Positions 1 through 53,989 of a stretch of DNA of 53,989 nt are shown in pieces (position 1 is the stretch's first letter; each line of letters begins with the position of its first letter). Below the pieces are notes generated by a model. That model was given only the letters and a program-made list of their open reading frames with translations. It had not been told where the DNA came from and ran no database searches. The translations under genes were made by a program, and so were the position numbers. The DNA lies in the NCBI GenBank assembly GCA_018384375.1, contig JAHAYJ010000088.1, forward strand, positions 1 through 53,989, in the 5' to 3' direction. The DNA is from Lachnospiraceae bacterium (lineage in GTDB: Bacteria; Bacillota; Clostridia; Lachnospirales; Lachnospiraceae).

Positions 1-480
1 AAGCCTGGAATAGTTAACGCCGGAGGATAAGAGCTGGCTGTCAATAAGACCGTGATAATACCGGATGCGCTTGGGAAGGGACTCTTTTTCATAGGTATTG
101 TTTGGTTCGATGTCATAAATATCAGGAACAGGAGCAACAGCATCTGCGTCTGTGCTTGGAAACAGCCCTTCCGTGGAAAGATCGGGAATGAGCCTGGCAT
201 CTGCAAGATTAGGATCGAGCTCATCGGAAAGATCCTCGATATAGGCATCCAGCCGGATGCCATGCTTGTCGGTATCAATACCGAGGATGTTTTTCTGTGA
301 GACAATCGTCACCTTCCGGATATGTTTTCCGAGAACGGTACTGAGGAGGATCCTGGCAAATTCTTCGCCCTCCTCCTTCTGCTGCAGCATCTGCTGGAAC
401 AGGAAATTGTCAATGAGATTCAGGTCCTCCAGTTTCCGGAAGACACGCTCACTGGGTTTATTTTTGTTGCTTTTTGTCAT
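1..480 (-). CDS. Rpn family nuclease / PD-(D/E)XK transposase-type protein, truncated by window edge
   Basis: The minus strand is open from an ATG at 480 to the left edge, giving 160 residues with no stop. A good ribosome site (AAAGGAG) lies about 8 bases upstream of the ATG. The N-terminus carries the LIDNFLFQQML motif, then GIRLDAYIED, which places the nuclease aspartate. The visible end, RIRYYHGLIDSQLL followed by SGVNYSRL, is typical of the PF12784/Rpn family of recombination-promoting nucleases, which make DNA breaks and are found in transposase-like families. An acidic linker of roughly 40 residues separates the LDAYIED and RYYHGLID blocks and is longer than I would expect. The C-terminal half lies outside the window, so intactness cannot be judged. 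Identification is by motif recall. Confidence 0.8.
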   Translation of the reverse strand, partial: MTKSNKNKPSERVFRKLEDLNLIDNFLFQQMLQQKEEGEEFARILLSTVLGKHIRKVTIVSQKNILGIDTDKHGIRLDAYIEDLSDELDPNLADARLIPDLSTEGLFPSTDADAVAPVPDIYDIEPNNTYEKESLPKRIRYYHGLIDSQLLSSGVNYSRL

Positions 481-654
481 AGGCAAAAGCTCCTTTCGTA
501 GATAAATAATTAGATTGAGTAGATGGCGAAACGCCGGAGCCTCCAGAGGAAGCATGAGACAGCAGAGGCTGCCCTGAAAGATAGTGATTTGAAAAAAGAC
601 TATCTTAGATGTAAATTGATTATAACGAATTTACGATAATAGTGCAAGAGGAAA

Positions 655-837
655 TCAATGTAGTACTCCTATGATAAACGAAAACAAGGAGCAAGCAAAA
701 ACGGAGAAAGAGGAAAACTTAGCGATGCTCATATCGGAATTTGCGAGCAGATCAATATATTCCATTTGATCTTCAATCACATACAAAAATTCAATATCCT
801 CATGCCGTGCTCCGGTATATAGAAAGCCGTGTTGGGA
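655..837 (-). pseudogene. Possible remnant or unannotated small membrane protein
   Basis: The minus strand is open between stops for about 60 codons. It encodes a charged, plausible stretch (GARHEDIEFLYVIEDQMEY) followed by IDLLANSDMSIAK and a hydrophobic C-terminal helix (VFACSLFSFIIGVL). There is no convincing start: an in-frame stop sits just upstream of 837, GTG at 780 would give 41 residues and ATG at 765 would give 36, neither with a clear ribosome site. The composition looks coding rather than random, and the single C-terminal membrane helix resembles small hypothetical proteins of Lachnospiraceae. It may be the 3' end of a decayed gene or a real short gene with a weak start. No function is claimed. 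Confidence 0.3.
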
Positions 838-845
838 TCATATCT

Positions 846-952
846 GTAATAATATCGTTCTAATTTGTCGTAATATCACTCTTATATACGATATTATTAT
901 AAAAAATAATCATATTCAGATATTAATAGCACTGGAAACGCGATATTATTAC
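846..952. promoter_or_regulatory. Cluster of repeated (C)GATATTA motifs upstream of a small gene
   Basis: Five related sites lie within 107 bases: GTAATAATATCG at 846-857, CGTAATATCAC near 869-879, ACGATATTATTA at 888-900, GATATTAATA near 919-928 and CGATATTATTAC at 941-952. The first and last are exact 12-base inverted copies, and the second and third form a shorter inverted pair. The set sits 65 to 170 bases upstream of the small gene starting at 1017, where operators or a promoter would be expected. Binding by a dimeric or oligomeric regulator is an inference; AT-rich sequence could produce weaker matches by chance, but the exact 12-mers are harder to dismiss. Confidence 0.4.
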
Positions 953-1016
953 ATCAGAAGGAACAAGAACCAACAAGAAAAAGTAGAAAAATAAGTTGAT
1001 AATGGAGGAGTAAAAT

Positions 1017-1199
1017 ATGAAAAGAGAGATAAAGGTTCGCGTAAGATATTTAAATGCACTCATGATGCCGGTGGAGATTACCAGGAACGTCTCAGGAAAG
1101 GAGCTGGAAGAATTGCTTGCCAGAGAAGACGTCAAAGTGATTTCGGTTAACCGCAGATCAGGTGGGGAAAACTCCCGAAGGGTAGCCGGAGTAGCATAA
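1017..1199 (+). CDS. Small basic protein of unknown function (60 aa)
   Basis: The start is set by a strong GGAGGAG six bases upstream of the ATG. The product is small and basic (MKREIKVRVRYLNALMMP at the N-terminus), with a segment GKELEELLAREDVKVISVNRR suggesting a short beta-strand, helix, strand arrangement. No Cys pairs, signal peptide or membrane segment are present. I do not recognise a family. A terminator follows 28 bases after the stop and the ATATTA motif cluster lies upstream, so it appears to be a monocistronic, possibly regulated unit. The strong ribosome site and flanking signals make it more credible as a gene than its length alone would. Confidence 0.6.
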   Translation: MKREIKVRVRYLNALMMPVEITRNVSGKELEELLAREDVKVISVNRRSGGENSRRVAGVA

Positions 1200-1226
1200 G
1201 AAAAAAGCGGAACAGGCAGCATGATG

Positions 1227-1254
1227 GGCTTTCCGAGAAATCGGAAAGCCTTTT
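1227..1254 (+). terminator. Intrinsic terminator after the 60-aa gene
   Basis: A perfect 10-bp stem GGCTTTCCGA / TCGGAAAGCC with loop GAAA is followed by TTTT. It closes the unit starting at 1017. Confidence 0.8.
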
Positions 1255-1340
1255 GCTGTCTGAGTGTCAAAGAAGAATTGAGATGTGGAAAACAGTATTT
1301 TGCGGTATAATGGAAACAGAAATGTCATGGAGGATAAACA

Positions 1341-2063
1341 ATGGAATTTAATATTAACAGTACATTTTTGTATTTACTGGCAGTTTGTGTTGTCTTATTT
1401 GTTCTGGTGCAATCCATTTTTTTCTTGATCAGAGCATACAGGAGAGGAAAACAGATCGGAATAACGACAGAGACTCTCAGAAAGACGATAGTCTCTACCG
1501 CTATTTTTACTGTAGCGCCGGCCATCTCTATTTTGCTTGGTGTTGTTACCCTTTCCAAATTTCTGGGGATCCCCTTACCGTGGATCAGAATGAGCGTGAT
1601 CGGTGCCATTACCTATGAGCTTCCTGCGGCCACATCCACGGCGAATGCACTTTCCATTTCCCTGTCGGAAGCGATTACAGATCCGAAAATCTACACAGCA
1701 ATTGCCTGGGTTATGACGCTTGGAATCATGCCCAGTATTATATTGCCGCCAATTCTGATGAAAAAGATTCAGGGCGGTATGATAAGGATTAAGAACAAGG
1801 ACACGAAATGGGGAGACATTTTTATGACTGCGATGTTTCTTGGTATGATATCCGCATTTTTAGGTATGGTTTTTGCTGATGTCAGAAGCGGGATGAAGGG
1901 CTTTATTCCGATTTTTGTACTTTTGGTATCTGCTGCAATTATGGGAATCTGCGGGATTTTGATTAAGAAATTTCAAATGAAATGGTTAGAAACCTATGCG
2001 CTTTCTATCAGTATGATAGGGGCAATGCTGTTTGCGGTTCTCATTACACCACTGATACGATAA
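1341..2063 (+). CDS. DUF5058-type multi-pass membrane protein
   Basis: The 240-residue product has about seven hydrophobic segments, beginning with FLYLLAVCVVLFVLVQSIFF near residues 9-28, and matches my memory of the DUF5058 family. Its substrate is not known. The start has a GGAGG site (ATGGAGGATAAACA before the ATG). It is followed after 12 bases by a second membrane protein and then by an M20 peptidase with almost no gap, so the three probably form one operon. That context would fit a two-subunit transporter feeding or emptying a peptidase-linked pathway, but this is inference. Charged positions lie mainly in short loops. Confidence 0.7.
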   Translation: MEFNINSTFLYLLAVCVVLFVLVQSIFFLIRAYRRGKQIGITTETLRKTIVSTAIFTVAPAISILLGVVTLSKFLGIPLPWIRMSVIGAITYELPAATSTANALSISLSEAITDPKIYTAIAWVMTLGIMPSIILPPILMKKIQGGMIRIKNKDTKWGDIFMTAMFLGMISAFLGMVFADVRSGMKGFIPIFVLLVSAAIMGICGILIKKFQMKWLETYALSISMIGAMLFAVLITPLIR

Positions 2064-2075
2064 GGAGGGATCATC

Positions 2076-2729
2076 ATGAATGACTATATTAAGAAAACAG
2101 ATCTGTACGGAAAAATTTGGATATGGACAGCGGTAGTGGTGGTCCTTATGGTGCCGGTGGCAGCGTGCCTTTATTATGATGCATGGCCGGATGGAGCAGC
2201 AGTTCTCAAGGGACTTCTTGGTGTGGCACCAATCTACTGGACCGTAGGCGTTATTGAAGTGATCACCTACACACCAATGCTGGGAACGGGTGGCACATAC
2301 CTTGCTTTTGTAACAGGAAATCTGACCAGCATCAAAGTGCCAAGCGCTTTGAATGCAATGGAAAATGCACAGGTGAAGCCAGGGACAGAAGAAGGGGAGG
2401 TAATCTCAACCATTGCCATTGCAACCAGCTCAATTGTCACAACATTGGTAATTGTGGCTGGTGTGATCGGCTTGTCGGCGCTTGCTCCCATACTCAGCTC
2501 TGAAGTTCTTGCGCCTGCATTTGACAATATTCTGCCTGCTCTGTTTGGAGGGCTTGCAGTTGTTTATGTAAGTAGGAACTGGAAAATTGCTATTGCTCCG
2601 CTGATTTTTATGGTGGTATTGTTTTTATGTATTCCTTCACTTGCCGGTTCTGTCGGTGTGTTAGTGCCGGTTGGTGTTTTAGTTGCATTGGCTGCAGCCA
2701 GATTCATGTATAAGAAAGGTTGGTTATAA
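2076..2729 (+). CDS. Multi-pass membrane protein, partner of the DUF5058-type protein
   Basis: The 217-residue protein has about six membrane segments, for example [20 protein letters not shown] near residue 20 and a C-terminal pair ending in [12 protein letters not shown] polar segment, [19 protein letters not shown] near residues 66-84, lies between helices and may line a path; [19 protein letters not shown] is a cytoplasmic or exposed loop. It starts 12 bases after the preceding stop with an AAGGAGG site and ends one base before the next ATG. Similar proteins are sometimes labelled mechanosensitive channel, but I see no MscS domain. I read it as the second subunit of a paired membrane system of unknown substrate. 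Confidence 0.6.
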
Positions 2730-2730
2730 A

Positions 2731-4173
2731 ATGGCTGGAATGATTTTGGGCGTTCTTTTTGCGGTATTACTTTTGCTCCTTGCAGTGATTCTGATCCGGG
2801 CAGCTTTATTTGGGCCGGAGGAACTGCCGCCTGTGGCGGAGGAAAAGATTCAGACCAACAGAGAAAAGATCGTGGATGATATGGTTGCCATGATTCGCTG
2901 TAAGACAGTTTCTAACAGAAATGAGGAGCTGGTGGATCGTGAAGAGTTTCAGAGATTTGAGGAACTGCTTAAGGAAAGGTTTCCCCTGGTACATAGCAAG
3001 TGCCATCTTGAAAAAATCGGGAAAACAGGGCTGCTTTATTTCCTGAAGGGAAGATCAGATAAAAAGCCATCCGTGTGTATGGCTCATTATGATGTGGTGC
3101 CGGTAGATCCCGAAGGCTGGGATAAGCCTGCCTTTGAAGGAATCATAGAGGACGGCTGTATCTGGGGCAGGGGAACACTTGATACGAAGGGGACACTTTG
3201 CGGAATTCTGGAGGCGGCAGAGCAGCTTCTTTCAGAAGGTTATCTTCCGGAAAATGACCTTTATTTTTCTTTTTCCGGTGAGGAAGAAATAGACGGAAAT
3301 ACCTGCGCCCAGATCGTGGCATATCTTGAGGAGCACGGTGTGAAGCCGGCATTGGTACTGGATGAAGGTGGGGCTGTGGTAGAAAATACCTTCCCCGGTG
3401 TAAACAGGGAAAGTGCAATGGTGGGAATTGGGGAAAAGGGAAGTGTGAACATGGACTTCCAAATGGAAAGCCAGGGCGGTCATGCTTCCACCCCTCCCAT
3501 GCATACTGTTCTGGGGCAGCTTAGCAAAGCGGTCATCCGGATTGAAAGCCATCCTTTTAGGCGTCAGCTAACAAAGCCTGTAAAAGAGATGTTTGACATA
3601 ATGGGGAGACATTCTACCTTTGGCTATAAGATTCTGTTCGCAAATTTGTGGTGCTTTTTACCGTTGCTTGATCTGATCTGTAAGAAATCCGGCGGGGAAT
3701 TAAACGCCATGATGAGAACCACGGTGGCGGTTACCAGAATGAATGGAAGCAAGGCCTATAATGTGCTGCCGCCGAAAGCGGATTTCGGTATTAATATGCG
3801 GCTTATGGGAAAGGATACCATCGATTCGGCAACGGAATACTTAAGGAAGACCATTGGAAATGACCGGATCAGGATTAAGCTGATAAACGGAATGAATCCT
3901 TCCATTTATTCTGACACTTCTTGTGAGGAATGGGAAAAATTGAAAATGGTAATCCACAGAACCTGGCCGGAAGCTATCATCTCTCCCTATCTGATGATGG
4001 CCTGCAGTGATTCCCGCCACTATTGCAAAATCACCGACAGAGTTTACCGTTTCTCGGCTATGAAGCTTTCCAAAGAGGAACGGGGAATGATTCATGGCAA
4101 TAATGAAAGAATACCGATTGATACATTGGTGAAAACAGTGGAATTTTATATACGGCTTTTGAAAGAATTGTAA
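2731..4173 (+). CDS. Membrane-anchored M20 family metallopeptidase (carboxypeptidase PS-like)
   Basis: The product is a zinc-dependent M20 peptidase or amidohydrolase of 480 residues. Metal and catalytic positions are visible: AHYDVVPVD (His119), GRGTLDTKG (Asp151), SGEEEIDG (catalytic Glu184 and metal Glu185), LDEGG and a C-terminal [10 protein letters not shown] histidine. The N-terminus [19 protein letters not shown] is a membrane anchor, as in yeast carboxypeptidase S and PM20D-type enzymes that hydrolyse peptides or N-acyl amino acids. The ATG at 2731 follows the previous stop by one base; a longer reading from 2683 would overlap the upstream gene and lacks a better ribosome site. The upstream membrane pair suggests transport coupled to hydrolysis, but the substrate is unknown. 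Confidence 0.85.
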
Positions 4174-4184
4174 GGATTAATACC

Positions 4185-4213
4185 TTGACAAAACGAAAGC
4201 AAAATGATAGCAT
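4185..4213 (+). promoter_or_regulatory. Promoter of the alanine T-box leader
   Basis: TTGACA at 4185-4190 and TAGCAT at 4208-4213 are separated by 17 bases, 11 bases after the M20 peptidase stop. The -35 is perfect and the -10 is weak. It would start the T-box transcript just upstream of Stem I. Confidence 0.55.
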
Positions 4214-4497
4214 GACTTCAATGGATAAAGACCGTGATGGGAAAGAGTATTTATTAAGTAAGGTTGCAGAGAGAAGGTGGTTGGTGAAAGCCTTTGCCGA
4301 GCTGATAAAGAAGCAGTCCCTGAGTCGTGACGATGAGAAAGCAGATTATTTCGCAATAGGTGTCATCGGGTTCTCCCGTTACAGAGAAGCGGTATGACAG
4401 TACCGGCAGAGTGCAGGTTTTTCCTGAATTTAGGTGGTAACACGGATAGTAGTATTCGCCCTAAGCTTTTGAAATCAAAGGCTTAGGTTTTTTTTAT
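4214..4497 (+). ncRNA. T-box riboswitch, alanine type, upstream of alaA
   Basis: This leader senses uncharged tRNA and controls transcription of the aminotransferase gene. Stem I is recognisable: lower stem GGGA (4239-4242) pairs with TCCC (4317-4320), AGTA at 4246-4249 faces GAA at 4310-4312 (loop E motif), and TTTAT pairs with ATAAA above it. The triplet after GAA is GCA (4313-4315) followed by G, which reads as an alanine specifier. The conserved T-box AGGTGGTAACACGG is at 4432-4445 and its TGGT fits an ACCA tRNA end. A terminator with stem CCTAAGC / GCTTAGG and a T tract lies at 4459-4497. The specifier matches the predicted alanine function of the next gene. Confidence 0.9.
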
Positions 4498-4524
4498 TGC
4501 AGAGGAAAGTAAGGAGGGATTGAG

Positions 4525-5748
4525 ATGAAGACGTATTTAAAATCTAAGAAACTGGATTCGGTGTGCTATGATATTCGAGGGCCGGTTATGGATGAGGCAC
4601 AGCGCATGACAGCTGAGGGAATCAACATTTTAAAGCTGAATATCGGTAACCCGGCACCGTTTGGCTTCCGGGCACCGCAGGCAATCGTAGATGCCATTTC
4701 GGGTAACCTTTTAAACACAGAAGGATATTGCGATTCCAAGGGACTCTTAAGTGCCCGGGAGGCTATCTTAGGTTATTGCAGGAAAAAGGGGATTCCCTGT
4801 GAGTCGGTGAATGATATTTATACGGGGAATGGTGTCAGCGAACTGATTACAATGTCGATGCAGGCTCTGCTGAATAATGGGGATGAGGTTCTGGTACCCT
4901 CACCGGATTATCCTTTGTGGACAGCTTCTGTCACACTGGCCGGTGGGACGGCGGTTCACTATCTATGCGATGAGAGCCAGGAATGGTATCCTGACATTGA
5001 GGATATGAGAAAAAAAATCACACCTAATACAAAGGGAATTGTGGTGATCAATCCGAATAACCCTACAGGGGCAGTTTATCCCAAAGAAATTCTGGAGCAG
5101 ATCGTGCAGCTTGCAAGAGAAAATGAATTAATTTTGTTTGCTGATGAAATTTATGATAGACTGGTTATGGATGGAGTAGAACACTATTCGCTGGCATCGC
5201 TGGCACCTGACTTGATGACACTCAGCTTTAACGGGTTATCCAAGTCCCATCTGATCTGCGGATATCGTTGCGGCTGGATGTGCATTTGCGGAAATAAGTC
5301 CCAGGCAAAGGACTACATAGAAGGATTAAATTTACTTTCATCCATGCGGCTCTGTTCAAATGTGCCTGCCCAGTCACTGATTCCTAAGGCTTTGGAGTGC
5401 ATTGACTTTACGGATGAGTTGCTGGTGCCCGGAGGAAGGGTTTATGAACAGAGAGAATGCATTTGCAAACAGCTTGAGACAATTCCGGGACTGTCCTTTG
5501 TACGTCCCAAGGCAGCATTTTATCTTTTCCCGAAACTGGATATTAAGAAGTTTTCCATTACAGATGACGAGCAGTTTGCTTATGATCTGTTGAGGGAGAA
5601 GCATATTCTCATTACGCATGGTGGCGGCTTTCATTGGGAGCAGCCTGACCATTTTAGAATCGTTTATCTGCCGGATTGCAGTGTACTGGAGGAGTCTGCT
5701 AAGAAAATAGGGGATTTCCTGGAGCATTATCAGCAAAATAACAGATAG
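4525..5748 (+). CDS. alaA: Alanine transaminase, AlaA type
   Basis: The protein is a class I/II PLP aminotransferase that interconverts pyruvate plus glutamate with alanine plus 2-oxoglutarate. It closely follows the AlaA (YfbQ) pattern of E. coli: LNIGNPAPFGF, GYCDSKGLLSAR, DIYTGNGVSELI, PSPDYPLWTA, HYLCDES, INPNNPTGAVYPKE, FADEIYDR and NGLSKSH with the PLP lysine at about residue 240. The 407-residue length is normal. An AAGGAGGG site precedes the ATG. Control by an alanine-specifier T-box independently supports a role in alanine synthesis. Where AlaA has SKTYRVAGFRQGW this protein reads SKSHLICGYRCGW, a modest change next to the active-site lysine. Confidence 0.92.
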   Translation: MKTYLKSKKLDSVCYDIRGPVMDEAQRMTAEGINILKLNIGNPAPFGFRAPQAIVDAISGNLLNTEGYCDSKGLLSAREAILGYCRKKGIPCESVNDIYTGNGVSELITMSMQALLNNGDEVLVPSPDYPLWTASVTLAGGTAVHYLCDESQEWYPDIEDMRKKITPNTKGIVVINPNNPTGAVYPKEILEQIVQLARENELILFADEIYDRLVMDGVEHYSLASLAPDLMTLSFNGLSKSHLICGYRCGWMCICGNKSQAKDYIEGLNLLSSMRLCSNVPAQSLIPKALECIDFTDELLVPGGRVYEQRECICKQLETIPGLSFVRPKAAFYLFPKLDIKKFSITDDEQFAYDLLREKHILITHGGGFHWEQPDHFRIVYLPDCSVLEESAKKIGDFLEHYQQNNR

Positions 5749-5765
5749 GGAAAGGAGACATTTTT

Positions 5766-5792
5766 ATGGGTACACCCGTCGTTTGTGCATAG
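5766..5792 (+). CDS. Leader peptide 1 (8 aa, MGTPVVCA)
   Basis: An 8-codon reading frame, ATG to TAG, sits behind a strong AAAGGAG site with 8-base spacing, 17 bases after the alaA stop. The peptide MGTPVVCA shares MGTP and the final Ala-stop (GCA TAG) with a second leader at 6303-6329. The stop codon lies inside an RNA hairpin, as in ribosome-controlled attenuators. The start sites, length, first four residues and end are conserved between the two copies while the middle three residues differ. It is almost certainly translated as a regulatory leader of the gene at 5884; the signal it senses is unknown. Confidence 0.7.
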   Translation: MGTPVVCA

Positions 5793-5860
5793 CAAAAGCT
5801 ATTGCATACATAAAATAATTGAATGATGCTATAGCTTTTGCTGATCCTGAAAAATAAAAA
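5788..5860 (+). ncRNA. Attenuator-like hairpin of leader 1
   Basis: The 5' arm 5791-5807 (AGCAAAAGCTATTGCAT), which begins inside the leader stop codon, pairs with 5826-5842 (ATGCTATAGCTTTTGCT) at 16 of 17 positions. The 5' arm can instead fold locally: GCATAGC (5787-5793) with GCTATTGC around AAAA. The two folds exclude each other, so a ribosome paused at the end of MGTPVVCA could choose between them. No T tract follows the long hairpin, and the ribosome site of the next gene is about 30 bases downstream and not in the stem, so the output (transcription or translation) is unclear. Confidence 0.6.
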
Positions 5861-5883
5861 GGAAGCAAATCAGGAGGGCAATC

Positions 5884-6159
5884 ATGAGCTATAGGAGCGC
5901 AGAAGAAATTCTGCCTCTTGAAATAATTGAATTGATACAGCAGTATGTAGATGGAGAAAATATTTATATTCCCAGAAAGAGCGAGAATAGAAAAACATGG
6001 GGAGAGGGCACGCAGTTCAAAGCGGAACTGACAGCCAGAAACCGGGAAATCTATCAGGGTTATCTTGAAGGAATGAAGATGGCAGAACTGGCCGATAAAT
6101 ATTTTTTATCTGAAAAGAGCATACAGCGCATCGTATATCAGGCAAGGAAAAGTGCCTGA
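5884..6159 (+). CDS. Mor/CD3324-type helix-turn-helix protein (91 aa)
   Basis: This short DNA-binding protein has the layout of the Mor transcription activator family, and I recall clostridial members named after C. difficile CD3324. The N-terminal dimerisation part reads LEIIELIQQYVDGENIYIPR followed by KTWGEGT, and the C-terminal helix-turn-helix reads MAELADKYFLSEKSIQRIV. Start choice is supported by AGGAGGG nine bases upstream. The gene is preceded by the leader peptide and hairpin at 5766-5842 and is followed by a terminator, so it can be expressed with alaA or under leader control. Targets are unknown; the family name is from memory. Confidence 0.75.
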   Translation: MSYRSAEEILPLEIIELIQQYVDGENIYIPRKSENRKTWGEGTQFKAELTARNREIYQGYLEGMKMAELADKYFLSEKSIQRIVYQARKSA

Positions 6160-6186
6160 TGATCAGAAAACTGAATAGAGTAGCGA

Positions 6187-6221
6187 AATGAGGAGAGATT
6201 ATTCTTTCCTCATTTTTATTT
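6187..6221 (+). terminator. Intrinsic terminator after the Mor/CD3324-type gene
   Basis: AATGAGGA pairs with TCCTCATT around a 15-base loop and is followed by TTTATTT. It lies 28 bases after the stop at 6159. Confidence 0.65.
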
Positions 6222-6302
6222 GTGAAGAAAACGCGAGGTTTCGGCAGAAGTAAGTTATCTGATAGAATGAATCCGGTGAGAAGAAAGAAGGAGGAAAGAG
6301 TT

Positions 6303-6329
6303 ATGGGCACACCCCACTTGATTGCATAG
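6303..6329 (+). CDS. Leader peptide 2 (8 aa, MGTPHLIA)
   Basis: This 8-codon frame, ATG to TAG, follows a strong AAGGAGG site with 8-base spacing. MGTPHLIA matches leader 1 in length, in MGTP and in the closing GCA TAG. The nucleotide match to leader 1 continues past the stop (GCATAGC-A-AGCTATTGC with one or two changes). The upstream unit is closed by a terminator, so this leader probably has its own promoter between 6222 and 6290, although I see no convincing -35/-10 pair. It precedes the DUF1062 gene at 6433 and is not part of it. Confidence 0.7.
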   Translation: MGTPHLIA

Positions 6330-6410
6330 CAGAGGCTATTGCAATTCGGAAAATACTGATTTGACAGCGTGAAAGCTTATGCTGTCTGTAATAGTCTTTG
6401 CATACCTGAA
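6324..6410 (+). ncRNA. Attenuator-like hairpin of leader 2
   Basis: The arm 6329-6343 (GCAGAGGCTATTGCA) pairs along all 15 positions with 6387-6401 (TGTAATAGTCTTTGC) if three G-U pairs are allowed. Compared with leader 1, bases in the stem differ while pairing is kept, which is covariation evidence for a real RNA structure. A second stem, GACAGC (6363-6368) with GCTGTC (6381-6386), stacks next to the 3' arm. A local alternative fold, TTGCATAGC with GCTATTGCAA around AGAG, uses the same 5' arm and contains the leader stop codon. Confidence 0.65.
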
Positions 6411-6432
6411 AATAAACGTAAGGAGATGCAAA

Positions 6433-7017
6433 ATGGACTATTGTAAGACAATTGAATACAGAATAACACCGACAAAGGCATATACGATTATCAGGAACTG
6501 TTCCGGCTGCGGAAGAAAGGAGCATTATGTCAGCACCGGAAATTTTCGTGTTAATGCAAATGGAAGACAGCTTGATGTGTGGTTAGTTTACCAGTGTGAG
6601 AAGTGTAAACATACCTATAACCTTCCGATTTATGAGAGAGTCAGTCCGGAGAAGATCGAAGATGCCCAATATCAGGCATTTCTTGGAAATGATGCAGATA
6701 CAGCACTTCAATTTGGAACGGATCGGAATTTGTTTCTGAAGAATCGGGCTGAGATTGATATAGAACGGTTAGAATGCACGATTGAGAAGCTAAATGACGA
6801 TTGTGCGAAGCATGAAGGCGTTGAGAATTCGGAAATACAGATTATCATTCATAACCCATATATGCTTCCGATCAGAACGGACAGACTGTTGCCGGAGATT
6901 TTGCAGATGAGCAGAAGTAAGATCAGACAATTGATTAAGGACGGCAGCATTCAATATTTTGGTTCAAATCTGGCTGAGCGTACGGAAATTAAGGTGTATT
7001 ATACTGATAAGTCATAA
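6433..7017 (+). CDS. DUF1062 family protein with zinc-ribbon-like Cys pairs
   Basis: The 194-residue protein matches DUF1062: RNCSGCGRKEHYVSTGNFRV, then NANGRQLDVWLVYQC and CEKCKHTYNLPIYERV, so two Cys pairs (CSGC and CEKC) probably bind zinc near residues 24-60. The C-terminal part, LLPEILQMSRSKIRQLIKDG, resembles an S4-like RNA-binding element, a cautious reading. An AAGGAG site fixes the start at 6433; a longer start at 6379 would lie inside the leader hairpin. Biochemical function is unknown. The leader peptide in front suggests expression linked to ribosome status, and a zinc-ribbon plus RNA-binding-like end would suit a translation-related protein, but this is inference. Confidence 0.8.
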   Translation: MDYCKTIEYRITPTKAYTIIRNCSGCGRKEHYVSTGNFRVNANGRQLDVWLVYQCEKCKHTYNLPIYERVSPEKIEDAQYQAFLGNDADTALQFGTDRNLFLKNRAEIDIERLECTIEKLNDDCAKHEGVENSEIQIIIHNPYMLPIRTDRLLPEILQMSRSKIRQLIKDGSIQYFGSNLAERTEIKVYYTDKS

Positions 7018-7033
7018 TTGACATCCAAAATAG

Positions 7034-7068
7034 GGAAAAGGCAGGTAGGAAAGCTATCTGCCTTTTCC
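7034..7068 (+). terminator. Stem-loop after the DUF1062 gene
   Basis: GGAAAAGGCAGGTAG pairs with CTATCTGCCTTTTCC, 15 bp with one G-U, around GAAAG. The T run is inside the stem rather than after it, so this may be a weak terminator or a processing barrier. Confidence 0.55.
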
Positions 7069-7195
7069 AATTGCCGAAGCGCAAGTATTGCAGATAAAAA
7101 ATGTTAAAATTGCTAGATTTTGCTCGATTCCAGTTTCCTAAAGCGGCATTTTGCAGTAAAATACAATTAACAGAAATGCTATGGAGACAAGCGTG

Positions 7196-7885
7196 ATGGA
7201 ACGTGAAATTGACTTAAGTGAAATATCAGATGGAAAGCTTTATACCGCGAACGATATGGTGAAGATCGGCTGCAATGACTGTGCAGGCTGCTCGGAGTGC
7301 TGCCGGATCGTAGGAGATACCATTGTCCTTGATCCGTATGATCTTTATCAACTTAAGCAGGTATCGGGAATGGGCTTTGAGGAGCTGATGAAGGATAAAA
7401 TAGAACTGCGGGTAGTGGAGGGCATTGTCCAGCCGAATTTAAAGATGAGACCGGACGGTGAGGGATGTGCCTTTCTAAGCAGTGAGGGGAGATGTACCAT
7501 TCATAACCATAGGCCGGGCTTTTGCCGGATGTTTCCCATGGGCAGAATCTATCAGGAGGATGGCTTTCGCTATTTTCTGCAGGTGCATGAATGCAGCTAT
7601 CCCAATAAATCTAAGGTCAAGCTGAAAAAATGGCTTGGCATACCGGAGCTTTCAAAATATGAGGACTATATTAATAGATGGCACCGCTTTTTGAAGCGCG
7701 TGCAGGCGTTGATTGAAAAGACAGAGAATGACACGATCATTAAGAACCTGAACATGTATCTTTTAGATCTGTTTTATGTGACTGGGTATGACACGATCAG
7801 AACAGATGGCAGATCACCTAATTTTTATGAGCAGTTTGATGAGAGACTAAAGGAAGCAGAGAATAGAGTAAAAATGTATCAGTAA
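7196..7885 (+). CDS. YkgJ family Cys-cluster (zinc/iron-chelating) protein
   Basis: The 229-residue product carries the CxxCxxCxxCC cluster of PF03692 (CNDCAGCSECC, near residue 25), followed by AFLSSEGRCTIHNHRPGFC and RMFPMGR, the second conserved block of the family. Members are thought to bind zinc or iron; their exact reaction is unsettled. I prefer the ATG at 7196 because GGAG at 7183-7186 is correctly spaced; the in-frame ATG at 7181 has no ribosome site and would add five residues. The gene stands alone before the lipoprotein gene. Nothing appears broken. Confidence 0.85.
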   Translation: MEREIDLSEISDGKLYTANDMVKIGCNDCAGCSECCRIVGDTIVLDPYDLYQLKQVSGMGFEELMKDKIELRVVEGIVQPNLKMRPDGEGCAFLSSEGRCTIHNHRPGFCRMFPMGRIYQEDGFRYFLQVHECSYPNKSKVKLKKWLGIPELSKYEDYINRWHRFLKRVQALIEKTENDTIIKNLNMYLLDLFYVTGYDTIRTDGRSPNFYEQFDERLKEAENRVKMYQ

Positions 7886-7950
7886 AAGGGAGAAAGCTGT
7901 TCAGCGCAACTGAAGAGTTTAAATAATTTTTGATACGAGGAAGAATGATT

Positions 7951-9663
7951 ATGAAAAAAGGAATACTGGCTTTAGGAATTATTTGCTTCCTTATGGCGGG
8001 CTGCGGCCAACAAGAGGCAGTGAACCAGCCGGAACAGGAACAACAGAATCAGGAACAGCAGAATCAGGAACAGCAGAATCAGAAGCAGCAGGAGCCGGAA
8101 AAGCAGGAACAGATAACAGAGGAGTCCGGTGAGAAGGAAGCTGCTCTACAGGAGCAGATAGGCGGATATCTTGAGGAGGGAATCGAAAAGGACTCCCTCT
8201 TTGGCAAGACGGAACTGATGTCTTACCGGCTTCAGATACCGGAATTTAAGCTTTCAAATGCTGTTGCCCGGGAGAAGGTCGGGGAATTGATCGATGAGGC
8301 GAGGGATGACTTTTCCTCTGAAAAAGAACGCTTTTATTGGATGGCGGATGATTGTTACCGGGGAATGCTGACTGGCGGGGATGAGGAAGATTACAGCTGG
8401 GGCACCGACTGGTACTTTGATGTGGACTACACTGTGGCCACCAATGATGAACAATATATCAGTCTGGTAAAGCATGAGGAAACCTACGGAGGCGGAGCCC
8501 ATGGCTCTTATCTGATGACCGGCACGGTATTGGACGCGCAGACCGGAGCAAAGCTGACGCTGGATGATTTTCTGAGCGGAAAAGAAGATGAAAAGGCATA
8601 TCTGTCGGAATACCTGATTGAACAGCTTGCCGATGATGCGGAGAGCCTTTGGGAGGATTATGAACAGATACTAGTATATAGCATTTATTATGATCCTAAT
8701 TTCTTTATAGAAGAGAATAAACTGATCTTTATTTTTAACCAGTATGAGCTGGGATGCTATGCGTCAGGCCCCCGGTTTCCCGAAATCCCCATTGAGAAGC
8801 TGAAGGATCTTAAAAATGCTGTGCAGGATAAGGAGCAGGCACTTGCATACGCGGAAGATCTGAAAAAGCCGGAAAGCGCCACTCATTATCTGGTAGAGCT
8901 TCCGGCAGGGGAAAAGTTCAACGCAGATCTCGATGGAGATGGACTGGAGGAAGAAATCCTGTTCCCGAAGGATGGCATTATCGATGGCTGGGAGGCCCAG
9001 ATTATCATAAACGGGGAAAAATTCCAATTTCCGATTGATGACAATATCATAGAGGAATATATTGGTCTGCTTGATCTTGATTCGCAGGATGGAAAATATG
9101 AGTTGGCGGTTTATGCCTATGGTCCCAGTGACGACCCGGTGACAGTCTTTTTCCGTTATCAGGACGGAACAATGTATGAAATAGGAAGAGCGGAAAGTAT
9201 TTTTGATCGGGAAGGCATGGTGAGCGGCAGAAATTACCTGTTTGGAGATGGGGAGATTTATGGACAAAAATATATTTATACGCCCCTGGAAACCAGAGTG
9301 ATTGAAGCCACCTGGCAGCTTTTGCCACAGACGGATCAGATTGTGGAGGAGGAGAAAGATTATTATGCGTTTGCCTCCGGTGGTTCTGAATTGTGGCGTG
9401 AGGAGAGGCCGTACCTGCTGCTTGAAAGTGTGATCCTATATGAGGGTTGCTCCAGAGATGCTGACTATACGACAGTGGAAAGCGGGAGCAGAATCACTAA
9501 GTTTTATGGTACTGATGGGAAGAACTGGTTGCAGACGGAGATTCTATCGGGGGATGAAGTGAAATGTGGCTGGATTTATGTGGAGGACTGGTGTGTGGAA
9601 TCCACAAGGGATCAATATACGCAGGCGGATCAGGTTATTGAAAATCTGTTTTTGGCAGGATAA
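7951..9663 (+). CDS. Large secreted lipoprotein with DUF3298/RsiV-like domain
   Basis: A lipoprotein signal peptide is clear: MKKGILALGIICFLMAGC with the lipid-modified Cys at residue 18. It is followed by a low-complexity linker of repeated EQQNQ units (residues about 27-55), a typical wall-spanning tether. Residues about 75-280 resemble the DUF4163/DUF3298 fold seen in RsiV and related extracytoplasmic proteins, with YGGGAHGSY and TGAKLTLDDFLSG as landmarks. The C-terminal half (AELDLDGDGLEEEI-like DLDGDGLEEEILF stretch onward) looks like a second beta-rich domain with a calcium-type acidic loop. Start at 7951 is preferred over 7945 or TTG 7930 because GAGGAAG lies about 10 bases upstream. 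The regulator at 9682 follows closely. Role unknown. Confidence 0.75.
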   Translation: MKKGILALGIICFLMAGCGQQEAVNQPEQEQQNQEQQNQEQQNQKQQEPEKQEQITEESGEKEAALQEQIGGYLEEGIEKDSLFGKTELMSYRLQIPEFKLSNAVAREKVGELIDEARDDFSSEKERFYWMADDCYRGMLTGGDEEDYSWGTDWYFDVDYTVATNDEQYISLVKHEETYGGGAHGSYLMTGTVLDAQTGAKLTLDDFLSGKEDEKAYLSEYLIEQLADDAESLWEDYEQILVYSIYYDPNFFIEENKLIFIFNQYELGCYASGPRFPEIPIEKLKDLKNAVQDKEQALAYAEDLKKPESATHYLVELPAGEKFNADLDGDGLEEEILFPKDGIIDGWEAQIIINGEKFQFPIDDNIIEEYIGLLDLDSQDGKYELAVYAYGPSDDPVTVFFRYQDGTMYEIGRAESIFDREGMVSGRNYLFGDGEIYGQKYIYTPLETRVIEATWQLLPQTDQIVEEEKDYYAFASGGSELWREERPYLLLESVILYEGCSRDADYTTVESGSRITKFYGTDGKNWLQTEILSGDEVKCGWIYVEDWCVESTRDQYTQADQVIENLFLAG

Positions 9664-9681
9664 GGATAGAGGATTGACAGA

Positions 9682-10353
9682 ATGAAAAAGATTGAACTTT
9701 GCAAATTGTTTCAGCAAATCTCGGAATCGGAAACACAACGTATTCTGAACTGTTCCAAAGCAGGAATCAGGAAGTATCCGGAAGGAAGTTATGTTTTTGA
9801 ACAAGGAGGACTACCTAACAGGCTGTTTCTGCTCCTTGATGGAAAGATTCAGATTTGTAAGGATTTTACATCGGGGAAGCGGGATGTGCTGTATCTGGTA
9901 GAAACGGGAAATGTGTTTGGAGAGATCTTTTTGTTTGGGGACAGAAAGCGCTACTGGTATGACGCAGTTGCCGTGACCGATGTCACGGTATTGGAAATGC
10001 CCTGGGATTTCTTTTATCACTTTTGCTCCAATGCCTGCGAGCATCATAAGCAGCTGACTCAGAATATGCTTGAAATTCTGTCGGAAAATAATTTTAAAAT
10101 TACCAGAAAGCTTCATCTGATCAGTACCTCCTCTCTTCGTGAGAGGATTGCGATCTGGCTGATCGATTCGGCTGATGAGGAGGGGAATGTGGAGTTGCAT
10201 ATGAACCGTGAGCAGCTTGCGGATTTCCTTGGAGTGGCCAGACCGTCCCTGTCCAGGGAACTGATGAAGATGCAGAAGGACGGCCTTGTAAAGGTGGAGC
10301 GGAACCGGATTGAAATCTGCGATAAGGACGCTGTGGAAATGCTGTACGGCTAA
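9682..10353 (+). CDS. Crp/Fnr family transcriptional regulator
   Basis: The 223-residue protein has an N-terminal cyclic-nucleotide-binding-like beta barrel (GSYVFEQGGLPNRLFLLLDG, then FGEIFLFGDRKRYW) and a C-terminal winged helix (MNREQLADFLGVARPSLSRE, residues about 173-192). The phosphate-binding cassette lacks the Arg-Ser/Thr pair needed for cAMP, so another signal is likely. Cysteines are scattered (residues 7 and 24, and a CSNAC motif near 115-119) and do not form the classical FNR cluster. It lies 18 bases after the lipoprotein and just before grcA, so control of anaerobic metabolism or stress is plausible but unproven. Confidence 0.88.
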   Translation: MKKIELCKLFQQISESETQRILNCSKAGIRKYPEGSYVFEQGGLPNRLFLLLDGKIQICKDFTSGKRDVLYLVETGNVFGEIFLFGDRKRYWYDAVAVTDVTVLEMPWDFFYHFCSNACEHHKQLTQNMLEILSENNFKITRKLHLISTSSLRERIAIWLIDSADEEGNVELHMNREQLADFLGVARPSLSRELMKMQKDGLVKVERNRIEICDKDAVEMLYG

Positions 10354-10388
10354 CCTGCGATTGTTTTGAATTTAATACATCAAATTTA

Positions 10389-10416
10389 AAAATCCGTAAC
10401 CAATGTTACGGATTTT
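10389..10416 (+). terminator. Terminator after the Crp/Fnr gene
   Basis: AAAATCCGTAAC pairs with GTTACGGATTTT around CAAT, a 12-bp perfect stem with a T run on its 3' side. It can work in both directions. Confidence 0.8.
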
Positions 10417-10534
10417 GCTTTGAAAAATAGGTATGATGTAATCACAGAAAACAAAACACCACACACATTAACAAACACAAGATGTAAATGAATAACAAGA
10501 AGTATTGTTGAAAAGCAGGAAAGGAGCGGTTATT

Positions 10535-10777
10535 ATGGCAGCTAATACAGCACAGGTTGATAATCTGGTTAGTCTTTTGGACGGATATGCACAGAAGGGT
10601 GGACATCATCTGAATGTTAATGTTTTGAACAGAGATGTGCTTCGCGATGCACAGCAGCATCCGGAAAAGTATCCTCAGCTTACCATCCGCGTATCAGGAT
10701 ATGCGGTAAATTTCATTAAGCTGACACCGGAACAGCAGGCAGATGTTATCTCCAGAACCTTCCACGAATCAATGTAA
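10535..10777 (+). CDS. grcA: Autonomous glycyl radical cofactor (GrcA/YfiD-like)
   Basis: The 80-residue product is the stand-alone C-terminal domain of pyruvate formate-lyase. It carries the glycyl-radical motif RVSGYAVNF and the flanking PEKYPQLTI and [11 protein letters not shown] signatures. In E. coli GrcA replaces the damaged glycyl domain of PFL after oxygen exposure. A strong AGGAG site 8 to 10 bases upstream fixes the start at 10535; the upstream ATG-less extension from 10505 is not needed. The family often has about 127 residues with an N-terminal extension, so this is a minimal version. Nearby formate channel and Crp/Fnr genes agree with anaerobic formate metabolism. Confidence 0.9.
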
Positions 10778-10790
10778 GAGAATAACAATG

Positions 10791-10819
10791 AAGGCGCAGC
10801 CATTGGCTGCGCCTTTTTG
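10791..10819 (+). terminator. Terminator after grcA
   Basis: AAGGCGCAGCC pairs with GGCTGCGCCTT around ATT and is followed by TTT. A second TGGCTGCGCC copy at 10820-10829 follows directly, so alternative pairings exist. Confidence 0.85.
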
Positions 10820-10830
10820 GTGGCTGCGCC

Positions 10831-11502
10831 TTAATCAGCCTGCAATTTTGTGGCACTTCTCACGGTATAGGCAAACATGGGATCAGCCATGCCGTCTGCA
10901 TAAGAATTGTCAACAAGAGTATACTCATATGCGCCGATGAGACTCTCATCGTCAGCGGCACGAAGCTCGGTTACGACGGTATTGGTTCCGTCTGCATTGA
11001 CTGTCCAGGAAGCAATCTTCCCATAGGAAATACCGCGGTCGCCCATGGGGAAATCGTAGTATTCGGTATCTGCATTTTGCATTACGCAGCAGTCGGCAGG
11101 AAGTGCCGGTAATTCCTCATACGTTTCGGTAATCCCTGTGGCATATTCCTGAATCAACTTGTAGTAGACTGTCATAATACCTTCATAGCTGTCGATTTTG
11201 ATAGCTCCGGTACTCTCGTTATCCCGGATATTGGGGTAGTTGCCGATGGTATAAAATAAAGCAGTCCAAAGAAAAGCAGGATCCTCAGGTGTATATTCCC
11301 AATCATTTTCCAACATACACATATTGAGGGAGTCCATAACGGCAAGCATGTTCTGCTGCTTTGCTGATAAGCTTTCTACAGGCAGAATCTGCGCTTCTTC
11401 GGAAGCTGTAATATATAAAAAAACATATATTGTAATGTCCAAAAAAATATGAACTGTTTCAGAGGGAACGTGGTATGATAAAGCGGTAATATATCTTTCC
11501 AT
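10831..11502 (-). pseudogene. Hypothetical protein, probably lacking its signal peptide
   Basis: The minus strand is open for 223 codons. The C-terminal three quarters look like a genuine folded protein (DFPMGDRGISYGKIASWTV, then NGTNTVV-like ADGTNTVVTELRAADDESLI). The first 35 codons look like translated intergenic sequence, with no ribosome site at the ATG near 11502 and an abrupt join to ASEEAQILPVESLSAKQ, which reads like the mature end after a signal peptide. I therefore suspect a 5'-truncated gene for a secreted protein, or one starting at an unrecognised codon near 11455. It is divergent from the LysR gene, the classical target arrangement. No family recognised. Confidence 0.45.
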
Positions 11503-11539
11503 ATGGCTGTAAGATCATAATGAATATGAGGGATTTCAG

Positions 11540-12475
11540 ATGAATACATTATATTTCCGATATGCGGTAGAAATTGAAAGGGCGGGTTCTATTACCCAGG
11601 CAGCACAGAATCTGTACATGGCACAGCCTAATTTGAGTAAAGCAATTAAGGATCTGGAGGAAGATTTGGGGTATGAGATCTTTAAGCGGGGCGCAGGCGG
11701 AATTAAGGTTACGGAAAAGGGGAGTGAATTCCTTTATCACGCACATAAGATGCTGGAGCAGCTGGATGAGATGGAGAAAATCGGGCGCAGGGAGACGGAA
11801 GGGGCCAGAAGATTTAAGCTTTCCATTCCCAGAGGAAGCTATATTGCCAATGGGTTCACGGAGTTTGTTGCAGAGCTTCCTATGGAGGAAGGGATCGAGA
11901 TTACCGTCAATGAGACAAATACGCTCAAAACCATCGACAATGTGGTAAACAGAGGCTACAATATGGGAATTATCCGTTACCGCAAGGATGATGAGGATTA
12001 TTTTGAAAAGTATCTGACGGCAAATAAGCTGGAATATGAAACGATATGGGAATTTGAATATGTGCTTGTGATGTCAAAAAACCATCCGCTGGCAGCAAAG
12101 CCTGTGATTGTGGGGAGCGATCTGAAGGACTATGTAAAGATTACGCATGGTGATATTGAAATGCCCAGAAATGAACGCAGACAGCAGGAAGAAAAGCGGA
12201 GTTCCTCCTGTGAAAGAACGATTTATGTTTATGAGAGGGGCAGTCAGTTTGATCTGCTGACCAATGTTCCTACTACCTATATGTGGGTGTCGCCTCTTCC
12301 GGAAAAGCATTTGCTGCAGCATCAGCTGGTGCAGCGTGTATGCAAGGTACCGGATAATCTATATAGGGATGTACTGATTTACCGGAAGGACTATCAGCTG
12401 GGTGAAAATGATATCCTTTTCCAGAAAAAATTGTATGAATCAAAAGTAGATGTAGCATCAGCCGGGGTTATATAG
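11540..12475 (+). CDS. LysR family transcriptional regulator
   Basis: The 311-residue protein begins with the LysR winged helix (FRYAVEIERAGSITQAAQNL, then YMAQPNLSKAIKDLEEDLGY) followed by a linker helix and a substrate-binding domain with FKLSIPRGSYIANGF at about residue 93. The ligand is unknown. The start is supported by GAGGG ten bases upstream. It is transcribed away from the gene at 10831-11502 and upstream of the formate channel gene, either of which could be its target. The C-terminal end overlaps the start of the terminator stem. Confidence 0.9.
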   Translation: MNTLYFRYAVEIERAGSITQAAQNLYMAQPNLSKAIKDLEEDLGYEIFKRGAGGIKVTEKGSEFLYHAHKMLEQLDEMEKIGRRETEGARRFKLSIPRGSYIANGFTEFVAELPMEEGIEITVNETNTLKTIDNVVNRGYNMGIIRYRKDDEDYFEKYLTANKLEYETIWEFEYVLVMSKNHPLAAKPVIVGSDLKDYVKITHGDIEMPRNERRQQEEKRSSSCERTIYVYERGSQFDLLTNVPTTYMWVSPLPEKHLLQHQLVQRVCKVPDNLYRDVLIYRKDYQLGENDILFQKKLYESKVDVASAGVI

Positions 12476-12503
12476 CATTTGATATGACTCCGGCTTTTTT
12501 TTA
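12460..12503 (+). terminator. Terminator after the LysR gene
   Basis: AGCCGGGG pairs with CTCCGGCT (one G-U) around a 22-base loop and is followed by eight T. The 5' arm is inside the coding end. Confidence 0.75.
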
Positions 12504-12571
12504 TATTACCGCAATGCTTCAAAGTCTGTTACGCTTCATGTTGGAAAAACAATGCGGAAGGAAATGCAGCA

Positions 12572-13483
12572 ATGGAAGGCTTTTTATCAATCAGGGAAGC
12601 AGTGAATAAGTATATTGACAGTTGTGAGAGCAAAGTGAATGCTTCTCCTGTGAAGCTTTTTGTGAAAGCAATGTTCGCGGGAATGATGATAGCCATGGGA
12701 GCTGCCGCAAGCAGTGTGGCAGCGCATACGATTGATAACGTGGGACTTTCCCGCCTCGCGGCAGCAGTTGTGTTTCCGGTAGGCCTGATGATGGTTATTC
12801 TTCTGGGAGCAGAGTTGTTTACGGGAGATTGCCTGATGATTATGGCGACCGCAGCTGAAGAGCATAGCCCCCTGCAGCTGGTAAGAACACTTGTAATTGT
12901 GTTTGCAGGAAATTTTGCTGGAGCCGTGCTTACGGCAGTTGCAGTAGCTGCCAGCGGACAGTTTGATTATTCGGCAGGACTTCTCGGTGCTTATACCATT
13001 AAGGTAGCTCTGGGAAAAGCTACGATTTCAACATCAAGGGCAGTGGTATCCGGAGTCCTTTGTAATATTTTAGTCTGTGCGGCGGTTCTCATGGCACTTT
13101 GTGCAAAGGACATTGCCGGTAAGCTTCTGGCAGCATTCTTTACCATTATGCTGTTTGTAGTAGCGGGCTTTGAACACTGTGTTGCGAATATGTACTATAT
13201 CACAGCCGGGATGGTTGCAGCTGTGAATCCTCAATATACACAGGCTGCAATGGAGCAGTATGGTTATACGGCAGAACAGCTTTCTGCTTTGAATTGGCAG
13301 AATTTTCTCTTTGAAAATCTTCTGCCTGTAACAATAGGAAATGTGATCGGTGGTATGTTTGTCATCGGTCTTCCTCTTCTGTATCTGAACAGAGAGCAGA
13401 GGACGGAGGTTTGCACGGTAAAGGAGGAAAGACATGAACGCAGCATTCTTTTTGGCAGAAACACTGCAAGTGCTGGTCGCTGA
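12572..13483 (+). CDS. Formate/nitrite transporter (FNT) family channel
   Basis: The 303-residue protein has six membrane helices in the FNT pattern. Characteristic blocks are KLFVKAMFAGMMIAMGAA, GAELFTGDCLMI (the EL(F/Y)T loop that gates the pore), GNFAGAVL, GVLCNILVCAAV and FEHCVANMYYI with the pore histidine. FNT pentamers carry formate, nitrite or hydrosulfide across the membrane. With grcA nearby, formate is the likely substrate. An AAGGAA site precedes the ATG. The last 50 bases overlap an independent 40-codon frame with its own strong ribosome site. Confidence 0.9.
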   Translation: MEGFLSIREAVNKYIDSCESKVNASPVKLFVKAMFAGMMIAMGAAASSVAAHTIDNVGLSRLAAAVVFPVGLMMVILLGAELFTGDCLMIMATAAEEHSPLQLVRTLVIVFAGNFAGAVLTAVAVAASGQFDYSAGLLGAYTIKVALGKATISTSRAVVSGVLCNILVCAAVLMALCAKDIAGKLLAAFFTIMLFVVAGFEHCVANMYYITAGMVAAVNPQYTQAAMEQYGYTAEQLSALNWQNFLFENLLPVTIGNVIGGMFVIGLPLLYLNREQRTEVCTVKEERHERSILFGRNTASAGR

Positions 13484-13556
13484 ACTGGCAGGAACTGCAG
13501 CTGTAGCCGTGATCCTTTTTGGATACGTTAAAATGATGCATTCTCACAGAGCATAA
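13434..13556 (+). CDS. Small single-helix membrane protein overlapping the FNT gene (40 aa)
   Basis: An ATG at 13434 follows a perfect AAAGGAGG with six-base spacing inside the 3' end of the FNT gene, in a different frame. It encodes 40 residues: an N-terminal part MNAAFFLAETLQVLVAELAG and a hydrophobic helix TAAVAVILFGYVKMMHSH. The 50-base overlap implies translational coupling. A strong ribosome site placed exactly there is unlikely by chance. It could be a small subunit or regulator of the FNT channel, comparable to other small transporter-associated peptides, but no family is recognised. Confidence 0.65.
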   Translation: MNAAFFLAETLQVLVAELAGTAAVAVILFGYVKMMHSHRA

Positions 13557-13705
13557 AGTTCGGTGGAATGTGATTATTGAATAAATCCCTAAAATCCTAA
13601 ATGTAAGACTGTCTCCTAAAGGGCAAATCCCTGAGGGAGGCATTCTTATTTATGGGACATAATCCGAAAGGTTGCGGAAAATGTACAATTTTTGGGAATT
13701 GGAAA

Positions 13706-13734
13706 TTGACAAATGGGATAATCTACATTATGAT
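13706..13734 (+). promoter_or_regulatory. Promoter of the aspS T-box leader
   Basis: TTGACA at 13706-13711 and TATGAT at 13729-13734 are separated by 17 bases, just upstream of Stem I. The 150 bases between the small membrane gene and this promoter hold no gene that I can see. Confidence 0.8.
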
Positions 13735-13740
13735 TACAAT

Positions 13741-13985
13741 GTATTGGCAAGGACGAAGACGAGTAGTATGGATTATCGCTTTCAGAGAGCCGGGATGGTG
13801 AGAAGCCGGCAGAATGAATTCATATGAATAACAGCTTTATCAGCCGGAATTAAAAAGAAAGTGACTGCTTTGGCAGTAAATCAGGTGGCACCGCGGATTT
13901 AACCGTTCGCCTTCCCGGGAATCGGGAGCAATTGGTATATTCGTCCTGAATTAATAGCACAGCTGTTAATTCGGGATTTTTTATT
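13741..13985 (+). ncRNA. T-box riboswitch upstream of aspS
   Basis: Stem I is clear: AGTA at 13762-13765 faces GAA, and above them GTATGGATT pairs with AATTCATAT along nine positions with two G-U pairs. After GAA the sequence is TAACAG, so the specifier is not at the usual immediate position. The triplet TAA is a stop and no GAC or GAT (Asp) is present; AAC followed by A, one base further, is the best reading and would recognise tRNA-Asn. The conserved T-box AGGTGGCACCGCGG lies at about 13884-13897. A terminator stem of CCTGAATTAA / TTAATTCGGG type with a T-rich tail ends near 13985. The element controls aspS. Confidence 0.88.
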
Positions 13986-14010
13986 ATTATTTTTGAGATG
14001 GAGGAAAAAA

Positions 14011-15762
14011 ATGGAATTATCAACATTGTATCGGGAACGTACACTGAATCAGATTTCGGAAAGTGACATTGGAAGCGAGCTTAAGGTTGCAGGCTGGGTT
14101 GAGAATATCCGCGATCATGGCGGTGTGTCTTTTATTGATCTGCGGGATATGTATGGTGTGCTTCAGATCGTCATGAGAGATACGTCTCTTTTAAAGGGAA
14201 TCAACAAGGAGGACTGTGTCAGTATTCAGGGAAAGATTGACAAGAGGGATGAGGAAACCTATAATCCCAAGATTCCTACGGGAACCATCGAACTGGAAGC
14301 ACATAGCGTGGAAGTGCTTGGGAAGGTATACAGACCGCTTCCTTTTGAAATTGCCACTTCCAAGGAAATCAGGGAGGATCTTCGCCTGAAGTATCGTTTC
14401 CTTGATCTGAGAAACCGCAAGGTCATGGACAACATGATCTTCCGCTCCAACGTGATCAAATTTCTTCGTGAGAAAATGACCGAGATGGGATTTATGGAGG
14501 TACAGACACCGATTCTCTGTGCTTCATCACCGGAGGGAGCAAGAGATTACATCGTACCGTCCAGACATTATAAAGGAAAATTCTATGCGCTGCCCCAGGC
14601 ACCTCAGCAGTATAAGCAGCTCCTGATGGTATCGGGTGTTGACAAATATTTCCAAATCGCACCCTGCTTCCGCGATGAGGATGCAAGAGCTGACCGTTCT
14701 CCCGGTGAGTTTTATCAGTTGGACTTTGAAATGAGCTTTGCAACCCAGGAGGATGTGTTCCGTGTTGGTGAGGAAGTGCTCACGGCAACCTTTGAAAAGT
14801 TTGCACCGGAGGGCTTTGAAGTGACGAAGGCTCCTTACCCGGTGATCAGCTACAAGCAGGCAATGCTGGAGTTCGGTTCCGACAAGCCGGATCTTCGCAA
14901 TCCGCTGAGAATTATCGATCTGTCTGAGTTCTTTAACCGTTGTACCTTTAAGCCCTTCCAGAATAAGACGGTAAGAGCCATCAAGATTCATGGGCACCAG
15001 TCCAAGGGCTTCCACGAAAAGATGCTGAAGTTTGCAACAGAGATTGGTATGGGTGGTCTCGGCTATCTGGAGGTTCAGGAGGATTTGTCCTATAAGGGCC
15101 CTATTGATAAATTTATTCCCGATGAATTGAAGGGTGAAATGAGAGAGCTTGCAGGACTGGAAAAAGATGATACCATTTTCTTTATCGCTGATAAAGAAGA
15201 AAGAGCAGCAAACTTTGCCGGACAGATTCGAAATGAACTTGGCAAGCGTCTTGATCTTTGTGAAAAGAATGCGTATCGTTTCTGTTTTGTCAACGATTTC
15301 CCGATGTTTGAGAGGGATGAGGAAACCAAGAAGATTGGCTTTACACACAATCCTTTCTCCATGCCGCAGGGAGGCCTGGAGGCATTAAATACCAAGGATC
15401 CGCTTGAAATTCTGGCATACCAGTACGATATTGTCTGCAACGGTGTGGAATTGTCCTCCGGCGCTGTTCGTAATCACAATCTTGATATTATGGTAAAAGC
15501 ATTTGAGATCGCAGGTTATGATGAAGAGGTATTGAAGCAGAAATTCGGAGCTCTTTACAATGCCTTCCAGTTTGGAGCACCTCCGCATGCGGGTATGGCA
15601 CCCGGCGTAGACCGTATGATCATGTTGCTTCGCAATGAAGAGAATATCCGTGAGATCATTGCATTCCCGATGAGCGGAACAGCACAGGATCTGATGTGTG
15701 GCGCCCCCAATGAGGTAACCGAGCAGCAGCTTCGTGAGGTTCACATTAAGGTGAGACAATAA
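14011..15762 (+). CDS. aspS: Aspartyl-tRNA synthetase
   Basis: This class II synthetase of 583 residues attaches aspartate to tRNA. It shows the N-terminal anticodon-binding fold (VAGWVENIRDHGGVSFIDLR), motif 2 (FRDEDARADRSPGEFYQLD), the bacterial GAD insertion in the middle, and motif 3 near the end (GMAPGVDRMIMLL). GGAGG before ATG 14011 sets the start. The length is that of bacterial-type AspRS, which in many Firmicutes also charges tRNA-Asn, with GatCAB amidating the product; the T-box specifier in front hints at this, but I cannot see discriminating residues with confidence. Confidence 0.97.
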   Translation: MELSTLYRERTLNQISESDIGSELKVAGWVENIRDHGGVSFIDLRDMYGVLQIVMRDTSLLKGINKEDCVSIQGKIDKRDEETYNPKIPTGTIELEAHSVEVLGKVYRPLPFEIATSKEIREDLRLKYRFLDLRNRKVMDNMIFRSNVIKFLREKMTEMGFMEVQTPILCASSPEGARDYIVPSRHYKGKFYALPQAPQQYKQLLMVSGVDKYFQIAPCFRDEDARADRSPGEFYQLDFEMSFATQEDVFRVGEEVLTATFEKFAPEGFEVTKAPYPVISYKQAMLEFGSDKPDLRNPLRIIDLSEFFNRCTFKPFQNKTVRAIKIHGHQSKGFHEKMLKFATEIGMGGLGYLEVQEDLSYKGPIDKFIPDELKGEMRELAGLEKDDTIFFIADKEERAANFAGQIRNELGKRLDLCEKNAYRFCFVNDFPMFERDEETKKIGFTHNPFSMPQGGLEALNTKDPLEILAYQYDIVCNGVELSSGAVRNHNLDIMVKAFEIAGYDEEVLKQKFGALYNAFQFGAPPHAGMAPGVDRMIMLLRNEENIREIIAFPMSGTAQDLMCGAPNEVTEQQLREVHIKVRQ

Positions 15763-15773
15763 AGAAAGAATGG

Positions 15774-15801
15774 CGAGAGGTCAAAGGGCCTCTCGTTTTT
15801 T
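15774..15801 (+). terminator. Terminator after aspS
   Basis: CGAGAGG pairs with CCTCTCG around TCAAAGGG and is followed by TTTTTT. Confidence 0.85.
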
Positions 15802-15934
15802 ATATAAAGAAAACGATAAAAGTGCAGAAAGGTATAGAAAGCAAAATCCATATGAGTTATAATGAAACGTAATGTGACAAAGGATGAACTGTAGTTGGAA
15901 AGCGGGTATTTAAGAAGTGAAACAGCGTAAAAAT

Positions 15935-17299
15935 ATGAAGATCTTTATTGTTGGCGGAGGAGAAATCGGCAGAAATCTTGCGGTGCAGCTTTCTCATGAC
16001 GGTTATGAGCTGACCGTCATTGATCAGGAGGAGAGCGTTGTTAACAGTATGAGCAATTCTGCTGACGTCATCTGTTTTCAGGGCAACGGTGCCTCTTACG
16101 GAACTCTGCAGGATGTGAATGCCAGTGAGGCAGATATGTTCATCTCAGTGACAAACTCGGATGAATTAAATATATTAAGCTGTCTGACGGCGCATATGCT
16201 TGGCGCTAAGCATACCATTGCCCGTATCAGGGATGTGGATTATGCCAGACAAAACCGGTTCTATAAGGATAAGCTGGGGCTTACGATGATCATAAATCCG
16301 GAGCTCGCAACCGCAATGGAAATTTACAGGCTGCTCAGATTTCCGCTGGCTACCAGAGTCGAGGTTTTTGCAGGAGGCAGGGCGGAACTTGTGGAAATGT
16401 CAGTCGGTGACGGCTCACCTCTTGATGGCAAGCGTCTGATTGAAATTAATCAGAATATGGGAATTAATCTGCTGATCTGCGCAGTAGTGCGGGACGGAGA
16501 GGCTTTTGTTCCCAAGGGGGATACAACCTTAAAATGTGGAGATGTTCTGTATCTGACAGGAGCAGCAGAGGAATTCAGGAAGTCTTTCCGGAAGCTGAAG
16601 CTTCCGGTTAAACCATTACAATCTGTTCTGATTGCAGGTGGCGGAAGAATTTCTTTTTATCTTGCTGAGGTTCTGCTAAAGCAGGGAGCCAAGGTGACAA
16701 TTGTGGAGAAAAATGCGGAGCTGGCACAGAAGATTTCGGAGGATATCCCGGGAGCTGCAGTCATGCATGATGATGCATTGGCTTATTTTGATTCCATGTC
16801 TGCCTCAGATGTGGCAAATACCGATGCATTCATTGCCCTTACGGAGAATGATGAATACAATCTGGTAGCGGCAATGTATGCAGATTCGCAGAAGATCAAT
16901 AAGGTGGTTTCCCGAATCAATGCCAAATCCAGGTTGAAGGTGCTTCCGGCAGGAAGTGATATCTGCACGATTTCCAGGGAGGATGTTGCAGCAGACCGTA
17001 TTTTGGGTTACAGCAGATCCCTGCTCAATGCGGAGGATAATGATGCCGTGGAATCTCTCTATCGTCTGATGGATGGGAAAATTGAGTTTATTGAGTTTAA
17101 GATAGATGTAAATGACAGCAATTTAGGCATTCCGCTAAAGGAATTGAAGCTTAAGAGAAACATTCTTCTGGGATGTATTATCAGGGAGGGGAGAACGATC
17201 ATTCCCCGTGGTGATGATATGCTGATGCCGGGTGACACTGCACTGGTAGCAACGATTGGCAGGCAGATCGCGCGTTTAGAAGATATCTTTGCAGACTAG
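15935..17299 (+). CDS. trkA: Trk-type potassium uptake regulatory subunit TrkA
   Basis: The 454-residue cytoplasmic protein has two tandem RCK units, each with a nucleotide-binding Rossmann domain (KIFIVGGGEIGRNLAVQL at residue 2, SVLIAGGGRISFYLAEVLL near residue 232) and an RCK_C ligand-binding domain. It gates the TrkH channel in response to NAD(H) or ATP. The start is ambiguous: ATG at 15935 gives the usual N-terminus, while GTG at 15917 would add six residues; neither has a strong ribosome site. trkH follows after 19 bases, so the two form one operon. Confidence 0.93.
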   Translation: MKIFIVGGGEIGRNLAVQLSHDGYELTVIDQEESVVNSMSNSADVICFQGNGASYGTLQDVNASEADMFISVTNSDELNILSCLTAHMLGAKHTIARIRDVDYARQNRFYKDKLGLTMIINPELATAMEIYRLLRFPLATRVEVFAGGRAELVEMSVGDGSPLDGKRLIEINQNMGINLLICAVVRDGEAFVPKGDTTLKCGDVLYLTGAAEEFRKSFRKLKLPVKPLQSVLIAGGGRISFYLAEVLLKQGAKVTIVEKNAELAQKISEDIPGAAVMHDDALAYFDSMSASDVANTDAFIALTENDEYNLVAAMYADSQKINKVVSRINAKSRLKVLPAGSDICTISREDVAADRILGYSRSLLNAEDNDAVESLYRLMDGKIEFIEFKIDVNDSNLGIPLKELKLKRNILLGCIIREGRTIIPRGDDMLMPGDTALVATIGRQIARLEDIFAD

Positions 17300-17318
17300 C
17301 GGGAAGGCATGAAAAGCG

Positions 17319-18758
17319 ATGAACAGACGGAAGATTATCAGTATACTTGGAAAAATCATATTGGTGGAAGTGCTTTTAATGATACCGGCGCTTCTGATTT
17401 CTCTTGCTTATCAGGATGGGGATGCAGGTGCTTTCCTGTTTACTATGGTGCCGGCGGGAATCATCGGCTTTCTGATGAACCGGACCAGACAGTCCGAACG
17501 GCGGATGAGTAGCAGGGATGGTTATTTCATTGTGGCAGCGGCATGGATCGTCATCTCGTTGATCGGAGCGGTTCCTCTTTATCTGGGAGGAGGATTCCCA
17601 AGCTATTGGAACGCTCTTTTTGAGATTGTCTCAGGATTTACTACAACAGGTGCTTCGATACTCGCCAAACCGGAAGCCCTGGGGCATGGGATCCTGTTTT
17701 GGAGGAGCTTTACTCATTGGATCGGCGGTATGGGGGTGCTGGTGTTTGTGCTTATGGTGATGCCTATGGAAAACGATAATTCCATGCATCTGGTGCGGGC
17801 AGAGGTTCCGGGACCCACAGCGGGAAAGCTGGTTCCGCGAATGAGAACCACTTCCATGATCCTATATGGAATCTATACGGTAATGACCCTGATACTGATC
17901 GGGCTGCTATGCCTTTTAGGCATGCCTATGTTTGACAGCTTCTGTATTGCGTTCGGTACAGCGGGAACCGGTGGCTTTGGGGTGACTGCAGCCGGAATTG
18001 GTGGGTATAACAGTCTTGCAATCGAGATCGTTGTGGGAATCTTTATGCTGCTGTTTGGCATCAATTTTAATGTTTATCATTTGCTTCTGCTAAGAAAATT
18101 TAAGGATGCTTTCTCCACGGAAGAGGTGAAGGTGTTTCTTGGAATTGTGGCAGCATCAACAATTGCTATTGCCATTAATATTGTTAATTTTGCGGGCGGA
18201 ATCGGGAATGCACTCAGACAGGCATTTTTTCAGGTATCCAGTATTATTACAACGACCGGATTCGCAACGGTGGATTATGAACAATGGCCGGAATTTGCCA
18301 AACATACCATTGTATTGTTGATGGTGATCGGTGCCTGCGCAGGATCGACCGGAGGCGGAATGAAGATCTCACGAGTCATTATTCTGGTGAAATCCTTTAT
18401 TCAGGAGATCAGACAGATTATCAATCCCAAGGAAATTGTAACAGTGCGCCTGAACGGTAAGCCGGTGGACAAAAAAACCCTGGAGTCTACAAGGATTTAT
18501 GCAGCGGTTTATCTGATTTTGGTTTGTGTGTTCACATTAATTGTTTCGTTAGATGGATATGATCTGACAACGAATCTGACAGCGGTGCTGTCCTGCTTTA
18601 ATAATATCGGTCCCGGTCTTCATCTGGTAGGTCCGGCAGCCAATTTCAGTATCTTTTCAGATTGGGTACAGGTGGTTCTTTCATTTGTTATGTTAACCGG
18701 AAGACTGGAGATATTCCCCATGTTCCTGTTACTTGCAAAGTCCGCGCATGACCGATAG
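17319..18758 (+). CDS. trkH: Trk-type potassium transporter membrane subunit TrkH
   Basis: The 479-residue protein is a potassium channel-like transporter with four pore repeats. Selectivity-filter glycines are visible in SGFTTTGASIL, GTAGTGGFGVT, TTGFATVDY and a last repeat near NNIGPGLHLVGP. The second helix pair block FWRSFTHWIGGMGVLVFVL is diagnostic. Start at ATG 17319 follows GGGAAGG at about 11 bases. It is coupled to trkA. The long palindromic repeat begins five bases after its stop and probably acts as its terminator. Confidence 0.95.
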   Translation: MNRRKIISILGKIILVEVLLMIPALLISLAYQDGDAGAFLFTMVPAGIIGFLMNRTRQSERRMSSRDGYFIVAAAWIVISLIGAVPLYLGGGFPSYWNALFEIVSGFTTTGASILAKPEALGHGILFWRSFTHWIGGMGVLVFVLMVMPMENDNSMHLVRAEVPGPTAGKLVPRMRTTSMILYGIYTVMTLILIGLLCLLGMPMFDSFCIAFGTAGTGGFGVTAAGIGGYNSLAIEIVVGIFMLLFGINFNVYHLLLLRKFKDAFSTEEVKVFLGIVAASTIAIAINIVNFAGGIGNALRQAFFQVSSIITTTGFATVDYEQWPEFAKHTIVLLMVIGACAGSTGGGMKISRVIILVKSFIQEIRQIINPKEIVTVRLNGKPVDKKTLESTRIYAAVYLILVCVFTLIVSLDGYDLTTNLTAVLSCFNNIGPGLHLVGPAANFSIFSDWVQVVLSFVMLTGRLEIFPMFLLLAKSAHDR

Positions 18759-18763
18759 GAGGA

Positions 18764-19249
18764 CAAAAAGGAACTGTTGCATAAATCAGATTTCCTGCTT
18801 AAAGGCATGTATCCTTTCATAGCAGGACTTATTTGCGATTTCGATAGATTTGGCAGAAACAGCCGGTACAATGATGCCACTGTTCGGATGACTGTCCGAA
18901 AAGCCTTGGTGGTATCTATGTGCTCGTCACACGTAAAGCGGGGCAAGAAAAATCTAATCCGCACTGTGAAAAATAAATACAGCTCTCAGACTTTAAACTT
19001 GCTTCGCTTCGAACAGGTAAAGTCTGAGAGCTTTATTTTTCACAGTGCGAATTGATTTTTTACGCCCCGTTTCCGAATTGTTCCTTACACATAGATACCA
19101 CCATTGGCTTTGAGTTTCATCCGGACAGTGCAATAAGTATTTGTACCGGCCAGGTTCGCCAAATCCCGAAATCGATTATAGTATTGCTATGAAAGGATGC
19201 ATGCCCCTATATCAGTGTAATAAACGATTTATGCAACAGTTCCTTTTTG
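18764..19249. repeat. Long palindromic intergenic repeat, copy 1 (MITE-like, 486 bp)
   Basis: The ends are perfect 24-base inverted repeats (18764-18787 and 19226-19249), containing GGAACTGTTGCATAAA. The arms pair imperfectly across about 220 bases each, with blocks such as GGTGGTATCTATGTG, TCGCACTGTGAAAAATAAA-type and CCGGTACAA present in both arms. The centre is a stronger hairpin: AGCTCTCAGACTTT at about 18983 with AAAGTCTGAGAGCT at about 19018. It lies between convergent trkH and buk. The same element occurs at 27175-27530 in the opposite orientation. No transposase or reading frame of substance is inside. The terminal sequence recalls IS6-type ends, a weak similarity; no target duplication is visible. 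Confidence 0.85.
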
Positions 19250-19254
19250 GATAA

Positions 19255-20322
19255 TTAGTATTCCATAGCCTTTTCTTCACCGTTCATCACGCGCAGAGCA
19301 CCCTGTGCAAGAGCTAGAAGCTCATCCTCGCCGGGGTATACGGTAATGGGAGCAATGAATCCGACTCTTTCGGTCAGGCCTGCCACTACAACCTTATCAT
19401 ATGCAATGCCGCCGGTAATGATGATCTGATCAACCTTGCCTTTCAAAACGCATGCCATGGAGCCGATATTTTTGGAAACCTGCATGATAAAAGCTTCACG
19501 CACTTCTGCTGCCTTCTTGTCTCCATCTTGCACCATCTTTTCCACATCGCGCATGTCATTGGTTCCCACATAAGCGTTGAAGCCGCCGTTCCCAACGATC
19601 TTCTTGTAAACTTCTTTTTCTGTATACTGCCCGGAGAAGCACATTTTAATCAGTGCGCCTGAGGGAACTGCACCGGCTCTTTCAGGAGAAAAAGCACCGT
19701 CGCCATCAAGGGCATTGAATACGTCAATAACACGGCCCTTTTCATGAGCACCGACGGAAACACCGCCTCCCATGTGTACAACAATCAGATTTAAAGAATC
19801 GTAGGCCTTTCCCTGCTCCTTTGCGTAACGCTTTGCAACAGCCTTCTGATTCAGTGCGTGGAATACACTGGTACGGGGAAGCTCAGGAACGCCGGAGTAT
19901 CTGGAGATGGGCATCAGCTCATCAACCACAACAGGATCTACAATATAAGAGGGAACACCGATGGAATCACCGATTTCTCTTGCAAGGATACCGCCTAAGT
20001 TGGAAGCATGCTGTCCCTGCTTACCGATTTTAAGATCCTCCAAAAGCGCATCGCTGACGGCATAGGTGCCACCGGGGATAGGCTTTAACATGCCGCCCCG
20101 TCCCACAATGACCTGAAGAGATTTGATATCAAAATTCTTTTCCTTCAGCAAATCAAGAATAATCTGTTTACGGAAATCCTTCTGATCTACGATGGACGCA
20201 TACTGTGCAATTTCTTCCGTTGAATGGCGAAGTGTTTCTTCAAATAAAAGGGTTTCATCTTCGAACACGCCAATCTTTGTGGAAGTGGAACCGGGATTGA
20301 TAATTAAACTTTTAATAGCCAT
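19255..20322 (-). CDS. buk: Butyrate kinase
   Basis: This 355-residue acetokinase-family enzyme converts butyryl phosphate plus ADP to butyrate plus ATP, the last energy-yielding step of butyrate fermentation. Family marks are [15 protein letters not shown] at the N-terminus, [27 protein letters not shown] and GGIAYD near the C-terminus. GGAGG precedes the ATG. It follows ptb by 21 bases on the same strand, the usual ptb-buk order. The alternative name, a branched-chain carboxylic acid kinase, cannot be excluded from sequence alone. Confidence 0.93.
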
Positions 20323-20343
20323 TTGCTTACCTCCATATAGTAA

Positions 20344-21261
20344 TTAGTTGTTTTTCATAGCCTCGGCCACAACAGCACCAAGGGCAAGAGAATTTACCTT
20401 AACCTCCATTGAGTCAGAACGGGAGGTCAGGATAACAGGGGCCTTGGTTCCTGTAAGGATATTGCCGTTTACCACCTTTGCGGTATGTACCATTGCCTTG
20501 TAAACAAGATTTCCGGCATGGATATCGGGGAAGAGAAGGACATCTGCATCTCCCTGAATGGCTCTGTCTGTTGCACCCTTATGTTTTGCAGCTTCAGGAT
20601 CAATGGCAAGATCCAGGGAGAGAGGACCGTCAACGATACATCCGGTAATCTTCCCGTCCTTGTTCATCTGAGTCAGTTCAGCTGCTTCTACGGTAACAGG
20701 CATTTTAGGATTTACCACCTCAACGGCTGCAAGAGGAGCAACCTTGGGATTTTCAATTCCGCAGGCCTTTGTAATTTCGATGGTGTTCTGAATGATATTG
20801 ACTTTATCCTCCAGAGTAGGGTAAGGGATGAAGGCAACATCGGTAAGGAAAAGAAGATGATCAATTCCTTCAACATCAAATACACAGACATGGGATAAGG
20901 GCTTTCCGGTACGAAGACCGACTTCCTTATCAAGCACACTCTTTAAGAACCCCTTTGTATCGATGAGCCCCTTCATGTACATGTCTGCTTTGCCATCATG
21001 CACCAGTTTTACAGCGGTGAGGGCTGCTTCGGTAACGTCTTCCACATTGATGATCTCAAAATCGTTCAGATCAATCTTGAGAGAATCTGCGATCTCTCTG
21101 ATCTTTTTCTCATCGCCGACCAAAATAGCATCGGCAATTCCTTTTTCCTTTGCCGCCTTAACTGCCTCTAAGACAGCGGAGTCCTGTGCTACGGCAACAG
21201 CAACCTTCTTGGTGCCACATTCGTTTACCTTGGCAATTAAATCGGAGAATGTTTTACTCAT
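20344..21261 (-). CDS. ptb: Phosphate butyryltransferase
   Basis: The 305-residue enzyme exchanges CoA for phosphate on butyryl-CoA to give butyryl phosphate for butyrate kinase. It belongs to the phosphotransacetylase/Ptb family, with FLTDVAFIPYPTLEDKVNII, DGPLSLDLAIDPEAAKHKG and LLFPDIHAGNLVYKAM as characteristic blocks. GAGG lies before the ATG. It is the first gene of the ptb-buk operon, under the promoter at 21343-21371. The gene pair marks the host as able to form butyrate or related acids by the kinase route. Confidence 0.93.
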   Translation of the reverse strand: MSKTFSDLIAKVNECGTKKVAVAVAQDSAVLEAVKAAKEKGIADAILVGDEKKIREIADSLKIDLNDFEIINVEDVTEAALTAVKLVHDGKADMYMKGLIDTKGFLKSVLDKEVGLRTGKPLSHVCVFDVEGIDHLLFLTDVAFIPYPTLEDKVNIIQNTIEITKACGIENPKVAPLAAVEVVNPKMPVTVEAAELTQMNKDGKITGCIVDGPLSLDLAIDPEAAKHKGATDRAIQGDADVLLFPDIHAGNLVYKAMVHTAKVVNGNILTGTKAPVILTSRSDSMEVKVNSLALGAVVAEAMKNN

Positions 21262-21342
21262 TTTTTCCTCTCTTTCTGCCGCTTGGGCGGCATTGTAATA
21301 AGTTAAAAAATTTTTTTCATTTTAAAAATCCACATCGTTAAA

Positions 21343-21371
21343 ATAATAACACTGATCGGATGAAAAAGCAA
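21343..21371 (-). promoter_or_regulatory. Promoter of ptb-buk
   Basis: Read on the minus strand, TTGCTT (21371-21366) and TATTAT (21348-21343) are separated by 17 bases. Two CGGATGAA copies overlap and flank the -35 side, a possible regulator site. Confidence 0.6.
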
Positions 21372-21414
21372 CAAAACCGGATGAATAAGTAAGCTTGTAA
21401 TTTAGAAAAGAAAC

Positions 21415-21443
21415 TTGACATAAACAGTGTCCTATGCTATAAA
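21415..21443 (+). promoter_or_regulatory. Promoter of the tryptophan T-box leader
   Basis: TTGACA at 21415-21420 and TATAAA at 21438-21443 have 17-base spacing, back to back with the ptb promoter. Confidence 0.85.
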
Positions 21444-21449
21444 TGAAAA

Positions 21450-21722
21450 CATAAACCATTGAAGAAGAGTGAGTACATTAGGTCAGGTTTACCACAGAGA
21501 GCCGCGGTTGGTGGGAAGCGGTGTAGACAACTTGGTGGAATGGACTTCTGAGGGCGAGTTGAAAGCAGATCGCAAGTAGACGAGACGGAGAGGAAACTTC
21601 GTTACCAAATCCAGCATATGATAGTATGCGATGAGCGGATGCAGATAAGCATCAAGCCGGGTGGCACCGCAGGAGATTTTACTCTTGTCCCAGCATTGGA
21701 TTGGGACAGGAGTTTTTTTTTG
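21450..21722 (+). ncRNA. T-box riboswitch, tryptophan type, upstream of trpB
   Basis: All hallmarks are present. GAAG (lower stem) pairs with CTTC at 21545-21548; AGTA at 21472-21475 faces GAA at 21538-21540; CATTAGG above pairs with CTTGGTG. The triplet directly after GAA is TGG (21541-21543) followed by A, the tryptophan specifier. Stem I distal motif AGAGAGCCGCGGTTGGTG is at about 21496. The T-box CCGGGTGGCACCGCAGG is at 21657-21673. The terminator ACTCTTGTCCCA / TTGGGACAGGAGT with nine T ends at about 21722. It makes trpB expression respond to uncharged tRNA-Trp. Confidence 0.95.
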
Positions 21723-21728
21723 TGCGAG

Positions 21729-21900
21729 TAATGAGCCGGACTGGCTGCTAAGCAGCCAGTCTGGGGGAAAATGACAATCTGCAAGCTTGCTTGCAAGATT
21801 GGCATTTCTCCCAGTAAGTGGGCGTGTACACGCCCATCCGGCGAATACCGCAACAACGAGCAGCTTTGCTGCGAGTCTGATGCGGAAATCTACGCAATTG
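21729..21900 (+). repeat. Cluster of four hairpins between the T-box terminator and trpB
   Basis: After the T-box terminator come, in order, a stem GACTGGCTGC / GCAGCCAGTC (about 21738-21760), a long hairpin opening with CTGGGGGAAAATGACAATC and closing with GATTGGCATTTCTCCCAG around 21760-21813, GGGCGTGTACACGCCC (21821-21836), and GCAGC-TTT-GCTGC at about 21861-21873 flanked by CCGCA / TGCGG. Such a run of palindromes lies in the untranslated leader of trpB, well after the attenuator. It may be an inserted REP-like repeat or a second RNA regulatory domain. Confidence 0.6.
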
Positions 21901-21964
21901 ACACCTCTCAATCCGTACCATCAAACCTATTTTAACAGCGCATGGCGCAGAATGGAGGAACAAC

Positions 21965-23353
21965 ATGAGTGAAACAAAGAAAATCCCTTACAAGATCTAT
22001 CTGGAAGAAAATGAGATGCCGAAGAGCTGGTATAATATGCGGGCGGACATGAAGAACAAGCCGGCACCGCTCTTAAATCCCGGAACCTTAAAGCCTGTCA
22101 CCTTTGATGAATTAAAGGGAATCTTTTGTGAGGAGCTTTGCAGGCAGGAGCTTGATGACACAACAGCTTACATCGAAATCCCGGAGGAGATCAGAAGCTT
22201 CTATAAGATGTACAGACCTTCACCACTGGTACGTGCATATTGCCTGGAAGAAAAGCTGAAGACACCGGCAAAGATTTATTATAAATTTGAAGGAAATAAC
22301 ACCAGCGGAAGCCATAAGCTGAACTCTGCAATTGCGCAGGCCTATTATGCAAAGAAGCAGGGACTTAAGGGTGTGACCACAGAAACCGGAGCAGGACAGT
22401 GGGGAACGGCACTTTCTATGGCATGTGCATACCTTGATCTGGATTGCCAGGTATATATGGTGAAGTGTTCTTATGAACAGAAGCCCTTCCGGAGAGAGGT
22501 TATGAGAACCTACGGGGCAAATGTGACTCCATCTCCTTCGAATACGACACAGGTGGGACGCAAGATCCTGGAGGAGTTCCCCGGAACTACGGGAAGCCTT
22601 GGCTGTGCCATCTCGGAAGCTGTGGAAGCAGCTGTGACTCAGGAGGGTTACCGCTATGTACTTGGATCAGTTTTGAATCAGGTACTGCTTCACCAGTCGG
22701 TAATCGGTCTGGAAGCAAAGGCTGCAATGGATAAATACGGTATTAAGCCGGATATCATCATCGGTTGTGCCGGAGGCGGTTCCAACCTTGGCGGCTTGAT
22801 TTCTCCGTTTATGGGCGAAAAGCTCAGAGGGGAAGCTGATTACAGATTCATCGCTGTAGAGCCTGCATCCTGTCCGAGCTTTACCAGAGGAAAATATGTC
22901 TATGACTTCTGTGATACCGGAAAGGTATGTCCGCTTGCAAAGATGTACACCCTGGGAAGCGGATTTATTCCGGCTCCCAATCACGCTGGAGGACTTCGCT
23001 ATCACGGCATGAGTTCCATCCTTTCCCAGCTGTATCATGACGGGCTGATGGAAGCAACCAGCGTAGAGCAGACCGCGGTATTTGCGGCAGCAGAACAGTT
23101 CGCAAGAGTGGAGGGAATTCTTCCTGCACCGGAAAGCTCCCATGCAATCAGAGTTGCTATTGACGAAGCTCTTAAGTGCAAGGAGACAGGAGAGGAGAAG
23201 ACGATTCTCTTTGGCCTTACCGGAACAGGCTATTTTGATATGGTGGCCTACGAGCGCTTTAATAATGGGGAAATGTCAGATTATATTCCCACGGATGAGG
23301 AGATTATGAAAGGGCTTGCAAATGTGCCCCAATTCCCCGGAAATGAGATTTAG
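21965..23353 (+). CDS. trpB: Stand-alone tryptophan synthase beta subunit (TrpB2 type)
   Basis: This PLP enzyme joins indole and serine to make tryptophan. At 462 residues it is the longer TrpB2 form, with N-terminal extension (PKSWYNMRADM), PLP lysine in NTSGSHKLNSA (about residue 118), TETGAGQWGTALSMA, GCAGGGSNLGGL phosphate loop and SSHAIRVAIDEAL. No trpA is adjacent, so it may salvage indole or pair with TrpA from elsewhere. GGAGG lies 9 bases before the ATG. The tryptophan T-box upstream ties expression to tryptophan shortage and supports the assignment. Confidence 0.93.
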   Translation: MSETKKIPYKIYLEENEMPKSWYNMRADMKNKPAPLLNPGTLKPVTFDELKGIFCEELCRQELDDTTAYIEIPEEIRSFYKMYRPSPLVRAYCLEEKLKTPAKIYYKFEGNNTSGSHKLNSAIAQAYYAKKQGLKGVTTETGAGQWGTALSMACAYLDLDCQVYMVKCSYEQKPFRREVMRTYGANVTPSPSNTTQVGRKILEEFPGTTGSLGCAISEAVEAAVTQEGYRYVLGSVLNQVLLHQSVIGLEAKAAMDKYGIKPDIIIGCAGGGSNLGGLISPFMGEKLRGEADYRFIAVEPASCPSFTRGKYVYDFCDTGKVCPLAKMYTLGSGFIPAPNHAGGLRYHGMSSILSQLYHDGLMEATSVEQTAVFAAAEQFARVEGILPAPESSHAIRVAIDEALKCKETGEEKTILFGLTGTGYFDMVAYERFNNGEMSDYIPTDEEIMKGLANVPQFPGNEI

Positions 23354-23390
23354 TTTATAGAATGATAATATTTGAATAGTTGAATAAAAG

Positions 23391-23425
23391 CTGCAAATCT
23401 GATACAATAAGGTTTGCAGTTTTTT
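23391..23425 (+). terminator. Terminator after trpB
   Basis: CTGCAAATC pairs with GGTTTGCAG (one G-U) around an 11-base loop, followed by TTTTTT. Confidence 0.8.
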
Positions 23426-23447
23426 ATTTGGTTAGTGAGGTATAAAA

Positions 23448-26012
23448 ATGAATCTGATCCAAAAAGTATTTGGAACACATAGCGAAAGAGAACTAAAGCG
23501 CATAGACGGAATTGTACAGGCAATCGAGGATTTAAGACCCTCCATGCTGGAATTATCGGATGCAGAGCTTTCGGGAAAGACAGAAGAATTTAAGAAACGT
23601 CTGGCAGAGGGAGAAACACTGGATGACCTTCTTCCGGAGGCCTTCGCTGTAGTGAGGGAAGCCGCAAGAAGAGTGTTACACACAGAGCATTACCGGGTTC
23701 AGCTGATCGGTGGCATCATTCTTCATCAGGGGCGTATTGCCGAGATGAAGACCGGTGAAGGAAAAACACAGACCTGCCTTTTACCTGCATACTTAAATGC
23801 TCTGGAAGGAAAAGGTGTACATGTTGTAACAGTTAACGATTACCTGGCAAAGCGTGATGCTGAGTGGATGGGACAGGTTCATGAGTTCCTTGGGCTTACG
23901 GTAGGTGTTGTATTGAACAGCATGAAGCCGGAGGAGCGCCGGGAAGCATATAACTGTGATATTACTTATGTGACAAACAACGAGCTGGGCTTTGACTATC
24001 TTCGTGACAACATGGTCATTTATAAAGCACAGCTGGTACTTAGAGACCTCCATTATGCCATTATCGATGAGGTGGACTCGGTTCTGATCGATGAAGCGAG
24101 AACACCGCTTATTATTTCCGGTCAAAGCGGCAAATCAACCAAGCTTTATGAGGTCTGCGATATCCTTGCAAAGCAGATGAAGCGTGGTGAGGACATGGAG
24201 GATCTTTCCAAGATGGATGCCATCATGGGTGTGGAAAGAGAGGAGACCGGAGACTTTATCGTTAATGAGAAGGATAAGGTAGTTAATCTTACTGCTCAAG
24301 GCGTGGACAAGGTGGAAAAGTTCTTCCAGATTGAAAACCTTGCCGACCCGGAAAACATTGAAATACAGCATAACATTATCCTTGCGCTGCGTGCCAATAA
24401 TCTGATGTTCCGTGACCAGGATTATGTGGTTAAGGATGATCAGGTTCTGATCGTCGATGAGTTTACCGGACGTATTATGCCGGGACGACGCTATTCCGAC
24501 GGCCTTCATCAGGCAATTGAAGCCAAGGAACATGTTAAGGTTAAGAGAGAAAGTAAGACGCTTGCAACCATTACTTTCCAGAATTTCTTTAACAAATTTG
24601 AAAAGAAGGCAGGTATGACAGGTACAGCGCTTACCGAGGAGAAGGAATTCCGTGATATTTACGGAATGGATGTTGTAGAGATACCGACCAATAAGCCGAT
24701 TGCAAGAAAGGACCTGCAGGATGCGGTATACAAGACCAGGAAAGAAAAGCTGAATGCGATCGTGGATGCGGTGCAGGAAGCACACAGCAAGGGACAGCCG
24801 GTTCTGGTAGGTACCATTACCATTGAGGCATCGGAGGAACTGAGTAAGCTGCTGACCAAGCGGGGAATCCCTCACAAGGTGCTGAATGCAAAGTTCCATG
24901 AGTTAGAGGCAGAGATCGTAGCAGATGCCGGTATACATGGTGCAGTTACCATTGCCACCAACATGGCCGGACGAGGTACCGATATTAAGCTGGATGATGC
25001 TGCCAGGGCAGCAGGGGGGCTTAAGATCATCGGTACGGAGCGCCATGAATCAAGGCGTATCGATAATCAGCTTCGCGGCCGTTCCGGTCGTCAGGGTGAT
25101 CCGGGTGAATCCAAGTTTTATATTTCCCTGGAGGATGACCTGATGAGGCTGTTTGGCTCCGAGCGTCTGATCAACATGTTTAATGCACTTGGTATTCCAG
25201 AAGGACAGGAAATTGAACATAAGGCGCTGACCAATGCCATTGAATCTGCGCAGAAGAAGATTGAGAGCAATAACTTTGGCATCAGAAAGAACCTGCTTGA
25301 ATATGATCAGGTGATGAATGAGCAAAGAGAAATCATATACGAGGAAAGGCTTCGTGTGCTGAACGGAGAGAGCATGCGTGATGTCATCTACAAGATGATT
25401 ACGGATATTACAGAAAATGCCGTTGATATCGTAATCGGCGATGACACCGATTATGATGAGTGGAATCTGGAGGAACTGAATACGCTGTTACTTCCCACCA
25501 TACCGCTTAAACCGATCAACAGAGGCCGTATCAATAAGCCCAAAAAGAATGCCCTAAAGCAGCAGCTGAAGGAAGAAGCCGTTAAGCTCTATGAGGCTAA
25601 GGAAGCGGAATTCCCGGAACCGGAAGCAATCCGTGAACTGGAAAGAGTCATCCTTCTGAAGGTTATTGACAGAAAATGGATGGACCATATTGATGATATG
25701 GATCAGCTCCGTCAGGGTGTTGGCCTTCAGGCTTACGGACAGAGAGATCCGCTTGTGGAATACAAGATGAGCGGCTATGAGATGTTCGATGAAATGACAC
25801 AGAATATCCGTGAAGAGACAGTAAGACTGCTGTTCCACGTAAGAGTAGAGCAGAAGGTGGAAAGAGAGCAGGTGGCAAAGGTGACCGGAACCAACAAGGA
25901 TGACTCTGTTGCCAAGGGACCTGTCAAGAGAGAGGCAGCCAAGGTATATCCAAATGATCCCTGTCCCTGCGGCAGCGGCAAGAAATATAAACAGTGCTGC
26001 GGAAGAAAATAA
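23448..26012 (+). CDS. secA: Preprotein translocase ATPase SecA
   Basis: The 854-residue motor drives export of unfolded proteins through SecYEG. Walker A is [10 protein letters not shown] near residue 101, the DEAD-like Walker B is [13 protein letters not shown] near residue 207, and NMAGRGTDI and [19 protein letters not shown] mark the second helicase domain. The helical wing and scaffold contain [19 protein letters not shown]-like sequence, and the C-terminus has the SEC-C zinc motif [13 protein letters not shown] that binds SecB or ribosomes. The GAGGT site supports the start. prfB follows 20 bases later, the common secA-prfB pair. Confidence 0.98.
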
Positions 26013-26032
26013 AAGGAAAGAGGTGACGCAAG

Positions 26033-27155
26033 GTGGTTGAATTAGATCAGATGAAATCTGAACTCCAGACTTACAAGAGCCCTTTAGCGGAAGTGAGGGA
26101 TTCACTTTGACTTAGCAGCTAAGTCAAAGAAGATCGAAGAGCTGGAAATGGAAATGGAGGCTCCCGGGTTTTGGGATAATCCGGACATTTCCAATCAAAA
26201 AATGAAGGAACTTAAGAATTTAAAGGATATCGTAGAGACGATAGAAGGTCTTGAACGCCAATATGAGGATATCGAAACGCTGATCGAGATGGGCTATGAG
26301 GAAGAGGATGCCCAGCTGGCAGCAGATATCAGGATGGAATTGGATGAATTCATTGCAACCTACGAGGAAATCCGTATGAATACCCTTCTTTCCGAAGAGT
26401 ATGATGCAGATAATGCCATTTTGAAGCTGAATGCAGGCGCAGGCGGCACGGAGAGCTGTGACTGGTGCTCCATGTTGTATCGAATGTATACCAGATGGGC
26501 AGAGAAAAAGGGCTTTTCGGTAGAAGTGCTGGATTATCTGGATGGTGATGAGGCAGGAATCAAGTCAGTTACTTTTCAGGTGAACGGTACCAATGCATAC
26601 GGTTACCTGAAATCCGAAAAGGGTGTGCACAGACTGGTGCGTATTTCTCCCTTCAATGCGCAGGGAAAGCGACAGACCTCCTTTGTATCACTGGATGTTA
26701 TGCCGGATATTGAGGAAGATGTGGATGTAGAGATCAATGATGATGATCTGCGAATCGATACCTACCGAAGCAGCGGTGCAGGCGGACAGCACATCAACAA
26801 GACCTCCTCAGCAATCCGAATCACTCATATTCCCACAGGAATCGTGGTACAGTGCCAGAATGAGCGTTCCCAGTTCCAGAATAAGGACAAGGCAATGCAG
26901 ATGCTGAAGGCAAAGCTTTATATGCTGCAGAAGGAAGCAAATGCCGAGAAGCTTTCGGATATCAGGGGTGAGGTTAAGGAAATCGGCTGGGGCAACCAGA
27001 TCCGCTCCTACGTTATGCAACCCTACACGCTGGTAAAGGATCACAGAACAAATGCCGAGACAGGAAATGTGGAAGCAGTTCTGGATGGAGACCTAGACCC
27101 GTTCATCAATGCATACTTAAAATGGATAAATGTTAAAGAGCCGTCAGAAAACTGA
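26033..27155 (+). CDS. prfB: Peptide chain release factor 2, with programmed +1 frameshift
   Basis: RF2 ends translation at UGA and UAA. The gene starts at GTG 26033 (GAGGTG eight bases upstream); 25 codons are read, then CTT TGA C at 26105-26111 requires skipping T26108 to continue in the +1 frame, giving about 373 residues (26033-26107 joined to 26109-27155). The slippery CTT TGA C is canonical, and GAGGGA a few bases upstream is the expected internal Shine-Dalgarno-like stimulator, though slightly weaker than AGGGGG. GGQ is present in GAGGQHINKTSSAIR and the stop-codon-reading SPF in VRISPFNAQGKR. Low RF2 allows the shift, so the gene is autoregulated. Confidence 0.96.
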
Positions 27156-27163
27156 CGGCTCTT
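27137..27163 (+). terminator. Terminator at the end of prfB
   Basis: AGAGCCGTCAG pairs with CTGACGGCTCT around AAAA. The 5' arm is within the last codons; the T tract is poor. Confidence 0.65.
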
Positions 27164-27174
27164 GCATTAATTGT

Positions 27175-27530
27175 TTGTATTGTTAAGAACATGTATCCTT
27201 TCACCGAAAGCCTATAAACAATTTCGGGATTTGGCGAACCTGACCGGTACAAATGCTTATTACACTGTCCGGATGAAACTCAAATCCGATGGTGGTATCT
27301 ATGTGTAAGGAACAATTCGGAAACGGGGCGTAAAAAATCAACCCGCGCAATGAAAAATGAAGCTCTCAGACTTTACCTGTTCGAAGCGAAGCGAGTTTAA
27401 AGTCTGAGAGCTGTTTTCATTTTTCATGCGCGGATTAGATTTTTCTGCTAAATCCATCAAAATTGCTTAAAAGGCTTGCAGTGAAAGGATACATGTTCTT
27501 TATATCAATACAAAACCGCTTTATGCAACT
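27175..27530. repeat. Long palindromic intergenic repeat, copy 2, inverted and shorter
   Basis: Outer inverted repeats are TTGTATTG (27175-27182) with CAATACAA (27506-27513) and a 17-base perfect pair, GAACATGTATCCTTTCA (27187-27203) with its complement at 27482-27498. The left arm from about 27220 to 27340 matches the complement of the right arm of copy 1 (CCGGTACAAA, GGTGGTATCTATGTGTAAGG, GGGGCGTAAAAAATCA), and the right arm contains GCGGATTAGATTTTTCTGC, the complement of the copy 1 left arm. The central hairpin loop is also the reverse complement of copy 1. The right end, TTTATGCAAC, supplies the stop codon of the DUF975 gene. It again separates convergent genes. Confidence 0.8.
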
Positions 27531-28297
27531 GCCTCAGTTTTCTTCTTGACCAGATCTAAATAGAAATTCGCCAGTGTTGCATCCATATAGGGTGAAATCC
27601 AAAGCAATGCAATTCCGCAGGACAGGAAGCTTAACAGAATCAGTGGCAGGAAGGAAATCTCCAGATAAAACAGCCTTCCGATATTGCCCTTCATCAGGCG
27701 GAGACTCATCTGAAACAGTTCCTTTGCTGAGTACTGGGGAAAATCCAGCATCAGATAAAATACCTGGGAAAACAGCAGCCTTACAAAGATTTCAATGATC
27801 GTGCCCGCAAGAAACAGGATAACATAGGTCAAAAATAAGGAGCCGCTGACCGGTGGAGCGTCCGTTACAATTGCAGATGAATAAGTAACTGCTGATAAAG
27901 AAGCATTCACAAAGCCGCTGACAATCTGCGCAGGAAGGCTACACACAAGGGAAACAGCAGCAAATACGGCCTGGAGCTGCAGCACCTTCATGGTATCACC
28001 GCGAAAGCAGTAAAACAGATCCGTAATCTGTGGCTTTTGGTTGCAGGCAACCTTCAGGTAAATATAGGCTTCTCCTGCCACGAAAAAACCGGCAAAGAGA
28101 TTAATCAAAAATGCTGCAAGGCAGTAGAGAATCGTCTGAATGACAGTTCCTGTCCCGATTGTCAAAGAGAGAACCATGCTGATCGGCATAATGCAAAGTC
28201 CATGAAGGACAAATGCACCGATAACGGTTCCGTATTTTCCGAGCAACTGACCTTTTGCCAGTGATTTTAAGCTGGCAGAGGATAAATATTGATTCAT
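27521..28297 (-). CDS. DUF975 family membrane protein
   Basis: The 258-residue protein has about six membrane segments and ends with the family pattern LMKGNIGRLFYLEISFLPL, then WISPYMDATLANFYLDL. Function is unknown; members are common in Firmicutes. A GGGAG site lies before the ATG. It is the last gene of a three-gene minus-strand run with intervals of about 35 bases. Its last residues (EAVA and the stop) lie within the end of repeat copy 2, so the repeat may have replaced the original C-terminus. Confidence 0.8.
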   Translation of the reverse strand: MNQYLSSASLKSLAKGQLLGKYGTVIGAFVLHGLCIMPISMVLSLTIGTGTVIQTILYCLAAFLINLFAGFFVAGEAYIYLKVACNQKPQITDLFYCFRGDTMKVLQLQAVFAAVSLVCSLPAQIVSGFVNASLSAVTYSSAIVTDAPPVSGSLFLTYVILFLAGTIIEIFVRLLFSQVFYLMLDFPQYSAKELFQMSLRLMKGNIGRLFYLEISFLPLILLSFLSCGIALLWISPYMDATLANFYLDLVKKKTEAVA

Positions 28298-28332
28298 GTA
28301 AAGACTCCCGTCGTAAATAATTTCTGTCAGAA

Positions 28333-28863
28333 CTAAACAGCTAAATCCAGATAATTTCCCTTAACCGAAGCAGCATCCAGAGATTTTTTATTTTTTACAT
28401 AAGGGTTGCTTTCATTTGGGTACTGGATTCTGGTGGCGGTAGTTCCGCCTGCCACATAGCTTGTGCCGCATTCCGGGCAGATGGCTCTTTTTAAGGTAAC
28501 ATTGGCAGCAAGTACCTTTCCGCCTTTCTGTGCTGCCTTGGTATAGGCATTGTTTACATGCTCCTGTTCATGGGCGCGTACTCTGGAAGCAGATGCCTCC
28601 GGAGAAATATGTGCTGCTGACTTAAAGGAAACCATTTCGTCAGAACCGTCCTGATATTTCCGATTCTTACAGGTTTCACACTTCGCAGGAGAGGATTTGC
28701 GTCCGGGGCGTACCTTTGTGGATTCGCCGGGATTCTGTACAGGTTTTCCGGTTTCTGATGCGGCAGATGTACGGGTACCGGTATCATAACCGGCAGATGT
28801 GCTTCCATAGCTGCCTGCATAGGGGCTTAAATAGCTATTATTTCCTATCATCATTCCGCTCAT
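28333..28863 (-). CDS. SprA-related putative metalloprotease-like protein
   Basis: The 176-residue protein has a low-complexity N-terminus (YLSPYAGSYGSTSAGYDTGT) and a conserved C-terminal domain. That domain has CETCKNRKYQDGSDEMVSFK, then the zinc-type motif AHEQEHV near residue 97, and CPECGTSYVAGGTT. This order matches my memory of the SprA-related family (PF12118). HExEH resembles a metallopeptidase active site, but proteolysis has not been shown to my knowledge. AAGGAGGAG in front makes a very strong ribosome site. The N-terminal start MSGMMIGNNSYLSPY recalls self-exported scaffold-type proteins, an impression only. Confidence 0.75.
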   Translation of the reverse strand: MSGMMIGNNSYLSPYAGSYGSTSAGYDTGTRTSAASETGKPVQNPGESTKVRPGRKSSPAKCETCKNRKYQDGSDEMVSFKSAAHISPEASASRVRAHEQEHVNNAYTKAAQKGGKVLAANVTLKRAICPECGTSYVAGGTTATRIQYPNESNPYVKNKKSLDAASVKGNYLDLAV

Positions 28864-28899
28864 AATCTCCTCCTTTGTATCTTTTCCAGTGTTGCAAGA

Positions 28900-29358
28900 T
28901 TATTTTCCGAGTAATTCAGCATAATCCCTCATAAGTTCCTCGTAGGATTGTCCGGCCACATCCTCCAGCGACATACCGGTCTGTTCCTCAAACTGCTGAT
29001 CCATTGCCTGTCCAAACTGGACCATGGAGTCTTTGCTTAAAGAAAAAATGATTCCGACTGCCGTGCCCGCTACAGTGATCACAAGAGCCAGACCGCCGAT
29101 GGCAGTGCCGATACCGATCTTAGCAGCAGCAACCATTTTCTTCCCATACCCCTTGGAAAGAATGGCAAAGAGAATAGCAAGGCTCCCAAGAATCAGAGGA
29201 AGGTAAACGGTAAACATGGTGAAAATACTGCCAAGCCCTAAGATCATGGAGACTGTTGCCATTGTCATTCCCGGATTGCGAAAGGGTGGCTGTGGTCTGT
29301 TGTAGGGCTCCTGATCATTTAACTGGGTATAGGGATTATTGTAATTATTGTTTTCCAT
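28900..29358 (-). CDS. DUF4190-like membrane protein
   Basis: The 152-residue protein begins with an Asn/Pro-rich soluble tail (MENNNYNNPYTQLNDQEPYN) and has two or three membrane helices: TMATVSMILGLGSIFTMFTV, YLPLILGSLAILFAILSKG and IGGLALVITVAGTAVGIIF. The short C-terminal tail is acidic (EEQTGMSLEDVAGQSYEELM). This layout is common for DUF4190-type proteins whose role is unknown. I prefer ATG 29358 to GTG 29367. It leads the three-gene minus-strand unit. Confidence 0.65.
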   Translation of the reverse strand: MENNNYNNPYTQLNDQEPYNRPQPPFRNPGMTMATVSMILGLGSIFTMFTVYLPLILGSLAILFAILSKGYGKKMVAAAKIGIGTAIGGLALVITVAGTAVGIIFSLSKDSMVQFGQAMDQQFEEQTGMSLEDVAGQSYEELMRDYAELLGK

Positions 29359-29517
29359 TATAGTCACTTTCTGTAATAGACAAAGTTTTCCTTATAGCAT
29401 TATATTAACACTTTCCCCCAAGGAATACAAATCTTTCTTGAAATATAAGGGGATTATCCACTATAATAAATACGATAAATGAGTGCTCTATAAGAGAGCA
29501 CGGAAATGAGGACGGGA

Positions 29518-31899
29518 ATGGATATCATACTGAAACTAAAAGAGGAACTAAAGGTAGAAAAATGGCAGGTTGAAGCTGCTGTCAAGCTGATTGATGAGGG
29601 GAATACGATCCCCTTTATTTCAAGATATAGAAAGGAAGCTACCGGCTCCTTAAATGACGAGGTTCTGAGAAACCTATATGAGAGATTGAATTATCTGCGC
29701 AATCTGGAGGAAAAGAAGGAGCAGGTAATCGGAAGTATAGAAGAGCAGGGGAAACTGACGGAGGAACTGAAGGAGAAAATCCTTGCCGCAGAGACACTTG
29801 TGGTGGTGGAGGATCTTTACAGACCATACAGACCGAAGAGAAAGACCAGGGCCAGTGTTGCCAAGGAAAAGGGGCTTGATGGCCTTGCCGAATATATCCT
29901 GAAGCAGAATGCAGACCAGCCGCTTGAAGCGGAGGCCGCTAAGTATATCAGTGAGGAGAAGGAAGTTAAGGACGAGAAGGAAGCACTTCAGGGTGCCAAG
30001 GATATTATTGCGGAAATGATTTCCGATGAGGCAGATTACCGCATGTACATCCGGCAAATCACCATGGAAGAGGGCATGCTCACCAGTACGGCTAAGGATG
30101 AAAAGGCACAGAGCGTATATGAGATGTACTATGCCTACGAGGAGCCTGTGAAAAAGGCACTCGGCCATCGTATCCTTGCGCTGAACAGAGGTGAAAACGA
30201 AAAATTCCTTGTGGTGAAGGTAGTTGCTCCGGAAGAAAGAATTCTGCAATATCTGGCTAAGAAGGTTATTACGTCGGACAATGAATATACAACACCTGTT
30301 CTTTTGGAGGTAATCCGGGATGCCTATGACAGACTGATCGCGCCTGCCATTGAACGTGAGATCAGAAGTGAGCTCACGGAAAAGGCAGAGGACGGAGCAA
30401 TCAGTGTGTTCGGTAAGAACTTGGAGCAGCTTCTCATGCAGCCGCCAATTGCCGGGAAGGTGGTACTCGGCTGGGACCCTGCCTTCCGTACAGGCTGCAA
30501 GCTGGCAGTGGTAGATGCCACAGGAAAGGTGCTGGATACCAAGGTGATCTATCCTACGGCACCACAGAACAAGGTGGAGGAAGCCAAGGCAGAACTGAAG
30601 AAGCTGATTAAGAAGTACGGTGTTTCTCTCATCAGTGTAGGAAACGGCACTGCCTCCAGAGAATCGGAACAGGTGATCGTGGAGCTGATCAAGGAGCTTG
30701 ATACACCGGTTCAGTATGTGATCGTGAACGAGGCGGGGGCATCCGTCTATTCTGCAAGCAAATTGGCAACAGAAGAGTTTCCCAACTTTGATGTGGGACA
30801 GCGAAGTGCAGCCTCCATTGCAAGAAGATTGCAGGATCCTCTTGCAGAGCTGGTAAAGATCGATCCCAAGTCTATCGGCGTAGGCCAGTATCAGCATGAT
30901 ATGAACCAGAAGAAGCTTGGGGAGGCACTTGGCGGCGTGGTGGAGGACTGTGTAAACAAGGTGGGTGTAGACTTAAATACCGCATCTGCATCCCTCCTGG
31001 AATACATTTCCGGTATTTCCAAGGTGATTGCCAGAAATATTGTAGATTACAGAGAGCAGAACGGCAGATTTGTCAGTCGTGCACAGCTTCTCAAGGTGCC
31101 GAAGCTGGGACCTAAAGCGTATGAGCAGTGTGCCGGTTTCCTGCGTATCCTAGATGGCGAAAACCCGCTGGATGCCACCAGCGTCCATCCGGAGTCCTAT
31201 GAGGCAGCTATGAAGCTTCTTGACAAGATGGGACTTACCATGGAGGATGTGCGCGCAGCACAGAAGCAGGCAGCTTTAAAAGCAGGAAGTGCTAAGAAGG
31301 AAGCTTCCGCAGGCAGGAAGGATCAAAAGCAAAGACAGCAGAAGGTGGTAATCCGCAATACCGATACTGCTATGGGGAAGGCACTTGCTGCAGCCATGGG
31401 CGGAATGACCATGGCGCTGGAGGAGGAGCCTGCTTTAAAGAGCGGAAAGAATCATCAGAGTGCAGCGGATAGCAGTCAGGCAGTAAGTACCTTGGAGAAG
31501 AAGATCAAGGATAAAAAGCGGATGGCAGAGGAACTGGGAATCGGCGAAATTACACTGACTGATATCCTGAAGGAACTGGAAAAGCCTTCAAGGGATCCCA
31601 GGGAGAGCATGCCGGCACCGATCCTTCGAAGCGATGTACTGGATATGAAGGACTTAAAACCCGGTATGATCTTAAAGGGAACTGTCCGCAATGTCATTGA
31701 CTTCGGTGTGTTTGTAGATATCGGCGTACATCAGGACGGACTGGTTCACATCTCTCAGATTACCGACAGGTTTATCAAGCATCCTCTTGAGGCGGTAAAG
31801 GTCGGTGATATTGTGGAGGTACAGGTTTTGTCCGTGGATGTACCCAAGAAAAGAATTGGGCTTACCATGCGGATCAACCGGGGTGGCGGGAAAAACTAA
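29518..31899 (+). CDS. tex: Tex family RNA-binding transcription accessory protein
   Basis: The 793-residue protein has the Tex order: N-terminal helical part (IPFISRYRKEATGSLNDE), YqgF/RNase H-like domain (LGWDPAFRTGCKLAVVDATG, near 320), helix-hairpin-helix region (LNTASASLLEYISGISKVIA, near 500), and C-terminal S1 domain (LKPGMILKGTVRNVIDFGVF, near 720). An insertion of roughly 90 residues rich in Ala, Lys and Gln (about 585-685) separates the last two, making it longer than most Tex proteins (about 720). The start at 29518 has GAGG with six-base spacing; ATG 29506 is also possible. Members bind nucleic acids and affect gene expression and stress responses. Confidence 0.93.
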   Translation: MDIILKLKEELKVEKWQVEAAVKLIDEGNTIPFISRYRKEATGSLNDEVLRNLYERLNYLRNLEEKKEQVIGSIEEQGKLTEELKEKILAAETLVVVEDLYRPYRPKRKTRASVAKEKGLDGLAEYILKQNADQPLEAEAAKYISEEKEVKDEKEALQGAKDIIAEMISDEADYRMYIRQITMEEGMLTSTAKDEKAQSVYEMYYAYEEPVKKALGHRILALNRGENEKFLVVKVVAPEERILQYLAKKVITSDNEYTTPVLLEVIRDAYDRLIAPAIEREIRSELTEKAEDGAISVFGKNLEQLLMQPPIAGKVVLGWDPAFRTGCKLAVVDATGKVLDTKVIYPTAPQNKVEEAKAELKKLIKKYGVSLISVGNGTASRESEQVIVELIKELDTPVQYVIVNEAGASVYSASKLATEEFPNFDVGQRSAASIARRLQDPLAELVKIDPKSIGVGQYQHDMNQKKLGEALGGVVEDCVNKVGVDLNTASASLLEYISGISKVIARNIVDYREQNGRFVSRAQLLKVPKLGPKAYEQCAGFLRILDGENPLDATSVHPESYEAAMKLLDKMGLTMEDVRAAQKQAALKAGSAKKEASAGRKDQKQRQQKVVIRNTDTAMGKALAAAMGGMTMALEEEPALKSGKNHQSAADSSQAVSTLEKKIKDKKRMAEELGIGEITLTDILKELEKPSRDPRESMPAPILRSDVLDMKDLKPGMILKGTVRNVIDFGVFVDIGVHQDGLVHISQITDRFIKHPLEAVKVGDIVEVQVLSVDVPKKRIGLTMRINRGGGKN

Positions 31900-31920
31900 C
31901 CCATGCAATAAAACAGAAAA

Positions 31921-31979
31921 CAGCTCTCAGACTTTATCTGTTTGAAGGAAAGCAGATAGAAAGCCTGAGGGCTTTTTTT
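31921..31979 (+). terminator. Terminator after tex, related to the repeat centre
   Basis: AGCTCTCAGACTTTATCTG pairs with CAGATAGAAAGCCTGAGGGCT with few mismatches around TTTGAAGGAAAG, followed by TTTTTTT. The arm AGCTCTCAGACTTTA equals the central hairpin arm of the two long repeats. Confidence 0.85.
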
Positions 31980-32095
31980 ACGAAGTTTTTACAGAAATTT
32001 ACATACTCATGATAGTTGGCAGTCAGGCTCTTTTTTATAATGAATTTACTTACGTAAGAAAATACCAACGACTATTGTGAAATGGAGACAACATA

Positions 32096-33484
32096 ATGAA
32101 AAAATTGATATGTGGACTGATGGCGGGAATCATGGCATTGTCCTTGATGGCATGCGGACAGAGCAGCGCATCTGCGCAGACAGAAGGTTCAACGGCAGAA
32201 GATAAGACACAGGTGGAGACAGCTGACAAGGAAACAGAAAAGGCAGAAGAAGTACAGGAAGGAAGCAGTGGGGAGCCAATCGAGCTTACCATGTATTTCC
32301 CGGTTTCCGTAGGCGGTGGACCGGATGCCCTGATAGATGCACTTTGCAAGCAGTATCATGAAGAAAACCCGAATGTTACTGTAAAGCCTGTTTATGCAGG
32401 AAGTTACGCAGATACAAGAACCAAGGTACAGGCAGCAATCAAGGCAGGAAACACACCGGACATGGCAATCATGTTTTCCATTGACCTGTATTCCCTGCTT
32501 GCAATGGATGCGATCGCAGACATGGACAGCTTCTGCACTACAGATGAGGATAAGGAATGGCTGAACGGCTTTTACGAGGGCTTTATGATGAACAGCCGTA
32601 ACGGAGATGTCACCTATGGAATTCCCTGGCAGAGGAGTACCATTGTTCTTTACTATAATAAAGAAGCCTTCAAGGAGGCCGGTTTGGATCCTGAAAAAGC
32701 ACCTGCAACATGGGATGAGCTTAAGGAATATGCTGCAAAGCTTACCAAAAAGGATGGAAATCAGGTGACGCAGTATGGGATCGAGATTCCTTCCGATGGT
32801 TATGCATACTGGATGCTTCAGACCTTCTGTACTCAGCAGAGTGGCTTTAACCTGATGAATGATACCGGAACTGAGGTATATTATAATGATGCAAGGACAG
32901 CCAAGGGACTTTCCTTCTGGAAGTCGCTTGCGCAGGAGGGTTCTATGCCGGAGGGCATCGTGGCATGGGCGACTACCCCCTCAGACTTCATCGAAGGAAA
33001 GACGGCAATGATGTACCACACAACCGGTAATCTTACCAACGTGAAAAATAATGCAACCTTTGATTTTGGTGTTGCAATGCTTCCGGCAGACGAGACACCC
33101 GGTTCACCTACCGGCGGTGGAAACTTCTATATCTTCAAGGGCGTATCGGAAGAAAGACAGAAAGCGGCATTTGAATTTATCAAATGGATGACGGATGATG
33201 AGAGAGTTGCCCAGTGGAGTATCGATACCGGATATGTGGCAACCAGGCCAAGCGCTTATGAGACGGAGAGAATGAAAGCTTATGCAGAGGAATTTCCTTA
33301 CTGTCTGGTAGCAAGGGATCAGCTGGAGTATGGCTATGCAGAGCTTTCCACCTATAATCAGGCAGAAGTACAGAAAGCAATTGATGATGCAATTTCTTAT
33401 GTGATGACAGACCAGGCAGAGGTGCAGGCGGCGCTAGACACTGCACAGGAGACAGCAACAAATATTTTAAAGGATTATCAGTAA
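32096..33484 (+). CDS. ABC importer substrate-binding lipoprotein, UgpB-like
   Basis: The signal peptide MKKLICGLMAGIMALSLMAC ends in a lipobox with the lipid-modified Cys at residue 20, followed by a Ser/Glu-rich linker. The 462-residue type 1 binding protein resembles E. coli UgpB, the sn-glycerol-3-phosphate receptor: LYYNKEAFKEAGLDPEKAP, MYHTTGNLTNV, GVAMLPADE and WSIDTGYVATRPSAYE. Sugar receptors of the same family are alternatives. It starts a four-gene unit with two permeases and a phosphoesterase. There is no ATPase gene in the unit. Confidence 0.85.
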   Translation: MKKLICGLMAGIMALSLMACGQSSASAQTEGSTAEDKTQVETADKETEKAEEVQEGSSGEPIELTMYFPVSVGGGPDALIDALCKQYHEENPNVTVKPVYAGSYADTRTKVQAAIKAGNTPDMAIMFSIDLYSLLAMDAIADMDSFCTTDEDKEWLNGFYEGFMMNSRNGDVTYGIPWQRSTIVLYYNKEAFKEAGLDPEKAPATWDELKEYAAKLTKKDGNQVTQYGIEIPSDGYAYWMLQTFCTQQSGFNLMNDTGTEVYYNDARTAKGLSFWKSLAQEGSMPEGIVAWATTPSDFIEGKTAMMYHTTGNLTNVKNNATFDFGVAMLPADETPGSPTGGGNFYIFKGVSEERQKAAFEFIKWMTDDERVAQWSIDTGYVATRPSAYETERMKAYAEEFPYCLVARDQLEYGYAELSTYNQAEVQKAIDDAISYVMTDQAEVQAALDTAQETATNILKDYQ

Positions 33485-33513
33485 ACAGAAACTGATCACA
33501 GCATAAAATACAG

Positions 33514-33545
33514 GTGCGGTGGCTTGCGCTGGCAAGCCACCGCAC
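33514..33545 (+). other. Intercistronic stem-loop between binding protein and permease genes
   Basis: A perfect 14-bp stem, GTGCGGTGGCTTGC with GCAAGCCACCGCAC, closes a GCTG loop. There is no T tract. In binding-protein operons such stems commonly protect the upstream message and lower expression of the permeases. Confidence 0.8.
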
Positions 33546-33552
33546 TTGAAAA

Positions 33553-34527
33553 ATGAAACAGAAAGTGCAGGAAAAAGATATGGATGCAAGTCGTCTTGCA
33601 ACAGAGATGCTCTGTGCCACAGAGCAGGAAGCAGCCTACGAAAAAGCGCTGCATAAGGAAATCAGAAATAAATGGAAACGGACAGCGAAGGGATGGCTGC
33701 TTTTGGCACCATCACTTGTTTTTCTTTCAATTTTTACAATCTATCCGATCATGAAGAGTATCATAAGCAGTTTTTATATAGATAATCTTGCTGTTATGGA
33801 GCCGGTATTTGCGGGATTAAAAAACTATACGGCAGTTTTTCAGGATAAGGTTTTCTGGGAGTGCTTCTTTAACAATCTCCTCATTGCAGTGGTTACAGTT
33901 CCATGCAGTATCGGGTTTGCAGTGGCAATGGCTTTGTTTGCAAACCATGTAAAAAAAGGGAAAGCAATTGTAAGACTGGGCTTTACCTATCCAACCTTTA
34001 TTCCGCTGGTCGCAGCGGCAAATATCTGGATGTTTATCTATACGCCGATTTACGGACTGCTTGGCTATATCAATCCGGAATGGCGGTTCCTGGCAGATGG
34101 CAAGACAGCAATCTGGGCTTTGATCGTGATGCTGATCTGGAAACAGGCAGGCTATATCATGCTGTTTTATGTGACGGGGCTCCACGGCATTTCACGGGAA
34201 TTATTTGAAGCAGCCAGGATTGATGGCGCAAGCAGTGTGCAGATCTTTTCAAGGATCACATGGCCTATGCTGAAGCCGACAACAATTTACGTGCTGATCA
34301 TCACCCTGACCAATGCTTACAAAATGGTGGATCATCTTTATATCATGACCAAGGGCGGACCGGGAAATGCAACGAATGTTCTGCTTTTTTATATTTATCA
34401 GACAGGCTTTGATTATTGGGATACCGGCAAGGCATCGGCAATGACAGTCCTATTGGTGGCACTCCTTTTGATCGTCACGAGTGTATGTTTCTTTGTACAG
34501 GATAAAAAGGCATATTACAATGATTAG
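33553..34527 (+). CDS. ABC importer permease, UgpA/MalF-like
   Basis: The 324-residue protein has six membrane helices and the EAA loop of importer permeases (FEAARIDGASSVQIFSRITW), which contacts the ATPase. The first helix is GWLLLAPSLVFLSIFTIYP; before it is an unusually long charged cytoplasmic tail of about 45 residues. The start is uncertain since ATG 33553 has only a weak ribosome site; the ATG at 33580 (MDASRLA) is an alternative. It acts with the protein at 34564 to form the channel. The UgpA label follows from the neighbour. Confidence 0.88.
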   Translation: MKQKVQEKDMDASRLATEMLCATEQEAAYEKALHKEIRNKWKRTAKGWLLLAPSLVFLSIFTIYPIMKSIISSFYIDNLAVMEPVFAGLKNYTAVFQDKVFWECFFNNLLIAVVTVPCSIGFAVAMALFANHVKKGKAIVRLGFTYPTFIPLVAAANIWMFIYTPIYGLLGYINPEWRFLADGKTAIWALIVMLIWKQAGYIMLFYVTGLHGISRELFEAARIDGASSVQIFSRITWPMLKPTTIYVLIITLTNAYKMVDHLYIMTKGGPGNATNVLLFYIYQTGFDYWDTGKASAMTVLLVALLLIVTSVCFFVQDKKAYYND

Positions 34528-34563
34528 CTCTGGTGGAATATTAATTCGGAAAGGAACAAAAGA

Positions 34564-35433
34564 ATGTATATCAGACAAACGGCAGCAATACCGGCTTATG
34601 ATAATAGAAGAAAAAGAATTCACGTGGAGTGGGGAACCCTGCTTATCTATGTAGTCATGCTTTCCCTTCTGATGATCTGTATGATTCCGTTGATCTGGGT
34701 GATCCGTACAGCCTTCATACCAAAGGAGCTGGCACTTGATCTGACAGCAGTGGCAGCTCCGGTTCTTGATAATTTTAAGAGAGTTATGGCAGCAGCCCCC
34801 TTTGACAAGTACTATGGAAATACTATTTTTATTGTACTCGGCGTGCTGCTGGTACAATTCGTGCTCATTACCCTTGCCGGCTATGCCTTTGCAAGAATTG
34901 ACTTCTATGGCTCCAAAGCATTATTTGTGTTATTCTTATCTCAAATGATGATAGCACCGGAGGTGTTGATTCTGCCCAACTATTCTATGATTGCAAAGTG
35001 GGGGTTGACGGACACCAGGATCGGTATTATGCTTCCCTTTTTTGCATCCGCAATGGGAACCATGATCGTGCGGCAGACAATTAAAACGATTCCTTATGAG
35101 CTGGAAGAAGCAGCTAAGGCAGACGGTGCAAATCTGTTTCAGATTTTATGGAAGATTTATGTGCCGCTTCTGAAGCCGGCGTACATTTCCTTCGGAATGA
35201 TCTCGGCATCCTTCCAATGGAACAATTTCCTCTGGCCTCTTGTCATGACGGACTCTGTGGAGAAGCGGCCGCTGTCATTGGGGCTTGCCATGTTTGCCAT
35301 GTCCTATGAGACCGGAGCGCAGTGGAGTGATGTCAGTGCAGCAACGGTTTTGGTCTGTGCACCGCTTTTGCTTCTGTTCTTTGTGTTCCAGAGGCAGTTT
35401 ATGGAAAGCTTCATGCATTCAGGAATTAAGTAA
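34564..35433 (+). CDS. ABC importer permease, UgpE/MalG-like
   Basis: The 289-residue second channel subunit has six membrane helices. It carries the EAA motif YELEEAAKADGANLFQILWK and the C-terminal FQRQFMESFMHSGIK, the MalG-type end. The N-terminus is cytoplasmic and charged (NRRKRIHVEWG). An AAAGGAA site precedes the ATG. It is followed by a metallophosphoesterase in the same direction. Substrate is inferred from the binding protein. Confidence 0.88.
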   Translation: MYIRQTAAIPAYDNRRKRIHVEWGTLLIYVVMLSLLMICMIPLIWVIRTAFIPKELALDLTAVAAPVLDNFKRVMAAAPFDKYYGNTIFIVLGVLLVQFVLITLAGYAFARIDFYGSKALFVLFLSQMMIAPEVLILPNYSMIAKWGLTDTRIGIMLPFFASAMGTMIVRQTIKTIPYELEEAAKADGANLFQILWKIYVPLLKPAYISFGMISASFQWNNFLWPLVMTDSVEKRPLSLGLAMFAMSYETGAQWSDVSAATVLVCAPLLLLFFVFQRQFMESFMHSGIK

Positions 35434-35479
35434 GGAATCACAAGGTCACTAAGTACAAAGTGACAGAATGAGAGGAAAC

Positions 35480-36256
35480 ATGAACATTTTGCATATCACG
35501 GATCTGCATTTTACTTTGGATAAGCAATCCGGCGCTGTACTTTTTCCCAAGAAAAGGTGGAAAAAATTGATCAGCCTTGTAGAGCTTAGAAGCAAAGATG
35601 AGCCCATTGACATGATCGCGGTCACCGGAGACCTTACCAGTCACGGGGAAGAGGCAGAATTTGAAAAGGCATTCAAATATCTGAAGAGGCTTACAAAAGC
35701 TGCAAAGGTAGGCTGCGAGAGGGTGGTATTCTGTAGGGGAAATCATGATGCCGATGGGGAAATGGCGCATTCGGAGTTTACACATTATGAAGCGTTTTTG
35801 AAGAAATTTTATGCCGGCAGAGAACCTGTTTTGTTCTGGAAACATCAGAAAAAAGGAAAGAAGTCAGGGAAAAAGCTTTTACTGCAATGCTGCTGTCTGA
35901 ATACCTGTACAGAGACCTCACTGCTGTTTTTTGATCATGCGGTTTTGATCAGGGAAGAATTTGAACAGTTAGAAAAGTTCAAAGAAGGGGCATACGGGAT
36001 TGTGCTGATGCACCACCAGCCGGAGGTCATTCAGAATCAGGAACTTTTTGAAGAGATGGTAAATTCCAAAAAAGTGAGACTGATTCTTTGCGGACATCTT
36101 CATCCAACAGAAACCAGAATCTTCCGGGCCGGAAATGCAATTGTCGTGAACGGAATTGCGCTGTCACCGCATCTGAAATGGCTCCCAGCGGGCTTTCAGA
36201 TGATTCGGATTAATTCCGAGGGAAAGCTAAGAGTCAAAGAGATTATTTTAGAATAA
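35480..36256 (+). CDS. Calcineurin-like metallophosphoesterase
   Basis: The 258-residue enzyme shows the five metal motifs of the family: ITDLHF, VTGDLTSHG, CRGNHDADGE, LMHHQPE and CGHLHPTETR. It hydrolyses phosphomono- or diesters using two metal ions. No signal peptide is present, so it is cytoplasmic. The start at 35480 has GAGAGG correctly spaced; ATG 35468 would add four residues. Its place behind a glycerol-3-phosphate-type importer suggests it may split imported glycerophosphodiesters, taking the role GlpQ/UgpQ plays elsewhere. This is inference. Confidence 0.88.
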   Translation: MNILHITDLHFTLDKQSGAVLFPKKRWKKLISLVELRSKDEPIDMIAVTGDLTSHGEEAEFEKAFKYLKRLTKAAKVGCERVVFCRGNHDADGEMAHSEFTHYEAFLKKFYAGREPVLFWKHQKKGKKSGKKLLLQCCCLNTCTETSLLFFDHAVLIREEFEQLEKFKEGAYGIVLMHHQPEVIQNQELFEEMVNSKKVRLILCGHLHPTETRIFRAGNAIVVNGIALSPHLKWLPAGFQMIRINSEGKLRVKEIILE

Positions 36257-36336
36257 AATAAATTTATCCATAAATTACCTATTCCTCCTCCGTATCTTTT
36301 ATATCACTACAAAAAAGATACCGGGGAGGATTTATT

Positions 36337-38010
36337 ATGAGAAAGAAAATGACAAAAAGGTTACTTGCAGTAATTCTGACAGCAGCATTCACCATGGGAA
36401 TGCTCCAGGGGTGCGGGAGAAAGCTTATAGAAGACCAGGCTGTTTACCCTGCTGAAACTGCAAAAAGCACGGAAGAAGCGTACACGGAAGGGTACGCAGA
36501 AGCAGAAGCTTATGCGGATATGGAAATGCCCGTAGAGGAGGAGGCGGAGAATGGTAAAGCAGAAGCGGCGGCCGAGGAAACGAATCGGGAGGCTATGACG
36601 GAACGCGATAACGCGAAAGGAAGTTACGCGGAAAGCTGCTATGATTATGCGTGGAAAGAAAACACGGAGGAATACAGCAAATGGGAGGAGAGGGGCTTTT
36701 GCTCAGTATGGAAGGAGCCCTTGTCCACCTTTTCAGCAGATGTGGACACCGCTTCCTACAGTAATCTTCGCAGATTGCTGACGGAAGGCTACAGCCTGGA
36801 GGAGCTTCCCCGAGGAGCAGTAAGAATTGAAGAGCTTCTCAATTACTTTTCCTATGATTACGAAGAGCCCAAGGGGCAGGAGCCCTTCGGCGTGACGACT
36901 AAGCTTGGCGTATGTCCGTGGAATGAGGAGGCACAGCTTTTGATGATCGGATTGAAGACAGAGGATATTGATTATAGTCAGGCACCACCCTCCAATCTGG
37001 TATTTCTTCTGGATGTATCCGGTTCCATGAGCCACGAGGATAAGCTGCCGCTTTTACAGGAATCTTTTGGACTTCTTGCTGAAAATCTGACAGAAAAGGA
37101 CAGAATCTCGATTGTTACCTATGCAGGGGATGACGAGGTAGTGCTTCGGGGAGCAGCCGGGAATGAAACCCGGAAGATTAAGAAGGCAATTAATCAACTA
37201 GAGGCAGGTGGCGGCACAAACGGAAGCAAGGGCATCGAGACCGCTTATGAGATTGCTGAGGAAAACTTTATCAAGGGCGGGAATAACCGGATCATCCTGG
37301 CAACAGATGGGGATCTGAATATCGGTCTTACTACGGAGGAAGAACTGGAGGAACTGATCACGGAAAAGAAGGAGTCCGGTATTTACCTTTCGGTGCTTGG
37401 CTTCGGAGCAGGGAATCTGAAGGATAACAAGATGGAAGTCCTTGCGGACAAGGGAAACGGAAACTATGCATACATTGATAGTCTGCGGGAGGCTAGGAAG
37501 GTGCTGGTAGAGGAAATGACAGCTACTCTGCTCACCATCTGTAAGGATGTAAAGCTTCAGGTGGAATTCAATCCGTCGGTTGTTTCCGATTATCGCCTGA
37601 TCGGCTATGAGAATCGTGCGCTGAACCGTGAGGATTTTGAGGACGATACCAAGGACGCCGGAGAAATCGGTGCAGGTCACAGTGTGACTGTATTGTATGA
37701 GCTGATCCTGAAGGAGCCCATTACCGATCTTAGTGAAGGGGAATGGCTGACATTGAGCATTCGATATAAGAAACCTGCAGAGGATACCAGCAATCTCCTC
37801 CGGTACCCGGTAAGCTATGAGGATTATCAGAGCAGCCCCGATGATGATTTCGTTTTTGCGGCAGCAGTGGCAGAGTTCGGGCTTTTGGCTTCCGACAGTG
37901 CCTATGCAGGGGATGCGTCCTTAAAGCATGTACGCTCCGCACTGAAAGGGATCACACTTGATGATGAATATAAGGAAGAATTCTATGAATTGGTAAAGAT
38001 GGCGGAATGA
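36337..38010 (+). CDS. von Willebrand factor A domain lipoprotein (YfbK-like)
   Basis: The signal peptide RLLAVILTAAFTMGMLQGC has a lipobox with Cys at residue 27, followed by an acidic Glu/Ala-rich linker. Then comes the YfbK-type N-terminal block FSADVDTASYSNLRR and LLNYFSYDYEEP, and a vWA domain with an intact metal site: FLLDVSGSM, GGGTNGSKG and ATDGDLNIGL. The C-terminal part (VSYEDYQSSPDDDFVFAAAV) is DUF3520. The vWA fold binds protein ligands through a metal ion. GGGAGG precedes the ATG. The gene seems to be monocistronic. Partner unknown. Confidence 0.9.
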   Translation: MRKKMTKRLLAVILTAAFTMGMLQGCGRKLIEDQAVYPAETAKSTEEAYTEGYAEAEAYADMEMPVEEEAENGKAEAAAEETNREAMTERDNAKGSYAESCYDYAWKENTEEYSKWEERGFCSVWKEPLSTFSADVDTASYSNLRRLLTEGYSLEELPRGAVRIEELLNYFSYDYEEPKGQEPFGVTTKLGVCPWNEEAQLLMIGLKTEDIDYSQAPPSNLVFLLDVSGSMSHEDKLPLLQESFGLLAENLTEKDRISIVTYAGDDEVVLRGAAGNETRKIKKAINQLEAGGGTNGSKGIETAYEIAEENFIKGGNNRIILATDGDLNIGLTTEEELEELITEKKESGIYLSVLGFGAGNLKDNKMEVLADKGNGNYAYIDSLREARKVLVEEMTATLLTICKDVKLQVEFNPSVVSDYRLIGYENRALNREDFEDDTKDAGEIGAGHSVTVLYELILKEPITDLSEGEWLTLSIRYKKPAEDTSNLLRYPVSYEDYQSSPDDDFVFAAAVAEFGLLASDSAYAGDASLKHVRSALKGITLDDEYKEEFYELVKMAE

Positions 38011-38124
38011 GATAGCAAGAGAAAGAATTTTTCTACTTTTCAAAGATAGAAACTCATGTTATAATACTTTAGCGTGTTAGAGCGATAAAACAAATAACAT
38101 ATGAAGGAAAGTAGAGAACAAGCG

Positions 38125-38901
38125 ATGAAAAAGAAACCTCAAAGACTCTCCTATGGATGTCTTTCCTTTCTGTCCTTTTGTGTGATCATAGCAGCGTGGT
38201 GTATTGCGACCTACGGTGGCTTTGTAAATGAAATTTTTATGCCGTCCCCCACAGATGTCTGGAACAGTCTTACGGAAATGGCGAGGGACGGCAGCTTATT
38301 AGAAAACTGTTACATATCAACAAAACGTGTCATGGTGGGGTGGTTCTGGTCCGCGATAGCGGCACTCCCCATCGGAATGCTGATGGCACGGTCTAAAAAG
38401 TTCAGTGCAATTATTCAGCCTATCATTGAATTTGCCAGGTATCTTCCTGTGGTTGCGTTGGTTCCGCTTACCATTTTGTACCTGGGAATTGAGGAAAACC
38501 AGAAGTATGTCATTATCTTTCTGGGAACCTTCTTTCAGCTGGTGCTGATGGTGTGCGATACCGTTTCCTCTATCGAAAAGAACATGATCAATGCGGCCAG
38601 AACGCTCGGCGCAAACAAGCTTCAGATTTATACCCACGTCATTTTCCCTGCGGCACTGCCGGGGCTGATGGACGACTTCAGGTTGACGATCGGATGGGCA
38701 TGGACCTACCTGGTAGTTGCGGAAATGGTTGCGGCAGCGGCAGGTCTTGGTTATATTATTCTGAAATCCCAGCGTTTTCTTGCGACGGACGTGATTTTTG
38801 CAGGACTTATTATGATCGGGATCATTGGTCTGATCACGGATTTTCTGCTTCGGATTCTGACAAGACTCATTGTGCCGTGGCATGAAAGGTTAGGTGATTG
38901 A
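38125..38901 (+). CDS. ABC importer permease, SsuC/TauC type
   Basis: The membrane protein (258 residues from ATG 38125, or 266 from ATG 38101, which lacks a ribosome site) has six helices and an EAA-type loop NAARTLGANKLQIYTHVIFP. It is typical of permeases for sulfonates, nitrate or pyrimidine-type thiamine precursors (EIFMPSPTDVWNSL near the N-terminus). A TATAAT at about 38060 with a weak -35 suggests its own promoter. The ATPase gene begins one base after its stop, and the binding protein follows, forming a complete importer. Confidence 0.88.
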   Translation: MKKKPQRLSYGCLSFLSFCVIIAAWCIATYGGFVNEIFMPSPTDVWNSLTEMARDGSLLENCYISTKRVMVGWFWSAIAALPIGMLMARSKKFSAIIQPIIEFARYLPVVALVPLTILYLGIEENQKYVIIFLGTFFQLVLMVCDTVSSIEKNMINAARTLGANKLQIYTHVIFPAALPGLMDDFRLTIGWAWTYLVVAEMVAAAAGLGYIILKSQRFLATDVIFAGLIMIGIIGLITDFLLRILTRLIVPWHERLGD

Positions 38902-38902
38902 C

Positions 38903-39697
38903 ATGGATAACATCAAGTTAAAGGTAAGCAATCTGCAAAAGGTCTTCCCTGCTGCAAACAGGCGAGAAAGAGATGTTGTGGCATTAAAGGATATTAATTT
39001 AGAGGTAAAGGAATCTGAATTCGTGGTCATGGTGGGACCCTCCGGCTGTGGAAAATCTACCTTGATCAACATTATCGGAGGTCTGGAGGATGCCACGCAG
39101 GGCAGTGTGCAGATAGATGGAAAAGAGGTCACGCAGCCGGGCGCAGACAGAGGAATGGTGTTTCAGGGCTACAGTCTTTTCCCATGGCTGACCGTGCAGA
39201 AAAACGTGGAATTCGGACTGAAGATGAAAAAGGTTCCCAAGGCGGAGCGGGAAAAGATCTCAAGGGAATTTATCCGGTTGATTGGTTTGTCCGGATTTGA
39301 AAATGCGCTGCCCAAGCAGCTTTCCGGAGGAATGAAGCAGCGGGTGGCAATTGCCAGGACGCTGGCAAATCATCCTGAGATCCTTTTGATGGATGAGCCC
39401 TTCGGTGCACTGGATGCGCAGACGAGGGTGGTCATGCAGGAGCTTCTTGCCAGAATCAGCCGGGAAACCAAAAACACGATTCTCTTTATTACCCATGACA
39501 TTGATGAGGCGATTCTTCTGGCGGACCGTATTTATGTGATGAGCCGCAGACCGGGAACCATCCGGGAGGTTCTGGAGGTGAAGATCGAAGGTGAGAGAAG
39601 CCATGAAATGCTTGTCACACCCGAATTCCTGGAGATGAAACGAAAAATCATGGATATGCTCTGGCAGGAAAGCCAGGATGCAGCCCTTGATAAATAA
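38903..39697 (+). CDS. ABC importer ATPase, SsuB/TauB type
   Basis: The 264-residue ATPase has Walker A GPSGCGKST (about residue 48), Q-loop FQGYSLFPWLTV, signature LSGGMKQRVAIARTLA, Walker B ILLMDEPFGALD and the switch histidine in FITHDIDEA. The C-terminal end follows the nitrate/sulfonate subfamily. ATG 38903 has AGGTGA upstream; GTG 38894 is an alternative that would overlap the permease. It powers the importer formed with its two neighbours. Confidence 0.93.
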   Translation: MDNIKLKVSNLQKVFPAANRRERDVVALKDINLEVKESEFVVMVGPSGCGKSTLINIIGGLEDATQGSVQIDGKEVTQPGADRGMVFQGYSLFPWLTVQKNVEFGLKMKKVPKAEREKISREFIRLIGLSGFENALPKQLSGGMKQRVAIARTLANHPEILLMDEPFGALDAQTRVVMQELLARISRETKNTILFITHDIDEAILLADRIYVMSRRPGTIREVLEVKIEGERSHEMLVTPEFLEMKRKIMDMLWQESQDAALDK

Positions 39698-39712
39698 GAA
39701 AAAGGAGACAAA

Positions 39713-40735
39713 ATGATGAAAAAATTATTAGCAGTGTTACTTAGCATGGCGCTGGTGCTTTCATGCATCGGATGCGGTGCGTCAAAGACGGCGGAAACTT
39801 CGGGTGAAACAGCTGAAGCAAAAGCAGCAGGAACAGAGAAAGACGGAGAATTGATTCCCCTGAAGGTTGCCTTCTGTACCTGGGCAGGCTATGCACCGGT
39901 TTTTATCGGTGTGGAAAAGGGATATTTCAAGGAACTAGGGTATGACGTAGAGGTCGTTATTATGGAAGATGAATCTACCTATGGGGCAGCCTTTGTTTCC
40001 GGCAGCATTCAGGCACTTGGACAGGTAATGGACCGTGATATCATTCAGTATGATGCAGGCGCACCTGAACAGTATGTGTGCACCATGGATGCCTCTACCG
40101 GAGGGGATGGCCTGGTTGCAACTGAAGAGATTCAGACGGTAGATGACCTGGCGGGTAAAACAGTGGCACTGGATAAATCTGCAACCTCATATTTCTTCTT
40201 CCTGCAGGTGCTGGCAGACAGCAATATTACAGAGGATCAGATCAACATTATTGAGATGGGAAATGATGCTGCCGGGGAAGCCTTTATTGCAGGTCAGGTC
40301 GATGCGGCAGTGACATGGGAGCCTGCGCTTAGCAATTGCGGAGAGAGAGAAGGCGGACATATTCTTGTGTCCTCTGCAGACTATCCCAAGGCAATCATTG
40401 ATGTGCTTACGGTCAGCACAGACTTTTTAAAGGCGCATCCGGACGCAGCAGATGCATTGAATGAAGGCTGGAACAAATCGGTTGCATACCTCAATGAGAA
40501 TCTGGAAGAGGGCTGTGAAATCATGGCAAAGGGACTTGATCTTTCCACAGAGGATGTGATTGCAGAGTGCTCCGGCATCACCTTCTATGATGAGGCAATG
40601 AACAAGGAATTCAATGATCTTAGCAAGGAAGGAAATGTTAAGGAAATTGCACAGATGGCAGCGGATTTCTGGGTAGAAAAAGGATATATGAAGACCAATG
40701 ATGTGGAGGGCTTCTTTGCCTATATCAATCAGTAA
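39713..40735 (+). CDS. ABC importer substrate-binding lipoprotein, SsuA/NMT1 type
   Basis: The 340-residue protein begins with a lipoprotein signal (LLAVLLSMALVLSCIGC, Cys at about residue 22). The mature part follows the NMT1/SsuA/TauA fold: TWAGYAPVFIGVEKGYFKEL, DDLAGKTVALDKSAT and GQVDAAVTWEPALSNC. Candidate ligands are aliphatic sulfonates, taurine, nitrate-like anions or a thiamine precursor; nothing here decides. AAGGAGA precedes ATG 39713. The neighbouring FMN riboswitch begins a separate unit, so it does not indicate a ligand. Confidence 0.88.
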   Translation: MMKKLLAVLLSMALVLSCIGCGASKTAETSGETAEAKAAGTEKDGELIPLKVAFCTWAGYAPVFIGVEKGYFKELGYDVEVVIMEDESTYGAAFVSGSIQALGQVMDRDIIQYDAGAPEQYVCTMDASTGGDGLVATEEIQTVDDLAGKTVALDKSATSYFFFLQVLADSNITEDQINIIEMGNDAAGEAFIAGQVDAAVTWEPALSNCGEREGGHILVSSADYPKAIIDVLTVSTDFLKAHPDAADALNEGWNKSVAYLNENLEEGCEIMAKGLDLSTEDVIAECSGITFYDEAMNKEFNDLSKEGNVKEIAQMAADFWVEKGYMKTNDVEGFFAYINQ

Positions 40736-40771
40736 ATGAAAAAATATAGAAAAAATAAAGTGAAATTATAC

Positions 40772-40800
40772 TTGCATGCAGAAGCATAATAGGATATAAT
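40772..40800 (+). promoter_or_regulatory. Promoter of the FMN riboswitch-ribU unit
   Basis: TTGCAT at 40772-40777 and TATAAT at 40795-40800 have 17-base spacing. Confidence 0.75.
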
Positions 40801-40816
40801 TTCAAAAAAATAGGAA

Positions 40817-41044
40817 AAGTTCTTCGGGGCAGGGTGAAATTCCCTACCGGCGGTACAGTCCGCGACCTGTGCCTGCACTGGTATGATAGAAAGTGTAGGT
40901 ATGGCTGATTTGGTGAAATTCCAAAACCGACAGTAAAGTCTGGATGAGAGAAGAATGGCACAATACAAATACAGAAGCATATGTGATGTATGATGATGTG
41001 TAGTGCATTTTATGCCCCGGATGATAGATATCCGGGGCTTTTTG
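40817..41044 (+). ncRNA. FMN riboswitch (RFN element) with terminator
   Basis: The aptamer from TCTTCGGGGCAGGGTG at about 40820 to GATGAGAGAAGA at about 40954 contains the conserved parts: AGGGTGAAATTCCCTACCGG, GGTACAGTCCGCGACC, GCTGATTTGGTGAAATTCC and ACCGACAGTAAAGTCTGGAT. The P1 ends TCTTC and GAAGA pair. A terminator GCCCCGGAT / ATCCGGGGC with TTTTT lies at 41013-41044. Binding of FMN is expected to favour termination and shut off riboflavin uptake by the gene at 41101. Confidence 0.97.
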
Positions 41045-41100
41045 TCTGCATTTTGCAGGCGCTACAAGAACTTTTTCCGGAAAATTTGGAGGAAAAGAAA

Positions 41101-41868
41101 ATGAACAATGGTTTATGGAACAGTGTAAAGGACAATGTGACATTTGTAGTAGTGTCGGTCAGTGTAGCAGTGGCGCTTTTTGCAGTGGCTTATCTGGTGG
41201 AAAAGCTGACAAAGAAGAAAAACGGGGATGAGGAGAGAATCCTGTCCACCAGAAAGATTGCAATGATCGGTGTGTTTGCGGCAATCGCAATGGTACTTCA
41301 TATCTTTGATTTTCCGGTTCCTTTTGCACCACCCTTCTATAAGCTGGACTTCAGTGAGATTCCGGCATTGATCGGTGCTTTTGCATTTGGACCGGTGGCA
41401 GGCGTGATGATTGAATTCTGTAAGATCCTTTTAAAGCTTCTGGTAAAGGGAACGAGTACGGCATTTGTAGGTGACCTGGCAAATTTTGTTATTGGATGCA
41501 GCTTTATCCTGCCGGCTTCCATTATTTATATGGTGAAGAAGTCGAAAAAGAGTGCGCTCGTGGCATCCGTGACAGGAACACTGATTATGACTGTGTTTGG
41601 AACCATGTTTAATGCCATTTATCTGCTTCCGGCCTTCTCTGCACTTTATGGTATGCCGCTGGAAGCAATCGTGGAGATGGGAACAAAGATCAATGCAAGC
41701 ATTAACAGCGTAACGACACTGGTAATGTTTGCGGTGGCACCTTTAAATCTTCTGAAGGGTGTCAGCGTATCACTTGTTACCATGCTGGTCTACAAGAAGC
41801 TGAGCCCGATTCTTAAGGCGGGTATGGCAGGTCAGAAAAGGAAGGCAACTGAAGAACAGAAGGCTTGA
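41101..41868 (+). CDS. ribU: Riboflavin ECF transporter S component RibU
   Basis: The 255-residue membrane protein captures riboflavin and works with a shared energising module (EcfA, EcfA', EcfT) encoded elsewhere. The core TRKIAMIGVFAAIAMVLHIF, PFYKLDFSEIPALIGAFAFG and KGTSTAFVGDLANFVIG follows RibU. An additional N-terminal membrane helix (residues about 11-33) and charged linker precede the usual first helix. GGAGG before ATG 41101 fixes the start; the upstream reading from 40990 crosses the riboswitch terminator and is not real. Control by the FMN riboswitch confirms the substrate. Confidence 0.95.
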   Translation: MNNGLWNSVKDNVTFVVVSVSVAVALFAVAYLVEKLTKKKNGDEERILSTRKIAMIGVFAAIAMVLHIFDFPVPFAPPFYKLDFSEIPALIGAFAFGPVAGVMIEFCKILLKLLVKGTSTAFVGDLANFVIGCSFILPASIIYMVKKSKKSALVASVTGTLIMTVFGTMFNAIYLLPAFSALYGMPLEAIVEMGTKINASINSVTTLVMFAVAPLNLLKGVSVSLVTMLVYKKLSPILKAGMAGQKRKATEEQKA

Positions 41869-41901
41869 CGAGTGAAAAAGCAAAGCGTATAATATTTTTG
41901 T

Positions 41902-41934
41902 AGCGAGGATGCCACGTGCACCCTCGCTTTTTGC
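41902..41934 (+). terminator. Terminator after ribU
   Basis: AGCGAGG pairs with CCTCGCT around a 13-base loop, followed by TTTTGCTTTT. Confidence 0.75.
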
Positions 41935-41976
41935 TTTTATGCGGCAATAATAAAAAGGTGGAAAGGGTGTCTGATT

Positions 41977-42942
41977 ATGAAAATTACAAATCGAAAAGTA
42001 GCGATTGTCGGTTGTGGCCTTGTGGGTTCCACAACGGCATTCAGTCTGATCACGCAGGGAATCTGTGATGAGGTGATCATGATTGATATCAACAAGGAAC
42101 GTGCTTATGGAGAAATGCTGGATCTGCAGGACAGCATCGAATATTTAAACAGAAATGTAAAGGTAAGAACAGGAGACTATTCTGACTGTGGGGATGTTGA
42201 TATCATTGTAATCACTGCAGGGGCTCCTCCGAAGCAGGGACAGAGCCGACTGGATACCCTGGAGATGAGTGCCAAGATCTGCAAGTCTATTGTGGAACCG
42301 ATTATGGAAAGTGGATTTGACGGTATCTTTATCGTTATTTCCAATCCGGTAGACATTATTACGCATTATGTACAGTTTTTGTCAGGACTTCCCAAGAATC
42401 AGGTGATCGGAACCGGTACGGCCATTGATTCGGCAAGACTGCAGAATATGATCGCCCAGCTGGTCAGGGTAGATCCGAGAAGCGTGCATGCATATTCTAT
42501 GGGAGAGCATGGGGATTCCCAAATGGTGCCCTGGTCCACAGTGACAGTGGCAGGCAAACCCTTTTATGATGTGATCGCAGATAATAAGGAGCTTGTGGGA
42601 GATGTAGATCTGGATGAACTGGTATACAAGACAACACAGGAGGGATGGGAGATCCTGAACAGGAAGGGCACTACCTATTACGGAATTGCAACTGCCTGTG
42701 CCGGCATAATCAAGGCGATTTTAAATGATGAAAACAGGATTGTTCCGGTCTCTACACTTCTTGAGGGTGAATATGGAGAGAAGGATGTCTATGCAGGTGT
42801 GCCTACCATTCTGAACCGTACAGGTGCATCAGATGTGTTGGAAATCCATATGACACCGGGAGAACTCGCCCGGTTTAAGGAATCCGTACAGCTGATTCGG
42901 GAATATACGGGGAGAATTATGGAAATACACAAGAGCTTATAA
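41977..42942 (+). CDS. ldh: L-lactate dehydrogenase family protein
   Basis: The 321-residue NAD-dependent 2-hydroxyacid dehydrogenase has the Rossmann motif VAIVGCGLVGSTTAF, acidic Asp in MIDINKERA (NAD over NADP), NPVDIITHYV and the proton-relay histidine in SMGEHGDSQM. The substrate loop reads TAGAPPKQGQSRLD: the catalytic Arg is present, but the residue that is Gln in classical lactate dehydrogenase (AGAxQ) is Pro here and is not the Arg of malate dehydrogenase. Pyruvate reduction is the most likely reaction, but other 2-oxo acids are possible. The gene stands alone with its own terminator. Confidence 0.85.
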   Translation: MKITNRKVAIVGCGLVGSTTAFSLITQGICDEVIMIDINKERAYGEMLDLQDSIEYLNRNVKVRTGDYSDCGDVDIIVITAGAPPKQGQSRLDTLEMSAKICKSIVEPIMESGFDGIFIVISNPVDIITHYVQFLSGLPKNQVIGTGTAIDSARLQNMIAQLVRVDPRSVHAYSMGEHGDSQMVPWSTVTVAGKPFYDVIADNKELVGDVDLDELVYKTTQEGWEILNRKGTTYYGIATACAGIIKAILNDENRIVPVSTLLEGEYGEKDVYAGVPTILNRTGASDVLEIHMTPGELARFKESVQLIREYTGRIMEIHKSL

Positions 42943-42964
42943 AAGAGATAAAAAATTGCTTTAC

Positions 42965-43010
42965 AAAAGGCGTTTCAAAGGTCGTATATGGCCTCTGAAA
43001 CGCCTTTTAC
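42965..43010 (+). terminator. Terminator after ldh
   Basis: AAAAGGCGTTTCA pairs with TGAAACGCCTTTT, with an inner GGTC-GGCC stem in between. Confidence 0.85.
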
Positions 43011-43146
43011 GATGGGATATTAGCGCAGTATTTAGAAAAAATTAAGTTTTTTCATACTTTTTTGAAAGAATTTCCACATATAATTCGTTATAATGTTTAG
43101 AATGCAAAAAGGCGGATGAAATGTCAAAAAAAGCGCATAAGAGGTA

Positions 43147-43180
43147 TTGACAAATATTGTATTAGTTATATAATACAATA
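43147..43180 (+). promoter_or_regulatory. Promoter with overlapping palindromic operator, exporter operon
   Basis: TTGACA at 43147-43152 and TATAAT at 43169-43174 are 16 bases apart. A perfect 10-base inverted repeat, TATTGTATTA (43155-43164) with TAATACAATA (43171-43180), covers the spacer and the -10, so a bound dimer would block RNA polymerase. The regulator is not in this window. Confidence 0.75.
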
Positions 43181-43208
43181 GTACAAACAAAACAAGGAGA
43201 ATGTGTAG

Positions 43209-43901
43209 ATGGGTGAACTGATTGAAATTCGGGATATGTGCAAAATCTATAACCCGGGGGAGAATGAAGTCCGGGCACTGGATCACGTAGACCTGAGGAT
43301 TGATAAAAATGAATTTGTTGCAATTATCGGTCAGTCCGGTTCCGGCAAGTCAACACTGATGAATATGCTTGGATGTCTGGATGTGCCTACCAGCGGTACT
43401 TACATATTAAACGGGCAGGATGTGTCCAATCTGACGGATGATGACCTGTCGGACATCAGAAACCGGGAAATCGGATTTATCTTCCAGGGCTTTAACCTGA
43501 TTGCCGGTTTGACTGCCCTTGAAAACGTGGAGCTGCCTCTGATTTACCGCGGTGTTCCCAAGAAGGAGCGGATCAGACTTTCTGAGATTGCCCTTGAAAA
43601 GGTTGGACTGAAAGCGAGGATGGATCATAAACCCTCTGAGATGTCCGGTGGACAGCAGCAGAGAGTTGCCATTGCCAGAGCCATTGCACAGGCGCCGCCT
43701 GTCATTCTGGCAGATGAGCCTACAGGAAATCTGGACTCGGGGTCGACTAAGGAGATTATGGAAATCTTAAAAGGACTTCATGCAGAAGGAAGAACGGTCA
43801 TACTGATCACTCACGATAACGAAATTGCCGAAAGGGCAAAGCGGATCATCCGCATTATGGACGGCAAGATTGTGGATGACAGGATCAATAATGAAATATA
43901 A
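43209..43901 (+). CDS. ABC exporter ATPase, MacB/LolD type
   Basis: The 230-residue ATPase has Walker [14 protein letters not shown]-loop [13 protein letters not shown], signature [16 protein letters not shown], Walker [14 protein letters not shown] and switch His in LITHDNEIA. The DEPTGNLD form marks the MacB/LolD/FtsE-type group. AAGGAGA precedes the ATG. With the next two genes it forms a MacAB-like exporter, of the kind used against antimicrobial peptides, antibiotics or for peptide secretion. The palindromic operator suggests induction by a signal. Confidence 0.94.
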
Positions 43902-45483
43902 AAAGGATAGGAATGAGCAGAGCAATATGAAGGAGAATACAGGAATGGAAGAACAGACAATGATGACAACCGAGAAGGAGCAGGATACCTCAGTAACTGC
44001 CGGGGAAGAAATCGCGGAAAAGAAGGGAAAAGCAGGGAAAGAAAAAAAGGCAAAAAAAGAAAAGAAAGAGATAAAGCCTTTGGATAAGGCGGCTAAGAAG
44101 AAACGCAGAAGGATTATCCTTTTCAGTGTGATTGGTGTGATTGTAGTACTGCTGATCCTGGTAAAAATCTTTGGCGGAAATGGTGCAGAAGCTATCGTGA
44201 CCACCACGGGTGCACTGGTTGGAGAAATTGAGCAGACAATCAATACCAGCGGTACCGTCACCACACAGGAAACGAAGAGCTACTTTTCTGATGTTAACGT
44301 GGAAATCGGAGAAGTGAAGGTGGCAGCAGGTGATGCGGTAAAGGCCGGAGAACTGCTGGTCTCTTATGATGCGGATGCCCTTGCCAGGGAAAAGGAGCTT
44401 GCCCAGCTGGAACTGCAATCAGTGGAGGGAAGCTATCAGAACTCCCTGCAGAGCAATAGTGAAAAGCTTGGGGATTTAAAGGAAGCCAATGTGAATCTGG
44501 ATGTGCTGGATCAGCAGATTGCAGATACAGAGGCTTACATAACAGGTCTTGAAAATAAGATTGCCAAGAAAAAGAGTGATCTTGCCTATTTCGGAACGTT
44601 GCTTCAGATTTCTCTTCTGGACTGGCAGGATAAGCCGGATTCTGAGGAATACCTGAATTTGCAGAAGCAGGTTCAGTTGAACAACTATGAGCAACAGAAC
44701 AATAAGGAGATTAAGGGCTGGGAGGATGAACTGAAGGTCTATAACGATATGCTTGCAGATTATAAGGAATATCGTTCCGAGATGAAATCCCAGAAGAGCT
44801 CTGCAGAGGCAGGGAAGATGACCTCCGGAGCCAAGGAAGAGCTGGAGGCTCAGAACCAGACAAAAGAAATTAAGGCGGCAGATTCATTGGAAAGCATTGA
44901 AGAGGCTGAGGGTGGTATCGTTGCTGCGTTTGATGGTGTTGTTACGGAAATAAGTGCAGTGGAAGGCGGAAGCATGGCAGCCGGCTCTCAGATTCTTAAG
45001 CTGGAGAGTACCGAGAATGTAATGGTTAAGATTTCGGTTACCAAATATGACCTTGACAAGATTGAGGTGGGACAGAAGGCCATTGTTACCATCGGAAGCA
45101 GAGAATATGAAGGGGAAGTTACCAAGATCAACAAAATGGCAGAAAAGAACAACAGCGGTGCAGCAGTTGTTGGTACGGAAATTACGATCACCAATCCTGA
45201 CAGCGATGTCATTTTAGGTGTGGAGGCAAAGGTTAAGATCAGTACTGCAAAAGAAGAGCAGGCAGTCCTGGTTCCTGTCAGCGCAGTTAATGTAGATCTG
45301 GATGGAGAGTTTGTTTACGTGGTAGAGAACAATATTCTGGTGAAAAAGCCGGTAGTGACAGGCATTTCTTCCGATATTTATATTCAGGTAGTGGAGGGTC
45401 TTTCCGAAGGCGAACAGGTTGTGACGGATGTGACAGCAGGTCTTCAGGAGGGTATGACGGTAATGGCAATGCCACAGCAGTAG
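43891..45483 (+). CDS. MacA-like periplasmic adaptor (HlyD family) subunit
   Basis: The protein has a very basic cytoplasmic tail (KKGKAGKEKKAKKEKKE), one membrane helix (IILFSVIGVIVVLLILV, about residue 73), a long coiled-coil hairpin (about 165-300) and barrel-sandwich lipoyl halves (INTSGTVTTQETKSYFSDV and GGIVAAFDGVVTEISAVEGG), as in MacA/YknX. In Firmicutes such adaptors dock on the FtsX-like permease. Start is uncertain: ATG 43891 overlaps the ATPase stop and fits translational coupling (530 residues); 43927 and 43945 are alternatives. Confidence 0.88.
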   Translation: MKYKKDRNEQSNMKENTGMEEQTMMTTEKEQDTSVTAGEEIAEKKGKAGKEKKAKKEKKEIKPLDKAAKKKRRRIILFSVIGVIVVLLILVKIFGGNGAEAIVTTTGALVGEIEQTINTSGTVTTQETKSYFSDVNVEIGEVKVAAGDAVKAGELLVSYDADALAREKELAQLELQSVEGSYQNSLQSNSEKLGDLKEANVNLDVLDQQIADTEAYITGLENKIAKKKSDLAYFGTLLQISLLDWQDKPDSEEYLNLQKQVQLNNYEQQNNKEIKGWEDELKVYNDMLADYKEYRSEMKSQKSSAEAGKMTSGAKEELEAQNQTKEIKAADSLESIEEAEGGIVAAFDGVVTEISAVEGGSMAAGSQILKLESTENVMVKISVTKYDLDKIEVGQKAIVTIGSREYEGEVTKINKMAEKNNSGAAVVGTEITITNPDSDVILGVEAKVKISTAKEEQAVLVPVSAVNVDLDGEFVYVVENNILVKKPVVTGISSDIYIQVVEGLSEGEQVVTDVTAGLQEGMTVMAMPQQ

Positions 45484-45511
45484 TCGGACAGAATGAGAGG
45501 AAATAGTTAAT

Positions 45512-46732
45512 ATGGCACAGATTTGGGAATATATTAAGATTGCATTGATGAATATCAAAAGCAATAAAGGCCGCTCCGTTCTGACAATGCTGGGAATTAT
45601 CATCGGTATCTCCTCCGTTATTATGGTTATTTCCATCGGAAACGGTGTGAGAGGACAGGTAAACTCGGAGCTTGACAGCTTAGGTGGCGGGCAGATTGCT
45701 TTTTATGTGGACAGCACCCGGAAGGATACGACAGTCACCTTTGACCAGTCAGATTTTGATGCGATCATGGAGCAGATTGATCATGTGAAGGGGGTAACAC
45801 CTACCTATGGTGCATGGGGAACTGCAGAAGGACCGAAAGGAGATTTCGATATTCAGATGTCAGGAGGAACTGTAGGGCTGCAGTATGCATCTTCTGATCC
45901 AATCATCAAGGGAAAGTATTTTACCCAGAATGATTATGACAGTGGAAATAATGTCTGCGTTATTTCGGAGTCCAGTGCGGTTGCGTTGTTTGGAACTACC
46001 GATGTAGTGGGAATGAGCTTTGATGCGACCTTCTGGGGCGTGACGCAGGAGCTGAGGATCGTGGGAATCCGTAAGGACAATGCGTCTTCCCTGATCAGTA
46101 TGATGTCCTCCGGCGTGACGACGATCGCAGCGGAGGTGCCCCTTACCTTTATGGCAAATAAACTGGGATACTATATCGATGAGATTGACCAGTTTTACGT
46201 TATTGCAGAGTCGGCGGAATATTGTACGGAGATTGCAAGCAAAATACTTTCCCTGCTTGAGAGCAGGCACAATGTACGCGGTGAAAATCAGATTATGATG
46301 GAGAGCTTTACGGATTTTTCATCACAGTTTGATACCATACTTGGTTTCATTACGATCTTTATCTCCTTTGTCGCAGCGATTTCTCTACTTGTAGGTGGTA
46401 TCGGTGTTATGAATATCATGCTGGTGTCTGTTACAGAGAGAACGAGGGAAATCGGAATCAGAAAGGCACTTGGTGCCCGAACCGGTTCTGTATTGCTGCA
46501 GTTTCTTGCAGAGGCCGGGATCATCACCTTACTTGGCGGTATCATAGGAATCATTCTGGGTGTCCTGGGAGCCTTTGGCGTGGGATTAATTGCGGGAATC
46601 ACGCCGTTTGTCAGCGCAGGAACCATAATCGTGGCATCGGTATTTTCCTGCAGTGTGGGTATTTTCTTTGGAATCTATCCGGCCAGAAAGGCTGCCAGAC
46701 TCAGTCCTATTGAGGCACTGCGTCATGAGTAA
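45512..46732 (+). CDS. MacB-like permease (FtsX domain)
   Basis: The 406-residue protein has the MacB layout. After an N-terminal helix (LTMLGIIIGISSVIMVISIG) comes a large extracytoplasmic domain of about 230 residues, then three C-terminal helices with FtsX motif GGIGVMNIMLVSVTERTREI, then GIRKALGA and the ending YPARKAARLSPIEALRHE. It transmits ATP-driven motion to move substrates outside the membrane. It completes the operon starting at 43209. GAGAGG lies before the ATG. Confidence 0.93.
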   Translation: MAQIWEYIKIALMNIKSNKGRSVLTMLGIIIGISSVIMVISIGNGVRGQVNSELDSLGGGQIAFYVDSTRKDTTVTFDQSDFDAIMEQIDHVKGVTPTYGAWGTAEGPKGDFDIQMSGGTVGLQYASSDPIIKGKYFTQNDYDSGNNVCVISESSAVALFGTTDVVGMSFDATFWGVTQELRIVGIRKDNASSLISMMSSGVTTIAAEVPLTFMANKLGYYIDEIDQFYVIAESAEYCTEIASKILSLLESRHNVRGENQIMMESFTDFSSQFDTILGFITIFISFVAAISLLVGGIGVMNIMLVSVTERTREIGIRKALGARTGSVLLQFLAEAGIITLLGGIIGIILGVLGAFGVGLIAGITPFVSAGTIIVASVFSCSVGIFFGIYPARKAARLSPIEALRHE

Positions 46733-46757
46733 GAGGTGCGGGAAGAATTTTAATATG

Positions 46758-46785
46758 TTGCACTTTGTTTGATTTTTAGTATAAT
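46758..46785 (+). promoter_or_regulatory. Promoter of the YcxB-like gene
   Basis: TTGCAC at 46758-46763 and TATAAT at 46780-46785 are 16 bases apart. The transcript would begin just upstream of the hairpin at 46798. Confidence 0.6.
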
Positions 46786-46797
46786 AAGAGAAGAGTG

Positions 46798-46823
46798 GAG
46801 AGTCCGCTTGCGGACTCTCTTTT
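46798..46823 (+). terminator. Hairpin with T run just downstream of a promoter
   Basis: GAGAGTCCG pairs with CGGACTCTC around CTTG, followed by TTTTG. It can end the exporter operon, but it also lies at the very 5' end of the transcript expected from the promoter at 46758-46785. Confidence 0.75.
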
Positions 46824-46864
46824 GTGCAATAAGAAATTACTTGTGTGGTGAAGAGGCAAGGAGA

Positions 46865-47356
46865 ATGGACGCAGAAATGGAAGTAGAATTTGATATAAAA
46901 ATGACGCCGGGAGCCTTATATGATTATTTGCTGTTTCACACCTATACCAGTGCGTCCGGTCTGCTCGGAGCCATTGTTGGAGCACTGCTGGTGGTAGCAT
47001 TTTTCATGGGAGCCAACGTCCTTTGTCTGATTATGGGGATTATTGTGCTGGTTTATCTGCCATGGACACTTTTTTTAAAGTCCAGACAGCAGTTCCTGGC
47101 CAATTCGGCATTTAAGGAGCCACTTCATTATAAGATGACAGATGATGGAATCGAGGTTTCCCAGAATGGAGAGGTACAGAGCCAGAAATGGGAGGATCTG
47201 TACAAAGCGGTATCAACGCCCCGGAGTCTGATCGTATATACCTCAAGGGTAAATGCAGCTATCTTCCCCAAGGGGGATCTGGGAGATAAAACTTCTGCAG
47301 TAATTCAGATGATCTCCACCCATATGTCTCCCAAAAAGGTAAAAATTCGCAGCTAG
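46865..47356 (+). CDS. YcxB-like membrane protein
   Basis: The 163-residue protein has two adjacent membrane helices (SGLLGAIVGALLVVAFFMG and LIMGIIVLVYLPWTLFL, about residues 30-70) and a C-terminal soluble domain (DDGIEVSQNGEVQSQKWEDL, then FPKGDLGD) typical of the YcxB-like family, which may adopt a PH-like fold. Function is unknown. The start at 46865 has AAGGAG close upstream, with ATG 46877 as a better-spaced alternative; the longer reading from 46769 runs through the hairpin. tsaE follows 26 bases later. Confidence 0.75.
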   Translation: MDAEMEVEFDIKMTPGALYDYLLFHTYTSASGLLGAIVGALLVVAFFMGANVLCLIMGIIVLVYLPWTLFLKSRQQFLANSAFKEPLHYKMTDDGIEVSQNGEVQSQKWEDLYKAVSTPRSLIVYTSRVNAAIFPKGDLGDKTSAVIQMISTHMSPKKVKIRS

Positions 47357-47382
47357 AGAGTACAAGTAGTTAGGAAGCAGAT

Positions 47383-47826
47383 ATGAAAAAAATTGTTTAT
47401 AAGAGCCTTCGCCCGGAGGATACCTTTGCCCTGGGCAGGGAAATAGGGGAGAAAACACAGCCCGGAACAGTGTTTACCCTGATTGGGGATCTGGGAGTGG
47501 GGAAAACCGTCTTTACACAGGGGATGGCAGCAGGTCTGGGAATTACGGAGCCGGTAAACAGCCCCACCTTTACCATTTTGCAGATTTATGAGGAGGGCAG
47601 ATGCCCCTTTTATCATTTTGATGTCTATCGAATTGGCGATATCTCTGAGATGGATGAGATTGGATATGAGGATTGCTTCTACGGTGAAGGCGTATGCCTG
47701 ATTGAGTGGGCAGATCTGATAGAAGAAATTCTTCCGGAGCACTATACAAGGATTACCATCTGTAAGAATCTGGAAAAGGGCTTTGATTACAGGAAGATTA
47801 CGCTGGAGGAAATAGGGGAAGAATGA
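47383..47826 (+). CDS. tsaE: tRNA t6A synthesis ATPase TsaE
   Basis: The 147-residue P-loop ATPase helps TsaB, TsaD and TsaC make N6-threonylcarbamoyladenosine at position 37 of ANN-decoding tRNAs. Walker A is LIGDLGVGKTVFTQGMA, followed by the family block NSPTFTILQIYE, FHFDVYRI and LIEWADLIEE. GGAAGCAGAT precedes the ATG, a weak ribosome site. Its last bases overlap the start of tsaB by four bases (ATGA), indicating coupling. Confidence 0.95.
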   Translation: MKKIVYKSLRPEDTFALGREIGEKTQPGTVFTLIGDLGVGKTVFTQGMAAGLGITEPVNSPTFTILQIYEEGRCPFYHFDVYRIGDISEMDEIGYEDCFYGEGVCLIEWADLIEEILPEHYTRITICKNLEKGFDYRKITLEEIGEE

Positions 47827-48569
47827 AGATCATAGCAATAGACAGTTCAGGACTTGTGGCCTCGGTAGCCGTTGTGGAGGACGATATCCTGATCGGAGAG
47901 TATAACGTTCAGTACAAGAAGACACATTCGCAGACATTGCTTCCCATGCTGGATGAACTGAAAAGGATGGTAGAGCTGGACCTTGACACTGTTGATGCAA
48001 TTGCGCTTGCCAAGGGACCGGGTTCCTTTACGGGGCTTCGAATCGGATCGGCAACCGCTAAGGGACTGGGACTTGCTATGAAGGTACCTCTGGTGGAAAT
48101 CCCTACATTGGACGGACTTGCCTGTAATTTGTATGGGACTGACAAACTGGTTTGTCCCATTATGGATGCCAGGAGAAATCAGGTTTATACCGGCATCTAT
48201 GAGTTTGAGCGCATGGAACAGCATGACGGTAGTGATGAAACTCCACACCTGTCCTATCGGCTTAAAACGGTGCTGGGACAGTGTGCAGTCCCCATTGAAG
48301 AAATTGCTGAAAAGTGCAATAGGCTTGACAGAGAAGTTATTTTTCTAGGGGACGGAGTTCCTGTTTTTGCAGAAAGGCTTTCACAGCTTCTGACAGTACC
48401 CTACAGCTTTGCACCGGCACATATGAACCGTCAGAGAGCGGCATCCTTTGCTACGCTTGCTTTTTCCTATTTAAGGGAAGGAAGATGTGTTGCTGCAAAG
48501 GATCACGCACCGGAATATCTGAGACTTTCCCAGGCAGAGCGGGAAAAGCAGGAAAAGGAACAAGGGTAG
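47823..48569 (+). CDS. tsaB: tRNA t6A synthesis protein TsaB
   Basis: The 248-residue ASKHA-fold protein binds TsaD to form the core of the t6A enzyme. It shows IIAIDSSGLVASVAVVED, KKTHSQTLLPMLDEL, ALAKGPGSFTGLRIGSATAKG and PIMDARRNQVYTGIYEF. It overlaps tsaE by four bases and is followed after four bases by rimI, the widespread tsaE-tsaB-rimI order. The partner tsaD lies separately at 50943 in the same direction. Confidence 0.95.
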   Translation: MKIIAIDSSGLVASVAVVEDDILIGEYNVQYKKTHSQTLLPMLDELKRMVELDLDTVDAIALAKGPGSFTGLRIGSATAKGLGLAMKVPLVEIPTLDGLACNLYGTDKLVCPIMDARRNQVYTGIYEFERMEQHDGSDETPHLSYRLKTVLGQCAVPIEEIAEKCNRLDREVIFLGDGVPVFAERLSQLLTVPYSFAPAHMNRQRAASFATLAFSYLREGRCVAAKDHAPEYLRLSQAEREKQEKEQG

Positions 48570-48573
48570 CGTT

Positions 48574-49008
48574 GTGGTAATCATAAGAGAAATGAAAGCT
48601 TCCGATGTGGAGGCAGTCAGTGAAATAGAACGGGAAGCGTTTTCCATGCCATGGTCAGCAGATGATTTTCTGGAAATGGTAGAGGCGGATTATGCACATT
48701 ACTATGTGGCAGAGAGCGATGAAAAGGTAGTGGGCTGTTGCGGTATCCGGGATCTTATGGGTGAGGGAGAGATTACCAATGTGGTTGTTGCTGCTTCTTA
48801 TCGCGGACAGGGAATCGGCAGACAGATGCTGCAATATATGCTTAAGGAAGCGAAAACATTTGGTATTGGTGACTGCACGCTGGAGGTGCGGGTGAGTAAT
48901 ACATCCGCAATACGACTCTATGAAAGTCTGGGCTTTCAGGGAGAGGGCGTAAGACCGCGATTTTATGAAAAACCGGTGGAGGATGCCCTGATCATGTGGA
49001 AAAGATAG
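48574..49008 (+). CDS. rimI: Ribosomal protein S18-alanine N-acetyltransferase RimI
   Basis: The 144-residue GNAT acetyltransferase acetylates the N-terminus of ribosomal protein S18. The acetyl-CoA loop is VVAASYRGQGIGRQMLQYM, and EVRVSNTSAIRLYESLGFQ is the RimI-type C-terminal motif. The start is GTG 48574, with AAGGG upstream; the in-frame ATG at 48592 would remove part of the first strand. Position right after tsaB supports RimI over a generic acetyltransferase. Confidence 0.92.
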   Translation: MVIIREMKASDVEAVSEIEREAFSMPWSADDFLEMVEADYAHYYVAESDEKVVGCCGIRDLMGEGEITNVVVAASYRGQGIGRQMLQYMLKEAKTFGIGDCTLEVRVSNTSAIRLYESLGFQGEGVRPRFYEKPVEDALIMWKR

Positions 49009-49079
49009 GAAGTGCATGGAAGAATTACCACTGTTTCTTATTACTCTTTTATGTATAATAAAGTTAGGAGGATAAGACC

Positions 49080-49328
49080 ATGCGAATTTACCTGGATGAA
49101 AATAAAAAAGAGCTTGCAGCAGTGATCTGTAATAAATGCCGGAGAGAACTGACGGTAGAAAATGGAATTTTAAAAGAGGGATGTTTTTGCGGGGATAGCC
49201 GGTTCGGCTATTTTAGTAATAAAGATGGTAAGAAGCATTTCTTTGATCTGTGCGAGGAATGTTATGATAAAATGATTAAGGGCTTTGCCATTCCGGTAGA
49301 AGAGGAGGAAGTGAATGAACTGATGTAG
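49080..49328 (+). CDS. Small zinc-ribbon-like Cys-rich protein (82 aa)
   Basis: The protein contains ICNKCRREL near residue 17, then GCFCGDSRFGYF and LCEECYDKM near residue 60, so three Cys pairs (CNKC, CFC, CEEC) could bind one or two zinc ions. The GFAIPVEEEEVNELM tail is acidic. A GGAGG site before the ATG is well placed. I do not recognise a named family; similar short proteins occur in clostridia. It lies between rimI and rnz with a possible own promoter in the 70-base gap. Function unknown. Confidence 0.75.
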   Translation: MRIYLDENKKELAAVICNKCRRELTVENGILKEGCFCGDSRFGYFSNKDGKKHFFDLCEECYDKMIKGFAIPVEEEEVNELM

Positions 49329-49388
49329 TTCCGGTTTCCTCGGTAAAGTGTAGAGGCTGGCAGAACCTTTGGAAAGGCAGAAAGAATT

Positions 49389-50300
49389 ATGTTGGATATC
49401 TGTTTGCTTGGAACCGGTGGAATGATGCCGCTTCCTTACAGATGGCTGACATCCATGATGGCCAGATACAACGGACAGAGTATATTGATTGATTGTGGGG
49501 AAGGAACACAGATTGCTTTGAAGGAGAAGGGCTGGAGCCCCAATCCGATCGATGTCATCTGCTTTACCCACTTCCATGCAGATCATATCAGCGGACTGCC
49601 GGGAATGCTTCTCACTATGGGAAATGCGGAACGGACAGAGCCGCTTCTTTTGGTGGGACCCAAAGGGCTTTCCAGAGTAGTGGCTTCTTTGAGGGTGATT
49701 GCCCCGGAGCTTCCGTTTGTGATTGATTGTCTGGAACTGGGAGAGGCCGAACACACGATTCGGTTGGATGGATTCCGGATAGAAGCCTTTCGCGTGAATC
49801 ATAATGTGCCCTGTTACGGATACAGCATTATCATTGACCGAATTGGTAAATTCCAGGTAGACAAGGCTGTCGAGTTGGGAATTGAAAAGAAGTACTGGAG
49901 CCGATTGCAACGAGGAGAAACTATAGAGACAAAGGAAATGACATTCGTGCCGGAAATGGTGATCGGGCCTGTAAGGAAAGGACTCAAGGTTACCTATTGT
50001 ACGGATACCAGACCGACAGAGGGAATCGTAAAGCATGCGGAAGGAGCAGATTTGTTTATCTGCGAGGGCATGTATGGGGAGCCGGAGAAAAAGGCAAAGG
50101 CAAAGGAAAATAAGCATATGACCTTTTATGAGGCAGCGGAGCTTGCAAAACGGGCACAGGTGAAGAAGCTTTGGCTGACGCATTACAGTCCTTCTCTGAA
50201 CAGGCCGGAGGAATATCTTCCGGCAACAAAAAAGATTTTTCAGGAGACTGAGGTCTGCAGGGATGGAAAAACAGTGGAGCTTGTGTTCGAGGATGAATAA
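49389..50300 (+). CDS. rnz: Ribonuclease Z (tRNA 3'-end processing)
   Basis: The 303-residue metallo-beta-lactamase-fold enzyme cuts 3' trailers from tRNA precursors. The metal motif is FTHFHADHISG (near residue 60), with LIDCGEGTQIAL before it, RVNHNVPCYGYSI, YCTDTRP and LWLTHYSPS after it, all in the RNase Z order. The T-loop-binding exosite arm is short but present around residues 160-190. The serine tRNA genes at the window end do not encode CCA, which fits the need for this enzyme. Confidence 0.9.
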   Translation: MLDICLLGTGGMMPLPYRWLTSMMARYNGQSILIDCGEGTQIALKEKGWSPNPIDVICFTHFHADHISGLPGMLLTMGNAERTEPLLLVGPKGLSRVVASLRVIAPELPFVIDCLELGEAEHTIRLDGFRIEAFRVNHNVPCYGYSIIIDRIGKFQVDKAVELGIEKKYWSRLQRGETIETKEMTFVPEMVIGPVRKGLKVTYCTDTRPTEGIVKHAEGADLFICEGMYGEPEKKAKAKENKHMTFYEAAELAKRAQVKKLWLTHYSPSLNRPEEYLPATKKIFQETEVCRDGKTVELVFEDE

Positions 50301-50331
50301 ATACTGCCGATAGGGGAAGGAAGGTGTTCCG

Positions 50332-50925
50332 ATGAAAAAGAGGCATAGCCAGAGTGGAGTTAAGGGATTGATCATAGGGATCATATTGATTGGTCTGGTT
50401 ATTGGGTACTATTATTATCTGTCTATGAGGAAAGCAGCTGATACAGAGGAGAAGCCTGTTGAGGTTTCTGCTGTTCAGGAGGCATTGATGCGTGATCTGG
50501 ATAATAATTATCCGCCGTCACCCCGGGAAGTGGTAAAGTATTTCGGAGAGCTTACGCAATGCTTCTACGGTGAGGATTATTCGGAGGAGGAACAACAGGA
50601 GCTGGCAATGCAGATACAGAAGCTCTATGATGAGGAATTGGTAGCAAATAAGACGCAACAGCAATATCTGGAAGATCTGCAGTGGGATATCAATAACATG
50701 AAGGAGCAGAAGCTTGTGGTTTCCAGCTACAGTCCTTCTTCCAGCACGGATGTGGAATATTTTTCCCAGGATGGATACAACTGGGCAAGGTTGCATTGCA
50801 CCTTTACTATGAGACAGGAAACCAACGTTACCGTAACAGATCAGATATTTGTACTCAGAAAAGATAAGCTGGGGCACTGGAAGATTTATGGCTGGAAGCC
50901 CGCAGAAGAAGAAAACCAGAATTAA
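50332..50925 (+). CDS. Membrane-anchored protein of unknown function (DUF6715-like)
   Basis: The 197-residue protein has one N-terminal membrane anchor ([19 protein letters not shown], residues 12-30) and a secreted domain with a helical half ([20 protein letters not shown]) and a beta-rich C-terminal half ending [20 protein letters not shown], an NTF2-like pattern. I associate this with DUF6715, but not firmly. AAGGTG lies before the ATG. It sits between rnz and tsaD, 17 bases before the latter, apparently co-transcribed. Confidence 0.7.
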
Positions 50926-50942
50926 GAGGCATAGTAATTAAG

Positions 50943-51968
50943 ATGGAAAAGAATGTTTACATATTGGCAATCGAAAGCTCCTGTGATGAAACGGCAGCAG
51001 CGGTCGTTAAGAACGGAAGGGAGGTCCTTTCCAACGTGATCTATTCGCAGATTGCGCTGCATACGGAGTACGGCGGAGTAGTGCCGGAGATTGCTTCGAG
51101 GAAACACATTGAAAAGATCAATCAGGTGATTGAACAGGCACTTACTGACGCGAAAATGAAGCTGGAAGAGATGAACGCGATAGCAGTGACCTATGGCCCC
51201 GGTCTGGTAGGGGCTCTGCTAGTGGGTGTATCTGCGGCTAAGGCGATCAGCTTTGCATCAGGTATTCCGCTGGTGGGAGTTCATCACATTGAGGGACATA
51301 TTAGCGCAAACTATATTGAAAATAAAGAGCTGGAACCGCCTTTTATCTGTCTTGTGGTGTCCGGCGGGCATTCCCACCTGGTTGTTGTGAAGGACTATGG
51401 CGAGTATGAGATTATCGGAAGAACCAGGGATGATGCGGCAGGCGAAGCCTTTGACAAGGTAGCTCGTGCAATCGGTCTGGGCTATCCGGGGGGGCCGAAA
51501 ATTGATAAGGTATCCAGAGAGGGAAATCCGGATGCCATTCATTTTCCCAGAGCAAAGGTGGGCGATGCAGAATACGATTTCAGCTTCAGCGGTTTGAAAT
51601 CGGCAGTGCTGAATTATCTGAATTCCTGCCAGATGAAGGGGGAAGAAATCAATACGGCAGATGTTGCAGCTTCCTTTCAGAAGGCGGTCATTGATGTGCT
51701 GGTAGAGCATTCCATGGATGCGGTGGAAAGGTACGGATATACGAAGTTTGCTATTGCCGGGGGCGTTGCATCGAACAGTGGATTACGCCAGGCATTTGAA
51801 AAGGTTTGTGAAAAAAAGAACATTACGTTTTACCACCCTTCGCCTGTTTATTGTACCGATAATGCTGCAATGATCGGCGCGGCGGCATACTATGAGTTCC
51901 GAAAAGGAATCCGCCATGGATTTGATCTGAATGCGGTTCCGAACCTGAAACTGGGAGAGAGAATATAG
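50943..51968 (+). CDS. tsaD: tRNA N6-adenosine threonylcarbamoyltransferase TsaD
   Basis: The 341-residue ASKHA enzyme transfers the threonylcarbamoyl group from its AMP adduct to tRNA A37. It has [30 protein letters not shown], the metal histidines in [19 protein letters not shown], and [13 protein letters not shown] with the closing metal Asp in [10 protein letters not shown]. It works with TsaB and TsaE encoded 2.4 kb upstream. ispD starts two bases after its stop. Confidence 0.97.
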
Positions 51969-51970
51969 AG

Positions 51971-52693
51971 ATGGAAGCTGAGAACAGGAAGCGTACTGCG
52001 GCTATTGTATTGGCAGCAGGAAACGGGAAGCGAATGGAAAGCAATATCAAAAAACAATATATGCTGATCGGGGATAAACCTGTCATCTATTATTCGCTGA
52101 GAGCATTTCAGGAAAGTTTTGTCGATGAAATCGTTCTGGTTGTTTCACCCGGCGATGTTTCCTATTGTAAAAAGGAAATTGTAGAAAAGTATGGCTTTGA
52201 TAAGGTGAGCAGTATTGTGGAAGGTGGAAAAGAACGATATCATTCGGTTTTTCAGGGATTAAGCAGTCTGACCTTTTGCGACTATGTATTTATCCACGAC
52301 GGTGCAAGACCGATGCTTACTGTCAAAATACTGGAAAGACTTTATTCCTGTGTTCTGAAATATGGTGCCTGTGTAGCGGGAATGCCTGTAAAAGATACGA
52401 TTAAGATCGCAGATAAGAATCATAATATTGTTTCCACACCGGATCGGAGACTGGTTTTTATGGTTCAAACTCCCCAGGTGTTCGAATATGATCTGATTAA
52501 GAATGCTTATGACAACCTGATGGAAAATGAGCAGGAGTTTCTGGAAAATGGTATTGCGATTACAGATGATGCGATGGTGGTAGAGACCTTTACGGGGCAT
52601 CGCGTAAAGCTGGTGGAGGGATCCTATGAAAATATCAAGATCACGACACCGGAGGATATTTCAATAGCGGAAAAATTTTTGGGATTATCATAA
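51971..52693 (+). CDS. ispD: 2-C-methyl-D-erythritol 4-phosphate cytidylyltransferase
   Basis: The 240-residue enzyme joins CTP with methylerythritol phosphate, the third step of the MEP isoprenoid pathway. CTP-binding motif AIVLAAGNGKRM at residue 10, FIHDGARPML, AGMPVKDTIK, QTPQVFEYDLI, and ITDDAMVVE follow the family. It is placed close to tsaD, so probably in the same transcript. The length is normal for IspD. Confidence 0.95.
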   Translation: MEAENRKRTAAIVLAAGNGKRMESNIKKQYMLIGDKPVIYYSLRAFQESFVDEIVLVVSPGDVSYCKKEIVEKYGFDKVSSIVEGGKERYHSVFQGLSSLTFCDYVFIHDGARPMLTVKILERLYSCVLKYGACVAGMPVKDTIKIADKNHNIVSTPDRRLVFMVQTPQVFEYDLIKNAYDNLMENEQEFLENGIAITDDAMVVETFTGHRVKLVEGSYENIKITTPEDISIAEKFLGLS

Positions 52694-52793
52694 ATATTCG
52701 CGATTTACAAATATTTTACCTTCTTTTCACATGATTATGGTATTCAGGGCTTTTCTGTTTGGCTATTATAAAAGACGGAAGGAATAACAGATT

Positions 52794-53420
52794 ATGGATA
52801 TAAAGGAAGAGCAGGAATTTTTGTTACGGGTGGGGGATGAAAAATTTACGTTGCCGTATCGGGAAGCAATTGAGAGGGTCAATAAAAAATTGGAGACGAT
52901 CAATAAGACCTACTCAGAAAAACTTGGGCGGACATTTATCAGTTCCCAAAGCAGTCGGATCAAGACGCCGGAAAGCTGCCTGAAAAAAATGATACATAAA
53001 GGATATGATATAAAGGAAAAAGAAGCACAGAGTCGATTAAATGATATTGCAGGGATCAGAGTGATATGTAGTTTCCTTGATGATATTTACCGATTGGCAA
53101 ACCTGTTGAAGGAAGAGGAAGATATTGAAATTATCAAGATAAAGGATTATGTCAAAAAACCAAAGGCCAGTGGTTATCAAAGTCTTCATGTCATTGCACT
53201 TGTGCCCATTGAAGGAACGGAAAAAAGAAAGGTTGAAATTCAGATCAGAACACAGGCTATGAACTTCTGGGCGGTTGTTGAGCACCATTTTGTATACAAA
53301 CAGGAAGACAAAGGAAAAGCGGCATTTGAGAAGGACCTGAAGGAGTGCGCAAGGCAGATCTACAAGATTGACAAGAAGATGCTTCTGATCAGGAAAAGAA
53401 TGGAACAAAATTATTGCTAA
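52794..53420 (+). CDS. Small alarmone synthetase (RelQ/YjbM-like GTP pyrophosphokinase)
   Basis: The 208-residue protein contains only the RelA/SpoT synthetase domain. Visible motifs are RLNDIAGIRVICSFLDDIYR (residue about 82), KPKASGYQSLHVIALVP (substrate loop) and VEIQIRTQAMNFWAVVEHH (catalytic Glu and base-binding site). It transfers pyrophosphate from ATP to GDP or GTP to give (p)ppGpp; without hydrolase or TGS/ACT regions it is a single-domain enzyme. An AAGGAAT site lies before the ATG. It has its own terminator. Confidence 0.93.
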   Translation: MDIKEEQEFLLRVGDEKFTLPYREAIERVNKKLETINKTYSEKLGRTFISSQSSRIKTPESCLKKMIHKGYDIKEKEAQSRLNDIAGIRVICSFLDDIYRLANLLKEEEDIEIIKIKDYVKKPKASGYQSLHVIALVPIEGTEKRKVEIQIRTQAMNFWAVVEHHFVYKQEDKGKAAFEKDLKECARQIYKIDKKMLLIRKRMEQNYC

Positions 53421-53435
53421 GAATGGCAGGCTGTA

Positions 53436-53468
53436 AACAGAGTTTCGGTCTGTTATTTTTTTGCTTTT
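53436..53468 (+). terminator. Terminator after the alarmone synthetase gene
   Basis: AACAGA pairs with TCTGTT around GTTTCGG, followed by ATTTTTTTGCTTTTTTT. Confidence 0.8.
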
Positions 53469-53510
53469 TTTGAGTGCCTTTCGAAGAAGAAATTTTTTCT
53501 GAAAAAAGTG

Positions 53511-53539
53511 TTGACACTAGGAATTTGATTTGCTAGAAT
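53511..53539 (+). promoter_or_regulatory. Promoter of the serine tRNA genes
   Basis: TTGACA at 53511-53516 and TAGAAT at 53534-53539 are 17 bases apart, 31 bases before the first tRNA. Confidence 0.85.
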
Positions 53540-53570
53540 AATCATTGCGCTGACCGAAGGCGCACGAACT

Positions 53571-53656
53571 GGAGAGGTATCGAAGTGGTCATAACGAGGC
53601 GGTCTTGAAAACCGTTTGTCCGCAAGGGCGCGTGGGTTCGAATCCCACCCTCTCCG
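53571..53656 (+). tRNA. tRNA-Ser (anticodon TGA)
   Basis: The acceptor GGAGAGG pairs with CCTCTCC and the discriminator is G. The anticodon loop CTTGAAA holds TGA at 53606-53608 between GCGGT and ACCGT. A long variable arm (TTTGTCCGCAAGGGCGC) marks a class II serine tRNA, and GTGGGTTCGAATCCCAC is the T arm. CCA is not encoded. Reads UCA and related codons. Confidence 0.98.
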
Positions 53657-53724
53657 CTGGAGATACCTTCTCCGCTGGAGCTTTATGCACCGGTTATGAA
53701 TATTTGAAGTAATCAGCTTGATTT

Positions 53725-53813
53725 GGAGAAGTACCCAAGAGGCTGAAGGGGCTCCCCTGGAAAGGGAGTAGGTCGTTAATAGCGGCGCGAGGGTTCAAAT
53801 CCCTCCTTCTCCG
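53725..53813 (+). tRNA. tRNA-Ser (anticodon GGA)
   Basis: The acceptor GGAGAAG pairs with CTTCTCC, discriminator G. The anticodon stem CTCCC / GGGAG holds loop CTGGAAA with GGA at 53759-53761. The variable arm (TAGGTCGTTAATAGCGGCGC) is long and GAGGGTTCAAATCCCTC forms the T arm. CCA is not encoded. It reads UCC and UCU. It lies 68 bases after the first tRNA-Ser, probably on the same transcript. Confidence 0.97.
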
Positions 53814-53989
53814 TTGGTAATCTCTGAAGATTGCCTGATGAAGACTCAGATAATTGAGTTTGAGAACCTTGACAAATGAACAGCAATGCAACCCTGAAAA
53901 TTCAAGAGAAAATTCAGAGAACAGAAGTCGAAGAGATTTCAACCTAAAAACAGTAAAGAAACGGTTAAAGAAAAGCCAGAAGGTTTAAC
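53814..53989 (+). other. Right-edge region without a recognised gene
   Basis: I see no tRNA, ribosome site with frame, or terminator. A purine-rich stretch with AACCTTGACAAATGAACAGC recalls spacer sequence near stable RNA genes, but this cannot be supported further. Confidence 0.2.

Follow-up and report, generated by a model that had tools for sequence, protein, structure and literature searches.

Leaders of the erm genes (ermC, ermA, ermB) combine a short open reading frame (ORF) with mutually exclusive RNA segments, and the ribosome site of the main gene stays hidden until a ribosome stalls. Stalling at a start codon is a known effect of several drug classes. According to the available text of PMC12121999, toiL-topAI of Escherichia coli has a short upstream ORF (uORF) and a structure hiding a ribosome site, which is opened by stalls under several drug classes. 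The same text and the accessible part of PMC7157823 describe whiB7/wblC of actinobacteria as a uORF-controlled transcription regulator linked to resistance against translation-targeting drugs. Among Bacillota, the ABC-F genes vmlR and cplR are under drug-answering uORF control (available portions of PMC12121999, PMC9226507 and PMC10201436). In both cases the uORF acts on the resistance gene itself, and the stalls to which it is proposed to respond are those at the start codon (PMC12121999, same portion). ABC-F uORFs appear as a parallel system in the available text of PMC12421871.

We analyzed a stretch of DNA of 53,989 nucleotides from a Lachnospiraceae bacterium (the window). On the basis of its conservation and computed folding, we consider it likely that a single type of translational attenuator occurs here twice, with the wiring of the erm genes, and is read by a ribosome stalled or slowed in mid-leader.

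Two leaders, their genes and the pairing segments

The window carries two eight-codon leader ORFs (positions are those of the window; leaders, pairing segments, main genes, terminator-like hairpin and promoter box all lie on the forward strand). Leader ORF 1, ATGGGTACACCCGTCGTTTGTGCATAG, spans 5766–5792 and encodes MGTPVVCA*; leader ORF 2, ATGGGCACACCCCACTTGATTGCATAG, spans 6303–6329 and encodes MGTPHLIA*. The ribosome site of the first is GGAAAGGAG at 5749–5757, with AAGGAG ending 8 bases before the ATG, and that of the second lies at 6288–6298, with AGGAGG at the same distance. The sequence confirms what a preliminary description of this DNA had claimed, namely two 8-codon frames with ribosome sites at 8-base spacing. 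When the window's own genome was scanned for ATGGGNACNCCN10GCNTAGCA with no mismatch allowed, the two leaders were the only forward matches; the control gave none.

Each leader, with its own ribosome site, precedes a main gene, as in the erm type. The first main gene (5884–6159) encodes a Mor-like transcription regulator of the CD3324 family, 91 amino acids long, with the Mor Pfam domain above cut-off (PF08765, 37 bits; cut-off 24.9) and a family score of 116 bits (NF040785; cut-off 65). The second (6433–7017) encodes a zinc-ribbon DUF1062 protein of 194 amino acids with four invariant cysteines (PF06353, 126 bits; cut-off 23). The genes behind the two leaders belong to unrelated families, in agreement with the earlier statement. 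A terminator-like hairpin with a T-run follows the CD3324 gene at 6185–6219. It is the only such site in 5600–6500 (one found, 0.6 expected), and its position between the two genes suggests that DUF1062 probably has its own promoter.

Upstream, a T-box leader (4225–4466, 118 bits) stands ahead of a PLP aminotransferase gene (4525–5748). Its stop codon and leader 1 are 17 bases apart, so transcription of a tRNA-sensing operon may continue into the CD3324 leader. Downstream of DUF1062, positions 7196–7885 encode a CxxCxxCC-domain protein (PF03692), and the window also holds an FMN riboswitch (40816–40959) and tRNA genes (53571–53656 and 53725–53813). No Rfam family reached its gathering score over 5700–6480.

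Four segments can be assigned in each copy. Segment A1, TGCATAGC (5786–5793), contains the leader's stop codon and pairs with 5798–5806. B1 (5791–5807) pairs with C1 (5826–5850) at 16 of 17 positions, and C1 has D1 (5870–5892) as its alternative partner; D1 comprises the ribosome site, start codon and codons 2–3 of the CD3324 gene. In copy 2, segment A2, TTGCATAGC (6322–6330), likewise contains the stop codon, and B2 (6329–6343) pairs with the C2 region at 15 of 15 positions when G-U pairs are counted. C2 (6388–6407) may pair instead with D2 (6420–6441), which is made up of the ribosome site, start codon and codons 2–3 of DUF1062; here GACTAT matches ATAGTC in C2. We reproduced both long stems at the pair counts given in the preliminary description, and the stop codon does lie within a local stem in both copies, as it had stated. 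An extra hairpin occupies 6362–6386, in the loop between B2 and C2, and some other copies (L015, L028, L119) carry longer inserts at this place. Intrinsic transcription attenuation was considered and set aside, there being no T-run right after the long stem in the window copies.

Distribution and conservation of the element

Within the window's family, 43 of 299 genomes carried DUF1062 relatives. Of 30 such relatives, many were preceded by the leader and stems known from the window, as were the CD3324 genes adjoining some of them. A covariance model built from 22 sequences and run on 391 genomes of the class gave 23 matches in 18 genomes, and 22 of the 23 precede CD3324 or DUF1062; the other, L057 (E 0.0037, ahead of a lipoprotein-like frame), was dropped. 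Scanning 84,980 species genomes for the pattern yielded at least 118 stretches. Among the 87 pattern matches in 80 listed loci, 54 lie before CD3324 and 27 before DUF1062; the remaining six comprise four with no called main gene and two relics, one lacking the regulator (L091) and one with a broken regulator (L092).

In total, at least 182 pattern matches were collected, 170 of them assigned to the two families; the remaining 12 are two relics, L177 (which is a miscalled CD3324 gene), eight without a leader and one MA*. After one identical protein was removed, the compilation held at least 169 distinct genes, 100 for CD3324 and 69 for DUF1062. The restriction of this set to two families is by selection, and the unfiltered tests are the 22 of 23 model matches and the 81 of 87 listed pattern matches. 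The compiled sequences are related, so these counts are not independent events. Among the listed matches, Clostridia predominate as named hosts, Lachnospiraceae above all; there are also several Bacilli, as well as Sporomusa, two Serratia records and single records of Sphaerochaeta and Pseudodesulfovibrio. CD3324 and DUF1062 occurred together in 33 of 136 loci, which vary in size. The element is real, widely conserved and not confined to the window's locus. The idea of a portable attenuator holds for CD3324 and DUF1062 and does not extend beyond these two families. We found no description of the element in the titles and abstract openings of literature on DUF1062, CD3324 and leader peptides, a search that lay outside subscription journals.

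Covariation supports selection on the structure. In an alignment of 22 relatives, 93.8% of cells in the long stem (B:C) were paired, compared with 87.2% in shuffles, and 16 cells carried a double change, compared with 5.3; none of 500 shuffles equaled either measure. The number of B:C pairs with a double change was four, which 163 of 500 shuffles reached. The local stem (A:B) was paired in 98.0% of cells, a value as high in two of 500 shuffles, and since seven of its nine pairs are invariant it says little by covariation. The earlier claim that pairing is kept despite base changes, so that the RNA structure appears selected, is therefore supported by B:C. As in the erm type, the segments pair in mutually exclusive ways that compensating changes preserve; A:B is mostly invariant.

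The C–D stretch was folded alone for 163 of the 169 compiled genes, with six outside this set. Its energy fell below the shuffle mean in all 163, with z below −2 in 136, and ATAGC in C paired with GCTAT in codons 2–3 at a probability above 0.5 in 156. At the same threshold the main ribosome site was paired in all 96 CD3324 copies and in 42 of 67 DUF1062 copies. C and D were fully paired in 152 of 165 sequences (mean of 1000 shuffles, 146.8; maximum, 150), and four of the 13 incomplete cases stem from a second ATG. B:C was complete in 165 of 165 (shuffles, 163.0), a count biased by the choice of C as the best match to B. The genes themselves begin ATG-RGC-TAT in 86 of 100 CD3324 and 50 of 69 DUF1062 cases, so that the protein usually starts M-(S/G)-Y; we attribute this shared ATG-(A/G)GC-TAT start of two unrelated families to C:D pairing. 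Compensation is visible in several variants, among them window copy 2, with C as ATAGT and D as ACTAT, and L029, where B, C and D read GCTGT, ACAGT and ACTGT.

The RNA is far more constant than the leader peptide. Among the at least 169 distinct main genes, the leader is eight codons long for 81 of 100 CD3324 and 67 of 69 DUF1062 genes when, of several possible starts, the one closest to eight codons is chosen; where a single start is possible, the figures are 49 of 60 and 60 of 61. DUF1062 leaders center on MTTPVYFA and CD3324 leaders on MRRYVMFA. MGTP, the start that the preliminary description proposed to search for, is local only: most DUF1062 leaders begin MTTP, and CD3324 leaders most often M(R/K)(R/K)Y. 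The wider search and covariance model suggested in the preliminary description recovered the element in many genomes. The leader MKRYVMSA* comes first in genome G264, of the window's genus, and resembles that of the Parablautia intestinalis record RAYQ01000022.1.

At Thr2 and Pro4, DUF1062 leaders draw on every synonymous codon, four for each residue. The residue at codon 4 is Pro in 54 of 67 DUF1062 leaders of eight codons, and in CD3324 leaders of that length it is Tyr in 49 of 81; other leaders have Asp, Asn or Leu there, and there is no run of one codon. Hydrophobic residues are common at positions 5–7. Over codons 2–7, pN/pS was 0.94 for DUF1062 leaders and 1.09 for CD3324 leaders, values near 1 at which the peptide as a whole shows no evidence of selection. 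By eye, the last residue is sometimes Val or Ser with matching stem changes, one relative's leader ends in TGA, and in five of 22 credible model matches no start in frame with the TAG is evident. Conservation of Ala-TAG is partly built in, because the search patterns require GC-N-TAG or similar. A conserved arrest peptide of the TnaC kind was not found among the compiled leaders.

A candidate CD3324 circuit

A promoter box of the activator type, GAGGT-N23-TAGAAT, lies ahead of leader 2 at 6235–6268. The pattern ([ATG][AG]AGGT, 21–23 bases, then a −10-like hexamer; RAGGT-N22-TATAAT) was drawn from 34 DUF1062 upstream regions, and the other two sets scanned are independent of those. The box occurs before 33 of 66 DUF1062 leaders, compared with 0.85 and at most 3 in shuffles. 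Of 28 other ORFs that follow CD3324 on the same strand, nine have it, compared with 0.8 and again at most 3 in shuffles; four of these nine are related Bacilli GNAT loci, and the other 19 ORFs have no box. Before CD3324 leaders it occurs in three of 90, compared with 2.0 in shuffles. A box at DUF1062 and other neighbors but not at CD3324 itself suggests that CD3324 probably activates the RAGGT promoters beside it, the box before DUF1062 included.

Genes after an attenuator-bearing CD3324 encode DUF1062, GNAT acetyltransferases, methyltransferases, an alpha/beta hydrolase and an RsgA-RNHCP protein (L217). A methyltransferase gene follows CD3324 in the Serratia, Pseudodesulfovibrio and Sphaerochaeta records (L103, L108, L089, L064), and these pairs suggest transfer between phyla. 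A short form of DUF1062, about 100 amino acids long and with the zinc-ribbon part only, begins at or just past the end of the CD3324 gene in L033 and L036–L039.

CD3324 was found in 34 of 245 genomes of the class and 42 of 398 of the phylum; its family model also matches in the Bacillus subtilis control genome. The covariance model matched only four of the 30 CD3324 loci examined, window included. Of 13 further CD3324 loci inspected by eye, two have the window's leader type and 11 another design. A second leader design, in which short ORFs accompany repeats of the GCAAAG(A/C)CT type, was noted by eye at L182, L184, L187, L195, L212, L213, L214, L216, L218, L220, L223, L227 and L230.

Some CD3324 genes with leaders other than the window's have neighbors that resemble ribosome-protection genes. 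Directly after them lie FusB-family EF-G-binding genes (L182, L184, L187, L213, L220, L223), ABC-F ribosomal-protection-like genes (L216 and L218, one genus) and a Vat-like gene (L230). These assignments carry NCBIfam FusB, ABC-F and Vat scores below the curated cut-offs, with the ABC-F frames cut by the locus end, and FusB Pfam domains above cut-off in the three scanned. In 69 of 73 CD3324 genomes (four were left out), five of ten FusB-family genes lay at most 350 bases downstream of CD3324 on the same strand; three of these five pairs come from one family, and none is in the window's genome.

The arrangement of a putative activator gene behind a uORF is there, and by analogy we read the putative regulon as a WhiB7-like ribosome-stress circuit. 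More tentatively, CD3324 could play in Bacillota the part that WhiB7 plays in actinobacteria: placed behind several independent ribosome-sensing leader designs, it would be the master activator of diverse ribosome-protection genes at RAGGT-box promoters. One of these could be DUF1062, as a new factor for protecting or rescuing ribosomes, under double control by CD3324 and its own attenuator. We place this broader proposal slightly below even chance.

Ribosome position and comparison with known attenuators

We propose that the main gene's ribosome site and start codon are hidden within D. In the absence of a ribosome, D would be closed either by C:D, together with A:B, or by A:D, together with B:C. 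A ribosome at the stop codon would cover A and B, so that C:D forms and the gene is off; a ribosome held at about codons 3–5 would cover A and not B, so that B:C forms and D is freed. The inducers would likely be compounds or stresses under which early elongation halts or slows down. The product of gene 1 would then be the Mor-like activator CD3324, and gene 2, DUF1062, lies behind a box that CD3324 probably uses.

This proposal was modeled on 145 eight-codon sequences, each folded with a ribosome footprint placed as a mask on one codon after another. For DUF1062, the main ribosome site and start had a mean openness of 0.36 in free RNA and 0.55 with codons 3–4 in the P site; for CD3324 the two values were 0.24 and 0.46. 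With a ribosome at the start codon mean openness was only 0.41 and 0.31, respectively, and at codon 8 it was 0.40 and 0.34, slightly above free RNA. A rise of at least 0.3 at codon 4 was seen in 18 of 66 DUF1062 and 35 of 79 CD3324 sequences; a rise of 0.3 at the stop codon was seen in eight of 79 CD3324 leaders. Footprints 2 bases shorter or longer left the peak at codons 3–5 (60 sequences; openness at the stop codon 0.38, against 0.30 in free RNA). In 60 shuffled-spacer controls openness drifted from 0.42 to about 0.50 with no peak. Since these controls equal the openness of the real sequences (0.50) at codon 4, the distinctive trait is closure elsewhere. Window copy 1 went from 0.48 when free to 0.54 at codon 4 and 0.32 at codon 8, and copy 2 from 0.42 to 0.64 and back to 0.42. 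The computed opening is moderate, and it is small for window copy 1.

The underlying pairings were followed in 138 sequences. Free RNA was divided between two states, B:C together with A:D or A:B together with C:D, and D was closed in both. With a ribosome at codon 4, A was masked and B:C held, leaving 3.2 and 4.7 pairs of C:D; at the stop codon, B was masked and C:D dominated, with 12.8 and 13.8 expected pairs. Folded alone and short, each window copy had B:C as its minimum, whereas copy 2 with 30 bases of the gene favored A:B plus C:D; this disagreement indicates that the balance among A, B, C and D is delicate. A finishing ribosome that favors the off state and a mid-leader ribosome that favors the on state would explain both the near-fixed leader length and the stop codon inside A.

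A general sensor of slow translation, responding to any stress on early elongation and not specific to antibiotics, fits the diversity of peptides within a near-fixed geometry. The available text of PMC12121999 also reports that toiL answers five drug classes and that whiB7 answers starvation as well. Here the FusB-, ABC-F- and Vat-like neighbors of other CD3324 members point instead to ribosome-directed compounds, and we regard the general sensor as a serious though rather unlikely alternative.

Peptide-specific arrest at the stop codon had been raised in the preliminary description. Here the octapeptide would block termination as TnaC or MsrDL does, and the stalled ribosome would induce the gene. 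Leaders of mostly eight codons ending within A and the frequent hydrophobic residues at positions 5–7 would suit it, and erythromycin-dependent termination stalls are known elsewhere (PMC12121999, available text). We nevertheless judge it improbable. Masking the stop codon restores C:D and leaves openness below the mid-leader value, which argues against a stop-codon stall, and the variable peptide, its pN/pS near 1, the terminal Val or Ser and the TGA stop all speak against a specific arrest sequence.

An amino-acid starvation attenuator, with scarce prolyl- or tyrosyl-tRNA holding the ribosome at codon 4, would place the stall where masking opens the site and where Pro, in all four codons, and Tyr predominate; it is very unlikely, given that the two leaders usually differ in this residue, that Asp, Asn and Leu also occur and that no codon is repeated in a run. 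Least likely is a metabolite- or protein-binding RNA with an incidental short ORF, which the strong RNA conservation, the five matches lacking an obvious start and the missing sign of peptide selection would allow, but which the leader's ribosome site and length, the use of all four Thr2 and Pro4 codons in DUF1062 leaders and the lack of an Rfam match disfavor.

In our reading, ribosomes that stall or slow down midway through the leader probably operate the attenuator, which would feed into a probable activator circuit tied to ribosome protection. The claim of a ribosome-sensing RNA attenuator is supported, given its conservation, its selected structure and its occurrence before two unrelated families in many genomes; we infer the stalling, the induction, the binding of the box by CD3324 and the response of the regulon to ribosome-targeting compounds. 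If this is true, an inducible response to such compounds is present in many gut and soil bacteria, and the regulator family and promoter box can reveal new protection genes (DUF1062, GNATs, methylases, the RsgA-RNHCP protein). The element would also be a clean case in which ribosome geometry sets leader length and the opening codons of two unrelated proteins are imposed by RNA structure.

The element shares the short leader ORF and exclusive segments of the erm attenuators, and its main ribosome site would, as computed, be hidden like theirs (cf. the available parts of PMC8274638 and PMC11264731). It differs in that the leader ends inside segment A, so that a terminating ribosome would itself favor the off state; in that segment D extends into codons 2–3; and in that the main genes, by profile, are a transcription regulator and DUF1062 rather than an rRNA methylase. 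The likeness to toiL-topAI, in short uORF and in the predicted hiding of the ribosome site and opening by stalls, is one of description and not of sequence, and genes and host are different. A stall anywhere is proposed to open toiL (PMC12121999, available text), whereas opening here is predicted mainly in mid-leader. Compared with the uORFs of vmlR and cplR, a regulator and a second gene are gated here, and a start-codon stall opens little in folding. CD3324 also differs from the Mor and C activators of phage Mu, being 91 residues long and leader-controlled, and one query of a phage collection gave no match. In contrast to whiB7, the regulator is a Mor-like helix-turn-helix protein and not a WhiB iron-sulfur protein, its control is by a translational attenuator, the promoters are of the RAGGT-N22-TATAAT type and the hosts are mainly Bacillota. 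The element is best read as a translational attenuator of a known kind, with new wiring and new clients.

What the first reader, a model, noticed from the sequence alone, without database searches (positions are those of the whole stretch)
5766..6410. Twin MGTPxxxA leader peptides with covarying hairpins ahead of two different genes
Two 8-codon frames, each with a strong ribosome site at 8-base spacing, encode MGTPVVCA and MGTPHLIA and end in GCA TAG. Each stop codon lies in a local stem that competes with a longer stem (16 of 17 and 15 of 15 pairs). Stem bases differ between copies but pairing is kept, including G-U changes, so the RNA structure appears selected. The downstream genes are unrelated in sequence (Mor/CD3324-type regulator; DUF1062 zinc-ribbon protein). 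This looks like a portable ribosome-sensing attenuator, perhaps responding to a ribosome-targeting compound or to peptide-specific stalling at the stop codon.
Basis: partly seen in the sequence, partly recalled or inferred. Interest (0 to 1): 0.82.

Follow-up and report, generated by a model that had tools for sequence, protein, structure and literature searches.

The report
Ribosome-position switches guarding a stress operon
Two short decoy genes in front of two neighbouring bacterial genes look like RNA switches that let the real genes be made only when a ribosome gets stuck early on the decoy, so the bacterium can probably sense trouble in its own protein-making machinery.

Summary
Leader A (5766-5792, MGTPVVCA*) precedes a CD3324/Mor-family regulator; leader B (6303-6329, MGTPHLIA*) precedes a DUF1062 protein. 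A model of the element hits 54 of 397 family and 21 of 391 class genomes. Of 103 matches read, 94 precede CD3324 or DUF1062, so it belongs to this gene pair and is not portable. MGTP is a local variant: DUF1062 leaders usually read like MTTPVYFA, CD3324 leaders like MKRYVMFA.

The RNA has four segments; the fourth covers the downstream ribosome site, the AUG and codons 2-3. In models this site opens most easily with codon 4 of the leader in the ribosomal P site (80 of 114 leaders; shuffled 8 of 114) and is closed both without a ribosome and with one at the stop. Codon 4 of DUF1062 leaders is Pro in 56 of 57, written with all four Pro codons. Best reading: a translational attenuator tuned to early stalling, not to stop-codon stalling. 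A conserved promoter element behind CD3324 suggests that the regulator activates DUF1062. Inducer and protein functions are untested.

The parts
5752..5757 (+). Shine-Dalgarno of leader A (AAGGAG)
   Evidence: sequence
5766..5792 (+). leader peptide A, MGTPVVCA-stop(TAG)
   Evidence: conserved in relatives
5784..5793 (+). segment 1A (TGTGCATAGC), last leader codons and stop
5790..5809 (+). segment 2A, pairs with 1A (local hairpin) or 3A (long stem)
5824..5849 (+). segment 3A, pairs with 2A (ON) or with the RBS/start region (OFF)
5870..5892 (+). segment 4A: SD AGGAGG, AUG and codons 2-3 (ATGAGCTAT) of the CD3324 gene
   Evidence: relatives
5884..6159 (+). CD3324-family / Mor-type small HTH protein, 91 aa
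   Evidence: Pfam PF08765 E 3.6e-9; NCBIfam NF040785 116 bits, cut-off 65
6190..6221 (+). terminator-like inverted repeat plus T-rich run after the CD3324 gene
   Evidence: read directly; no terminator program was run
6223..6241 (+). degenerate copy of the conserved TTTaGAAAAATgTTTRAGGTRG promoter element (window: GAAAACGCGAGGTTT)
   Evidence: read; conservation in relatives, (the regex used there does not match this copy)
6263..6268 (+). -10-like hexamer TAGAAT for the DUF1062 transcript
   Evidence: read; spacing as
6288..6294 (+). Shine-Dalgarno of leader B (AAGGAGG)
6303..6329 (+). leader peptide B, MGTPHLIA-stop(TAG)
6321..6330 (+). segment 1B (ATTGCATAGC)
6329..6345 (+). segment 2B
6362..6386 (+). 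extra stable hairpin in the 2:3 loop, insert seen in few relatives
6387..6407 (+). segment 3B
6420..6441 (+). segment 4B: SD AAGGAG, AUG and codons 2-3 (ATGGACTAT) of the DUF1062 gene; GAC matches the C-to-U change in segment 3
   Evidence: relatives
6433..7017 (+). DUF1062 protein, 194 aa: zinc-ribbon-like beta domain plus C-terminal domain with weak S4 resemblance
   Evidence: Pfam PF06353 E 2e-36; AlphaFold2 model pLDDT 91.8; weak matches

Best explanation
Each leader is a translational attenuator that reads ribosome position. From sequence and modelling: segment 1 is the end of the 8-codon leader (..GCA UAG), segment 2 follows the stop, segment 3 lies downstream, segment 4 is the ribosome site, AUG and codons 2-3 of the real gene. 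With no ribosome, 1:2 plus 3:4, or 2:3 plus 1:4, hide the AUG. With a ribosome at the stop, segments 1 and 2 are covered and 3:4 hides it. A ribosome paused with about codon 4 in the P site covers segment 1 but leaves segment 2 free, so 2:3 forms and segment 4 is released. Inferred: the pause comes from a stressed ribosome, most likely one bound by an inhibitor, acting on the short nascent chain M-T/G-T-P (or M-K/R-R-Y). Inferred: CD3324 is a Mor-type activator of the DUF1062 promoter, so one signal gates the regulator and again its target. Inferred, weakest step: DUF1062 is a ribosome-associated protective or rescue factor.
For: Covariation on 24 leaders: stem 2:3, all five measures above 500 shuffles; hairpin 1:2, three of five. 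3:4: five pairs formed in 102 of 102 leaders where segment 3 was located (114 given, 12 not located); the one pair that varies changes CG 93 to TA 7 or TG 2, shuffle maximum 98 of 102. RBS opening cost lowest at codon 4 in 80 of 114 leaders against 8 of 114 controls; at least 2 kcal/mol below both the free and the stop-bound state in 83 of 114 against 3 of 114; base-by-base scan: best masked edge 22-26 nt, rise from 27 (minimum-energy version). Pro4 in 56 of 57 distinct DUF1062 leaders with all four Pro codons. DUF1062 proteins start M-x-Y in 13 of 14 with an own leader and 0 of 13 without. Promoter element before 28 of 35 DUF1062 leaders lying 350-800 bp after the CD3324 start, 11 of 41 others, 0 of 48 CD3324 leaders, shuffle means 0.5-0.8; within 220 nt after 40 of 51 CD3324 genes (no shuffle control). 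Element centred near -41 by hand count if the TA..T hexamer is the -10; Mor binds an element centred at -43.5 that replaces the -35 (abstract of PMC4390567). Co-occurrence Fisher p 1.9e-12.
Confidence: 0.76

Rival explanations
1. The switch senses slow termination: a ribosome held at the UAG (release-factor shortage, or a drug that traps release factors) turns the gene on.
For: UAG ends all 126 leaders accepted and lies inside the pairing segment; Ala8 is invariant among the distinct 8-codon leaders there. The finder rewarded TAG and Ala, so these figures are partly built in.
Against: With a ribosome at the stop the mean RBS opening cost is among the highest of all states, 10.5-14.5 kcal/mol (rising edge). 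GCA UAG is explained by RNA pairing. A few relatives end in TAA.
Confidence: 0.06
2. Amino-acid attenuation: shortage of charged Pro or Thr tRNA stalls the ribosome at codons 2-4 of the DUF1062 leader.
For: Pro4 and Thr2 are conserved at amino-acid level, and a stall with Pro4 in the A site (P-site codon 3) also opens the RBS fairly well (5.4 against 4.3 kcal/mol).
Against: CD3324 leaders mostly carry K/R-R-Y instead, yet the two types can be exchanged (MKRYVMFA before DUF1062 in L262; MGTP, MTTP or LETP types before CD3324 in L225, L227 and L268). There is no run of regulatory codons, and neither product looks biosynthetic.
Confidence: 0.08
3. A narrower form of the best explanation: a phenicol/oxazolidinone-type sensor, in which an A-site peptidyl-transferase drug arrests the ribosome after M-T/G-T-P because Thr is the penultimate residue. 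(Nested in the best explanation, so the odds do not add to it.)
For: Residue 3, penultimate when Pro4 is in the P site, is Thr in 48 of 57 DUF1062 leaders. Chloramphenicol and linezolid arrest best with Ala and less with Ser/Thr at that place (passages of PMC8987054).
Against: Ala, the best residue, stands at position 3 in only 1 of 57. CD3324 leaders have Arg or Lys there in 28 of 34. The conserved Pro4 is not required by that rule.
Confidence: 0.2
4. Transcription attenuation or Rho-dependent control rather than control of initiation.
For: Untranslated leaders are open to Rho, and toiL couples both layers (abstract of PMC12121999).
Against: The long stems read are not followed by a U-run. 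The alternative partner is the RBS and first codons. A terminator scan was not run.
Confidence: 0.06
5. A repeated DNA element (mobile hairpin) that happens to carry a short frame.
For: Two similar copies lie 537 bp apart.
Against: Exactly two pattern matches in the own genome; 94 of 103 matches lie before the same two gene families; a matched change reaches into the coding sequence.
Confidence: 0.02

Closest known systems
Drug-inducible leader attenuators of erm, cat, vmlR, vga(A) and cplR genes
   Same: Short leader, stalled ribosome, alternative stems that free a hidden ribosome site (erm and cat mechanism recalled; vmlR, vga(A) and cplR uORFs described in PMC12121999 section 13)
   Different: For vmlR, vga(A) and cplR that section says the drugs likely stall ribosomes at start codons. 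Here the optimum is codon 4, both genes of a pair have their own switch, the pairing runs through codons 2-3 of the gene, and the products are not known resistance proteins
toiL uORF of E. coli topAI-yjhQ
   Same: A uORF whose occupation by stalled ribosomes frees the downstream ribosome site; multi-drug sensing (abstract and section 13)
   Different: toiL pairs with the RBS along its length, so a stall anywhere works; here a narrow ribosome position is read and earlier and later positions are closed (model)
whiB7/wblC uORF and regulon of Actinobacteria
   Same: A uORF that senses several classes of ribosome-targeting antibiotics ahead of a small transcription factor; [quoted passage not shown]
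   Different: CD3324 is a Mor-type HTH; the target gene carries a second copy of the sensor; CD3324's role as activator is inferred
Mor activator of phage Mu and its promoter Pm
   Same: CD3324 matches the Mor Pfam family; the conserved element lies near -41 with a -10 and no normal -35; Mor's element is centred at -43.5 and replaces the -35 (abstract)
   Different: No match to CD3324 in 50,697 phage records at E 1e-5; binding to the element is untested, and I saw by eye no two 5-bp inverted repeats like those of Pm

Membership tests
Ribosome-mediated translational attenuator | translated short leader with ribosome site upstream of the gene | tested here: met
   8-codon frames with SD in the window and relatives; amino-acid-level conservation of Pro4 implies translation
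Ribosome-mediated translational attenuator | mutually exclusive conserved stems, one sequestering the downstream RBS | tested here: met
   (sequence and folding only)
Ribosome-mediated translational attenuator | inducer-dependent stalling in the leader | not testable with these tools
   needs toeprinting or ribosome profiling
Ribosome-mediated translational attenuator | induction of downstream protein | not testable with these tools
   needs reporter assays
CD3324 family (NF040785) | HMM score above curated cut-off | tested here: met
   116 bits, cut-off 65
Mor transcription activator (PF08765) | HMM score above gathering cut-off | tested here: met
   37 bits, cut-off 24.9
Mor transcription activator (PF08765) | activates a promoter lacking a -35 | tested here: inconclusive
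   conserved element plus -10 after 40 of 51 CD3324 genes; binding not testable here
DUF1062 (PF06353) | HMM score above gathering cut-off | tested here: met
   126 bits, cut-off 23; 49 of 49 homologs match the family
S4 RNA-binding domain (PF01479) | HMM or fold match of the C-terminal part | tested here: inconclusive
Known RNA family in Rfam 15 | match above gathering score at the leaders | tested here: not met

The most novel reading that the evidence does not exclude
A translation-stress response of Clostridia analogous to actinobacterial WhiB7. A ribosome held at codon 4 of an 8-codon leader releases translation of a Mor-type activator (CD3324). The activator switches on the DUF1062 promoter, whose transcript is gated again by the same ribosome-position switch: a double-locked feed-forward circuit that makes a new zinc-ribbon/S4 ribosome-protection or rescue factor.
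Probability: 0.35. Interest if true: 0.86.

Novelty: new variant of a known kind. Interest (0 to 1): 0.72.

Why it matters
If right, many Clostridia (mostly Lachnospiraceae among the named loci) carry an unrecognised sensor of ribosome trouble whose outputs are an uncharacterised regulator and an uncharacterised DUF1062 protein. It gives both a testable function, shows RNA structure dictating the first codons of two unrelated proteins, and offers a leader with a narrow predicted stall position for finding which compounds or stresses it reports. Full-text searches for DUF1062 (2 papers, each naming it once in a gene table), CD3324 (2 unrelated papers) and five leader peptides (none) found no description in the held library; most subscription papers are not in it.

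Tried and rejected
Portable attenuator: R1 was run on 397 family, 391 class and 299 phylum genomes. One search rescored 100 loci and gave 144 matches. I read 103 of them, leaving out 31 weaker ones that by their coordinates overlap a stronger match on the other strand, 2 further opposite-strand ones, and 8 duplicates of a place held in two loci; L205 and L223 (G269, G356) were fetched but not rescored. Of the 103, 65 precede CD3324, 29 DUF1062, 5 another frame and 4 no frame. The 9 exceptions score 30-39 bits, a range in which some true CD3324 hits also lie; I treat them as chance or decayed copies. The viral collection gave 88 stretches with the loose pattern, 19 had a purine-rich word upstream and none went on into the CAAAGGCTA-like hairpin, so they were dropped as chance.

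Gene neighbours in the 80 named loci: besides DUF1062 and CD3324 the commonest single-linkage groups are a generic ABC-type ATPase in 24 loci and two groups in 11 loci each, one a SAM methyltransferase sometimes lying between the two genes. None is as constant as CD3324.

Wider regulon of the promoter element: an exact 17-base pattern hit 3 of 200 genomes, one the DUF1062 promoter and one inside a coding frame. With 2 mismatches, 15 of 18 DUF1062-bearing genomes gave 19 sites: 12 are DUF1062 promoters by their sequence, 7 are others, no more than the 8 hits of the reversed-pattern control; of these 7 only L324, before a methyltransferase-like frame, looks like a promoter. The first promoter regex was mis-specified (1 of 76, shuffles 1.8) and was rewritten after looking at the sequences, so one search is post hoc; its shuffles and the 0 of 48 CD3324 leaders are the controls.

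My notebook entry misstates the M-x-Y counts; the right ones are 13 of 14 and 0 of 13. Defence-system models: one hit at E 0.032 for CD3324, none for DUF1062. Foldseek found no match at E 0.001 for either protein. DUF1062 relatives on plasmids: 57 records, all below 60% identity, mainly Streptomyces and rhizobia; leaders were not looked for there. Context rules of other inhibitors were looked up only as passages of a review (PMC13410324) and gave no clear match.

Full report
1. What is in the window. Leader A (5766-5792, MGTPVVCA*) ends 91 nt before a CD3324/Mor-family gene (5884-6159). Leader B (6303-6329, MGTPHLIA*) ends 103 nt before a DUF1062 gene (6433-7017). Both have a Shine-Dalgarno site 8 nt from the ATG. 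Family assignments: Mor PF08765 E 3.6e-9 and DUF1062 PF06353 E 2e-36; NF040785 CD3324 116 bits. No Rfam family reaches its gathering score at the leaders.

2. More than chance. The own genome holds exactly these two copies. Of 98 genomes searched, 7 have the exact pattern: 6 of 37 same-genus genomes (own included) with two copies 502-613 bp apart, and one of another family with a single match without a ribosome site, taken as chance. Other genus members carry other peptides, for example G029 with MKRYVMSA and MTTPFYFA. DUF1062 occurs in 27 of 200 family genomes; 14 of these 27 genes have a leader of the same kind directly upstream. A covariance model of leader plus segments 2 and 3 (R1, 24 sequences; two leaders with long inserts and one truncated one were left out) hits 54 of 397 family and 21 of 391 class genomes at E 0.01. 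At E 0.001 it hits 2 of 299 phylum genomes, the own genome and one outside the class whose next gene reads like CD3324.

3. What is constant and what varies. Of 103 hit places read, 65 precede CD3324 and 29 DUF1062. Leader length among these 94 is 8 codons in 65 and 9 in 16; the other 13 range from 6 to 16 and may include misread frames. In 80 named loci (best 80 of 233 relatives) I examined 131 gene starts (80 DUF1062, 51 CD3324 on the same strand); 126 have an accepted leader, 122 of 8 codons, all ending in TAG. The finder rewarded TAG, Ala and 27 nt, so those figures are partly built in. Five starts had none or a poor one (DUF1062 in L233, L265, L296; CD3324 in L278, L295). MGTP is a local form; DUF1062 leaders are usually MTTPVYFA-like and CD3324 leaders MKRYVMFA-like. 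The types can be exchanged: MKRYVMFA before DUF1062 in L262; MGTP, MTTP or LETP types before CD3324 in L225, L227 and L268.

4. The RNA. Long stem 2:3: 88.9% of cells paired, 6 of 14 pairs changed on both sides, all five measures above 500 shuffles. Local hairpin 1:2: 93.3% paired, 17 cells changed on both sides, three of five measures above all shuffles, the other two reached by 37 and 117 of 500. Sliding the partner drops pairing to 22-53%. The tool warns that related rows make shuffles optimistic. Segment 3 also pairs with the start of the real gene: five pairs formed in 102 of 102 leaders where segment 3 could be located (114 given; locating it required TAG[CT] and complementarity to segment 2, which fixes the left side but not the gene side). 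One pair varies with both sides changing, CG 93, TA 7, TG 2, shuffle maximum 98; in the CD3324 subset this pair is constant; a sixth possible pair has no support (47 of 102, shuffle mean 45). In the window, DUF1062 codon 2 is GAC instead of AGC together with C-to-U in segment 3. DUF1062 starts M-x-Y in 13 of 14 cases with an own leader and 0 of 13 without; CD3324 does so in 18 of 18, so there it is no test.

5. Which ribosome position opens the gate. I computed the cost of opening the downstream ribosome site (-11 to +9) with the leader masked as by a ribosome at codons 1-9, for 114 of the 126 leaders (8 codons, up to 120 nt to the gene). Means free / P-site codon 4 / stop in A site: DUF1062 8.7 / 4.3 / 10.5, CD3324 11.4 / 7.3 / 14.1 kcal/mol. 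Shuffled-middle controls fall gently (DUF1062 6.9 to 4.9, CD3324 8.3 to 7.4) without a rise after codon 4. Codon 4 is the minimum in 80 of 114, control 8 of 114. A base-by-base scan gives a best masked edge of 22-26 nt (medians) and a rise from 27, the last stop-codon base, which opens stem 2:3 (minimum-energy version). Window leader B follows this (8.3 free, 2.7 at codon 4, 13.2 at the stop); leader A has a broad minimum at codons 3-6. Limits: equilibrium folding and a recalled footprint. In CD3324 leaders the SD stays largely paired in every state while the AUG opens (0.36 free, 0.91 at codon 4, 0.64 at the stop); the AUG contrast alone exceeds 0.2 in 73 of 114 real and 75 of 228 control cases.

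6. The peptide. In 57 distinct DUF1062 leaders codon 4 is Pro in 56 (CCC 28, CCT 16, CCA 10, CCG 2), codon 2 Thr in 40 with all four codons, codon 3 Thr in 48, of which 47 ACA. Selection on the amino acid at the codon that the RNA model singles out is the strongest single convergence. In 34 distinct CD3324 leaders codon 3 is Arg or Lys in 28 and codon 4 Tyr in 20, always TAT, so peptide and RNA selection are not separated there. Thr before Pro fits, but does not prove, a phenicol/oxazolidinone-type context (passages of PMC8987054).

8. Compared with what is known. It works like a vmlR/toiL-type attenuator and, as a circuit, like whiB7 (erm and cat recalled). It differs in reading one narrow ribosome position, in gating two consecutive genes, and in recruiting codons 2-3 of the genes. 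Stalling and induction, two defining features, could not be tested here. I rate it a new variant of a known kind.

Noticed in passing
4225-4466, upstream of 4525-5748: T-box leader (118 bits) before an aminotransferase gene; leader A begins 17 nt after this gene, so CD3324 may be co-transcribed with it here.
   Followed up: no
40816-40959: FMN riboswitch (114 bits).
   Followed up: no
L188 (G406:C21) 2867-2949 and L264 6421-6503: A third, weaker leader (VKRYDMFA, TTTGCATAG, 38 bits) follows CD3324 and DUF1062 on one contig, before a 437-aa frame; possibly a decayed copy.
   Followed up: partly
L116, L119-L123: Here DUF1062 directly follows CD3324 without its own leader, and its open frame is only 98-108 aa, lacking the C-terminal half.
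   Followed up: partly
L264, L265, L270, L280, L293 and others: A SAM methyltransferase gene (Methyltransf_25) recurs in 11 of 80 loci, in these five between CD3324 and DUF1062, behind the promoter element.
   Followed up: partly
plasmid records: DUF1062 relatives at about 33% identity (best rows) lie on Rhizobium, Agrobacterium and Shinella plasmids; 26 of 57 records are Streptomyces.
   Followed up: no
L096 / G093:C202: A lone MGTPTYLA-stop match outside the family has no ribosome site and no such hairpin downstream; taken as chance.
   Followed up: yes
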